DNA of 44,457 nucleotides, taken from the IMG/VR virus record IMGVR_UViG_3300033146_001665, positions 1 to 44,457 of that record; one strand, written 5' to 3'. Source of the DNA: a virus. Under the pieces are notes generated by a model. It was not told where the DNA came from, made no database searches, and saw only the letters and a list, made by a program, of their open reading frames with translations. Each line of letters begins with the position of its first letter. The stretch's first letter is position 1. A program made the position numbers and the translations under genes. Of the stretch, positions 1 through 44,457 are shown in pieces.

Positions 1-1862
1 GTCTGATTGAAAGTCTTACCTGTCCCCTTCTGCACTACACCAGTTGCTATATCGCTTCCTAAATTACTCCATACAACATGAACCTTATTATCTTGTGGCA
101 CCCCATCTATTGGTGCATGGTCCCACATAACTTCTGGTGTTGCATATGACACTTTACTTCTATAACTATTAGAGCCATCATTTGATTCCATATCTGTTGA
201 ATCTACTACGATAGTCTTATTAGCTTGAGTATATGTAAATACATTAGTTGGAGTAATACCGTCGAGAGTAATATCATCTACTCTACCTACGATAGTTTGC
301 TCACCAGGTGCTTCACTATAATAACTTCTCATACCATCAAATTTAGAGCTAACACCATTAGAGGTGGTTACTTTTCTCATAACTTGTTTAGTACCAAAAC
401 CAGAGTTTGATAAACCATCAAATTGTAGAGGCATTCTTGAGTTAACATTTAAATCGGTGTAAGTCTCATCACCTTCAGGATCAACCGTTAGCGTTTCAAA
501 TGAAGTATGACCATCACCTTTATAAATGAGTTCGGCTATTGTTTCTTTATATAGTGCTTCATAGTCAAATTTCTCGGCTACACGATTTCTTAAGTCAAGA
601 CAATCAGTTGCTTGTATGATATCACAATAGTAACCATCTGGTCTACCACTAACACCACTAGCATATGTACCACCACCGTTAACGTTATCTAATGAGAAAG
701 CTGTTGAATTTCTTCTTGAAACTATTGTAAGAGGGATAGAGTAAGCTATACCATCTGCTGAAAGCTCATTTAACGGAGCTCCATCACAAAGATATTCTTT
801 ATCCCAAGTGAAAGGCATAGTCGCATGTGGACTTGCTAATTGTCCTTGAGCCTTAACATTAGCAGTATCCATACTACTTCGTCTTACACTACTATCAACA
901 CCATCTACAATTCTTAGACGCCATCTAATTTGATAATACTCACCATTAACTGATTCGATGACGTTGTTTCTTGGATTAGCTACGAATTTATCTAGGGCCG
1001 CATTGTCAGCTTTCATATAATAGCCATGGCCATCACTCGTTGCTAAGTATGCTGGATAGTTTCCACCACTTTGGTTTGATGCACTTAATGAGATACCGTT
1101 GAAAGAGCTATCTTTAAAATGAACACAACCATTTGGAAATAAGACATCATCAGAACCACGAACCCACTTCTCTTTCCATACTTCGATAAAAGCATAGTCA
1201 TGACGCGAACCTGTTGTAGGGGGAACTGAGAAGTTCATAATGAGTCTTGAATAACGATCTTCAGACTCTTGAAGTGTTATTCTACGACCAGCTATGAAAG
1301 CTACTATCTCTTTAGTTGAAGGATGAAAAAGCATATTTAAATGATTTTGAGATACATATAAAGGGTCATTATAAGCACCAATGTTACTATATCCAGGTGC
1401 TTCAGGGTTAATGCTTCCACCCGAAGCCATGTATCCAACATTACCACCTAAGTTAGGGAAACCAGATGCCATAGTTGTATTCGTACTTAGAGCTTTTGAA
1501 TCATAGTCACTATTAGGTATACTAAATTCATTGACTGCTGTAAGTGCTGCGTTAGCTGTTGCATTAGCTGCGTTAGCTGTTGCATTAGCTGCGTTAGCTG
1601 TATTAACCGCGTTACTTGCATTAGTGTTAGCTGTATCAATAGCTGGTTGAACTGTTCCTTTCCAAGTTTCAAAGTTGTCTTCTAACTTAGCATGGTTAGG
1701 AATGACTATCGTTTGAGGATCACCTTGAGCATCATAGATATCAATAGATACATCAGCTGCTATAGGGCTATAGTAAACCTCATAATATTTTTGATCTTTG
1801 GCATCTAAGTTAGAAACTAATCTACTTACATTACCAATTAAAATACTTAGATCTTGTGACAT
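1..1862 (-). CDS. tail fibre / adhesin-like protein, 3' end cut by window edge
   Basis: The minus-strand frame is open from ATG at 1862 to the window edge (about 620 codons; the C-terminus is missing). A strong ribosome site (AGGAGGAAT) precedes the start, and the first 16 bases overlap the end of the upstream gene, so the two are translationally coupled. Residues about 85-105 form an Ala/Asn/Thr heptad block (repeats of TANAANA) typical of a trimeric coiled-coil neck in phage fibres. The rest is long, Gly/Ser/Asn/Thr-rich and beta-like, with no catalytic motif that I recognise. Family identity is inferred from composition and position beside another fibre-like gene and the spike; it could also be a baseplate-attached plate or wedge protein. 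Virion structural role is likely, exact role unknown. Confidence 0.6.
   Translation of the reverse strand, partial: MSQDLSILIGNVSRLVSNLDAKDQKYYEVYYSPIAADVSIDIYDAQGDPQTIVIPNHAKLEDNFETWKGTVQPAIDTANTNASNAVNTANAANATANAANATANAALTAVNEFSIPNSDYDSKALSTNTTMASGFPNLGGNVGYMASGGSINPEAPGYSNIGAYNDPLYVSQNHLNMLFHPSTKEIVAFIAGRRITLQESEDRYSRLIMNFSVPPTTGSRHDYAFIEVWKEKWVRGSDDVLFPNGCVHFKDSSFNGISLSASNQSGGNYPAYLATSDGHGYYMKADNAALDKFVANPRNNVIESVNGEYYQIRWRLRIVDGVDSSVRRSSMDTANVKAQGQLASPHATMPFTWDKEYLCDGAPLNELSADGIAYSIPLTIVSRRNSTAFSLDNVNGGGTYASGVSGRPDGYYCDIIQATDCLDLRNRVAEKFDYEALYKETIAELIYKGDGHTSFETLTVDPEGDETYTDLNVNSRMPLQFDGLSNSGFGTKQVMRKVTTSNGVSSKFDGMRSYYSEAPGEQTIVGRVDDITLDGITPTNVFTYTQANKTIVVDSTDMESNDGSNSYRSKVSYATPEVMWDHAPIDGVPQDNKVHVVWSNLGSDIATGVVQKGTGKTFNQ
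1546..1600. repeat. 21-bp perfect tandem repeat inside fibre gene
   Basis: The unit GCTGCGTTAGCTGTTGCATT plus A is present 2.6 times without a mismatch. Read on the minus strand it encodes one seven-residue heptad per unit (NAANATA-type), the coiled-coil part of the fibre. Perfect DNA identity suggests recent slippage or selection for adjustable neck length. Confidence 0.85.
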
Positions 1863-2875
1863 GAATCAAATTCCTCCTGATAAACTTCTAAATGATTTAC
1901 TCTCATTGCTAAAGCGTCATACTTATTACTTAAACTAGAACAGAAATCTAATAGTGCTACTATTTCGTCTCTGAGATCTTGTGGCGTATTGATGAAATCT
2001 CTGACGTCTATAATATCCGTAGTGCTTATTATGACGTTAGTGGGTTCATTGACCATAACGAAAGCTAATGGAAATTCATCAAATGGTAGTTGCATTAAAG
2101 CATCTTCCACAGTTACTGAATTATCTACTTCAACACCTTCTGTTACATGAGTTGTTCCATCAAATTTAATACTAACCAAATCATAACGTTTCTTACCACT
2201 AGCTGTAACTGGATTAAATGAACCGAGTGTAGATGTTGATAAAAATCTTACTTTTTGCTCGTCCTTATCTATAATCTTGCCACCACTAAATGATACTGAA
2301 TCACTCTTAGGATTGGTCTGTTCAATTGATAAACCACTTAATCTTTCAAATGGTATATTAATTGTATCGCCACTTCTAAGAATGTTTACCATAAGAAATG
2401 GAACATTTTGATAATCAATTGATATTATTTCAAATCTATTATTACCAGCGTTCCATTCTACATGTGCATTACATACAAGAACAACAGCCGCAGTTAATTC
2501 TGCAGGATTCTTTAAAATTGTAAATGTTGCTATTGGAAAAGGTATACTTTCAGCATATACATAGTGCATAGCAACATAATAGGTTCCAGCCCTATCCATA
2601 CCTTTGTCTGTCAATGATAAATAGTTGTCATCATCCGTAAAATCCAAATCTACATCAGTGTCAAAATGTATATATACATCATCTTTAATGTAGTGATTAG
2701 CTAATACTCTAACATGCTTATAATCAACATGTTCTGCTTTATCTTCTTCAAGTAAAACATCATCACCCAATGTTAAAGCTCTAGTTAAACGATTTACGGC
2801 ATTTGACTCGTTACTTCTAAACGGGTTAACAGCTCTTTCTTGTAAAGCATCCCATTCCTCTTGTGTAAGAGCCAT
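1847..2875 (-). CDS. virion structural protein, fibre/baseplate-associated (unknown family)
   Basis: 342 aa, ATG at 2875 with a very good ribosome site (TAAGGAGG, 6 bases away). I do not recognise the family. The first ~40 residues are helical and charged (starting MALTQEEWDALQ), followed by beta-rich sequence. The last ~45 residues are helical and coiled-coil-like, which fits an oligomerising or fibre-linking protein. It is the first gene of a minus-strand pair, its 3' end overlapping the next, larger fibre-like gene by 16 bases, and it is divergent from the spike gene. The context argues for tail fibre or baseplate attachment. No enzymatic residues are apparent. Confidence 0.6.
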   Translation of the reverse strand: MALTQEEWDALQERAVNPFRSNESNAVNRLTRALTLGDDVLLEEDKAEHVDYKHVRVLANHYIKDDVYIHFDTDVDLDFTDDDNYLSLTDKGMDRAGTYYVAMHYVYAESIPFPIATFTILKNPAELTAAVVLVCNAHVEWNAGNNRFEIISIDYQNVPFLMVNILRSGDTINIPFERLSGLSIEQTNPKSDSVSFSGGKIIDKDEQKVRFLSTSTLGSFNPVTASGKKRYDLVSIKFDGTTHVTEGVEVDNSVTVEDALMQLPFDEFPLAFVMVNEPTNVIISTTDIIDVRDFINTPQDLRDEIVALLDFCSSLSNKYDALAMRVNHLEVYQEEFDSCHKI

Positions 2876-2982
2876 AGAAAACCTCCTTATAAATAATCTT
2901 TGGTCATTTGTTTTTTAGAATAGGCCTACCTATGGTCTAAAAAATAACTACTAATTTTATATTGTAGGAGTATGAATTGATT
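2876..2982. promoter_or_regulatory. divergent promoter region with paired CCTAT..CTAAAAAA boxes
   Basis: This short spacer separates a minus-strand fibre gene from the plus-strand spike gene and must drive both. The plus strand reads CCTATGGTCTAAAAAATAAC (2930-2949). The minus strand carries a similar box, CCTATTCTAAAAAACAAATG, from about 2924 down to 2905. The two are arranged head to head around an AGGCCT core. Similar CTNAAAAA boxes recur in other intergenic spacers of the window. Promoter function is inferred; no textbook -35 element is evident. Confidence 0.4.
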
Positions 2983-3939
2983 ATGGCATCTAATTTTAAA
3001 AAAGATCAAACGCCGGATTCGGATGATGATAAACTATTTGGTTTCTATAGGGGTGTCGTATTAAATAATCGAGATTATGATATTGATAAACAAGATAAAA
3101 ATTATGGTAGAGTATTAGTTCATATACCGGCTTTAATGGATGATACCGAAGTTGGTTTATGGGCTTACCCTGGTAATAATCCAATGGGTGGAAGAAATAC
3201 CGAATCATTATCTGGTGGTAAAGATTCTAATAATGGTAAACAAGAGTTTTCTGGGAGTCTTATAGTACCTCCTAATAATTCACACATATGGATATTCTTT
3301 GAGAATGGTGATCCTAACAGGCCTTATTATTGGAATGGGTTAGATACTAAGGCTCATGAAGTCCCACCAGAAATTAAAGTGAATGGTGATAAGAAACCAG
3401 AAGAAAGGTGGTTAATGTTTAGATCACCTCATGGTAGGGTCATAATGATATCTGATGATGAAGACTGTTGTCGAGTTGAAATAACTGGCAAGAAAAGGAA
3501 AACACCTGGTAACACTAATGAACACGTATATGATATATTGGGCAATCAAAAAACTATACTTATTGATGATAAAGAAGGACAAGAGAAAATACTAATAGAA
3601 GATGAAAAGGGTAACTATGTCAACATAAGAACAAGTATGGATGATATTGATATCCATGCTAACAATATAATTAGATTATATGCTGGTACTGCTATCTATA
3701 TGAATGCCCCACATTTTGGTTATTCATTTACTAGTATTTCAATGGGTGGATCAGGTAATGTATCTTGTAAAATTAATGGTAATTTAGAACTTATGACAAG
3801 TGGCATCACTAACATGAGGGCTAGTGGTCCCTTTTATATTGATTCACCTGATTTGCAAACTAATACAGGGTCAGCTGCAACGCCTGGTACTGGAGGATCG
3901 GAACCACCAACTCCACCTAACGGAGAACGTGATGAGTGA
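2983..3939 (+). CDS. baseplate central spike, gp5/VgrG-like (OB-fold, no lysozyme domain)
   Basis: 318 aa. Residues ~15-120 have the pattern of the N-terminal OB-fold of T4 gp5, phage gpV and VgrG: GFYRGVVLNN, then YGRVLVHIPAL, LWAYP and VPPNNSHIWIFFENGDPN. Residues ~125-290 hold short beta repeats rich in Gly, Asn and Ile, as in the gp5 beta-helix needle. The last 30 residues are a Gly/Pro-rich tail. Unlike T4 gp5, no lysozyme domain is inserted. A TTG at 2977 lies 6 bases after the TAGGAG ribosome site and could be used instead; ATG 2983 is 12 bases away. The gene is likely to work with the PAAR protein encoded at 5556-5813 on the other strand as the membrane-piercing tip. Confidence 0.8.
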   Translation: MASNFKKDQTPDSDDDKLFGFYRGVVLNNRDYDIDKQDKNYGRVLVHIPALMDDTEVGLWAYPGNNPMGGRNTESLSGGKDSNNGKQEFSGSLIVPPNNSHIWIFFENGDPNRPYYWNGLDTKAHEVPPEIKVNGDKKPEERWLMFRSPHGRVIMISDDEDCCRVEITGKKRKTPGNTNEHVYDILGNQKTILIDDKEGQEKILIEDEKGNYVNIRTSMDDIDIHANNIIRLYAGTAIYMNAPHFGYSFTSISMGGSGNVSCKINGNLELMTSGITNMRASGPFYIDSPDLQTNTGSAATPGTGGSEPPTPPNGERDE

Positions 3940-3981
3940 GATGATTACATTGTATATCCATCAATTACTATTGTTATTTTG

Positions 3982-4004
3982 AAGTATTAGAAACAAGAAT
4001 ACTT
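3982..4004 (+). other. small inverted repeat in spacer after spike gene
   Basis: AAGTATT and AATACTT pair perfectly around a 9-base loop in the 128-bp spacer before the next plus-strand gene. No T-run follows, so it is not a standard intrinsic terminator; it may be a processing or stability element. Confidence 0.3.
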
Positions 4005-4067
4005 ACTCATATGATTACCGTTTTCAAAGCAATGAATAAATATATAAAACGATATTAGGAGCTTACC

Positions 4068-4388
4068 ATGAAAGAGTACATTAAAGACCTAGAACGACTT
4101 AGGAATAATATATCTCACTTATTATTCAAATTAAACCCTGATAAACCATACGATGCTTTAAAGGGAGATGATAAAAGTTTGATATTCGATCATAGCATGC
4201 TTCATAATATTTGGAATAAATTGTCAGCTGGTGAAAAGGTTGAGGGTTGGGTTAAAAGTAAAGTTTCATTCATACATAATATAGCGGTTAAAGAAATGTT
4301 CAAACGTGGTTTTAAACATACATATAATTCAAAATTAGATGATACTTTAAATAGTAGTCTTAAAAAGCAAACGGTAGGGATGAAATAA
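4068..4388 (+). CDS. hypothetical protein, 106 aa
   Basis: ATG with a good ribosome site (TTAGGAG, 8 bases upstream). The product is basic and mostly helical, with no membrane segment and no motif that I recognise. Its TAA stop overlaps the next start (TAATG), so the pair is co-translated with a small membrane protein. The pair lies between the spike gene and a convergent minus-strand cluster. No function can be assigned. Confidence 0.65.
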   Translation: MKEYIKDLERLRNNISHLLFKLNPDKPYDALKGDDKSLIFDHSMLHNIWNKLSAGEKVEGWVKSKVSFIHNIAVKEMFKRGFKHTYNSKLDDTLNSSLKKQTVGMK

Positions 4389-4639
4389 TGAACAATCCTA
4401 TATTATGTGAAAAATTTAAGAACGCGTTATTTACATTAAGATTTATCAAGGTATATAATATAATTATAATTTTTGCTGCCTATTGGGCATTTCATATGAA
4501 CTTCAATAATTTAGGTTTAATTATATTATTATTTGCCTTAAATTGTTTTCTAAACTTATTCTTTTTCAAATATATTTGCGATTATATGAATGCTTTAAAT
4601 CAGATGTTTGAGAATTCCAAGTCTAAAGTCATAGATTGA
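4388..4639 (+). CDS. small two-helix membrane protein
   Basis: 83 aa. Two hydrophobic segments are visible at about residues 20-36 (KVYNIIIIFAAYWAF region) and 41-60 (LGLIILLFALNCFLNLFFF region), followed by a short charged C-terminus. It starts on the last base of the previous stop codon. Size and topology are compatible with a holin or other small phage membrane protein, but no lysis enzyme is adjacent, so this is only a possibility. Confidence 0.6.
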   Translation: MNNPILCEKFKNALFTLRFIKVYNIIIIFAAYWAFHMNFNNLGLIILLFALNCFLNLFFFKYICDYMNALNQMFENSKSKVID

Positions 4640-4968
4640 TTTTCTTGCATTATCTCGCATTTACTAGTAAACGATTTTTCAAAAGTCTATTGAATCATAA
4701 GAATCTTTTTTCAAATAAACTATATCAAATATATTGTTTTGTATCAAAAAAAGAAATGTGGTTCGTAGACCTACTTATCAAGAAAAGTCTATTAAGACTT
4801 CGCATAGCTTTACTAGAATCTTGATGTCCTGAAATCTATCAAATGGAAACAAGTCATTTAAAATGTATTATTTCAATTAAATAGGTGAGTTACAAGATCT
4901 TGATTTAAGGCGTTTTTGAATAATACGAAAAGTAGACTTTGATGGTTATACCGCTAGCTGGACTTAGA
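4640..4968. other. convergent intergenic region, no supported gene
   Basis: This 329-bp AT-rich stretch lies between the ends of a plus-strand and a minus-strand block. A 62-codon frame starting with TTG at 4636 runs through it, but has no ribosome site and a low-complexity Lys/Leu/Phe product, so I do not call it. A small hairpin (AAGTC, loop TATTAA, GACTT) occurs around 4780-4796. No T-run terminator is visible; transcripts from both sides probably read into each other. Confidence 0.5.
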
Positions 4969-5547
4969 TTATTTATAATCTAATATATACAACCTAAGTA
5001 ATATAACTAATTCCAAAAACAACAATGCAAAAGATATATAAGTTACTAATAACATCAACCACCCAAAAGGGTGCCCCTGTTTAATTTCAGTTATGAATGA
5101 ATTACTAATTTGATCTATAGCTTTAGTAAACGTTTTCTTAGCCCCTTCAATCAATATAATAAGTATCGCGGTGTCTTTCTTATGTTTCTTAATATTGCTC
5201 ATAAAGTCTTTAAGTGTTCTCATGATTATCACTTCTGGTTTAACACTCTTACTAACATAAAAAAGGCTCATACCAATTCTTGCCAAAACTATAAGAAGAA
5301 TGAGTTCAGCTATATTAGCTTTAATGTCATCAACATAATTAGTTCTAGCATATGACATCTTTAATGATTGTAACTTATTATACACCTTTTTAATATTAGT
5401 AGTTTTCAACTTAAAATATTTAGGTAACACTTTATTGATGTAAACATAAGTTCTATTTTTCACCTTATCCAATAAAGTTAAAAGTTCACTAGGTGAAGCC
5501 TTTGCAATTTTATCCAGTGATTTAAATGTATTCTTTTTAATGTCCAT
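4969..5547 (-). CDS. membrane-associated hypothetical protein
   Basis: 192 aa. The N-terminal ~75 residues are basic and helical. Hydrophobic segments occur near residues 83-103 (IAELILLIVLARIG), weakly near 125-135, and strongly at 162-188 (FGWLMLLVTYISFALLFLELVILL). The last gene of the minus-strand PAAR cluster, it lies 8 bases after the PAAR gene, so is almost certainly co-transcribed. A membrane-active product beside the spike tip could help tail penetration or could be an unrelated membrane protein; family unknown. Confidence 0.65.
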   Translation of the reverse strand: MDIKKNTFKSLDKIAKASPSELLTLLDKVKNRTYVYINKVLPKYFKLKTTNIKKVYNKLQSLKMSYARTNYVDDIKANIAELILLIVLARIGMSLFYVSKSVKPEVIIMRTLKDFMSNIKKHKKDTAILIILIEGAKKTFTKAIDQISNSFITEIKQGHPFGWLMLLVTYISFALLFLELVILLRLYILDYK

Positions 5548-5555
5548 CTTGATTC

Positions 5556-5813
5556 CTATGTGTCTGTATGCGCACCACTACCAGATGATATAACTGCACC
5601 GCATGATAGTGGATCACCGACTCTAGCTAACTTCCTCCCATTAACTGTTGTCGGTCCACTACCAGCTACTATAGTAACTATACCATGTTTAATACAAGAA
5701 GCTGAATCACCAACTCTAGCAACTGGTTTACCTTCATCTTTATGATCTGGACTTCCAGTTATTATAACGCCGCCATGACTTATTGAGTCACCAATTCTAG
5801 CTACTCTAGGCAT
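5556..5813 (-). CDS. PAAR-motif spike tip protein
   Basis: 85 aa, full length for a stand-alone PAAR protein. Three repeats are visible: ARIGDSISHGGVI, ARVGDSASCIKHGIV and ARVGDPLSCGAVI, each with a Gly-rich turn. Candidate metal ligands at the cone apex are His13, Cys40, His43 and Cys71. In phage tails and type VI systems, PAAR proteins cap the gp5/VgrG needle and sharpen it. Ribosome site TTAAGGAG lies 8 bases before ATG. It should cap the spike encoded at 2983-3939 even though the two genes are on opposite strands. Confidence 0.93.
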   Translation of the reverse strand: MPRVARIGDSISHGGVIITGSPDHKDEGKPVARVGDSASCIKHGIVTIVAGSGPTTVNGRKLARVGDPLSCGAVISSGSGAHTDT

Positions 5814-5825
5814 AGTGTTAACTCC

Positions 5826-6884
5826 TTAAAAACTAAATAGTTCTTTTGTATAGTATTCAACTAAGAATTCATACGAAGACTTGTTGTATACTTTGAGCGT
5901 ACTAGCAAAATAAGCATTAGGAATATAAGTTGCTACCATATAAGCTACGAACCTAATGTAGTTTTCAACACCTAAAATGCCATATACGCCAAGTAATCTA
6001 AATAATTGTATTTTTATTTCTGATTCACTCACTTCTAATATTTTTAAACCTTTAGCAACTCTAGCTAAATTACTTAATGAATTATAATTTTCTGGGTTAA
6101 ATACATCATTCGGTTTATATAGAGTCATAACATTTGAAATTTTATGTTCGTATTCTCTTACATAACTTGAACCTGTATGTGATGCTGCTACTCTTAAGAA
6201 CGCTTTTAAGTTATCACTATTTTTCTTTTCTTCTTTTGAATATATACTATACACAAATGATGCACATAAGAAAAATAAGAATTCTTTCTCTTTTCTTGAA
6301 CCAACTAATAAACCACTTTTCTTACCAAAGCTACCTAATATAACTGTGTAGTATATCTTAGTAACATTAACGAATATATCAATATTCTGTCTTTGATAAA
6401 ATTTTTCAGAGAACAATAGTGTATATGAATATAATAAGCTACTTAAGAAAACATTAGCATTAGATGGTATAATAGATATCGAACCAGATGTTTCTAATTG
6501 ACCAACATTATATAATACTGTCTTCTTGACTACATGTTCAATCTTATCATCTTCAAAATTTGAAACATAACTAGCAAAAGAATTATAATCTTCATTCTTA
6601 ACTAATAGTATTTTTTTAGTTGACTTATTTTTCATATATGTTGATAGCTTACCAACATCAATACTTTTGCCGTCACTCTTAGTTATCTTAGATAGAACCT
6701 GAATGGTTTCATCAATCATTCTAACTATCTTTTTAAATATACCAGCCAATATAGGTTTCTTAATTTTCTCAGTTGATAGAACTGTTAGCACATGATACAT
6801 AGCCTTATAATCATCTAAGTTAGTGATGTATTCAAAGCTTGTATCTTCAATGCTTTTTTCCATCTTTACATATTTAAAACCCAT
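5826..6884 (-). CDS. hypothetical protein, 352 aa (possible virion component)
   Basis: ATG preceded by AAAGGGGTG, 6 bases away. The product is mainly alpha-helical, rich in Lys, Ser, Tyr and Phe, with amphipathic helices in the central part (NVFLSSLLYSYTLLFSEKFY) but no clear transmembrane span and no known motif. It sits 12 bases upstream of the PAAR gene in the same operon, so a baseplate or tail role is plausible, though this rests only on position. Confidence 0.65.
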   Translation of the reverse strand: MGFKYVKMEKSIEDTSFEYITNLDDYKAMYHVLTVLSTEKIKKPILAGIFKKIVRMIDETIQVLSKITKSDGKSIDVGKLSTYMKNKSTKKILLVKNEDYNSFASYVSNFEDDKIEHVVKKTVLYNVGQLETSGSISIIPSNANVFLSSLLYSYTLLFSEKFYQRQNIDIFVNVTKIYYTVILGSFGKKSGLLVGSRKEKEFLFFLCASFVYSIYSKEEKKNSDNLKAFLRVAASHTGSSYVREYEHKISNVMTLYKPNDVFNPENYNSLSNLARVAKGLKILEVSESEIKIQLFRLLGVYGILGVENYIRFVAYMVATYIPNAYFASTLKVYNKSSYEFLVEYYTKELFSF

Positions 6885-6898
6885 ATTATATCACCCCT

Positions 6899-7348
6899 TT
6901 AGATAAACTTTATATCTTTGATCTTATTTCTATCTGGATAAGATTTTTGATTACTTATGATCAACTCTTTAATAGCAGCCATAGTAGGAACTTTAATATA
7001 CTCATATTCAAAATCAACTACAGATGTGCAATTGTTCATGAACATCAGTAAATATGCAAATGATGTAGACTCATATAAATCGTAAGCTGCATAGTTTGGC
7101 CTTAATGACCATCGACTTTTAAAACTCTTAATTTCACTTCTAGCTAATAGATAATGTTTATGAATGTTTAAAAAGTTATCATTAAAATCCAAAAATATTA
7201 TATCATCAACTTTAATTTTACTGTCTTCCATTTCAATAAAAACCTTCATTCTAAATGAGTCTTTAAATGAATCAGCGTTATAGAGAGATTTATAATCATT
7301 AAACGATTCCAATTCAATGTTAGTATATCTTGATGTACCCTGTGGCAT
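6899..7348 (-). CDS. possible gp53-like baseplate wedge protein
   Basis: 149 aa. The segment RPNYAAYDLYESTSFAYLLM followed by FMNNCTSVVDF resembles the pattern in T4 gp53-type wedge proteins and LysM-like tail proteins, where an Arg-Pro, a D-hydrophobic-Y and an LLM/LLL-x-N motif occur in that order, then a phi-K-P step (IKVPTMAAIKEL). The match is by eye and short. Start ATG overlaps by one base the stop of the preceding gene (TAATG), indicating translational coupling. It lies in the PAAR operon, which supports a baseplate role. Confidence 0.5.
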   Translation of the reverse strand: MPQGTSRYTNIELESFNDYKSLYNADSFKDSFRMKVFIEMEDSKIKVDDIIFLDFNDNFLNIHKHYLLARSEIKSFKSRWSLRPNYAAYDLYESTSFAYLLMFMNNCTSVVDFEYEYIKVPTMAAIKELIISNQKSYPDRNKIKDIKFI

Positions 7349-7923
7349 TATTCATCACCAACATTTGAATGTTGCCAATTATGATATGTATCAAACTTAT
7401 TATTACTTGGGTTCATTAATTCTTTTGTCCTAACTAACACATCTTCATTAACAGCGTAACCTGGAGTAACCAATAAATAGTTCCAAACACCTTGTATGAA
7501 CTTCGGTGGTATAGTTAAGAACCCATTGTGATACTTCTCATGTAAACTCATCACCATAGGTATGTAACCAACGTGGTCGGTATAATGTAAGGTAAGCACT
7601 TCTCTAACTATATCAACACTAGAAAATGATATCTTATTAGTTAAATATGTATTAATGATAATACTTACTAAATCATATAATGTTAATGGGTGGTGATGTA
7701 TTTCAATAGATAATTCATCTGCAGTTTCGTTAGTAAACATACATGAGTTGAAACCAAGCATATCTTTTACATATGTAACCCAATCTCTATATTCGGGAGT
7801 TGACCTAGCTATTCTTACACATGTTTTGATAAACTTATTGACTTCTTTTTCATCATTGAAACCATTTCGTTTTAAGTCTAATGTAAATTGTCCTAATTCC
7901 AAAGTAGTATTTTCGTCACTCAT
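7348..7923 (-). CDS. hypothetical protein, 191 aa (PAAR operon)
   Basis: Starts at ATG 7923 with AGAGGAG 8 bases upstream and overlaps the following gene by one base. The product is soluble and mixed alpha/beta, with a His-rich patch (EIHHHPLTLYDL) and the segment GFLTIPPKFIQGVWNYLL. I do not recognise it. Tight spacing (2 bases after the previous gene) places it in the same transcript as the PAAR protein; a tail or baseplate role is inferred only from that. Confidence 0.65.
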   Translation of the reverse strand: MSDENTTLELGQFTLDLKRNGFNDEKEVNKFIKTCVRIARSTPEYRDWVTYVKDMLGFNSCMFTNETADELSIEIHHHPLTLYDLVSIIINTYLTNKISFSSVDIVREVLTLHYTDHVGYIPMVMSLHEKYHNGFLTIPPKFIQGVWNYLLVTPGYAVNEDVLVRTKELMNPSNNKFDTYHNWQHSNVGDE

Positions 7924-7925
7924 AA

Positions 7926-8816
7926 TTACTTTCTCCTCTTACCAAACACATTCTCGATAACCCATGACATAGGGGCTCTCTTATTAAATAGAGATGTATT
8001 TCGTTGTTTAGCTTTATCCATCTGTTCAGGTAAAACATTGAGGTTGTTCTTATATAGCATATCATAAGTTATGATAGTTGAAAATTTTGGCATTTGTTGA
8101 TCCCACATATATATTCTCTTATTTAGCGAGTCATCTAAATATAATGCACTCCATCTAGAGTCTTCCAAATTATCTGTTGATATAGGTGTATCATCAGGGT
8201 CATTGTTTTCTAATTCTTCTCTTGTTAAATCATTAATACTAAGTAAAGCTATACGTTCCCTATTTTCAGAGAATAATACTTTCTTGGTTGCAAACTCTTT
8301 AGATTTACTATACTTAGAATCGAACATCTTAGTATACCACTTTGTCATGAACCAACTAAACTTATCACCAAATAATTTTAACGCATTCTTATGTAACCAA
8401 TATCTAGCTATATCCATTTCTTCTGTAAACAAGTTCAAAGCATTAGACGATATCAATGATAATGCTTTAAACCCAAATACAAAATCTTGTTGTATCCTAC
8501 TCTCAGTCGTCACTTTAAGTGTTATGAAAAACGGTTGATCACTGTTAATTTTATTAGAATCAGCTGTAACAACTTGAATACCAACAGAATCACTTTCCAT
8601 TAGTTTACTCTTATCAAAACCATCACCTTCTAATACCATAGATTCAATAATATTACTTTCAACACTTTGAACATTACTTAGTAATTCTTTCTTAACTATC
8701 TTCTGAAGTATGGGTATATAATCTAAAGCAAACTTTCTTTCAATAGCTTTTAATAGATATGGTAAAATGTCCTTATCGACTGTTTCGCTAACTAATACTG
8801 GAAATGTTATAACCAT
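7926..8816 (-). CDS. hypothetical protein, 296 aa (PAAR operon)
   Basis: ATG with AAGGGG 5 bases upstream. The N-terminal ~110 residues alternate helix and strand. The middle (FITLKVTTESRIQQDFVFGF) reads as a beta-sheet motif, and residues 160-190 are basic and aromatic. The C-terminus ends NVFGKRRK. No catalytic motif or membrane helix is recognisable. It is between the Cas4-like nuclease gene and the 191-aa gene with only 2-14 base gaps, so is part of the same operon. Confidence 0.65.
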   Translation of the reverse strand: MVITFPVLVSETVDKDILPYLLKAIERKFALDYIPILQKIVKKELLSNVQSVESNIIESMVLEGDGFDKSKLMESDSVGIQVVTADSNKINSDQPFFITLKVTTESRIQQDFVFGFKALSLISSNALNLFTEEMDIARYWLHKNALKLFGDKFSWFMTKWYTKMFDSKYSKSKEFATKKVLFSENRERIALLSINDLTREELENNDPDDTPISTDNLEDSRWSALYLDDSLNKRIYMWDQQMPKFSTIITYDMLYKNNLNVLPEQMDKAKQRNTSLFNKRAPMSWVIENVFGKRRK

Positions 8817-8830
8817 CTTATACCCCTTAT

Positions 8831-9841
8831 TTACAACAAAATCTTAAGATTTGAATCATCTTTCTTATTCTCATCTTCCTGAGGACGAGGATGAAATTTC
8901 ATCTTCATTTCAGTCCATTCTTTCTTTAACTCTTTCATACTTTTTTTAGGTTTAGATTCCGAGACAATTACCGCCTGACCTTTATCTTTTTGATCAACGA
9001 TATTATTACCTTCATCTGATACCATTTGTCTAATGATAGTATTATCGTTAGCCTTGCATAATTTTTCATATACACAGAAGTTGCAAGATCCCTTTTCAGG
9101 TGTTGGTATAATATTTTCACGAAGACAGTTGTCATAATATTTCATTCTATCTTCAATTAATGGCCACTCTTTATATTTAACATTATCATTAACATCGAAA
9201 CGTCTAGTAGTAATAGCATTCATCTCAGAATTAATGTATACCACTTCACCGAACTGAAAAAGGTTTTTTCGTTTCTTCATGCGTTGATAGGCAAGCATAT
9301 ATAATTTAACTTGTCTAATGTGGAAGTCATCATATTGATTAGTAAATTTAACATCTAACATTGTTTCTTTATCGTAGCTTAAACCATCTATGGCACCTAC
9401 AAATGGATATAATAATCCAAGTTCCTTATCAGTGTTCCATTTAATTTTAACATCATTAATATACTTAGTGCTGACACATTCATTATACATGCTTAAAAGT
9501 AAACGTTCAACTATATTACCCATAACAGCTTTAATTTTACTAAATGGATATTGACCAATTTTACTCATATCAGCTTCTGCGCCTTGCCTTAAATAATAAC
9601 TTTTACGTAAACATTGTAATATTTCATAACCACAGTATTGCTTAATACTTCGTTGTGGTCTAAATGACTCCACTTCTGTTTTCTTTAACCAAGCCTTTAA
9701 TATATCAACATCAAAACCTTTCTCTGGTATTGAAAAATCATCTGGATCTTTTTTATCAGTTATTAATTTGATCTTATTTAAATCTAATTGTTCTGTCAGC
9801 ATACATAAAGCTTGTTCATATGGATTATATTGTTTTGACAC
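8831..9841 (-). CDS. Cas4/RecB-like PD-(D/E)XK nuclease with Fe-S cysteines
   Basis: 336 aa, GTG start with AAGGAG upstream. The core fits the PD-(D/E)XK exonuclease fold: MGNIVE near 107-112, GAIDG with Asp152, DVK at 163-165 and QVKLYMLAYQ at 177-186 (the Q-x3-Y motif). Four cysteines match the 4Fe-4S site of Cas4 and AddB: Cys77 in LQCLRKSYY, then Cys253, Cys256 and Cys262 in CNFCVYEKLC. In that family the activity is Mg-dependent single-strand exonuclease used in DNA end processing. The last ~65 residues are a charged tail. No other CRISPR gene is present, so a role in phage recombination or replication is more likely than adaptation. The histidine usual before the GxxxE-like motif is not evident. 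Confidence 0.85.
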   Translation of the reverse strand: MSKQYNPYEQALCMLTEQLDLNKIKLITDKKDPDDFSIPEKGFDVDILKAWLKKTEVESFRPQRSIKQYCGYEILQCLRKSYYLRQGAEADMSKIGQYPFSKIKAVMGNIVERLLLSMYNECVSTKYINDVKIKWNTDKELGLLYPFVGAIDGLSYDKETMLDVKFTNQYDDFHIRQVKLYMLAYQRMKKRKNLFQFGEVVYINSEMNAITTRRFDVNDNVKYKEWPLIEDRMKYYDNCLRENIIPTPEKGSCNFCVYEKLCKANDNTIIRQMVSDEGNNIVDQKDKGQAVIVSESKPKKSMKELKKEWTEMKMKFHPRPQEDENKKDDSNLKILL

Positions 9842-9866
9842 TGTGGTTGTTCTCCTTGGATGTTAT

Positions 9867-10526
9867 TTAAATGTATTGACTCATTTGGTGCCTTGCTTCA
9901 TTATATATCACCATCAATAATTTAAACTTCTTTGCCATATCTGGTTTGGTGCCATTTTTAGTATACTTTTCATACATAGTCAACATTAATTCAGCTTTGT
10001 GATTAATGCTTTCTATTGTATTAGAATAGTTAATTGATTGTATGATATTTTTAGAATGTTTAGAGTCACACATAGAGTACATTGGTACTAGGAACATGAT
10101 GTTATCTATGATGTTATTATTATGAATGGTTTCTAATGTCTTTCGGTTTCTTCCAGCACCATTACCACTCTTTTGATTTTTTCCACCTTGTTGACCACCA
10201 CCATGTCCATCATTTAAAGGGCCATTCACTGGACAATCCAATTGTTTCAATGACGCTTTCAAAGCTATTTCAGATAATGATTTCTTTTTACTTGCAAATT
10301 GATTTAATACTTTTTCAAGTATCTCATTATCGGGTAGACCTTTACCATGTTTACTTTTAGATTTACCACTTTTAAACAAGATTGACATTAGCTTATAATA
10401 ACTAACCAGTAGAATACTTTTCTTAGCCTTATATTTATCATCTAATTTATCTTTATCAATAATAGTATCTATATTATCTGAACAATTTTTTAAATATCGT
10501 TTTAAATTTTTCACAACATCCTCCAT
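9867..10526 (-). CDS. hypothetical protein with Gly/Asn-rich linker, 219 aa
   Basis: The first gene of the 4969-10526 minus-strand block. Two helical, Lys-rich halves are joined by a low-complexity linker at about residues 100-128 (GHGGGQQGGKNQKSGNGAG). No known motif. The ribosome site is weak (AAGGT about 14 bases before ATG), unlike most genes here, so expression may be low or the start may differ. It precedes the nuclease gene by 25 bases; a DNA-related partner is possible but not shown. Confidence 0.6.
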   Translation of the reverse strand: MEDVVKNLKRYLKNCSDNIDTIIDKDKLDDKYKAKKSILLVSYYKLMSILFKSGKSKSKHGKGLPDNEILEKVLNQFASKKKSLSEIALKASLKQLDCPVNGPLNDGHGGGQQGGKNQKSGNGAGRNRKTLETIHNNNIIDNIMFLVPMYSMCDSKHSKNIIQSINYSNTIESINHKAELMLTMYEKYTKNGTKPDMAKKFKLLMVIYNEARHQMSQYI

Positions 10527-10593
10527 TACTTTAATATTACCTTAATAGTTTGTTTGTACATTGGTTGGTATATGCTGGTAGGACGTGGCGAAA

Positions 10594-10625
10594 GCCTCCC
10601 GGAGCTCAACACTTCTCCGAGAGGC
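10594..10625 (-). terminator. GC-rich hairpin, probable terminator of the 10688-12562 block
   Basis: On the minus strand GCCTCTCGGAG and CTCCGGGAGGC form an 11-bp stem (one G-T pair) with a 10-base loop, followed by TTTCG. On the plus strand the same place has one C/A mismatch, so the element favours the minus-strand transcript. The T-run is short, so termination efficiency is uncertain. It is one of the most GC-rich spots in the window. Confidence 0.55.
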
Positions 10626-10646
10626 AGTTCGATGGTTTTAAAGAGA

Positions 10647-10686
10647 CTAACCTTTATACCGACACCATTTATTATAATAAGGTTAG
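10647..10686 (-). terminator. second hairpin directly after the 10688 stop codon
   Basis: CTAACCTT(T)AT and ATAAGGTTAG (plus-strand reading) pair over about 10 bp with one bulge and a 19-base loop, beginning one base after the minus-strand stop codon. No long T-run follows. It may protect the 3' end or work with the GC-rich hairpin just beyond it. Confidence 0.4.
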
Positions 10687-10687
10687 A

Positions 10688-11488
10688 TTACACTAATGCC
10701 TTACTATACAATATCACAGCACTAGATGCACCACTTGCAGGTGTTCCACTAATTGTTACTTGAAGCGGCTCTGACGTAGACATCATAGTTGTCTGCTCAA
10801 CGATATATAGACGGGTTTTAAAAGGTCTATTCTGAGACGATGTCATAAATAGTGCAGCTGAAGATGAAATACCTAATTCGATAGTAGTCCCTACTGGATA
10901 AGAAGTTGTCACATCTAATGAAGCTTTCATAACGATTGATCCAGAAGGAATAGAAACAGATGAACTTGATGTACTAGTTGTAGCATCAACCTTAACCGCT
11001 TTAACAGCACCCAAAGAAGACTCATCAAATGGTCCAACAGCAGTCCATGCGTCAGTTGTGATGTCATAGATGTAAAGATGGTCGTCAAGCATTGAAACTG
11101 TTCCACTAATAGCACCAGCACGGTTAACAGCCAATCTACTATCATCATGTGTTATAGCAACAAGTGAAGTTCCATCATCAAAATATAAAACACCAGCTGT
11201 ATACGCACCACCAGATGTGTGACATAGTCCATATTTATCTGTATTAGAACCAGCAGCTGGAGCCGATCCACCGTCAAAACCAAAGTCAATTTTGACACAA
11301 CGTTCTCTTGAGAACTTACGTGTCGATGCATGATTCTGGGCTGTTGGTTCAGCAATAGTAACGTTTGCTAAAGTTGTTCCATCGTCCTTAACTAGTTTAA
11401 GGTTTTCAGAGTCATTAAGTAATATTACACCACTTAATCCAACCTGAAACGATTCTTGTGATGTTCCGTGTAAATTCATATAAGCCAT
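10688..11488 (-). CDS. fibre-like virion protein, 266 aa
   Basis: ATG with TTGGAGG 8 bases upstream. The N-terminal part has GVILLNDSENLKLV and EPTAQNHASTRKF, resembling the repeat with which many phage fibres link to their neck. Residues ~100-160 hold a small beta domain (LDDHLYIYDITTDAWTAVG). The C-terminal ~80 residues (ELGISSSAALFM ... RPFKTRLYIVE ... GTPASGASSAVILYS) match the C-terminus of the next upstream gene, so the two are paralogues. The product is Ser/Thr/Ala-rich and locally richer in GC than its neighbours, suggesting high expression or recent exchange. Structural role likely, receptor unknown. Confidence 0.65.
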   Translation of the reverse strand: MAYMNLHGTSQESFQVGLSGVILLNDSENLKLVKDDGTTLANVTIAEPTAQNHASTRKFSRERCVKIDFGFDGGSAPAAGSNTDKYGLCHTSGGAYTAGVLYFDDGTSLVAITHDDSRLAVNRAGAISGTVSMLDDHLYIYDITTDAWTAVGPFDESSLGAVKAVKVDATTSTSSSSVSIPSGSIVMKASLDVTTSYPVGTTIELGISSSAALFMTSSQNRPFKTRLYIVEQTTMMSTSEPLQVTISGTPASGASSAVILYSKALV

Positions 11489-11532
11489 GTTGACTTACCT
11501 CCAAAATTAAATTTTTAGCTAAAAATTATCAA

Positions 11533-12102
11533 TTATCTTATCTTTGAATATTCTATGGTTAATATACATTTACCATTAGTGCTACCATTAAGATTCAGAA
11601 AATTAATCTTAAGTTTATATATTTTATATACAGTATCAGGGTTGGTTTTATATACCCCAATCTTATTAGGTTTATTTTCTGTGAATAACATAAATTGTGC
11701 AGGTGCAACATCAGTTCCTAATTCTATTTTAACCCCACTATCAAACACTTCATACACGTTCAATGTTACTTGATTAACAACTATATTATCTGGGAGTTCA
11801 TATAATTCTTCAGTTGCTGGTATGTCAATATCAAATGATAACTGATCACCACTATCACTAATTGTTTCAGATATTATCTTATTCCAGTAACCACCATTAC
11901 TTGTATCTTCAAAATCACCATATGTCGCATTAGCATCATATATGTAAATGGTGTTTTCATCTAATACCGCTACACTGTTTATATCTGTTCCTATATCAGG
12001 TAACGTTAGAACATCACTAATGGTGTCAAGTAATGGTAACCCACCACCTGACCCACTACTGGCATCAGCCTTAGATTCTCTTGGAAATATTCTTATTGAC
12101 AT
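11533..12102 (-). CDS. fibre-like virion protein, paralogue of the 266-aa protein
   Basis: 189 aa. It shares with its downstream neighbour a VLDENTIYIYD segment followed by a Trp-containing step, and a C-terminal domain with VKIELGTDVAPAQFML, ENKPNKIGVY and CILTIEYS that aligns with the neighbour's last 80 residues. The N-terminus is Gly/Ser-rich. Its ATG starts one base after the TAA of the preceding gene (TAATATG) without its own strong ribosome site, so it is probably made by translational reinitiation. A small head-fibre or tail-fibre tip protein is likely. Confidence 0.6.
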   Translation of the reverse strand: MSIRIFPRESKADASSGSGGGLPLLDTISDVLTLPDIGTDINSVAVLDENTIYIYDANATYGDFEDTSNGGYWNKIISETISDSGDQLSFDIDIPATEELYELPDNIVVNQVTLNVYEVFDSGVKIELGTDVAPAQFMLFTENKPNKIGVYKTNPDTVYKIYKLKINFLNLNGSTNGKCILTIEYSKIR

Positions 12103-12103
12103 A

Positions 12104-12562
12104 TTATTGTACTGAATCTAAATCCTGATATATTGCATACACCGAAACCTGGTCTACGGCTATAGTTGAATCTATGTAAATATATAAACCTTCAAGATTA
12201 CTTCTATGCCAATAGTCTTTATAAGCTTCGGGTCTAATGAATTTGGTATTAACTGTATACGCTTGAAGTTCGGTATCAAAAATTTGTCCACGCTCACAAT
12301 TTTCATACCATAAACATGTATCATTAGTTAATATATCAACATTACTTAAATCAGTTCCTAATGATAATACATTGAATTTATCACTTCCACCCAGATTACT
12401 ATTCACTTTAAAATTTAATATCTGAGTATATCTTGAATCTATTGGTAGAAATAATGTCGTAGTTGTCTCGGGAGTTGCTATCGTATATTCCGCTTCAATG
12501 AATTTATAAGCTAATATAGTTCTAAGCCTTTTTCTTTCATATGTTGTTGGTAGTATAACCAT
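12104..12562 (-). CDS. small virion-associated protein, 152 aa
   Basis: ATG with AAGGGGG 9 bases upstream. The product is beta-rich with a Cys/Trp/Tyr cluster (TCLWYENCERGQIF) and the ending VYAIYQDLDSVQ. It looks like a jelly-roll or decoration-type protein and leads a three-gene minus-strand operon of fibre-like genes. It does not match a named family by eye. Confidence 0.6.
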   Translation of the reverse strand: MVILPTTYERKRLRTILAYKFIEAEYTIATPETTTTLFLPIDSRYTQILNFKVNSNLGGSDKFNVLSLGTDLSNVDILTNDTCLWYENCERGQIFDTELQAYTVNTKFIRPEAYKDYWHRSNLEGLYIYIDSTIAVDQVSVYAIYQDLDSVQ

Positions 12563-12668
12563 CTAATATAACCCCCTTATATAATTTGTTTGTAATTTTT
12601 TCAGTGTGTTACTTACCTAAACTTAAAAAATATCATTCAATTGTTATATCAGAAGGAGACTTAATCAG
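12563..12668. promoter_or_regulatory. divergent promoter spacer between two fibre-gene blocks
   Basis: The spacer separates a minus-strand and a plus-strand operon. The plus strand has TACCTAAACTTAAAAAATATC (around 12614-12634, of which the core is CTTAAAAAATA); the minus strand has CACTGAAAAAATTACAAAC. Both resemble the CTNAAAAA boxes in the 2876-2982 spacer. Both genes have strong ribosome sites. Promoter activity is inferred from position and recurrence. Confidence 0.35.
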
Positions 12669-13178
12669 ATGACGGTTAGTAATAGTAATGGAACAACCGA
12701 AAATAGCTTCCATATAGATGACCCAGATGTACTTATTAAATATGTGTTCCCTGCAGTCTCTGATAATAACCTCCATGGTGTTGATAAACAAGGTCAATTC
12801 CCATTAGCTACAATATTAGATCGTGCTCATTATTATGATGCTAACTCACATTCAGTTAGTAATACCAATTTTGTGACCATTGTAACTATGCCAACTATGA
12901 CGGCTTTATACACTGGCGCTTATGTATTCCAAATAGACTTTCGTTATTATACATCTAGATCGTTTGACACAAGAATAAGAATCTTCATAAATGGTTCTGC
13001 AACAACTCTATTTGACATAGAAGAAACTCCAGATAGTGGAACCATCAATAAAAGAATGGAAGTGAACTTAACACAAGGTGACACTTTCTATTGTAAAGTA
13101 AGAGTTAAGAGTTCTTCTAATTGGCGTAGTGTTGATATTGATGATGTTTTCATTAGTATGATACTTCATAGATTTTAA
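12669..13178 (+). CDS. virion structural protein, 169 aa (fibre-like)
   Basis: ATG with AGAAGGAG 10 bases upstream. The N-terminal ~50 residues include PLATILDRAHYYD, and residues ~60-169 form a beta-sandwich-like stretch (VFQIDFRYYTSRSFDTRIRI ... FDIEETPDSGT ... DTFYCKVRVKSSSNW) similar in style to carbohydrate- or receptor-binding jelly rolls. First gene of a plus-strand operon of fibre-like genes. No family name can be given safely. Confidence 0.6.
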   Translation: MTVSNSNGTTENSFHIDDPDVLIKYVFPAVSDNNLHGVDKQGQFPLATILDRAHYYDANSHSVSNTNFVTIVTMPTMTALYTGAYVFQIDFRYYTSRSFDTRIRIFINGSATTLFDIEETPDSGTINKRMEVNLTQGDTFYCKVRVKSSSNWRSVDIDDVFISMILHRF

Positions 13179-13187
13179 GGAGAATGT

Positions 13188-13673
13188 ATGTCAACACATT
13201 CATATTCAAAAGAAATTAATGTAGATGTTCTTATATGGCAAATCATTCAAGGTGGTCTCACCACATTTGAAAGTATATATAGGCTTAACTTAGATTTTGA
13301 CTTAACATTTAGTGAAGATTTAAACACCACTGAAATAAGTAACTTAAACACCATTGTAGATGACCATGACCCTTCAGATGTAATTACTAGTGGTGGTGGA
13401 GATGCTGAAATTAACACTACACCAGGTGAAACAATATTAGATGAAACAAGCACTCATATATTTTGTGATAGTACAAGTGGTGACCAAAGTATTGTATTAC
13501 CTAACCCAAGTCTTATGACTGGTTATAGTATTGATATAACTAAAACCGTTCGAGCTAACACTGTTACAATAACAACAATAGCTGGAACAATACAAGATGA
13601 CGATAATCTTATAATACAATTTAAATCTAGTGCAAGAGTAACATCTGATGGCACTAATTGGAGGCTAACATAA
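13188..13673 (+). CDS. tail fibre-like protein with C-terminal beta domain
   Basis: 161 aa, ribosome site TAAGGAG. The C-terminal ~80 residues follow a pattern common to phage fibre tips: SGDQSIVLPNPSLMTGYSI, then DITKT, NTVTITTIAG and VTSDGTNWRL, ending in the frequent SDGxNW motif. The N-terminal ~60 residues (LIWQIIQGGLTTFESIYRL) are probably the attachment part. The stop codon overlaps the next start (TAATG). Confidence 0.65.
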   Translation: MSTHSYSKEINVDVLIWQIIQGGLTTFESIYRLNLDFDLTFSEDLNTTEISNLNTIVDDHDPSDVITSGGGDAEINTTPGETILDETSTHIFCDSTSGDQSIVLPNPSLMTGYSIDITKTVRANTVTITTIAGTIQDDDNLIIQFKSSARVTSDGTNWRLT

Positions 13674-14284
13674 TGGCTTTTTTAGAACGAATACCACAGA
13701 AGTCAATAGATACCCATGATGCAAATACATGGAAACCACGTGGCTTGTTTTTAAATATAGATAGTCGTAATGTAAATGGTTATGATTTTGATATGCTTAA
13801 TAATTATCAAAAGAAGGAATCCGACGGTGGATTAGGTGCTATTAATTTAGTAACTGGTGGAAGAGATACAACACTGAGTGGCTTATTCATCGGACCCCCT
13901 CCAGGTATGAATATGTATTTAAAACAGTTTACAACAATCGTAGAAGTTTTAAACCCGAATGATGTGAATAAGAATATAGATGACGTTGGGGGGGATAGGG
14001 TTGAATTATGGGTTAGGGGACAAATGAGATATCATGCAGCAACCTATTCCAAAATGCAATTTGGAGCCACAAGTAACCCATCACATTTTAAACATCTTCA
14101 CAACGTTAATTTAGAAACTCATTCATTTAGAACAGATATCGTTCCTGCCGGATTATATAAGTCTAATAATAATGATAAATTCCATTTGAAATTTGGCAAT
14201 GATCAACCAATTAATTCAAGTTATTATATGAGAATACATTATGCATTCTTTATATGGTTAACGGTTGCAAGTGAGGAAGAATAG
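13673..14284 (+). CDS. virion structural protein, 203 aa
   Basis: I take ATG 13673, which overlaps the previous TAA and has GGAGG 8-12 bases upstream; an in-frame TTG at 13658 is less likely. The product is soluble, beta-rich, and has the segments KSIDTHDANTWKPRGLFLNI and GLFIGPPPGMNMYLKQFTT. It is co-translated with its neighbours on both sides. I do not recognise the family; fibre or baseplate periphery is inferred from the operon. Confidence 0.6.
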   Translation: MAFLERIPQKSIDTHDANTWKPRGLFLNIDSRNVNGYDFDMLNNYQKKESDGGLGAINLVTGGRDTTLSGLFIGPPPGMNMYLKQFTTIVEVLNPNDVNKNIDDVGGDRVELWVRGQMRYHAATYSKMQFGATSNPSHFKHLHNVNLETHSFRTDIVPAGLYKSNNNDKFHLKFGNDQPINSSYYMRIHYAFFIWLTVASEEE

Positions 14285-15814
14285 ATGTTAGATAGATATA
14301 GTGATTCTTATGAAAATTTCAGGCAGTATACAATTAATGTTTTACATAGATTAGATGCTAAAGTTTGGGTGAAAGAAGAAAACGAATACTATGCATGTTA
14401 TTGTCGAGTAGGTGATTCTATTGTTCAACGTAACGTTAAAAAAGGTACAAGCGAAGAAACACAATTGCTAGTAGACGATTGGGCATCTCAAAAACCAGAT
14501 TTGAGTGATGCATCCAATGTTGTGGTAACAAGTATATCTAATCCAATTATCACTCATGGCCAAGAAGAAGTTTTTCAATTAATACCACATGTTAAAATGG
14601 AAAGTATGATTAAATGTGACACAATCATTCAAACTCTAGAATTCGGTCAAGAACCATCATCAGTCATGCAAATATTTAGAGCATCAACTGATAATTTAAG
14701 TGAAGTGTCATTAAAATTACATGGTGTTGGTTCAACTGATATAACTGAATCTTTTGAATATTCAACTGATGCCTCCATGCGAGCCGTGTGGGTTCCTTCA
14801 TCATCAGATATTGAAATATATTCTGATAATGGAACTTACTATACTGGTTCATATTCTATAGGTATAGATTGTTATAGAAACAGATCTAATGGTGAATCAA
14901 TAACCAAAACATTTTCAAGTGAAAACTGGTCACTTGTTGAAAGTATATCATGCATGGTATATGAATCTAAAGGTAGTAATAGAAATCATTGGAAAATTAG
15001 AATATATGATGGTAACAATTGGGCTGAGAAAGAGTTTACAATACCTGTTAAAAATGTTTGGGAAAATAAAATATTTTTAATTGAATCATTAGACAATATA
15101 GAAGTTCTTGATCTTTCCCACATTACTAAGATTCAATTCTTATTAGATGATTGTAATGCAAACGCCTGGCTTAATATAGATGACTTTAAAAGATCTATTC
15201 CAAGCGGCTATGCAGATATTAAATTGTATTCATTTGGAACATCTGATCACCCAACGCTATTAGGACAACCATTAACCTTTAATACTAATGAAAATGTTGC
15301 AACGATATTAACACCACCTACTCCACAAACGATAACGATACCAATGATGGTTCCTCAATTAACTGTTGGTGAATACTATGGAATAGAGATATCAAATGTG
15401 TCTAATGGTGTATTACATATATATGGTTCTTCAACTCAAATTTATAATAGTGGACAAATGTTTACTATTTCAAATTCAAACTTTACGTATACAACCAAAA
15501 ATATGAGATTCATGTTATCAACGATAGTATCAACGTTATTAAACAAGATTGAAATAACTTTTGATGGTGATCCAGGTACTAGTGATATTGACTTACCAAT
15601 AATACATAATGGTGAAACTTTAAATGAATGTCTTGGTAACATCATATTTAATCATGAAAGTAATTATGTAATTACACTAAGAGATACTAATGTAATTAAA
15701 CTAGATAAAAATAATATCTTATCAGCTGTATATAAAGATTCAGCTAGTAGCACAGTAAGCAATATGGTTATACGATTAACTTGTTCTTATGCACCAATAG
15801 TGAGGTATAATTAA
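14285..15814 (+). CDS. large fibre/adhesin-like protein with carbohydrate-binding-like module
   Basis: 509 aa, start immediately after the previous TAG with GAGGAA upstream. Residues ~180-310 read like a galactose-binding or CBM-type jelly roll: SYSIGIDCYRN, then KTFSSENWSLVESISCMVYE, HWKIRIYDGNNW and ILFLLDDCNANAWLNIDDF-like strands. The remainder is beta-rich Asn/Ser/Thr sequence. No hydrolase motif is visible. It is the largest member of the 12669-16521 operon and a good candidate for a receptor-binding protein; the CBM assignment is by pattern only. Confidence 0.6.
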   Translation: MLDRYSDSYENFRQYTINVLHRLDAKVWVKEENEYYACYCRVGDSIVQRNVKKGTSEETQLLVDDWASQKPDLSDASNVVVTSISNPIITHGQEEVFQLIPHVKMESMIKCDTIIQTLEFGQEPSSVMQIFRASTDNLSEVSLKLHGVGSTDITESFEYSTDASMRAVWVPSSSDIEIYSDNGTYYTGSYSIGIDCYRNRSNGESITKTFSSENWSLVESISCMVYESKGSNRNHWKIRIYDGNNWAEKEFTIPVKNVWENKIFLIESLDNIEVLDLSHITKIQFLLDDCNANAWLNIDDFKRSIPSGYADIKLYSFGTSDHPTLLGQPLTFNTNENVATILTPPTPQTITIPMMVPQLTVGEYYGIEISNVSNGVLHIYGSSTQIYNSGQMFTISNSNFTYTTKNMRFMLSTIVSTLLNKIEITFDGDPGTSDIDLPIIHNGETLNECLGNIIFNHESNYVITLRDTNVIKLDKNNILSAVYKDSASSTVSNMVIRLTCSYAPIVRYN

Positions 15815-16521
15815 TGGAAACTATCCCTTTAATTTATGAAGATTTAATGAAAACCCGTAGTGCCCAAAATTTAACATTATTTTCTAGGAAAGAAGGCAAT
15901 GTTCAAAAACTATTTTGCCAATGTAATGCTGGTATTATGATTTCTTCATCAATTTCAAATAAATCATCTGAATGGGCAAGAATCAAAAATCATGTAAACA
16001 AGCCTATAGTCTTTTACGACAAAAGAATAGTAAGTCATAATTTCTCTGACCCTTCTACTTGGACAGCTAATGATAATTCGTTATATATAACTAAACCAGA
16101 TGTTGGTCAAAAATATATATTATCGCATTGTATAGCTAGATTCCCCAAATCATTAATGATAGTTCCAAGTAATCCTTTACATTATATAATATACTTATCA
16201 CCAGACGGTGTTTCAGATGCTGTTGAGACAATACACCTCATATATGAGGAAACTGCTGACCTTATTAGAAAAACTAATGTTCCAATGTATATGTCACCAA
16301 CCAATCTACCAAGTATGGGTGCTGAGGAGATTGTTGAAATTAATTTTATGTATGCTGACCCTTATACATTACAAGGTGCTCCAATAGTCTTTAGAGGCAA
16401 TTTAAATGAGCGTATAGAAATTCATTTAGAAAACCATGATCCATTTCGCAACATTAATGGTGAATTATTAACTCAAGAATGTGTAATCATGTTTAACTTT
16501 AAAAGAACGATAGATTTCTAA
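15814..16521 (+). CDS. virion structural protein, 235 aa
   Basis: Starts on the last base of the previous stop (TAATG) with GAGGT upstream. Beta-rich with few charged helices; segments include FSRKEGNVQKLFCQCNAGI and APIVFRGNLNERIEIHLEN. It resembles the C-terminal part of the preceding protein in style (both mention short YGxP-type repeats of a target-binding beta sandwich), but no clear homology could be established by eye. Fibre-associated role inferred from the operon. Confidence 0.55.
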   Translation: METIPLIYEDLMKTRSAQNLTLFSRKEGNVQKLFCQCNAGIMISSSISNKSSEWARIKNHVNKPIVFYDKRIVSHNFSDPSTWTANDNSLYITKPDVGQKYILSHCIARFPKSLMIVPSNPLHYIIYLSPDGVSDAVETIHLIYEETADLIRKTNVPMYMSPTNLPSMGAEEIVEINFMYADPYTLQGAPIVFRGNLNERIEIHLENHDPFRNINGELLTQECVIMFNFKRTIDF

Positions 16522-16537
16522 TGCTGTATATATCTCG

Positions 16538-17179
16538 GTGATAGTGGTAAGAACAAAGAACATGGACATTCAAAAAATAGATAAATATGATGGTTATGCA
16601 ATTAATGAGAATAATATGTCCCAAATCAAAGAAGGTGATATTCTTTTGATGACACCAGTTAAAAATGTTTTTCTAAAGCATTTTATATCTTGGTGTATTA
16701 AAAAAGTCACGGGTTATTATTGGACACATTCTTTAGTATCTTTTGGAAAAGAGTTGGTAGTTGAAAGTATAATAGATGGAGTTACGTTAAGGGATATATT
16801 AGAAGTTAATGAATATGTAAATGATTATAACTTTATAGCTTTACGATTTAAAGATGAAAATCTCAAATCCAGATTCACTGAAGCCGTAGAAACACGTCGA
16901 GGTTATAAATATGATTACATTCAAGCACTCTTAATGGGTGTGTTAAAATGGTTAAGAGATGTTTTCCAAAGAAAAAAAATCAGATCAATTCATCTTAAAG
17001 CTGACAATGAACGACGTTATGTATGTTCTGAATTAATAGCTGATTCATTATATGATATAGGGATAAATGTAATAACATATACAGATATAAATAGAAGTCA
17101 ATTCATGCCAGAAGACCTATTACTTTTAGGAGATGTTCTTGAGTTGGTAGAAATACAAAAAGAAGGTGATGGGACATGA
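16538..17179 (+). CDS. permuted papain-fold (YiiX/NlpC-P60-like) cysteine hydrolase
   Basis: 213 aa if GTG 16538 is used; GTG 16544 or ATG 16562 are alternatives and none has a strong ribosome site. The motif order is that of circularly permuted NlpC/P60 enzymes (YiiX/YebB, poxvirus G6R group): KEGDILL at 31-37, THSLVSFG with His64, VVESIIDGV with Glu76, and YVCSELIADSL with Cys163. Cys163, His64 and Glu76 are the likely catalytic residues. Members of the group cleave amide or ester bonds in peptidoglycan or lipids. Here it could be a wall-degrading or lysis enzyme, or virion-associated. A seven-codon mini-frame at 16521-16541 precedes and overlaps the GTG start. Confidence 0.75.
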   Translation: MIVVRTKNMDIQKIDKYDGYAINENNMSQIKEGDILLMTPVKNVFLKHFISWCIKKVTGYYWTHSLVSFGKELVVESIIDGVTLRDILEVNEYVNDYNFIALRFKDENLKSRFTEAVETRRGYKYDYIQALLMGVLKWLRDVFQRKKIRSIHLKADNERRYVCSELIADSLYDIGINVITYTDINRSQFMPEDLLLLGDVLELVEIQKEGDGT

Positions 17180-17634
17180 ATACAGATATAACTCCAATCA
17201 TAGAAATGATTAAATCAAATAATCTCAATAGTAATAAGCGATTAGATGATCTAGGAGAAAAACTAGTCGAACACATAAGTGACAATAATCGTGACTTTCA
17301 CGAAATCAAAGAATTAGTTAAAGACGTTCATACATCAATTGAAAAAAGTAGATCTGGACTAAAGAAAATTATAGAGCCAATTCAAGTTCAAATGGTGCAA
17401 CATGAAAAACAACTAGAACAACATAGTAGAGATATTTCAGACTGTGTTAAACAAGAAATGTGCCGAAATAATGAAGCAGCTATTAGAAATCATATAAAAA
17501 CGTTATCTATTAAAATTATATTATTCAATTTAAGTTTTATGGTGTTATACATAATGATTTTACTTAACACAAATCTAAAATTTGATTGGGGTGCTTTAAG
17601 TAAAATTATAGGGGCTATTGGAAAGCTATTGTAA
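17176..17634 (+). CDS. coiled-coil protein with C-terminal membrane anchor
   Basis: 152 aa, overlapping the preceding gene by ATGA. Residues 1-105 are long amphipathic helices (DLGEKLVEHISDNNRDFHEI, IEPIQVQMVQHEKQLEQHS). Residues ~113-131 (IKIILFNLSFMVLYIMILL) are a membrane span. The layout, soluble N-terminus with one C-terminal span, is that of a tail-anchored protein. Coupling to the YiiX-like hydrolase suggests a shared role at the membrane, perhaps in lysis, but this is inference. Confidence 0.65.
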   Translation: MNTDITPIIEMIKSNNLNSNKRLDDLGEKLVEHISDNNRDFHEIKELVKDVHTSIEKSRSGLKKIIEPIQVQMVQHEKQLEQHSRDISDCVKQEMCRNNEAAIRNHIKTLSIKIILFNLSFMVLYIMILLNTNLKFDWGALSKIIGAIGKLL

Positions 17635-17637
17635 TTG

Positions 17638-17784
17638 TTAATAGGTTTCCTTGGATTTCGTTTTAATGTTATTCAAGGAAACTATTTCTTTCTCCAATTC
17701 ATCTATTGGGTCTTGTTTGATCATCTTATATATTATACAACTAATTGGTATCAAAATTAAACTTATTAGAAAACAATAATACAT
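17638..17784 (-). CDS. 48-aa single-span membrane peptide
   Basis: This short gene reads from ATG 17784 with a near-perfect ribosome site AAGGAGG. The peptide starts MYYCFLISLILIPISCIIYK, a membrane span or uncleaved signal anchor. A charged tail containing PIDELEKEIVSL, a short helix, follows. Its stop lies 3 bases past the stop of the convergent plus-strand gene. It shares a transcript with the zinc-knuckle peptide upstream, whose TAA stop is embedded in its ribosome site (TAAGGAGG). Function unknown. Confidence 0.7.
   Translation of the reverse strand: MYYCFLISLILIPISCIIYKMIKQDPIDELEKEIVSLNNIKTKSKETY
17645..17682 (+). terminator. terminator-like hairpin inside a convergent small gene
   Basis: GTTTCCTTG and CAAGGAAAC form a perfect 9-bp stem with a 20-base loop, followed by TATTTCTTTCT, ten bases after the stop codon of 17176-17634. 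It lies within the coding part of the minus-strand 48-aa gene, so the same bases serve as coding sequence on one strand and possible 3' end on the other. Confidence 0.45.
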
Positions 17785-17793
17785 GTTTCCTCC

Positions 17794-17952
17794 TTATATA
17801 CATTCATCCTTTTGATTCAATGAATGTTCTTTCATTAGACATCGTGAGCATATAAAATCAACAACTTCAAAAGTTTTATCATTTAATGTCACAACTCTTA
17901 CCTTTTCAACTACATTATTAACATTTTCTCCACAACAATCACAAACTTGCAT
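17794..17952 (-). CDS. 52-aa zinc-knuckle/ribbon peptide
   Basis: ATG at 17952, preceded by AGGTGG about 11 bases away. The peptide begins MQVCDCCGENVNNVV and later has DFICSRCLMKEH: two CxxC-type pairs (Cys4/Cys6-Cys7 and Cys35/Cys38) spaced 28 residues apart, as in a small zinc ribbon. Such phage peptides often bind nucleic acid or host proteins, but its target is unknown. It is followed at once by the 48-aa membrane peptide gene. Confidence 0.7.
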   Translation of the reverse strand: MQVCDCCGENVNNVVEKVRVVTLNDKTFEVVDFICSRCLMKEHSLNQKDECI

Positions 17953-18044
17953 ACGAGTTAATTCCACCTATTATAATCAAGAATATTTTAATATACCTTT
18001 TATACTTACAGATGGAATTAACCTCAACTCACCTACCATATGGT

Positions 18045-18914
18045 TTATGATTCAATCAAGTATATACCATTGGTTTCATCATTTACAGAAACTTGTTTAA
18101 TGACTTGTTCATACTTAAAACTTTCTAATGTTTTATCCTCACCATATTTGAGATAAAAATCCAACATTGATTTAAAAAGAAAAATGCGTCTTGATGGGTT
18201 TAAATGAAAATCATTAATTGTTTTGTCGCATGGTTGATATATGCTTGTATGATTAAAACGTTTACCCTTTAATGTTGAAACATCAAAATCTAATTTAAGA
18301 TTTTTACCTCGTCTTATTATGGGCATAACTCGTTCTCCACCAAACGTACTTGGTAAATGTTTATCGGTCATAAATGGTATCATAGTAAAAGCATCTTCAT
18401 TATCACTACTATCATCTATAACATTATCAATTATTTCATCCATCTTTAATAACTTGTTTACCATATCAAAAAATTTCATATAATCAGTTTGGTAATATTC
18501 ATCTTTATTTTTTTCATAATATTTTTCGGCTTCATTTTTATCCAAATTACCTTTACAATTAATTATACCACTTGGTCCAGCCACATATATGGCATCAATC
18601 ATTAAATTAATATCAGATACAGTTATAGCCAAAAGAGAACGTAAGTATTCATAAAAATTAACCTCGTCTTGAATGTCAGAGAATTCTTTTCTATTGTGTA
18701 TTACATGAGTGTCATCTAATAGCAAATCATTGTGTTCACTTTCACATTTAATATTAAAATAATACTTACTATTAGTTTTATCATGATGAGTTCTTATTGT
18801 TATATTAGCCCTAGAAAAAGTTCCATGAAACCAGGTATCTTGTGTTTTCCATTCGTCCTCGGTTAAGCCAAAATACTTATCTGTTTGATTCCATAGTAGT
18901 GTCGATTCAGTCAT
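18045..18914 (-). CDS. hypothetical protein, 289 aa
   Basis: ATG 18914 with TAAGGAG 7 bases upstream. It is a soluble acidic protein; a low-complexity acidic stretch lies near residues 160-175 (IIDNVIDDSSDNEDAF), and the N-terminal part has alternating strands (RANITIRTHHDK, YYFNIKCESEH). No known motif. It is the first gene downstream of the long non-coding locus on the minus strand, and candidate minus-strand promoters lie at about 19060-19160. Confidence 0.65.
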   Translation of the reverse strand: MTESTLLWNQTDKYFGLTEDEWKTQDTWFHGTFSRANITIRTHHDKTNSKYYFNIKCESEHNDLLLDDTHVIHNRKEFSDIQDEVNFYEYLRSLLAITVSDINLMIDAIYVAGPSGIINCKGNLDKNEAEKYYEKNKDEYYQTDYMKFFDMVNKLLKMDEIIDNVIDDSSDNEDAFTMIPFMTDKHLPSTFGGERVMPIIRRGKNLKLDFDVSTLKGKRFNHTSIYQPCDKTINDFHLNPSRRIFLFKSMLDFYLKYGEDKTLESFKYEQVIKQVSVNDETNGIYLIES

Positions 18915-19261
18915 ATCAGTCTCCTTAAGAATAGCGGTTGTTCATCTATAATTTATTTTAATTTGATTAGTAAAGTTATATAATTGATCACATAAGGTAA
19001 TTGATATATAGTAAAGTGTTTAAGTTATCATATCACATTAGAAAACCGCCGTTGTGGTTATCAATATGTTTTTAAGGTAAATTATATTATCGAACGAATC
19101 ACAATCATTCACATGACGATGTTTTTAAGTTTAGAATTTAAGTTACCCATATAGGTGGCCATATGGTAAAGCCTTTATATTGCCAAAATGGAATCTACCA
19201 CGGTTCGAGATCTTCTATCAATACATATCTATACCTGTATCTATTCAAGGTCTAAGGCTTA

Positions 19262-19560
19262 TCATACGAGATGTAGCTCAGGCGGAATCTCATACTTCAT
19301 TACCTTTATCTAGTTTATAGGTTACTCTTAATCGTTACACCCTGAGAAGTTCTTCTCAGAACGATCTATTCCTACTTACTAGAATACCTTCAAGTATATC
19401 CATAAGGGCTTACTTAGTTTCAACCTAGAAGATCATCCTTCTAGGTTCTATTTCTTATCAAGTATTCATTCAAGAACTTTTCTTCTAGAAGACTACTTAT
19501 CTTTAGACTCAAGTACATACTTAAGAACATTATCTACTTACTTATTTAATATTTAAATCT
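19262..19560. ncRNA. candidate structured RNA / hairpin array
   Basis: Perfect or near-perfect stems follow one another: GAGAT..ATCTC (19268-19291), CTGAGAA..TTCTCAG (19342-19359), AACCTAGAAG..CTTCTAGGTT (19422-19447, 10 bp, 6-base loop) and the palindrome CTTCTAGAAG (about 19482-19491). Three imperfect copies of CAAGTA-N6-8-AAG(A/G)(A/G)C begin at 19391, 19459 and 19510. Strand is not certain; base skew favours the minus strand. RNA function is inference. Confidence 0.35.
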
Positions 19561-19726
19561 TTTTTATTAGTTTATATCGTTGACCCGAAGATCTAAAACC
19601 GCAATCAAGGACTACGTTTCATTTCTTACAAAATATAAGACAAAATATCTTTGCAAGGCTTAACATAATAATTTCAAAATCTAGAATTACATATAATAAG
19701 AAAATTAATATATTTCACAATTAATA

Positions 19727-19850
19727 CTCTGTTATAAGATTTTAAAAATTCCGAACTTAAAGATATATGAATACAATATAATTAAACATTCGAAATTAAT
19801 TCAAAACATCTGTTATAAGAATTCAAAATAACTTTCCGAATTAAAGAATC
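19727..19850. repeat. direct repeat pair, iteron-like
   Basis: TCTGTTATAAGA occurs at 19728-19739 and at 19809-19820 (period 81). Each copy is followed by an AT run and then TTCCGAA-(C)TT-AAAGA. A third weaker copy (ATATAATAAGAAAATTAAT) lies near 19691. AT-rich direct repeats next to a recombinase operon resemble replication-origin or regulator-binding arrays; function is not shown. Confidence 0.5.
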
Positions 19851-19947
19851 TTAAAAACTTAAGAGCAGATATAATGAATTACAAGATCTACTAAGTAATT
19901 GAAAACCAAAATCTTTGGAGAACATAAGAATCTATCTTCCAAAGTAG

Positions 19948-20028
19948 ATGCGAAAAATTGCTTGTGAAAATGCCTTCGGTCAATCTATTCGTAAATTGAG
20001 TTATCAAATCAAAAAGGAGACAGGCTGA
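19948..20028 (+). CDS. possible 26-aa peptide or gene remnant
   Basis: ATG opens MRKIACENAFGQSIRKLSYQ and ends KKETG before TGA. The sequence looks protein-like, but there is no ribosome site, and an upstream in-frame stop abuts the ATG. An AAGGAG lies inside its 3' end, ahead of a five-codon frame starting at 20032. It may be a leader peptide or the stump of a lost gene. Confidence 0.2.
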   Translation: MRKIACENAFGQSIRKLSYQIKKETG

Positions 20029-20090
20029 AAAATGTTAGTTATTTACTAAACCTAATTGACACTTTACCCGCCACCCCTTTTTTTGATAAT

Positions 20091-20120
20091 TTGACATTAA
20101 CCACCTATGACCTATATAAA
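20091..20120 (+). promoter_or_regulatory. sigma70-like promoter of the recA operon
   Basis: TTGACA at 20091-20096 and TATAAA at 20115-20120 are 18 bases apart, upstream of the gene at 20197. A CCACCTA box lies between the two elements (20101-20107). A second TTGACA occurs at 20056-20061, again followed by a C-rich CCGCCACCCC tract, so the upstream region looks duplicated. Confidence 0.6.
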
Positions 20121-20196
20121 TTTTTGATGTGATACTAATATACTCAACCAACCAATCAACCAGCACCCGATAGGTTTAACATTAAGGAGAACTAAT

Positions 20197-20508
20197 ATGT
20201 CTAAAGATCCTTCGTTACGACAATCAATTATCAGCCTAGCCCGTATGTTTTTACAAAAATTCTTATCAGCAGGGTTAGCTTATCAAGAAGATACTACACC
20301 ACAAGACGTTGATAAAGAACAATTGCGTATGGGCATTAAAGTTGAATATGAACATACCACTTCTAAGCAAATTGCCACGCGTATAGCTTTAGACCACCTT
20401 ACCGAAATTCCCGATTATTATACTAGGCTTAAAAAGATGGAAGAAGATGCAAATCAATCTAAAGGATCAGCTAAAATCATACGTGAAAAGAATATGAAAG
20501 GTTATTAA
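20197..20508 (+). CDS. DUF5661-like protein
   Basis: 103 aa, ribosome site AAGGAG 8 bases upstream. Residues 38-82 fit the DUF5661 pattern, E-Q-L-x-x-G-I-K-V-E-x-E-H-T followed by IALDHLTEIPDYYTRLKKME, with conserved His53 and His67. The family is widespread in phages and bacteria and its function is unknown. Here it is the first gene of the recA operon, so a link to DNA metabolism is possible. The N-terminal ~35 residues are a variable helical extension. Confidence 0.7.
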   Translation: MSKDPSLRQSIISLARMFLQKFLSAGLAYQEDTTPQDVDKEQLRMGIKVEYEHTTSKQIATRIALDHLTEIPDYYTRLKKMEEDANQSKGSAKIIREKNMKGY

Positions 20509-20511
20509 AGA

Positions 20512-21021
20512 ATGAATAATGATACCATAAATAATAACCCACTACCACCGGTTCCTATTAAACCACCACAAGTACCAACTTTACCAGAAGAGGAAGTTGT
20601 TGAATCCATGGTAACATTACTTGAAAGTAGTTGTTCAGTTGGTGATGTCACTAAATTAATTATATACCAAATTAATACTTTACAAGGTGACATTAAAGAG
20701 CTAGAAGAAATGAAAACAATGCTTAAAAATATTTTTCCAACAGATATGAAATCTTATAGAAGTGCTTATGTGATTGAGAATAAGGTTAAAACTTTCACAG
20801 GTTTTCATACTACTATATTATCCTATAAAAAGGAACTTAATGGTATGCTATTGAAATTAAGATCTATGCTTGATGTTGGTACAGATCTTGAACAATACAA
20901 GAAAGCTATGAGAGAAGTTATGATGGAACATAGTTCTATGAAAAATAACTTAGAGAATAATAAGGAAAAGATCAAAGACCTAATTAAAAAGACACCAAGT
21001 TTAATGCCATCGTCTTTATAA
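20512..21021 (+). CDS. coiled-coil hypothetical protein, 169 aa
   Basis: Starts 3 bases after the previous stop, with AAAGG upstream. The N-terminus is Pro-rich (NNNPLPPVPIKPPQVPTLP), residues ~30-50 are a short hydrophobic helix pair, and residues ~55-160 are continuous amphipathic helix. It may oligomerise or act as a recombinase accessory protein because it sits directly before recA, but no known mediator motif is visible. Confidence 0.6.
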   Translation: MNNDTINNNPLPPVPIKPPQVPTLPEEEVVESMVTLLESSCSVGDVTKLIIYQINTLQGDIKELEEMKTMLKNIFPTDMKSYRSAYVIENKVKTFTGFHTTILSYKKELNGMLLKLRSMLDVGTDLEQYKKAMREVMMEHSSMKNNLENNKEKIKDLIKKTPSLMPSSL

Positions 21022-21079
21022 TTTACTGGCCAAAATGAAATAAATTATAGTTCAAAAATAGATATAGGAGACTTATTAA

Positions 21080-22423
21080 ATGGCTAAAGAAACTAAGGCA
21101 AAAGTAGTTGCAAAATCAATTCAGGAAAGATTAAACGCTTTCTTAAGTGAAGACAAAGGTTTTCGTTCGGTTGGTAATGAAAAACCAGAGTTAATTAAAA
21201 CCGGTATAGATAACTTAGATGCTATATTGGGTGGTGGTATAATACTCGGTGGACTTATACAATTAGTTGGTAGAGCTGGTTGTGGAAAATCTTCGTTAGC
21301 TGCTAAATTGATATCAAGCTTTCAAAAGAAGACTAAAGGTAATTGTGTGTCTTTATATATTGATTCCGAAAGCACTATGACAAAATTGAGATTAAGTCAG
21401 CTTGGTGTCAATAGGCCTAAATTAGATCCTATTAATGACGTAATGTTAGAAGATGTTTTTGCTGTTATAGATTCAGTTATAGAATTCAAGAAAGATAATA
21501 AGGAAACACAAGACATACCAACAATTATAGTATGGGATAGTATTGCAAATACGCTTACACTTAAAGAAACAACAGCTGAAGATCCTAAGGAAGTTATTGG
21601 TTATAAAGCTAGAATGCTTTCATTATACTTACCCAAAATATCAGCTAAATTACAAGAGTTCAAAATTACATTAGTTGCAATTAATCAATTAAGAGATTCA
21701 GTTGGTATTGGGATGATGCCTTCACCAGTTGCTATTAAAGGCATGAAACAATCTGATACTATACCTGGTGGACGAACATTACAATTTGCGACTAGTCAAT
21801 TAATATACATGCAAGATGTTGGTAACATTGAAGAACGAACTCATGGTTTTGATGGTAAAGAAGTTGATGTTCATTGTATTAAGAATAAAGCGTTCCCACC
21901 ATTAATTAAAACTAGAATGTCTTTTAGTTATATGGGTGGTTATAGTTCGTTTTGGTCAGCCTTCGCATTACTTAAAGCAGAAAAACTTATTGTTGCTGGT
22001 GGTGCTTGGTATAGTATGAAAGGTTTTGAAAAGAAATTTCAAGCTTCTAAGTGTGCTCAATTATACACTGAAAATGAATCATTTAGAAAGGCCTTTAATA
22101 ATCTAATAGGTAACTATACTCAAAGTATTGCTGAGAAGTATACCAATCAATTGGAATCATGTAACATCGACGATGTCATTGATAAGGCTTTAAATAAAGG
22201 TGGTGCTATTACAGATGGTTTACTACAGAATAAGGCATTAAGTAAAAAGATTAAAGACGATAAAGTGACGGTTGAACCTAAAAGTAAACCAACACCTATT
22301 GTAAAAGATTCTAAAGTTAAAGTCGGGGAAGTTCTTGAAGCTGATATGAAAGTTGCATCTCAGGTGCTTCCAAATGACAAACCAGTACCACCATCTACAA
22401 GTATTGACAACTTAGTAATATAG
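21080..22423 (+). CDS. recA: RecA/UvsX-like recombinase
   Basis: 447 aa, ATG with TAGGAG 10 bases upstream. Walker A is GRAGCGKSS (64-72) and Walker B is TIIVWDS with Asp153. INQLRDSVGIGMMPSP (201-216) and MKQSDTIPGGRTLQFATSQ (222-240) correspond to the region between loops L1/L2, close to the bacterial RecA sequence NQ-R-x-x-x-G. RecA-fold proteins coat single-stranded DNA and drive strand exchange with ATP; in large phages they start recombination-dependent replication. The C-terminal ~90 residues are a Lys/Val/Pro-rich tail longer than in E. coli RecA. It is probably functionally analogous to T4 UvsX. Confidence 0.92.
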   Translation: MAKETKAKVVAKSIQERLNAFLSEDKGFRSVGNEKPELIKTGIDNLDAILGGGIILGGLIQLVGRAGCGKSSLAAKLISSFQKKTKGNCVSLYIDSESTMTKLRLSQLGVNRPKLDPINDVMLEDVFAVIDSVIEFKKDNKETQDIPTIIVWDSIANTLTLKETTAEDPKEVIGYKARMLSLYLPKISAKLQEFKITLVAINQLRDSVGIGMMPSPVAIKGMKQSDTIPGGRTLQFATSQLIYMQDVGNIEERTHGFDGKEVDVHCIKNKAFPPLIKTRMSFSYMGGYSSFWSAFALLKAEKLIVAGGAWYSMKGFEKKFQASKCAQLYTENESFRKAFNNLIGNYTQSIAEKYTNQLESCNIDDVIDKALNKGGAITDGLLQNKALSKKIKDDKVTVEPKSKPTPIVKDSKVKVGEVLEADMKVASQVLPNDKPVPPSTSIDNLVI

Positions 22424-22433
22424 GAGAGTTAAA

Positions 22434-22547
22434 ATGGAAACTGAGGTTATTAATGTGTATACAATTTATGATTGTAGAAAATCTATTCATATAATTGAGA
22501 GTGATACTTTGACAACTACTAACGATAGTTGGGCTATGGTAGGTTGA
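22434..22547 (+). CDS. 37-aa peptide, recA operon
   Basis: ATG 22434 with TAGGAGAG 5 bases upstream, 10 bases after the recA stop; the stop is TGA at 22545. The peptide starts METEVINVYTIYDCRKSIHI, two short beta-like strands, and ends NDSWAMVG. Good ribosome site, position and protein-like composition support it as a real gene. Function unknown. Confidence 0.55.
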   Translation: METEVINVYTIYDCRKSIHIIESDTLTTTNDSWAMVG

Positions 22548-22551
22548 CGTT

Positions 22552-22857
22552 GTGATTCTCTATTATGCCACTAAAGATGGAAGTTATCGGCATGTTGTCC
22601 ATGTTGATCAATTTTTTGAAGCGTTGAATACTAATGAAGTTGTAACGAAAGATTTACATCCATTACATCATGATACATATGCATTCTTTAAAAAAGAATT
22701 ACTTACTTTTAATGATGATGAAAAACAATGGCAACCTTTTCTGAAAAAATATATAAGTATGTATGATACATATAGGCTTAATAATGTTTCAGAAAATAGT
22801 GTTATTAAATTTTTAAAAAGTAAAGAGTGTATTCTATTAGGTGTTGAAGATGAATAA
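22552..22857 (+). CDS. hypothetical protein, 101 aa
   Basis: The GTG start at 22552 has AGGT 7 bases upstream and follows the previous stop by 4 bases. It begins MILYYATKDGSYRHVVHVDQ and is aromatic and acidic; a helical C-terminal half ends KECILLGVEDE. It overlaps the next gene by 8 bases. No family recognised; a small regulatory or DNA-metabolism protein is possible given the recA operon. Confidence 0.55.
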   Translation: MILYYATKDGSYRHVVHVDQFFEALNTNEVVTKDLHPLHHDTYAFFKKELLTFNDDEKQWQPFLKKYISMYDTYRLNNVSENSVIKFLKSKECILLGVEDE

Positions 22858-23227
22858 AGTTTACTTTCATGTATCAATGGGCGATAATGATTATAGTGAT
22901 ATATTAGAATCAGCTGCTAAAGATTTACTTAAAAAAGGGTTATTAACTAAAGCTGTTGATTGCAAAGAATTGAAAAGTGAAATTATTAAATTTGTGATTG
23001 ATAAAAAGATTCGATACAATAAAGAAATGGCAGATTTATTGAATACAACAGTTAATTCATATGATGAGGAAAGAATAAGTTCGTATGTTAATAATAATTT
23101 AAAAATGTTATTTCAAAATGAAATACCTAAATCTATTATAGTAAATGGCAATGGTGAGAATGTTTACATTATGATTAAAACATTACCCCACAACTTTATT
23201 GAATGTGTTGGGCCGTTGACTTATTAA
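22850..23227 (+). CDS. hypothetical protein, 125 aa
   Basis: I use ATG 22850, which overlaps the preceding gene by 8 bases; upstream GTG and TTG codons in frame lack better ribosome sites. The sequence is helical and charged (LKKGLLTKAVDCKELKSEII) with a beta-like C-terminus (KSIIVNGNGENVYIMIKTLP). No family recognised. Overlap shows translational coupling within the recA operon. Confidence 0.6.
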   Translation: MNKVYFHVSMGDNDYSDILESAAKDLLKKGLLTKAVDCKELKSEIIKFVIDKKIRYNKEMADLLNTTVNSYDEERISSYVNNNLKMLFQNEIPKSIIVNGNGENVYIMIKTLPHNFIECVGPLTY

Positions 23228-23237
23228 GGAGTGTGTC

Positions 23238-23426
23238 GTGAACGAAACAAGAACACAAGAAGCTTTTGATATTATTGTGACAAGTGAAATAGATGAAGTG
23301 AAAAAAATAGTAAATGATAAAATTAAAAATGGTTGGTCATTATTATCAATGGATGTTTCAAAGTATACCATAGATGGTTTTTTGAAAAATGAATACATGG
23401 CCATAATAATTAAATACAAAGAATAG
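23238..23426 (+). CDS. 62-aa hypothetical protein
   Basis: GTG start at 23238 with AAGGAG 8 bases upstream; ATG is absent nearby. The pattern VTSEIDEVKKIVNDKIKNGW, then LLSMDVSKYT and YMAIIIKYK, resembles small phage proteins in which a helix ending in NGW leads to an antiparallel sheet (similar to DUF1737-type folds), but the match is weak. Last gene of the operon, 11 bases before a strong terminator. Confidence 0.6.
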   Translation: MNETRTQEAFDIIVTSEIDEVKKIVNDKIKNGWSLLSMDVSKYTIDGFLKNEYMAIIIKYKE

Positions 23427-23437
23427 TCTTAGCCATT

Positions 23438-23475
23438 GGAGGTTGTATCCTATTAAGGGTATAGCCTCCTTTTTT
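23438..23475 (+). terminator. intrinsic terminator of the recA operon
   Basis: GGAGGTTGTATCC pairs with GGGTATAGCCTCC over 13 bp (three G-T pairs) with a TATTAA loop and six T residues after the stem. It ends the 20197-23426 transcript and directly abuts the promoter of the tail operon. Confidence 0.9.
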
Positions 23476-23500
23476 CACGTACTTCCACCTATATAATAAT
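23476..23500 (+). promoter_or_regulatory. candidate tail-operon promoter (CACGT ... CCACCTA, TATAAT)
   Basis: Directly after the terminator T-run come CACGT (23476-23480), CCACCTA (23485-23491) and TATAAT (23492-23497), 66 bases before the first tube gene. The same order TTTT-C(A)CGT-CCACCTA recurs after another terminator at 39723-39745. This is likely the main promoter for the 23566-31174 operon; the sigma factor used is not known. Confidence 0.5.
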
Positions 23501-23565
23501 ACAAACATAGATGATTGTGATTACAAACAAACTGTCAAATATTTCAATATAAATGGAGGTTCTAT

Positions 23566-24297
23566 ATGGCTTGGACAGATCGACAACTATTAAATAGACG
23601 ATTTATGTCTAACATGAACCAAGAAGATGCCTTAGTAACAGGTTATTTCTTTGTATGGTTCACTTTACCGCAAAGAGTTGGAAAAACATATGAAACACTT
23701 TTTGCCACAGAAACTACTTATCAAAATGAGGCACTTCCCAACAACACAGCAGATGACTTAGGAAAAATGTTATCTGGTTTAACCATTGGCGTTCCAAGTA
23801 TACCTGATACAACTATCAATCAAACAAGTATGGTTGGACAAGGTGGAGTTAAATGGGGTGTTGCTACTAACATAGATCACCCAACAACTGCATCATTTAA
23901 GTATAGAGAACTTAGTGGTCTCCCAGTATGTAAAACTATTGCTAGTTGGTTTTCTACAATACGTGACCCTAACTCAGGTGTAAGCTTATTAGTTGGCGAA
24001 GATTATACGAAAACTAATTGGTCTGGTACAGCGTTATTAGGTTACTTGAAACCAGATGGTCAGACCATTGAGATGGCTACTAGATTTGAAGGTATATATC
24101 CATTAAAGTATCCTTCAGACCTATTTACATCTGATGTTGCATCGGTTGATCCTTTGACGCCCGAGATTGAATTCCACGTTGATTCTATATGGTCCGATCA
24201 AGATGCCATTAATGAGGCACAAAATATCGTGAAATTATATAATCAAGCTAAACCATACCATGAACCAGCTACAGCTAGTTTATATGGTGGTGCATAA
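23566..24297 (+). CDS. tail tube-like protein, paralogue 1
   Basis: 243 aa, ribosome site TGGAGG. It shares with the next two proteins the N-terminal pattern NRRF-x-S-x-x-N-x-EDA-x-V-x-GYF, a central GQGGVKWG turn, and the order FKYRELSGLPV, then Trp-rich helix, EMATRFEGIYP and EIEFHVDSIW. That order matches gp19-type tail tube proteins, which have an E/R-containing strand, a helix with W, and a final G-hydrophobic-P then phi-D-x-W strand. In myoviruses the tube forms the inner channel through the baseplate. One of the three is probably the main tube subunit and the others tube-initiation proteins as in T4 gp48/gp54. Confidence 0.65.
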   Translation: MAWTDRQLLNRRFMSNMNQEDALVTGYFFVWFTLPQRVGKTYETLFATETTYQNEALPNNTADDLGKMLSGLTIGVPSIPDTTINQTSMVGQGGVKWGVATNIDHPTTASFKYRELSGLPVCKTIASWFSTIRDPNSGVSLLVGEDYTKTNWSGTALLGYLKPDGQTIEMATRFEGIYPLKYPSDLFTSDVASVDPLTPEIEFHVDSIWSDQDAINEAQNIVKLYNQAKPYHEPATASLYGGA

Positions 24298-24310
24298 GGA
24301 GGTATGAATT

Positions 24311-25036
24311 ATGGCTTGGGAAGGTAGAAATATATTTAATAAGAGATTTAACTCTGAGTTAAATCATGAAGATGCTTATGTTAGTGGATACTTTGGAATT
24401 AGTTTTATAATCAAATCTGAGATTTTACAGGCTATAAATAAATCAGCTGATAGTGAAGCTGGTGCTAATCTTAAAACCTGGGATGCTAGTAATGGTCCAA
24501 AAATGCTTTCAACATTATGTGAAGGTGTTACAACGGTTCCAGGTGGCACTTTAAATAATGTTGATATAACATCTATGGGTGGTGCTAAATGGGGAGCTCC
24601 AGGTAGCGTAGACTTCGGTGATCAAATTACATTAAAGTTTCGTGAATTGTCAGGTATGCCGGTTCGTAAATTCATAACTGGGTGGACTAATTTAGTTCGC
24701 AATAGTAATATGGGTATAAGTGAACTGCATAGTGGAAGTCCAATAGCTCCTATGGATTATACTAAAACCAACTTTGAATCTGAATTACTATATTGGACGC
24801 TTAAACCAAATGGTAAAACAGTTGAATTTGCCGCTAGCTATCATGGTATTTATAGTATGAGTGATTTGAGTTCTCAGATTACTACAGATTATGAAACCGT
24901 TGACGGACAAACTTTCGATGTAAATTTTCATGTTGATGACATGAGATGGGATTATAGAACTGTAGCAACATGTCAAGGTTTAGTTGATCAATTCTATAGT
25001 AACGCTGAGAGTGCTTATTATAATCACGCTGGATAA
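24311..25036 (+). CDS. tail tube-like protein, paralogue 2
   Basis: 241 aa, ribosome site AAGGAGG. Closest relative in the window is paralogue 1: NKRFNSELNHEDAYVSGYF, TSMGGAKWGAPG, TLKFRELSGMPVRKFITGW, EFAASYHGIYSM and DVNFHVDDMRWD occur in the same order. Lengths are nearly equal (243 and 241 aa), so the pair is a tandem duplication. Role as for paralogue 1: tail tube or tube-initiation ring. Which one polymerises to full length cannot be told from sequence. Confidence 0.65.
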   Translation: MAWEGRNIFNKRFNSELNHEDAYVSGYFGISFIIKSEILQAINKSADSEAGANLKTWDASNGPKMLSTLCEGVTTVPGGTLNNVDITSMGGAKWGAPGSVDFGDQITLKFRELSGMPVRKFITGWTNLVRNSNMGISELHSGSPIAPMDYTKTNFESELLYWTLKPNGKTVEFAASYHGIYSMSDLSSQITTDYETVDGQTFDVNFHVDDMRWDYRTVATCQGLVDQFYSNAESAYYNHAG

Positions 25037-25064
25037 TTAATTAACGAAATGAGGGAGTAAGGTA

Positions 25065-25946
25065 ATGACATTAAGTTCTAAAGGTCAACTATTGGCTAAA
25101 CGTTATCTTACTATAAAGGATGCTTATGTCACTGGTTTCTTTTTTGCGACCATTGACAGCATCCCTCCTCATTTCGTAAGTTACATGCAAAGTGAATATA
25201 GTGGCGGGTGGACAGAAGATAAAATAACAAGAGCTTTCACATCATTATCTGTTGATATAGCATTACCACAAGAAACATTAAAGACAACGTCTATGCCAGG
25301 CAGGGCTGGTTTCTCAAGAACATCTCCTCTATTTTCACAGCATGGACATACAGTGAGTGTTAAATTTTTAGTAGATCAAACATTAGAAGCCACAGTGTTG
25401 ATAACTGCATGGTACAAGTATATAACTATGGTAGCTGATGGTCGAATTGATGCTGAACAAGCAAGTAACGCTTCTAATGTCTTTGGTGCTAATTTTTACT
25501 ATTGTACACTATTACCAAATATGAGCGATATCGTTTTTGCTTTCGCTGGTGAAGAGTTTTATCCAATTACTAACCCCTTTAACGATTTCAGCCATAACCT
25601 TCAAACCGTTTCGGGGTTAGAACATAATGTACAATTTAATGTAGGTTACTATGATACTTGGGCTAAAGGTAAAACTTCTATGTTATGGTTAAAAACTTAT
25701 TTAAATAGTAGAATAGATTCATTTAAAGATTTTACTCGAGAAGAAGAAATTGCTAAATTGGACCCAGACCTACAACCAGATTATTCTATGAAAGATGTAG
25801 GAAAATTATCATATAAATATGAACAACCTGAAAATAACCATTTTGGACAAAATCCGGAATTAGATAAACGAGGAGTCAATAAGAAATCTAAAGAAAATCA
25901 AGGTTCTGTTTATGACAAATTTAATGGTGGAGATTATGTACTATGA
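25065..25946 (+). CDS. tail tube-like protein, paralogue 3 with C-terminal extension
   Basis: 293 aa, ribosome site GAGGGAG. It keeps the tube-like order in diverged form: AKRYLTIKDAYVTGFFF, TTSMPGRAGFSRT, TVSVKFLVDQTLEATVLITA, VFAFAGEEFYPI and HNVQFNVGYYDTWA. About 60 extra C-terminal residues (FTREEEIAKLDPDLQPDYSM onward) are hydrophilic and absent from the other two, so this one may bind a neighbour, such as the gp25 wedge encoded next. It overlaps that gene by ATGA. Tube initiator or terminator is the best guess. Confidence 0.6.
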   Translation: MTLSSKGQLLAKRYLTIKDAYVTGFFFATIDSIPPHFVSYMQSEYSGGWTEDKITRAFTSLSVDIALPQETLKTTSMPGRAGFSRTSPLFSQHGHTVSVKFLVDQTLEATVLITAWYKYITMVADGRIDAEQASNASNVFGANFYYCTLLPNMSDIVFAFAGEEFYPITNPFNDFSHNLQTVSGLEHNVQFNVGYYDTWAKGKTSMLWLKTYLNSRIDSFKDFTREEEIAKLDPDLQPDYSMKDVGKLSYKYEQPENNHFGQNPELDKRGVNKKSKENQGSVYDKFNGGDYVL

Positions 25947-26401
25947 GTGAAATCCCACAGAGTGTATTAGATAAATTTTTTATTGATAGTGGTGTTAAAA
26001 GTTTAGTATTAAATGATTATGGTTTCACTTCACAACTATCACCTCATGGGGATTTTAACACTTATATGGGTAAAGAGTTAGCTGTATATAGGTTAGCTGT
26101 ATTGCTAAGTATTATGGAGGGGACATATATTAATGATCCAAACTTAGGAATTAATCTTATGTCATACATATATAAACCATTAACTGATGATGTTGTGTCT
26201 TTAATCGAAATTGAATTACGTAATAAGATAGATACATATGAAAAAGATTTATCATTACTTAGAATAGAAACCATGACTGATACATCTACTAAAAGTATAT
26301 ACTTCAAATTGTTTTTAAAATACATACCCTCTGATGAGGATATAACATTGGACTTTGATTTCGTGAAAAGTATTCAAGCATTAATTGTGAGGGCTAGATA
26401 A
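25943..26401 (+). CDS. gp25-like baseplate wedge protein
   Basis: 152 aa, overlapping the previous gene by four bases. It has the GPW/gp25 (IraD-like) arrangement: VYRLAVLLSIMEGTYINDPN, LGINLMSYIYKPLTDDVV (helix after the G-x-x-L turn), IEIELRNKIDTYEKDL and LLRIETM, ending in a two-strand step with YFKLFLKYI. This family forms part of the inner wedge that contacts the first sheath ring. Position immediately before a gp6/J-type gene is the usual synteny in contractile tails and supports the call. Confidence 0.82.
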   Translation: MSEIPQSVLDKFFIDSGVKSLVLNDYGFTSQLSPHGDFNTYMGKELAVYRLAVLLSIMEGTYINDPNLGINLMSYIYKPLTDDVVSLIEIELRNKIDTYEKDLSLLRIETMTDTSTKSIYFKLFLKYIPSDEDITLDFDFVKSIQALIVRAR

Positions 26402-27087
26402 TGACTACAGTTTTAAGACCGTTTACATATATTAATTATATAGATGAATACTTAGATCAGTTATTAAATAATTATGATATCAAAGGACCTAGATATTTTT
26501 GTACATATTTTAAATTTGATTATGAAAATTCTATTATAGATGATAGACCATATGTTCAATCTGGTAATTACCATTTAGTGGATGAAAAAAGTGGAAGAAT
26601 GTGGAAGAAGATACAATTGTTACCATTATGGAATGTTGAAACAATAGCACCGATTCAAAATAAGGCTTCGGAAGATGGTGTTACTAGAGATATGGTTACA
26701 TCTTTTATATTACCGGATTATGTTGGAGTAAGACCTACACCTAAAGATTTTTTACATATCTATGATAACGTCACCAACAAAATAAGTAATGATCAACCAT
26801 TGTTTATAGTTACCAATCGAGAAGAATCACATATGGGTAAACGTAAAGAATATAAGATACATTGTAAAAATAGTTATAACCATTTATCGAACCTAGATAT
26901 GCCTGAAAATATTTCTAGTGAATGGATATATATAAACCATTATAGAAAAATATTTACATACAATAGTGGACAATTATTATTATCAACATTAAGTAGAAAT
27001 TTTTCTATTTTCGATAATATAAATAGGGATGAAGAGTCTAGTTTTACATACAATCAAAATGTCTCTATGTTTACGACTAGAACATAA
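26401..27087 (+). CDS. probable baseplate protein between gp25 and gp6 genes
   Basis: 228 aa, start overlapping the previous TAA (TAATG). Beta-rich with RPFTYINYIDEYLDQLL at the N-terminus and KIQLLPLWNVETIAPIQNK later. I do not recognise the family. Position between two core wedge genes and tight coupling suggest an adaptor or wedge component, such as those found at this place in other large myoviruses. Confidence 0.6.
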   Translation: MTTVLRPFTYINYIDEYLDQLLNNYDIKGPRYFCTYFKFDYENSIIDDRPYVQSGNYHLVDEKSGRMWKKIQLLPLWNVETIAPIQNKASEDGVTRDMVTSFILPDYVGVRPTPKDFLHIYDNVTNKISNDQPLFIVTNREESHMGKRKEYKIHCKNSYNHLSNLDMPENISSEWIYINHYRKIFTYNSGQLLLSTLSRNFSIFDNINRDEESSFTYNQNVSMFTTRT

Positions 27088-27115
27088 GTAGTCTAATAAG
27101 GGAGCATTAAATATC

Positions 27116-29686
27116 ATGGCAACAGATTTAAACAATATACCCAAGAATTTCATACTGTCATCACCTGAGAGTATTAGAAAAAAGATACTTGATAGGTTGG
27201 TTGATTATGAAGAGTTGAATGGAGTTGATTTAAGTAAAACACAATTCTTTTCATATATGATTGATGTCATGAGTATGCTATCATCTGATAATGCAAATTC
27301 TTTATCATTATCTAAAAAAGAATCATACTTAATAACAGCTAATTTACCTAGTTCGGTATACAATTGGTCAAGCTATTTATCCTATAAAAAAGATTTCGCT
27401 AAGCCAGCTGAAGTTGATTGCCTTTTAAGTATACCATTAGCTTTTACAAGTGATATCATTTTCAAAATAGATTATTTTACCAAATTTAAAGCGGACAAAA
27501 TAATATTCACAAACCCCGAAGAATACTTCACATTTAAGTATGACCATATTACTAAAGTTTTAGCCGGTACTGCAGTTAATGAAAATACAGTTAGAAATCT
27601 TAAAATAATCATTCAAGATGATATAGCTTACACTGTTATACCTTTGAAACAATTAGAGAAAACGGAAGAAGAAGTTTATATACCTTATGATTTACAAATT
27701 TATCAACCATATTATTTTACTATGTCTTATGATAATAAGATTTCAGACATTAAATTATTCATTAAAGAAGATGAGCAGGGTCTAGAAGAAGAATGGGAGA
27801 GGGTTGATAATTATTTTGAAATGGGGTTGAATGAAAAGAAGTTTCATTTTAAATATGAGAATGCCAACACTGTTCGAATCATGTTTGGTAATGATATATT
27901 TGGTAGACAACCTACTCCAGGTTCTAAAGTTCATGTTATAATCTATAATACTAAGGCTGATAAAGGGTCTATCATACCAGCTGCCATAACTAAAATGGAT
28001 CGCATTTTCTATACTACTCAATCTGGGATAACTACTCAAATTAGTATTACCCCAACTAATGTTGGTGCGAGTTCACAAGGTGTTTCAGATGAAACTTTAG
28101 AGGATACATCTAGAAAAGCTATAGCTAGATTCAAAGCTAGAAAACGTTTAGTTGGTGAAGATGATTTCAATAACATTAAAGACATTATCGAAAGTGGTTT
28201 ACCTTATAGTCATGCTAAATCTATTCTTAAACGAAGTGATATTAAAACCAATGAAGTGGTTTTGTATGCTGTGTTACCAAAAGAATATAAGTCATATCAA
28301 CCACAAACATTATTAAATTCGGATGATGTGGATTCAAGTATATATCTAACGATTCCTATACCAACAACTTCATTAGTAGGGACAATAGCAGATTCAATTA
28401 ATGATGTTACTCCTTATACAACATTTAATGATGGAAGTAATGATTGGATATGCCCATTTGGAATGGTGAAAGAAACGAGTAGTTATGTATATTATTATTA
28501 TGCAGTTAATGATGTAAACACTTCACCAGATGCTTTTGTATATGATCAAATTACGTTCCCAATAAGTTTTACTAATTTGAATTTTAAGAGTGATGTAACT
28601 TTTGATAATATGACTTTCACATTAGATTACTTTAACCTTAATAACACAGTCGATATGAACGATGTAAGCGTTAAATTATACCTAAGGTTCAAGAGTGATT
28701 TAAAAGGGCCTTATACCCCGGCTATTGATATTGGTAATTCTCAATTTACATACACTGTTCCTATGATTGATATTAAAGCTGAACCATGTGTTATTGAATA
28801 CCATATTAATCAAACATCAACCGGTACTATTATTGCAAAAGTTAAATCAAATTATTTTCTAAAAAGAAATTTGAAAAATTATATGTATTCAACTGCTGTA
28901 ACAGGTGGTGGAATTACAACAATATATGATATACCATGTATTTTAAAAAGTTATTATGATGATCTAACATCAGTTGAACAGAGTCAATTTGAGGCTGATA
29001 TTTTACAAAAGATTATTGCGGCAAGTAATTTCTCTGATTATCGTATGATGAACTTTAGCATCAATTTAAAGTTCGTAAAAACTTATGGAATTGGTGTTAA
29101 CTATTCTATTAATGATACCACTAGAGCTGATGTTATTGATATTCAAAATGATCCACCGGCTTCACCAGCAGGTGGAGATAGATATATAATTGGTCCTGAA
29201 CCTACAGGTATATGGATTGGTCACGAAACTCAGATTGCTTTATTTGGAACATCGTGGGTATACTTAGACGCAGCACCAGGTGATATAATTTATGTAACTA
29301 ATAAAACTGCTAAATACACATTTAGTGGTAATGCTAAAAAGTGGTTAATTCCTACTTTTGAATTACCTTTTAAAATTGATGTTTATGTATATATAAATTC
29401 ATTAGCTGATAATGATAGTGTCATAATTGAAGCTGTTAAGCAACAATTAATGTATGTCTTAACCGCTTATAGTGGCATAGACAGAGAACAACATAGAAGT
29501 ATTATGTATAGGGCGATTCAAGAGTTAGGTTCATATATTGATCATTGTGAAATAGTTATGCCAGAGGTTGATCTAACTTTTAATTATAACATAGATAACT
29601 TTTCACAAATACAACTTAAAACCTATGTTCCTGAATACATCTATTGTGTATATGAAAACATTCAAGTAAAATTAATTAGGGTATAA
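27116..29686 (+). CDS. baseplate wedge protein, gp6/baseplate-J-like, with inserted DUF2793-like domain
   Basis: 856 aa, longer than T4 gp6 (660). The N-terminal ~100 residues are helical (SSPESIRKKILDRLVDYEEL). VRIMFGNDIFGRQPTPGSKV at about 253-272 is the FGdG-x-x-G-x-x-P-x-x-G signature of gp6/J proteins, and DETLEDTSRKAIARFKARKR at about 327-346 is the second one, followed by LVGEDDFNNI. Residues ~676-745 (NDPPASPAGGDRYIIGPEPT and GIWIGHETQIALFGTSWVYL) match the DUF2793 fibre domain and appear to be inserted. The C-terminus returns to a gp6-like helix-sheet. gp6 ties the wedges into a ring round the hub. Confidence 0.85.
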   Translation: MATDLNNIPKNFILSSPESIRKKILDRLVDYEELNGVDLSKTQFFSYMIDVMSMLSSDNANSLSLSKKESYLITANLPSSVYNWSSYLSYKKDFAKPAEVDCLLSIPLAFTSDIIFKIDYFTKFKADKIIFTNPEEYFTFKYDHITKVLAGTAVNENTVRNLKIIIQDDIAYTVIPLKQLEKTEEEVYIPYDLQIYQPYYFTMSYDNKISDIKLFIKEDEQGLEEEWERVDNYFEMGLNEKKFHFKYENANTVRIMFGNDIFGRQPTPGSKVHVIIYNTKADKGSIIPAAITKMDRIFYTTQSGITTQISITPTNVGASSQGVSDETLEDTSRKAIARFKARKRLVGEDDFNNIKDIIESGLPYSHAKSILKRSDIKTNEVVLYAVLPKEYKSYQPQTLLNSDDVDSSIYLTIPIPTTSLVGTIADSINDVTPYTTFNDGSNDWICPFGMVKETSSYVYYYYAVNDVNTSPDAFVYDQITFPISFTNLNFKSDVTFDNMTFTLDYFNLNNTVDMNDVSVKLYLRFKSDLKGPYTPAIDIGNSQFTYTVPMIDIKAEPCVIEYHINQTSTGTIIAKVKSNYFLKRNLKNYMYSTAVTGGGITTIYDIPCILKSYYDDLTSVEQSQFEADILQKIIAASNFSDYRMMNFSINLKFVKTYGIGVNYSINDTTRADVIDIQNDPPASPAGGDRYIIGPEPTGIWIGHETQIALFGTSWVYLDAAPGDIIYVTNKTAKYTFSGNAKKWLIPTFELPFKIDVYVYINSLADNDSVIIEAVKQQLMYVLTAYSGIDREQHRSIMYRAIQELGSYIDHCEIVMPEVDLTFNYNIDNFSQIQLKTYVPEYIYCVYENIQVKLIRV

Positions 29687-29687
29687 T

Positions 29688-30290
29688 ATGAGTAAAGTAT
29701 TAATCAATAAAGATCCAAAGATCATTAATCAAATTGTTGGTAAAGTATTGCTACGAACTAATATGCCTATACCTAACACATTTAAACGTGGTCAAAGGAT
29801 ATCTAATAAACCTACATCTATTATAGTTCATGATACTAATTGTTTAAATCATACTAATAGTGTACTCAAAATAGATAGCCCTAAAACTGGTATGGGTGCT
29901 TTGAAAATGGATAATGTTGTCAAGAATAATTTTAAAGATATTAACTATCACTATATACTAGATAGGTTAGGTGATGATTATGAAATTATTTGTGGTAGAC
30001 CTATTAATATGAGATGTGAACATGATGATATTGATAAAAGATACGCTGATAGTATACACGTTATAATATTGAGTGATCTAAATGTTGATGTTCCTAAAAC
30101 AAGAGTATATAACATTTTAGCTTATAGATGTTTAGCACCTGTTATGAAAATGTTAAAAATTGGTAGTGACCCTAAATCAGTAATTCAATTCCATGATGAT
30201 CTAATGATAAAAAATGAAAATAACATAAGTTGCCCAGGTGAATTCTTATCTAGGGAAATGCTTATATCACAGACTAGGAGATATCTATAA
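29688..30290 (+). CDS. N-acetylmuramoyl-L-alanine amidase-like (Amidase_2/PGRP fold)
   Basis: 200 aa. TSIIVHDTNCLNH carries the first zinc ligand (His48), INYHYILDRLGDDYEIICG is the conserved central strand pair, and QFHDDLM (His169) with ISCPGEFLSRE (Cys182) gives the other two ligands in the H-x12-CPG arrangement typical of Amidase_2. The usual Lys before CPG is absent, so activity needs testing. Amidases cut the bond between muramic acid and L-Ala in peptidoglycan. It is co-translated with a baseplate gene and a membrane-active protein, so it is likely a tail-borne wall hydrolase rather than a lysis enzyme. Confidence 0.75.
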   Translation: MSKVLINKDPKIINQIVGKVLLRTNMPIPNTFKRGQRISNKPTSIIVHDTNCLNHTNSVLKIDSPKTGMGALKMDNVVKNNFKDINYHYILDRLGDDYEIICGRPINMRCEHDDIDKRYADSIHVIILSDLNVDVPKTRVYNILAYRCLAPVMKMLKIGSDPKSVIQFHDDLMIKNENNISCPGEFLSREMLISQTRRYL

Positions 30291-31174
30291 TGGCTACAGG
30301 TACATTAAGTAAACGTATGACAGCAGCTTTCGCAATGAGTGTTAATGATATTAAAATGACATACGCAAGACAGAAGGCTGATATAGATAAATCATTAAGG
30401 TTTTCACCAGGTGTATATGATGCAAGTATAGCTATGGTCTACGCATTTCTAAAGATGCCAGAGAGTGTTATCAAAAGAACCATGGGAACTATACCTGGTA
30501 TGGCTTTTAGTTTTATGTATTCAGCTTATGTGGCACCAGTTAAAGTTGTGTTGAATGTTTTAGATTTAAGAACATTAAAAGGCTTCTTCGCTACTATTAT
30601 ATATTTTGTCAAAGATTGTGTCCCAAAATTATTAAGCACTTTACTAACTAAAATGTTTCAAGTTTTAGCTGATATTTTTAAAGCTTTTGCTAAATCATTA
30701 ACAAGTGTTAAAAAGATTAATAACCTTAAAGGTAGACAGATGTTAACTGAAAGTAAAGCATATCTATTAGAAGGTAAAATATGGGATTGGTTTAAAAGTA
30801 AAGTAACCGCTATTGTAAATAAGGTTAAAGGTGCTATGTGGACAATTGTAAAAACCGGACTAGCTGCTATTGAAAAACCGTTCTTAGACGTTGTTTACCC
30901 TATTACTAAATGTATGGCTAAATCTAATAAAACAAGAGGTGCATCCTTAGGCACAGCTTTAAGTGGTAAGAATGAAACAATCAATAAATTGGGTAGTGCT
31001 ATGGGTATAACCGGAGCAGTTACAGCAACTTTAGGTACAGGCGGTTTAGCCGCTCTAGCATCCTTTGGTTGGTTAATGGGTATGGTTGCATTAGTATTTG
31101 GTTATGTAACCTATGTAAATTATATAGGTGAATTTTTAGAATTCAAAAATATGATCGTAGATGTTTTCTCTTGA
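30290..31174 (+). CDS. baseplate-operon protein with hydrophobic segments, 294 aa
   Basis: Start overlaps the amidase stop (TAATG). The basic, helical protein has several hydrophobic stretches: near 66-95 (MGTIPGMAFSFMYSAYVAPV), 98-120, and a strong C-terminal pair at ~235-275 rich in Gly/Ala (ITGAVTATLGTGGLAALASF). The last resembles tape-measure or pore-forming segments. No known family. Being last in the tail operon, next to the amidase, it could form the membrane channel for DNA passage, but this is inference. Confidence 0.6.
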   Translation: MATGTLSKRMTAAFAMSVNDIKMTYARQKADIDKSLRFSPGVYDASIAMVYAFLKMPESVIKRTMGTIPGMAFSFMYSAYVAPVKVVLNVLDLRTLKGFFATIIYFVKDCVPKLLSTLLTKMFQVLADIFKAFAKSLTSVKKINNLKGRQMLTESKAYLLEGKIWDWFKSKVTAIVNKVKGAMWTIVKTGLAAIEKPFLDVVYPITKCMAKSNKTRGASLGTALSGKNETINKLGSAMGITGAVTATLGTGGLAALASFGWLMGMVALVFGYVTYVNYIGEFLEFKNMIVDVFS

Positions 31175-31342
31175 TTATTAATAAGTAATCTAACTCTCTA
31201 GTATTTCAATGTAGAATATAATGCTTATATAGACTATTTGAAGGTATATCTGACTATATATATTTATAATTGAATAGTAAAAGAAATATGACCATCAACC
31301 ATATATCAAATTACTATATCATCATTAATTCGGGAGGATGTT

Positions 31343-31489
31343 ATGTTTAATCATGAGCTATTAGAGAGCGTATCTAAAGTGTCTAATGTTGATATATTAA
31401 CGGCATTAGGTTTACTGGTTTATCTTTATTCAAACGAAGATAAACTTATCATTGAAGCCATGATAATTGGCTTTAGAAATATTCAATAA
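31343..31489 (+). CDS. 48-aa hydrophobic peptide
   Basis: ATG 31343 with a strong GGGAGGA site 6 bases upstream. The peptide starts MFNHELLESVSKVSNVDILT and has a short hydrophobic helix ALGLLVYLYS, then KLIIEAMIIGF. It is followed by a perfect hairpin at 31502-31530. Possibly a membrane-associated regulator; no known relative. Confidence 0.6.
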   Translation: MFNHELLESVSKVSNVDILTALGLLVYLYSNEDKLIIEAMIIGFRNIQ

Positions 31490-31501
31490 AGTTTTAAGGT
31501 T

Positions 31502-31530
31502 ATGTGAAAGGCCTACTAAAGTTTTCACAT
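31502..31530 (+). other. hairpin between two small genes
   Basis: ATGTGAAA and TTTCACAT form a perfect 8-bp stem with a 13-base loop, 12 bases after one stop and 23 bases before the next start. There is no T-run, so it is more likely a stabiliser or processing site than a terminator. Confidence 0.45.
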
Positions 31531-31553
31531 GAATCATAATAAGGAGTATTATC

Positions 31554-31877
31554 ATGTTAGACAAACTTAGAACTATTGGTGTTGGTGGTCTATTTGATGT
31601 TCTTATGGTTGGTATTTTTAATGCTGAAGGTCTTATGAATAAGATCGTGAAAGAAAATTTTCGGAGTAGTAATGAAGTTGTTTCGATGGACATTGACGGC
31701 TGGGCGTTATTAAACGGTACACGTAAATGTACAGTAATGATTGAAGATGGAGGTGAAACATATTCAACTAAAGCCACATTAACTGGTGACGGTGTTATAT
31801 GGAATATGTATATTGAAATACCAGGGTTGGAAATGTTCAGACTGAGAATGCAAGATAAGATTAAGAAAGGAATTTGA
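31554..31877 (+). CDS. hypothetical protein, 107 aa
   Basis: Ribosome site AAGGAG 9 bases before ATG. The N-terminus (TIGVGGLFDVLMVGIFNAEG) is hydrophobic and Gly-rich; the rest is a beta-sheet-like domain (SMDIDGWALLNGTRKCTVMI, YSTKATLTGDGVIW). No family recognised. One base separates it from the next gene, so the two are coupled. Confidence 0.6.
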   Translation: MLDKLRTIGVGGLFDVLMVGIFNAEGLMNKIVKENFRSSNEVVSMDIDGWALLNGTRKCTVMIEDGGETYSTKATLTGDGVIWNMYIEIPGLEMFRLRMQDKIKKGI

Positions 31878-31878
31878 T

Positions 31879-32079
31879 ATGAAACAATTCTTCGAATATT
31901 TTTTGGTGTCTAGTTTCGCGATACTCATTTTCATTGGTTTAACATGGGCAATCAATGTTAATAAAAATGTACAACCAAAGACGTCGCATTCGGTTGCAAA
32001 AGCTCTCAATATAATGAGAGTTGAAATTGATGATTTAAAGGAGGAAATAAAAGAGCTTAAAGAGCTTAAAACATTTTAA
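31879..32079 (+). CDS. 66-aa membrane-anchored coiled-coil peptide
   Basis: A span at residues 7-25 (YFLVSSFAILIFIGLTWAI) is followed by a periplasm- or cytoplasm-facing helix (EIDDLKEEIKELKELKTF) with heptad spacing. The layout, N-terminal span plus coiled coil, resembles a very short inner-membrane spanin, but no outer-membrane partner lies beside it. Ribosome site AAAGGA 8 bases upstream. It is followed by a strong terminator. Confidence 0.6.
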   Translation: MKQFFEYFLVSSFAILIFIGLTWAINVNKNVQPKTSHSVAKALNIMRVEIDDLKEEIKELKELKTF

Positions 32080-32085
32080 TTTTTT

Positions 32086-32117
32086 AAAAATAAGCCTTCC
32101 CATGGGCTTATTTTTTT
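32086..32117 (+). terminator. intrinsic terminator after small membrane genes
   Basis: AATAAGCC and GGCTTATT pair perfectly, extended by A-T pairs, with an 8-base loop and a run of seven T residues. It ends the 31343-32079 transcript, and possibly read-through from the tail operon. Confidence 0.92.
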
Positions 32118-32168
32118 GCTTCTCTATAGACACTGAACATATACCACAAACTATAGGAGAAGTGTACA

Positions 32169-32327
32169 ATGATAAAAAAACCATCTCGACCAAAAATACA
32201 AAAATTATATGAAAGTGAACAACCGTCTTACTCTGATTATGGAATCAAAAGAAGACATCCCAATACATTAATAATTTGGGTAATGTTAATAATTATATTT
32301 TCAATAACATTAATGTGGGGTGTATGA
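32169..32327 (+). CDS. 52-aa single-span membrane peptide
   Basis: ATG 32169 with ATAGGAGA 7 bases upstream. The first ~32 residues are basic and polar (MIKKPSRPKIQKLYESEQPS), then residues ~33-50 (LIIWVMLIIIFSITLMWG) are a membrane span ending two residues before TGA. It is therefore a C-tail-anchored peptide. It stands alone between a terminator and the leader of the next operon. Function unknown. Confidence 0.65.
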   Translation: MIKKPSRPKIQKLYESEQPSYSDYGIKRRHPNTLIIWVMLIIIFSITLMWGV

Positions 32328-32446
32328 TGAACACGTAAAATGTCGTTGATAGTAAGTCCATTACTACACCTTCTCCCCATACTATATACAAACAAATGCA
32401 ATTAAATGATGATTCAAATTGTATTATAATAAGGGTGGCGTAAATC

Positions 32447-32542
32447 ATGTATCTAAATAAAAAAATGTATAAAAATGTAACAGAGTCTTTGAAGATACCT
32501 ATGATTATACTCTTGGACATCGTGGAAGGTAATATCGAATGA
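32447..32542 (+). CDS. 31-aa leader peptide coupled to the large structural gene
   Basis: ATG 32447 with GGGTGG 7 bases upstream. MYLNKKMYKNVTESLKIPMI and a short end run to TGA at 32540, overlapping the start of the 834-aa gene by ATGA. TATAAT at 32425-32430 may be its -10 box. The tight overlap suggests it serves to load ribosomes onto the next gene. Confidence 0.45.
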   Translation: MYLNKKMYKNVTESLKIPMIILLDIVEGNIE

Positions 32543-35043
32543 CAACACCTTGGAATGCATCACCAGTTACGGAGCAAATAGCAGACACTGAATTAGAATT
32601 ATCAAGGTGGCTCAAAAAAGAAAGTAACATGCTTAGTGTTATTGGTAATGATGGTGGCTTTGAAGATAATTTTGATTCTGCTGCTTTAAATACAACAAAT
32701 TTTCCTTATAGTTCTGGTGTAACTCTCTTCGGGAATGGATACGCTAGAATGTTAGGTGGGTCATCTGATGGGTATAATTCATTAGATAGATATTTATGGA
32801 GTAAGCTTTGCTCTAATAGTAACAACCCATACTACGCTTTCGATTCAGGTCGAGTTGTTATCAAGTTTAAAAAAGTATCTAATTTATATAATCAGTTTAA
32901 AGTAGGATATACTGCTGATAAAGGTGATAGTAGAACTATCTTTAGTGCTTACGTTATTGTAACAACAGATGCGTCAAATAATTTATATTTAGATTGTAGA
33001 TTAGGAGCAAGAGCAAACATATCCATTGCTGATTTTCAACTAGGTGATGAAGTTTGCTTTATTTTTGATATATTAAAAGGCGATAGTTCACAAAATTATA
33101 ATAGTGCCCAATTCTCTTATAGTCTTGATGATATGCAAACAATAATTCAAACGAAATCTGCTGGGCCTGCTTATGGTTATATTGGTATAGACTGCTATTA
33201 CCATGACAAACCGATTGATATTGCTTTCTTTGCTGTATATGGTTATCCAACAGAAGCGTCAGCAGAGCTACCAACAACAGAAGCATACACGGTGTCATTA
33301 CCTGCAAAACTTGCAAAAGTATTAACCATTCAACCACATATTTCAACGGCTGGGAATGGCGGTGTAATTAATTTACGCGTTCAGCATAAATCTGATGAAG
33401 ATGCAGTATGGAAAAACTTAGCTGATGAACCTAATGAATGGACTGATTTAGGCGTTGTTGATGGGTCTGCTATCACTGTTAGTGATTATCTATCGAGAAG
33501 AAATGATAACTTTAGGTTTAAGCTTGTTTATGCTGGTGATGGCTTACATTCTTATCCTGAAATTGATCACATAACTTGGACTTGGGCATCAGATGTTATT
33601 GCTCCGGCATCACCAATCATCTTGACTGCAATTGCTCCTAATTCACAAAGTATATTGATTCAATATGACACATTACCAATAGATGCTTATGCAAGAATTC
33701 TTGACGTAAACATAAATGGTGCTGGTAGTTTACCATTAAGTAAACGTAATAAGATAGAGAGTGGACACGGCCATTTAAAGTTAGTTGGTAATCAATTAAG
33801 AGATGAATTATCGGGTGAACATAATAGTGACTTAATCACAATCAACAATTTAAATGAAAACGATGTTGTTCAAATTACATCTTATCACATCGATAATGTT
33901 GGAAATACCTCCGCAGGTATTGAAACATCTTTAGTTATTGAAGGGTCAGGTAATGCCCCTAATGCCCCTGAAGTTAAAAATTTAAGTACTAATTCACCCA
34001 TACAATATTATGGTAAAGAAGGTGTTGGCGTCACTTATAAATTGGATAACCTTATGGATAATTTAATTAATGTTTATGATGATGATGGTGTATTAATTGG
34101 CACCCATTTTCAAAAATTGTTAACAACAGATACAACATCTATTGTATTGAAACCAAAGAAATCTGGAACCTATCCAATCAGATCCGTTGCTATTAAAGTT
34201 GACTTAGATCAAACACTGGTAAGCGAATCATCCATTTTACTTAATTTTATCAATTTGAAAAACGAAATAACTGAACCAAGCCCTGAACCAAGATCCGAGT
34301 TAGCTTATTTAGATTTAAACTTCTGGTTCTATAAGGGTACTGAAGAGAGCTTAGTGGCTAAAGAAATGTTAGAAGATATAACAGCTGGAACTGGTGGTTA
34401 TAACACATGGGATGATTTTCAAGAATCAAATTTCTTACCTGATGTGTTTTCTTCATCAACAATATTTAAATTATTATACACTGATAATTTGATGTCACCC
34501 GAAATTATTGACATACACCATCATTCTAAAAACCTACAACCTTCGGATTTCAATAAACTACCTAGAACGCTTCAATTTAAATTAGATGCATATTATATTC
34601 TAAAAAGTTTATGGGTTATCACAGAGGTAGGAACAGGGACCGCAACGACTATTTTAATTGATGAAAACAATGAGTATCCATTATTAGAAATACTTAGAGA
34701 TAGTAAAAAGTTTACTTATCAAACTGATGCTTCTATTATTGCATTACCTATGGATGAAGCAACTTTTCTAACAACGTATGTTGATACTTATGATTCACAA
34801 ACGGTATTGAATAAGATGATGATAGTTGAATTATATTATTTACATTATAATTTACAAGATGACTTTGTCTTATATACAGATCTATTAACATTAATGGGAA
34901 CTATCGAAACAATTGCTAATAATAAGATATATCACTTAATGAGTTTACTTTATGGATATGTGATAATCAATAAAGTTATGAAAAAGAAAATCTTAGATAT
35001 CACAACTAATGGTTATGCCCCCGATTATTGGAGTAACTCATAA
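32539..35043 (+). CDS. large virion protein with lectin-like and Fn3-like domains
   Basis: 834 aa. Residues ~38-240 begin GGFEDNFDSAALNTTNF and contain FSAYVIVTTDASNNLYLDCR, the style of a ConA-type lectin/glucanase sandwich. Residues ~250-345 and ~350-460 read as Ig/Fn3-like beta modules (VIAPASPIILTAIAPNSQSI). The C-terminal ~230 residues are helical (NKMMIVELYYLHYNLQ). Position downstream of gp6/J and before another very large gene resembles the T4 gp7/gp8 region, but there is no sequence match to those. A baseplate-periphery or fibre role is likely; lectin activity is untested. Confidence 0.6.
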   Translation: MTTPWNASPVTEQIADTELELSRWLKKESNMLSVIGNDGGFEDNFDSAALNTTNFPYSSGVTLFGNGYARMLGGSSDGYNSLDRYLWSKLCSNSNNPYYAFDSGRVVIKFKKVSNLYNQFKVGYTADKGDSRTIFSAYVIVTTDASNNLYLDCRLGARANISIADFQLGDEVCFIFDILKGDSSQNYNSAQFSYSLDDMQTIIQTKSAGPAYGYIGIDCYYHDKPIDIAFFAVYGYPTEASAELPTTEAYTVSLPAKLAKVLTIQPHISTAGNGGVINLRVQHKSDEDAVWKNLADEPNEWTDLGVVDGSAITVSDYLSRRNDNFRFKLVYAGDGLHSYPEIDHITWTWASDVIAPASPIILTAIAPNSQSILIQYDTLPIDAYARILDVNINGAGSLPLSKRNKIESGHGHLKLVGNQLRDELSGEHNSDLITINNLNENDVVQITSYHIDNVGNTSAGIETSLVIEGSGNAPNAPEVKNLSTNSPIQYYGKEGVGVTYKLDNLMDNLINVYDDDGVLIGTHFQKLLTTDTTSIVLKPKKSGTYPIRSVAIKVDLDQTLVSESSILLNFINLKNEITEPSPEPRSELAYLDLNFWFYKGTEESLVAKEMLEDITAGTGGYNTWDDFQESNFLPDVFSSSTIFKLLYTDNLMSPEIIDIHHHSKNLQPSDFNKLPRTLQFKLDAYYILKSLWVITEVGTGTATTILIDENNEYPLLEILRDSKKFTYQTDASIIALPMDEATFLTTYVDTYDSQTVLNKMMIVELYYLHYNLQDDFVLYTDLLTLMGTIETIANNKIYHLMSLLYGYVIINKVMKKKILDITTNGYAPDYWSNS

Positions 35044-37514
35044 TGGCCTATGAAAATGAAAGTAAATTAAACGAAACGGTTACAAAAGTTTTTGAATATA
35101 TAGATTGGTTTAAAGAATATGATTCAACATCTTCAGATAATGAAAAGAAAGCTTTGATGTTGAGATACCCTAATGAAATATCTTCGTTATTAATTTCAAG
35201 TCGAAGTAAATGTGAAAAGTATTTTGAAGAAGTTGTCGATCAACCTATTTATATGACCAATGATTATTTAAGACTTAGAAAATTTTTAGTGCATTGGTAT
35301 TCAGCTTATAATTGTAGTATGAAAGAAGAACAACAAGTATCAGATATTGAAATGATTGATAGAGGGTTATTATTACAATCATTAGGTTATAAGCTACACT
35401 CAGAACATAATGAAATTCATCAGAAAACTTTATGCACAGAATTATCAGATATGTATGCTCAGAAGGGAACACCTTTGGTAGCGGCTAAAGTGTTATCATT
35501 ATTAGATATTTCTAATTTTACTATGTTTGAGTATTGGTTGCAAAGAGATGATTCAGATAATGCTTTAGTATTCACACCAATTCCAATAGATGATATATCA
35601 TACAATACAGGTTTTAATTTAGGTGCTAGACCAGTTAAACCATATAATTCAGTTGTTGATGATGATCCACATTGGTATACAACTGAAACAGATATTGAAA
35701 CTGCTGAAGCTGAAAATCAAATGGGTTTGCCTTCTATGACTCCATATATTGGTATTATATCAGCTAATGATTGGGTTAAAGATTCACGCATGGTTATGGC
35801 TTGGGTTAATAGGCATGTTACCAATACGTATGATAAATTTCTAAATTTATCTGGTTATGATCTAGAAGAGGATAGAAAATATTATTTTTATATGATAGCT
35901 GGAAATATTTCAATTTTAGAATTATATTTAGCTATTGGATATACATATAATGAATTGTATGGTAGAACCAATATTAATGCTAGAAATAACATTGATGAAA
36001 TGGTTCCACACTATAATGGTGACGACGATGTTTTACTATCTGAAGTTCAATATATAACCGAACACAATCATGTATTTAAACGAACTTACGATAGAGATGA
36101 ACGTGAATCGTTATTACAGAAGTCTAAGGATGATTGGCACACACTCAACCCTATTACTAAATGGACACATGCTGAAAGTGCAATAGTTCTTCAAGATGTC
36201 AACCCTGAACTTAAATCATTATGTGATAACATGTTAGCTTCAGGTCAAGGGTTTGAATTTTTAAAAGACTTATTAACAGTTTTAGATTATTATGTAAAAC
36301 ATGATTTGGGGTTAACTAGTTATACAAGCCTATTTATGTTATATGACCCATTACAAGAAAATAGAGATTCATTAGATAAAGTGTTTAACTTCTTTAAACC
36401 ATATCCAACAAGGCTCATTGAAGCTATATCTTATATGGTAATTAATGATATACCTGGTGATTGTATGGCTACTAAAGAGGTTTATGATATGGAAATATAT
36501 CATCGGGTGTATGAATATTATAATAATCTTTATGATCTTTTTAAACAACGCATTTTTGATAAACATTATGATATAGCTGGTAGAGCTGATTGTGAAACTA
36601 TGTTTTGTGATTTACTCAATCAAATTATTATAGATCGCCATTTAGATTATTATTATGAATTGGATGATAAACTTCTTAGGATACATATTGATCAAGCCCT
36701 GGTTGAATATTATATTTTGGTTAATGATTTAGTTGGTTTTAAACTTAAAGAAAAAATTGGTTGGGATAGATATGGCTTTAACGAAATGCCTATCCCCGGA
36801 GATTATCCATGGCCTTCAGCTTTAATGTTTATAGTAAATCAAGATAAAGTGTTTAATAAGTTATCTTCACACTATCCGGAGTTTAGAGCTCATAAGATTA
36901 TGAATCTATTAACAACGCAATTTCATGAATGGTATGTTTTAAGTAATGATAAATTTAATATGTCTTTTGTTGAACCGTTTTTAGAAAAGATATTACCGTT
37001 GATTATGAAAGATGTTGATATGTATAATCACGATGAAAAGTTTGAAGATCAATTGCCTAATATTTATGATGAACTTAAATATGATGTGAGAGAACTGTTT
37101 GTTGAATGGTATTTGCATCAAGACTTGTATCATGGAAAACCAATAGAACGTTTCTCGGAAAAGATATTACCGTTGATTATGAAAGATGTTGATATGTATG
37201 GTATGGAAGAATACTTTAAGGAAATACCATTGGATATACATGATCAAGATCAAGGTGAAGCATTTAAAGAACTGTTTGATGAAAAACTTATAATAGTAAA
37301 AGATGACGTTATGATGAAGATAATGATTGATGGCTTTGTAGATGACATACTACCACTAATTATGAAAGACTTAGGTAAAGGTAAAGTGCATGACATTTTT
37401 AAAGATGTCAGGTCGCGATTATCCGATGATAATAAAGGGTACAGACAAATGTTATTGGCTGACAAGTTAGTAATATATAAAGATTCTATTGAGATCATTC
37501 AACATGATATATAG
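35043..37514 (+). CDS. large helical virion protein with C-terminal repeats
   Basis: 823 aa, one-base overlap with the previous stop (TAATG). Almost entirely alpha-helical, rich in Tyr, Asp, Leu and Met, with no catalytic motif. Three copies of a ~58-61-residue repeat end the protein, each with ILPLIMKD: LEKILPLIMKDVDMYNHD, SEKILPLIMKDVDMYGMEE and VDDILPLIMKDLGKGK. The first two are almost identical in DNA. Such helical, repeat-ended proteins beside wedge genes are often baseplate periphery or fibre-network proteins. The family is not recognised. Confidence 0.6.
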   Translation: MAYENESKLNETVTKVFEYIDWFKEYDSTSSDNEKKALMLRYPNEISSLLISSRSKCEKYFEEVVDQPIYMTNDYLRLRKFLVHWYSAYNCSMKEEQQVSDIEMIDRGLLLQSLGYKLHSEHNEIHQKTLCTELSDMYAQKGTPLVAAKVLSLLDISNFTMFEYWLQRDDSDNALVFTPIPIDDISYNTGFNLGARPVKPYNSVVDDDPHWYTTETDIETAEAENQMGLPSMTPYIGIISANDWVKDSRMVMAWVNRHVTNTYDKFLNLSGYDLEEDRKYYFYMIAGNISILELYLAIGYTYNELYGRTNINARNNIDEMVPHYNGDDDVLLSEVQYITEHNHVFKRTYDRDERESLLQKSKDDWHTLNPITKWTHAESAIVLQDVNPELKSLCDNMLASGQGFEFLKDLLTVLDYYVKHDLGLTSYTSLFMLYDPLQENRDSLDKVFNFFKPYPTRLIEAISYMVINDIPGDCMATKEVYDMEIYHRVYEYYNNLYDLFKQRIFDKHYDIAGRADCETMFCDLLNQIIIDRHLDYYYELDDKLLRIHIDQALVEYYILVNDLVGFKLKEKIGWDRYGFNEMPIPGDYPWPSALMFIVNQDKVFNKLSSHYPEFRAHKIMNLLTTQFHEWYVLSNDKFNMSFVEPFLEKILPLIMKDVDMYNHDEKFEDQLPNIYDELKYDVRELFVEWYLHQDLYHGKPIERFSEKILPLIMKDVDMYGMEEYFKEIPLDIHDQDQGEAFKELFDEKLIIVKDDVMMKIMIDGFVDDILPLIMKDLGKGKVHDIFKDVRSRLSDDNKGYRQMLLADKLVIYKDSIEIIQHDI
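36984..37199 (+). repeat. exact 42-bp repeat, 174-bp period, inside the 823-aa gene
   Basis: The same 42 bases occur at 36984-37025 and 37158-37199 without a mismatch, coding for EKILPLIMKDVDMY; a third, diverged copy begins near 37341. Periods are 58 and 61 codons. Sequence between the exact copies is not conserved, so either gene conversion or strong selection on this segment is implied. Confidence 0.9.
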
Positions 37515-37550
37515 ATTATAAATAATATGACAAAATTTCGGAGGCAAGAT

Positions 37551-38240
37551 ATGACAAAGATGGATAGAAAAATACTTCACATTGATGACAAAGAAAGTAA
37601 GAATTTAAAGGATGAATTTAGTTGCTCGGTCAACGAACCTGAAGATTCAACTACCGCTAAACCAAGAAGAGGGTTCGTATCCATTCTTGATAAAGAAACT
37701 GGTGAATGTCTAGTTGATAAGAAACCATGTGATTTTGGTGGAACAGGTACAGACAATATGATAGTGTGGAATGGTCGTGAGATTATACCACAAGTATTGT
37801 TTGATAAAGATCGCAATGCTTCATCTGGACAAAAAGATTTAAATATACGTTGGCTTAGTTTAGGTACTGGTGGATGTGATGCAGTAAATGTACTAGATCC
37901 GATAGCACCTGATTCACCTGACGTTTCACTTAATGCTGAAATAGTGATTGATGATACTAACGCTAATTACACAGATTCTGGTAAGAAGAAACCATTTGAT
38001 TCAGTTGAATTTGAACAAGACGCGGAAAATGCTAATAGACATTTAATCGTTAAAGTCACCACAACTATATTATATGCTGAAGCTAATATTAATGATCTTA
38101 GTGAAGCTGCTTTATGGTTCTCAGATACTAACGATCCATTGTCAGCTAGTGTATTTGAATTATTTGCAAGAGTAACTTTCTCTACTATCAGAAAACATGA
38201 GAATAGAGAATTAGTTATCTTGTGGTATATCTATTTTTAA
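37551..38240 (+). CDS. virion structural protein, 229 aa
   Basis: I use ATG 37551, which has GGAGG 6 bases upstream; ATG 37527, in frame, has none. The N-terminal 60 residues are charged, then GFVSILDKETGECLVDK, GTGTDNMIVWNGREIIPQVL and NIRWLSLGTGGCD follow. The last motif (x-W-x-x-x-G-T-G-G) is typical of phage virion proteins with a receptor- or wedge-like fold. The C-terminus is beta-rich (FARVTFSTIRKHENRELVIL). Probably a baseplate or fibre-associated component of the 32539-38755 operon. Confidence 0.6.
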   Translation: MTKMDRKILHIDDKESKNLKDEFSCSVNEPEDSTTAKPRRGFVSILDKETGECLVDKKPCDFGGTGTDNMIVWNGREIIPQVLFDKDRNASSGQKDLNIRWLSLGTGGCDAVNVLDPIAPDSPDVSLNAEIVIDDTNANYTDSGKKKPFDSVEFEQDAENANRHLIVKVTTTILYAEANINDLSEAALWFSDTNDPLSASVFELFARVTFSTIRKHENRELVILWYIYF

Positions 38241-38257
38241 TATAGGAGATATTAAAT

Positions 38258-38755
38258 ATGGCTAACACTTACTTTATGGAAACTGAACATGACTGTGGCT
38301 TAGCTGCTTTATCGTTCGCAACAGGTATTGATTATAATCTTATGAAAGAAGAATGGTCTTTTCCTAATACTAATGATATACGAGATGATTTAAGAGATAA
38401 TCCAGGTGCTCATTTCAGAGTATTGGATAAATTAGACATAAGTTACCGTAAAGTAAGTGTTTCAGATATATTAGATTCTAGAGGAATATACACATCTGAT
38501 AAAATTCTTATGTTATTACACTCTGAGAAGTCACCTTATTTAATGCAACATTGGGTAGTTTTACATAGAGTGACAGAATATTATGTGTATTACCATGATG
38601 GTATGAATGGTGTTAAAAAGATTCGAAAAGATAAAATGAGAACAATGATTGAATCGGGTTGGCCTGAATGTGTTTATGAGATACGACAACCTAAAAATGG
38701 CAATAACACTTTATGGAAAATGTGGGATTGGATATTAACTCTCTTCTTACATTGA
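38258..38755 (+). CDS. C39-like papain-fold cysteine peptidase
   Basis: 165 aa, ribosome site TAGGAG. The start METEHDCGLAALSFATG places a catalytic Cys13 at the head of a helix, as in C39 peptidases (D-C-G-x-A-A/L). LMQHWVVLHRVTEYYVYYHDG gives His98 and Asp114 in the H-W-V-V-L ... Y-x-D spacing of that family. The product lacks an ABC transporter domain and a signal peptide. It could process virion proteins, cleave host proteins, or act on the wall. It lies at the end of a structural operon. Confidence 0.75.
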   Translation: MANTYFMETEHDCGLAALSFATGIDYNLMKEEWSFPNTNDIRDDLRDNPGAHFRVLDKLDISYRKVSVSDILDSRGIYTSDKILMLLHSEKSPYLMQHWVVLHRVTEYYVYYHDGMNGVKKIRKDKMRTMIESGWPECVYEIRQPKNGNNTLWKMWDWILTLFLH

Positions 38756-38815
38756 ATGTATAAATACCGTTGATGTGATTAGTCATCCATAAACACTCCT
38801 TTTCAATTTGGAACT

Positions 38816-38858
38816 TTGGCCAGCGTTTTTATTTCCTTTTAAACGCTGGCCAATTTTT
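38816..38858 (+). terminator. strong intrinsic terminator of the 32447-38755 operon
   Basis: TTGGCCAGCGTTT and AAACGCTGGCCAA form a perfect 13-bp stem with a 12-base loop and five T residues. It is the strongest terminator in the window by stem length and GC content. Confidence 0.93.
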
Positions 38859-38859
38859 C

Positions 38860-38969
38860 ATGCTCTTGTATAAATATTGAAATGCTTGTTTCTTGACAGC
38901 CAAGCATGTTGAGTAATATTGATTAGGTATAGGTCAGCATATATTTGCCGTATGTGTTGACCGCCTTTT
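38860..38969 (+). ncRNA. candidate small RNA with two hairpins between terminators
   Basis: After the strong terminator, ATGCTTG/CAAGCAT (38882-38907) and a 12-bp stem GGTCAGCATATA/TATGTGTTGACC (38932-38962, two G-T pairs) followed by CCTTTT lie in ~110 bases without a reading frame. TATAAAT at 38869-38875 could be a -10 box. The second stem plus T-run may instead be a backup terminator. RNA function is inference. Confidence 0.35.
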
Positions 38970-38995
38970 CACGTCTAAAAAAGTAACTAAGTAAC
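38969..38995 (+). promoter_or_regulatory. candidate promoter of the isolated gene at 39036
   Basis: TTTTCACGT joins directly to CTAAAAAAGTAACTAAGTAAC. This combines the CACGT element seen after two other terminators and the CTNAAAAA box of the divergent spacers at 2876-2982 and 12563-12668. The start codon is about 45 bases downstream. Confidence 0.45.
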
Positions 38996-39035
38996 TAAAA
39001 ATAAATAGGGTGATTTAAATTAAGGAGAACAACCA

Positions 39036-39653
39036 ATGACTCAAGTAGAACAAGGTAAAGAACTATTAGAAAACACAGCGGATAAAACGCAACCAGATGT
39101 AAAGTGGTATGATGTAGCACAATATGAAGGTCGTTTAATTAACGCTGAAAAAGCTTATGCAATATTATTAGAAAAACCTTTTGATCCTAAGTATAGAACA
39201 TATGCTTTTGGTGGATCATCTTTAGTTATGGAAGAAGATGGTAGCTTTTCAAAAGAAAATAGTAAACGTTGCCCTGCTATGTCTTTAAATGTAGTAACAA
39301 CACTTGTTGAATATTTAAAAGAAACAGCTGACACTGAAGTTACTTTTGGAACAGCTAAAGATTTACCTTTTGATATTAACTTATTTTATGATGAGAAACA
39401 CGAAATCAATGAATTAATTGAAACATGTCCTAAAATTGTTGTAACATTTAAAGACAGTGAAGTTGATAAAATATTTGCAATTAACATGACTTCTAAGTTT
39501 CAATATAAATTAACATTAATAACTATAGCTGGGATGTTTGCTCAAAAGGCTAATGAGATAGATCGTAATGGTCTAATTCAAAACTTATTTTTAGCATTAC
39601 AAAACACTGGAAATCAAGGTAGAACCAAAGGTGGCTTAATAGTACCTAAATAA
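39036..39653 (+). CDS. hypothetical protein isolated between terminators, 205 aa
   Basis: Ribosome site TAAGGAG 9 bases before ATG. Soluble, acidic, mixed alpha/beta, with YAFGGSSLVMEEDGSF, then PAMSLNVVTTLVEYLKE and a helical C-terminus ending GRTKGGLIVPK. It has its own candidate promoter and a strong terminator, so it forms a single-gene unit and may be expressed at high level or at a different time from the tail operons. No family recognised; a DNA-binding or abundant accessory protein is possible. Confidence 0.65.
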   Translation: MTQVEQGKELLENTADKTQPDVKWYDVAQYEGRLINAEKAYAILLEKPFDPKYRTYAFGGSSLVMEEDGSFSKENSKRCPAMSLNVVTTLVEYLKETADTEVTFGTAKDLPFDINLFYDEKHEINELIETCPKIVVTFKDSEVDKIFAINMTSKFQYKLTLITIAGMFAQKANEIDRNGLIQNLFLALQNTGNQGRTKGGLIVPK

Positions 39654-39684
39654 TATGTCCATAACTTCCTGTTATATTTCGTCT

Positions 39685-39722
39685 AAGCCCCCGAAGTTTT
39701 TAGTTATTCTTCGGGGGCTTTT
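39685..39722 (+). terminator. intrinsic terminator after 39036-39653
   Basis: AAGCCCCCGAAG and CTTCGGGGGCTT form a perfect 12-bp GC-rich stem with a 12-base loop, and the tail is TTTTA. It abuts the next promoter. Confidence 0.93.
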
Positions 39723-39745
39723 ACCACGTCCCACCTACACAATAA
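39723..39745 (+). promoter_or_regulatory. candidate promoter of 39776-40987 (CACGT ... CCACCTA)
   Basis: The terminator T-run is followed by CACGT (39725-39729), CCACCTA (39731-39737) and CACAATAAAG. Compared with 23476-23500 the order and sequence of the boxes are the same, the spacing differs by three bases. Promoter role is inferred from this recurrence. Confidence 0.45.
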
Positions 39746-39775
39746 AGGTCAACTCAATTAGGGGAATTTAATCGC

Positions 39776-40987
39776 ATGGAAGAAATATTCGAAAAACATA
39801 GGGACTCAATATATTTGAACTTGTTCAAAGTTTTAAATTTGACAACTGCATCTCTATTAGACCCATGTTACAATCCACCCATTGCATCATTATTGAAGAA
39901 GAATTTTCAATTAGGTCTATTTCACGATATCCTTTCTAGTGACAGTTTTAATTTCTCTAAGTATATAAAGGATAAGATTTACAAGAAAATAGCCACATAC
40001 CGACTGTATCGAGATGAAATGGTATGGTTCTTGATACTCACTTCTCTATATTTTAACAATAAGAAAAAACAAGATACATTAGACTCAGATATAGTATTCT
40101 TATCATCCTTCATTTTACTACTTAAATATTATACATCATTGTCAAATAAACACATGACAAAATTCTGTGACAAAACCAAAAGCATATTGGCATTAGAAAC
40201 CCTATCTGATAAATCATTATTCTCTACCAAAAATAAACAAGTTCAAATGAGAGCTAAAAGCGTTCTTAATCAAATAAGTTTATCTACTAAAATTAAAAAG
40301 AATATAGCTAACAGTCCTATAGCATTAGGGATGATTCATATATTAGATAGTATAATCAATAAGTATTATGGTAAAATCAAATTAAATGATTATAAGACTA
40401 TTGCTAAGTTGATAATTATATATAGACACAGAATATCACAAAGTTTCAAAGCTTACGCTAGACATTATTATGAATTAGTTGGCATGAGAAATGAGATTTA
40501 TGAAGATGAAAACATTTCGATTTTAAATGCGGTCAATGTTGTTGTTAATAAGAACACTCAAAGAATGGTTTACATACCGGATACACAATATAAATTGTTA
40601 ATGCAAACGACAAGTATTTCAAGTGAAGTTTTAAAAGATATCTATAAAGTACTCTATGGTGATTCTACGCACAATCAAACTCTAAATAGGATAATTACTA
40701 TAATACTAAGTGATGGCCGTTATGAAAAACTTATGAATACATCAACAGTTTTTGAGTGGATGACAATAGTGCGAGGAGTTATTGCTATACGTAGTAAATA
40801 TGATGTTAGAAAAATGTTATTAACAATAATTGAATCAGATGCAAACTTGAGTAAACTATATGAAAGTAAATCAGATTCTTATAAACATAAAATGATACAA
40901 GCTGTTGGCGGTGTTATTGGGATAAGTATATATTCAAGCATTAAAGGATATAACATTAAATCAATATCATTAGGTATGATTATTTAA
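39776..40987 (+). CDS. hypothetical helical protein, 403 aa
   Basis: ATG with AGGGGAA 10 bases upstream. The protein is alpha-helical and basic, with hydrophobic helices (IVFLSSFILLLKYYTSL at about 103-119 and VIGISIYSSIKGY near the C-terminus) but no confident membrane topology and no known motif. Its stop overlaps the convergent tube-cap gene by four bases and no terminator lies between, so the two transcripts overlap. Some resemblance in style to the 352-aa protein at 5826-6884 is noted but not established. Confidence 0.6.
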   Translation: MEEIFEKHRDSIYLNLFKVLNLTTASLLDPCYNPPIASLLKKNFQLGLFHDILSSDSFNFSKYIKDKIYKKIATYRLYRDEMVWFLILTSLYFNNKKKQDTLDSDIVFLSSFILLLKYYTSLSNKHMTKFCDKTKSILALETLSDKSLFSTKNKQVQMRAKSVLNQISLSTKIKKNIANSPIALGMIHILDSIINKYYGKIKLNDYKTIAKLIIIYRHRISQSFKAYARHYYELVGMRNEIYEDENISILNAVNVVVNKNTQRMVYIPDTQYKLLMQTTSISSEVLKDIYKVLYGDSTHNQTLNRIITIILSDGRYEKLMNTSTVFEWMTIVRGVIAIRSKYDVRKMLLTIIESDANLSKLYESKSDSYKHKMIQAVGGVIGISIYSSIKGYNIKSISLGMII

Positions 40988-42144
40988 AATTCTAAATCAT
41001 ATAATTTTGGATCAACTCGTTCAGGTGGCTCTGTTGTCTTAACTGTATTATTATTAGTCATAGCTACACCTTCTTTAGCCATCTTTTTATTTTCTTTCTT
41101 TTCATATTTATCTTCACCAACCATCATCTTAATATCATTACTTTGACCACTACCTTTTCGTGTACCTATTAGACGTCTAGAGTAAATTGGTGTTATAGTA
41201 AATCTAATGTCAACAACTGAAGGTCTACCATTAAAAGCAATAGCGTTATCATCACCACCTTTCACTATACTCATATTAGTTATCATACCATAATCTAGAA
41301 GAAATAACCCTTTACATTCAGCTGATACATATAATGGTGAACTATAAGTATTATTAGAACCTTTTTCTAATATCGGTAAAGTCAATGCAAGTAAAGCACA
41401 CATAGGATCAATGATGGTCTGCATGTGGAGTTGTGTGTTAGCTGGGTTAGGATTATATAATCGAACACTATAGTTATAACCACAGGAGTAGGAAGAGTCC
41501 CACCAAACCTCAGGGAATAAAGGCTTGTTACCATGAAGTATACTTACAGCAGTTGATAACATAGCGGCAGCTGGTGCAGATATTTTTGAATCTTTCCCGA
41601 ATACACCAGATGATTTTAATATGTCTTCTACTTTACTAGTATCTTGCCAATCTTTATCTATTTCTTTCATGGCTTTTATCCAATTAGCATTACCTTTATC
41701 ATCACCTTTTAAAGTTATTCCAGCTAATCCAGCAATACTTTCAATTGTATCTGTCGCATTAATGCCTGAACTTTGCATTGCGAATCCAGCTTTGGCCATA
41801 CTTGAGTTAGCAAATGAGCTTGCAACTTGTCCGAACATGGAAACATTTTGAAGGGTGTTATTATATGTATCAGTAAAAGGTGCTTCACTTAATACGTGCA
41901 TATCAATGGTGTCACCTTTAACGTTTCCAGCACCTAATTCTTTAGCCCTAGAAATAAATTTTTTACCATCAGGTTTTAATGATATATCACCTGTTCCAGC
42001 TTTCATTAATTCTTTTAAGCCACCTTCACCCATTGATAATGGTGTTAGCTTAATTTTTAGATAGTTCTTTTTAATATCTAACCACGATGTTTCACCAAGC
42101 ATGGAATTATTCTTTGGTGGTAATCCGATTGTGTATGCGCCCAT
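40984..42144 (-). CDS. tail tube/baseplate tube-cap-like protein
   Basis: 386 aa, ribosome site TTAAGGAG. The N-terminal third is helical and variable. Residues ~210-330 (LFPEVWWDSSYSCGYNYSVR, TIIDPMCALLALTLPIL, CKGLFLLDYGMITNMSIVKG, GRPSVVDIRFTITPIYSR) read like the tube-type sandwich of baseplate tube proteins, with the final G-x-P-x-x-V-D-phi-x-F-x-phi strand found in gp54/gp48-like and XkdP-adjacent proteins. It follows the tape-measure gene by ten bases in one operon, which fits a tube-initiation role. The exact T4 equivalent is not certain. Confidence 0.55.
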   Translation of the reverse strand: MGAYTIGLPPKNNSMLGETSWLDIKKNYLKIKLTPLSMGEGGLKELMKAGTGDISLKPDGKKFISRAKELGAGNVKGDTIDMHVLSEAPFTDTYNNTLQNVSMFGQVASSFANSSMAKAGFAMQSSGINATDTIESIAGLAGITLKGDDKGNANWIKAMKEIDKDWQDTSKVEDILKSSGVFGKDSKISAPAAAMLSTAVSILHGNKPLFPEVWWDSSYSCGYNYSVRLYNPNPANTQLHMQTIIDPMCALLALTLPILEKGSNNTYSSPLYVSAECKGLFLLDYGMITNMSIVKGGDDNAIAFNGRPSVVDIRFTITPIYSRRLIGTRKGSGQSNDIKMMVGEDKYEKKENKKMAKEGVAMTNNNTVKTTEPPERVDPKLYDLEF

Positions 42145-42154
42145 TACTATCTCC

Positions 42155-44457
42155 TTAATTTAAAGCTTCATGCAACATTGATGGTTTACTTGATTGACCA
42201 CCACCAGTGTGTATGTTGGTTTGTGTTGTATCCCCGCCACGGTTAGTTGTAGTAGTTGATACATTTTTCATATTAGTTATTTTAGTTTGATTAATAGTTG
42301 GTGCAGCTATCTTATCTGGTTTTAGATTATCACTAATAGTTGTCAGTAACTCTATAACTTTTAACGCTGTAGCTTTATCTTCTTCTCTACGTTTAATGGC
42401 TTCTTCGTCAGTCATAAATGATTTTACTTTAGTAAGAACATTTGAACCATTACTTTTAATGTTATTCCACACATTCATCCCATTCTTTTTCAAATAAGAT
42501 GCTGCCTTTTTAGCCTGTTCACCACCTTCATTAAAACCATCACGAATAGATGTCGGGACACGTTTAATGACGGCATCAAAAGCTTCACGGCTTAGTTCAC
42601 CACCTTCAGATAAAAATCTATTATACAGTGTATCTTCTTTAATTCCATTAAACGCTAAGGATGGATTCATCATCACCGCCATTGGATTATTAGAAATAGA
42701 TGAAGACATATTACCAACAATATCAGCGGACCAGTCTTCTGCTGTTTTACGAGACATTACTTCATCATATGAATTAGTTATTTTCTTTTTAAGTTTTCCG
42801 CCGATGACTGTGGCTTTATTAACGAACTTGTCTTTAAGGTTAGTCGCTAATGTTAATGCCATATTACTTTTAGTACCATATTTCTTTTTAGCGTTTTCAT
42901 CCCATCTTAATGTATTAACAATTTTAGTAAGTTTGGCTTTATTATCTGGAGTCATATTGTTAATGTAAGCTTGAGTATTTTTTAGAACCATAGTTTTTAA
43001 TTCTTTACTTTTCTCGATAGTAAATTCTTTAGCTTTTTGATAAGTTTTAGTAGTATCACCGCTACCAGTATGATCCTTAATTACTTTGACAACTTTATCT
43101 TTAACTTTACTAAATACTTTAATAGCGCCAGCACCAACGCTTGCTAATGTTGGAGTAACCAAGCTGGCTTTAATTGGCTTAATCGAATTATAAAGGGCTT
43201 TATCTTTAACTATGTTTCCGCTTTCGTCAACAACTAAATTTCGACTAGCTTGAATCCTCGCTTGCTCAACTTTAGGACCTTGACCAAAGTTGTAACTTAA
43301 CTTAATGCCAGGCATAACCTTTTTCATATAAGTAATAGGATTAATATATTTACCTTTTAACTGCAAATCAAAATGCAAATGAGAAACATCTGTTGCAGTT
43401 TTACCTATTGTGCCAATTTTACTTCCAGCTTTAACAATCATTCCACGTTTTACATTAACTGAATGACAATGTAAGTATCTACTTTTTAAATTACCTTTAT
43501 GAGTTATCTCAATAATCGCATATTTTCCACCAACATCAGTGACTTTACCATCTGTTATGGCATATATTGGATCACCCACATTACCATGAATATCAATACC
43601 TTTATGCCATTTACTACCATTAATAATATATTTACTTCTATCACCAAACGGGGAAGTGATAGTATGACTATTAGCTGGCCAATAAAATCCAGTGTATGAC
43701 ATTTGAATATCTCCACTACCAGTACCATCCACAGTTTCATTGCCCCATTGTTTTTCCATAGCAATTTTACTATTAGATAATATCTTATTGGCTATTAAAT
43801 TAAATTTGTCGTTATTCATTAAACCGCTACTTTTTCCACGACTTTTAATTTGATATAATTTTACTATTTTCTTTTGTGCATTATCAGTGAACATAGTCAT
43901 TTGATCAGCATTGAAACCAAATGATGTAGCCGCTGTTTGGAAACCTTTCATATATTCAGGTGTTATACCATTAGTAGATGACAACTTATTTAATTTCTTT
44001 TCGATACTTTTCTTAGCTGATTCACCTAATATTGATTTTTTAATTCCATTAAAAAACTCTTTAACTTTATCAACACTTCCGTCTTTTTTCCCAGCCATAC
44101 GTCTAGCATATTTAGTATATTTTTCTATAGCTGAAGGAGTCTGATTGGCTGCATCGTATATGTGCATTAGTTTTTTGTGATCTTTTTCACTTAATTTAGA
44201 AACACGTTTAGGATCAAGATCAAACAATTTTATGGCTCTCATTGTTTTAGTCATTATTTCTTCTGGGTTAACACCAAACCATTGTTCATATTTACGACCG
44301 ACGGCTGATGCTCCCCAACCATTAAAATAGTTGACAGCTGTTTCAGCTAATTTGTATGTCCCTACGGCTGCTAAACCAGCTGCTATAGCTGGAGCGGCAG
44401 TAGCACCTGCGGCAGTAGCACCTAATACGCCGAGAACTCCAGCCGTCCCCATCAACC
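42155..44457 (-). CDS. tape measure-like protein with M23 peptidase domain, 5' end cut by window edge
   Basis: The frame is open to the window edge, so the N-terminus is missing; 767 codons are visible. Near the edge is a Gly/Ala-rich hydrophobic stretch (GVLGVLGATAAGATAAPAIA) of the kind found in tape-measure transmembrane parts. Residues ~258-375 of the visible part form an M23 (LytM) domain: KWHKGIDIHG with His284 and Asp288, and SHLHFDLQ with His359 and His361, plus TSPFGDR and DGKVTDVGG. All zinc ligands are present, so it should cut peptide cross-links of peptidoglycan. The C-terminal half is helical. Tape-measure proteins with M23 domains help the tail tube cross the wall. Size and position beside a tube protein support the call. 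Confidence 0.75.
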   Translation of the reverse strand, partial: LMGTAGVLGVLGATAAGATAAPAIAAGLAAVGTYKLAETAVNYFNGWGASAVGRKYEQWFGVNPEEIMTKTMRAIKLFDLDPKRVSKLSEKDHKKLMHIYDAANQTPSAIEKYTKYARRMAGKKDGSVDKVKEFFNGIKKSILGESAKKSIEKKLNKLSSTNGITPEYMKGFQTAATSFGFNADQMTMFTDNAQKKIVKLYQIKSRGKSSGLMNNDKFNLIANKILSNSKIAMEKQWGNETVDGTGSGDIQMSYTGFYWPANSHTITSPFGDRSKYIINGSKWHKGIDIHGNVGDPIYAITDGKVTDVGGKYAIIEITHKGNLKSRYLHCHSVNVKRGMIVKAGSKIGTIGKTATDVSHLHFDLQLKGKYINPITYMKKVMPGIKLSYNFGQGPKVEQARIQASRNLVVDESGNIVKDKALYNSIKPIKASLVTPTLASVGAGAIKVFSKVKDKVVKVIKDHTGSGDTTKTYQKAKEFTIEKSKELKTMVLKNTQAYINNMTPDNKAKLTKIVNTLRWDENAKKKYGTKSNMALTLATNLKDKFVNKATVIGGKLKKKITNSYDEVMSRKTAEDWSADIVGNMSSSISNNPMAVMMNPSLAFNGIKEDTLYNRFLSEGGELSREAFDAVIKRVPTSIRDGFNEGGEQAKKAASYLKKNGMNVWNNIKSNGSNVLTKVKSFMTDEEAIKRREEDKATALKVIELLTTISDNLKPDKIAAPTINQTKITNMKNVSTTTTNRGGDTTQTNIHTGGGQSSKPSMLHEALN

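Follow-up and report, generated by a model that had tools for sequence, protein, structure and literature searches.

The window analysed here is an IMG/VR record of 44,457 bases, which is probably a fragment of a larger genome. Its link to jumbo phages, drawn in the initial annotation, is indirect: the record itself is 44 kb long, but alignments of its RecA protein lead to relatives whose contigs measure as much as 312 kb. Comparison of all intergenic gaps in this viral contig identifies the stretch between a minus-strand gene and the recA operon as the largest, with a length of 1282 nt (Table 1). The next gaps measure 459, 410, 379 and 280 nt and the median is 12 nt. The earlier description of an otherwise packed genome holds broadly, although not throughout. 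The flanking genes are also as described, an unknown gene of 289 aa on the minus strand and the recA operon on the plus strand. The 289-aa ORF gave no match in Pfam, PHROG, PADLOC, phage or viral-contig searches, and its single-sequence AlphaFold model is uninformative (pLDDT 33). Farther to the left, an ORF at 16538–17179 matches PHROG 1128 (enoyl-CoA hydratase/carnithine racemase-like, host takeover) with an E value of 1.4e-17.

The 1.28-kb locus is indeed gene-free. No ORF in it reaches 47 codons, and its maximum of 46 codons is at chance level, since random sequence with the same dinucleotide make-up gives a mean longest ORF of 52.7 aa (5–95% range, 35–78). Neither strand has an ORF of 8 or more codons preceded by a Shine–Dalgarno sequence, which confirms the claim that no frame of more than 60 codons has a ribosome site. 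Translation of the locus with alternative codes (TAG = Q, TGA = W) yielded no convincing ORF. ORF lengths at the random level are also what would be seen in a decayed protein gene or insertion debris, in which case the fold described below would have arisen by chance.

Table 1. Coordinates of the gene-free locus, its predicted elements and the flanking genes
Feature	Position	Strand	Remarks
289-aa ORF, function unknown	18045–18914	−	Start codon abuts the gene-free locus
Gene-free locus	18915–20196		Separates divergently oriented genes; longest ORF 46 aa, no ribosome site
Hairpin just 3′ of the core, TTACCATAT...ATATGGGTAA	19146–19172	−	Read from sequence; no U-tract
Core of candidate structured RNA	19195–19614	−	5′ end at the 19614 side; ~134 base pairs, 24 helices listed, multi-branched
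Closing stem, 3′ strand	19197–19227	−	Helix list
Three-way subdomain, two capped arms	19247–19390	−	144 nt; basis of covariance model R1
Hairpins in branching region	19558–19519, 19499–19459, 19447–19422, 19416–19391	−	Helix list
Perfect 10-bp hairpin, AACCTAGAAG-GATGAT-CTTCTAGGTT	19422–19447	−	Helix list
Closing stem, 5′ strand	19573–19605	−	10+8+5+5 bp, interrupted by small internal loops; helix list
A+T-rich 5′ arm, 23% G+C	19617–20010	−	Near-repeat TCTTATAACAGA; structure weaker than core
Putative promoter of the RNA, TTGTGA-16-TATTAT	19693–19720	−	Consensus match alone, 9/12
Probable promoter of the DUF5661–169 aa–recA operon, TTGACA-16-TATATA	20091–20119	+	Read directly from sequence
Operon DUF5661 (103 aa)–169 aa–RecA/UvsX	20197–22423	+	Pfam, PHROG

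Read along the minus strand, the locus is composed of a promoter region on the recA side (20196–20011), an A+T-rich arm (20010–19617), the core (19614–19195) and a poorly structured stretch (19190–18915). The G+C content of the core is 33%, compared with 23–28% on its two sides. The near-repeat of the A+T-rich arm occurs in two copies 81 nt apart, and the arm is structured on the minus strand only (z = −1.7, against +0.6 for the plus strand). The stretch of about 280 nt between the core and the 289-aa gene shows a fold z of about 0. Of the stems, repeats and promoter-like boxes that the initial annotation had listed, the repeats are few and weak, and the boxes are in mild excess (16, with 9.2 ± 3.2 expected). 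The hairpin just 3′ of the core is a possible 3′ stabilizer of the RNA; the candidate RNA shows no convincing terminator, and the match of its putative promoter to the consensus is weak, which counts against a separate transcript. Elsewhere in the window, the plus strand forms very stable folds at 25001–25200 and 38801–39000 (z about −6.5 per 200 nt). Both places coincide with the end of a gene or lie close to one, and the fold at 25001–25200 does not have the pattern of a terminator.

The minus-strand core has a calculated folding energy of −111.6 kcal/mol against −86.7 ± 5.0 kcal/mol for shuffled sequences, none of which is as low (0 of 60). The corresponding z value, computed from this one sequence, is −5.0 for 19616–19190 (60 shuffles). 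Because the limits of the core had been chosen from the fold itself, we rescanned the contig in 420-nt segments on both strands, of which 268 of 296 (91%) were completed. Stability above shuffled sequence, the general criterion for structured RNA, is found in the core (z about −5), which ranks first of the 268 segments by z, with −5.8 in the chosen frame. The unselected grid segment 19201 on the minus strand has a z of −4.9, second only to that frame. The mean pair probability of the core is likewise the highest of the 268 segments, at 0.88–0.89 (mean 0.62, s.d. 0.13), where the value of 0.89 belongs to grid segment 19201, and the pairs of the closing stem mostly have probabilities of 0.7–0.99. 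With 200-nt segments, lower z values are reached elsewhere in the contig than at the core; thus, the locus is distinguished by a large coherent fold and not by single hairpins.

The plus strand complementary to the core also folds (z = −3.4), since the complement of hairpin-rich DNA folds as well. The strands differ in their pairing: G–U pairs make up 19 of the 134 pairs on the minus strand, compared with 6 on the plus strand. The minus strand of the core is also richer in G (0.21) than in C (0.12), which is the bias of coding strands in this contig. Together, the G–U asymmetry and the excess of G over C point to the minus strand as the RNA strand and to leftward transcription. The core would then lie upstream of the 289-aa gene on the same strand, and the locus ends in a good ribosome site (AAGGAG) for this gene, as expected if the core were part of a long structured 5′ leader, such as an attenuator or a riboswitch-like element. 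However, the core is separated from the gene by some 280 bases with little structure, the genes downstream in the syntenic relative described below are unrelated, and the 289-aa ORF itself has no relatives among the sequences searched. A leader of this gene is therefore improbable.

The core was compared with known RNAs. A cmscan of all 4227 Rfam families (gathering thresholds and E up to 5), including the model of the conserved 3′ region of GOLLD, gave no match in the locus. The ROOL model RF03087, searched against the contig with E up to 10, gave no match, and the control set gave none either. ARAGORN and Rfam detected neither tRNA nor tmRNA, and there is no tRNA in the 44 kb. Rfam also gave no group I or group II intron match at the locus, where the flanking ORFs are complete and divergent and no interrupted host gene is present; a group I intron was found in the related phage G004 (L106:15055–15306, 76.9 bits). 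The BLASTN comparison and covariance modelling suggested by the initial annotation brought no relatives to light: blastn of the locus against 50,697 phage records returned nothing, and covariance model R1, searched against 1.6 Mb of related phage DNA, found only itself. A second R1 hit (16.8 bits, E = 2.2) was discarded as it overlaps a protein gene, and so were the 41 viral-contig hits to an exact 16-mer of the closing stem, all of which fall in G+C-richer contigs that share no further similarity. Homologues of the core were thus found by none of the blastn, pattern and covariance searches.

Relatives of the window phage were sought through its DUF5661, baseplate, 289-aa and RecA proteins. 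The search of genome contigs gave no close syntenic relative; one, L151, was obtained only from the RecA alignment followed by alignment of tail genes. It is the nearest syntenic phage, with RecA at 59% and many structural genes at 40–60%. The gene order in L151 is a 152/178-aa gene, minus-strand gene(s), a gene-free gap, a homologue of the 169-aa protein and recA. This gap, 767 nt in length, occupies the position matching the locus, and the orientation of the flanking genes is divergent in both phages. The gap also folds, with z values of −4.3 and −4.6 on the two strands, and in a scan of the 67-kb contig its 300 nt closest to the minus-strand gene came third among 340 segments, on the equivalent of the window's minus strand. 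The sequences of the two loci are no more similar than shuffled sequences, for which reason an apparent shared motif, CGGG(G/T)CAAC, was abandoned. The architectures also differ, with long hairpins lined up one after another in L151. The two closest phages therefore both retain a structured locus free of genes at this position, which need not mean that the RNAs are homologous. Because the minus-strand genes beside the two loci show no relationship to each other, the locus is not simply an accessory of one conserved gene. Long gene-free stretches were also sought in the contigs of seven relatives and then in L151 and L176; several are structured and none is like the locus.

These comparisons bear on the decayed gene. 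The initial annotation had looked to relatives for an intact protein gene at this place: the syntenic L151 is gene-free there, whereas more distant relatives do carry genes close upstream of recA. With genes present only in the more distant phages, decay is not supported. In addition, a search of 2.6 Mb of DNA from related phages with translated segments of the locus gave no match (best E = 0.05), and the fold, which tops the whole window at 420 nt, speaks against debris. We regard a decayed gene as the least likely reading. Of the possibilities raised earlier, that of a stable RNA is favoured by the top-ranking 420-nt fold, the strand asymmetry and the gene-free structured counterpart in L151.

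The main rival to an RNA is a long regulatory or DNA-level region between divergent operons, in which promoters, operators and hairpins act as DNA or as terminators, possibly together with an A+T-rich start of replication or recombination at 19617–20010, and no functional RNA is made. The divergent orientation in both phages agrees with such a region, as do the ~390 nt at 23% G+C, the near-consensus promoter at 20091 facing recA and the formation of hairpins by both strands in the window and in L151. A gene-free stretch of 1.86 kb with 81% A+T and little definite structure also occurs, at another place, in the distant relative G004 (L105:14657–16516), where it is a possible replication start. 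However, neither DnaA boxes nor clustered iterons were found in 18915–20196, one strand folds clearly better than the other, and the single closed, multi-branched unit of the core lies where the locus is richer in G+C and not in its A+T-rich part. A replication origin, also proposed by the initial annotation, thus has no positive sign beyond the A+T-rich stretch, and the GC skew, suggested as a check and calculated for the window, simply tracks gene direction. We consider the regulatory or DNA-level region unlikely, though to be taken seriously.

Other stretches in related large phages were observed in the course of this analysis. In G008 (IMGVR_UViG_3300047095_000752), L132:14867–15681 and L132:16264–17505 lie on the minus strand inside a tRNA array and contain no ORFs of at least 70 codons, although smaller ones may occur. 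Their folding z values reach −9 per 300 nt, their G+C content is 42–43% in a phage of 36%, and their only Rfam matches are tRNAs; they are possibly better ornate-RNA candidates than 18915–20196. In G004 (IMGVR_UViG_3300033146_002242), the gene-poor stretch L104:1628–2798 has a z of −9.6 and carries repeats of CGCAGACCGGGxGCGGGATATAAGACGGTA. The structured stretch L224:4316–5629 (G025:62816–64129) lies beside a tRNA-Tyr gene; two or more short ORFs with strong ribosome sites are present in it, among them one of 46 and one of 48 codons, probably encoding small membrane proteins, and was therefore dropped as a comparable gene-free stretch. Lastly, the motif TATATATTAATTA is found in L095, L099, L102–L104, L106, L130–L132, L135, L137, L138, L140 and L142, mostly in one orientation per genome, and appears promoter-like; it is absent from the window.

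We compared the candidate with the large RNAs of other phages. ROOL and GOLLD are large phage RNAs of unknown function, often located beside tRNAs, and GOLLD RNA is raised during lysis (PMC12286853). ROOL, GOLLD and OLE, the ornate RNAs, are further characterized by homo-oligomeric complexes made of RNA only. ROOL (RF03087) is noncoding, large and multi-branched, and phages carry it in a locus free of genes (PMC12286853). The candidate shares these properties of ROOL; however, it does not match RF03087, has no tRNA nearby and has a core of ~420 nt, compared with ~570–660 nt for ROOL. Similarly, it resembles GOLLD as a large phage RNA and differs in having no Rfam match and no tRNA in the window, and many GOLLD members exceed 800 nt. 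The long gene-free stretch, higher local G+C content and complex fold are also features of the G+C-richer intergenic regions that yielded bacterial orphan RNAs (PMC8723152), although such classes rest on comparative alignments (e.g. PMC8723152) and the candidate on one sequence. Group I introns (RF00028) are structured RNAs in phage genomes as well; in contrast to them, the locus has no match to this family and interrupts no gene.

Our preferred reading, to which we assign a probability of about 0.45, is that of a stand-alone noncoding RNA with a compact structure, encoded by the minus strand of the locus and transcribed away from recA. A promoter inside the locus, for instance at about 19720–19693, would start a transcript running leftward, which would fold into the multi-branched core closed by the long interrupted stem and end at some point short of the 289-aa ORF. 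We infer that this region is transcribed and that it functions as RNA rather than as DNA; by analogy with the large ornate RNAs of phages, the transcript may serve in trans during infection, whether as scaffold, decoy or regulator. Tentatively, we place the candidate RNA as an orphan of a known kind, the large structured phage RNA, and as a member of no family; it is a promising candidate that falls short of an established new element. It is distinctly unlikely that it represents a large ornate phage RNA of a new class, which one lineage of large phages would have kept next to its recA operon and which would act in trans during infection. Such an RNA would have a compact, multi-branched core of ~420 nt in a total of perhaps 600–1000 nt and would evolve too fast for sequence searches.

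The coordinates and helices of the candidate RNA are directly testable. If the preferred reading is true, the locus would add a further large phage RNA, unrelated to GOLLD and ROOL, whose position would link it to recombination genes in a lineage of large phages. This RNA would offer a new handle on the role of large structured phage RNAs.
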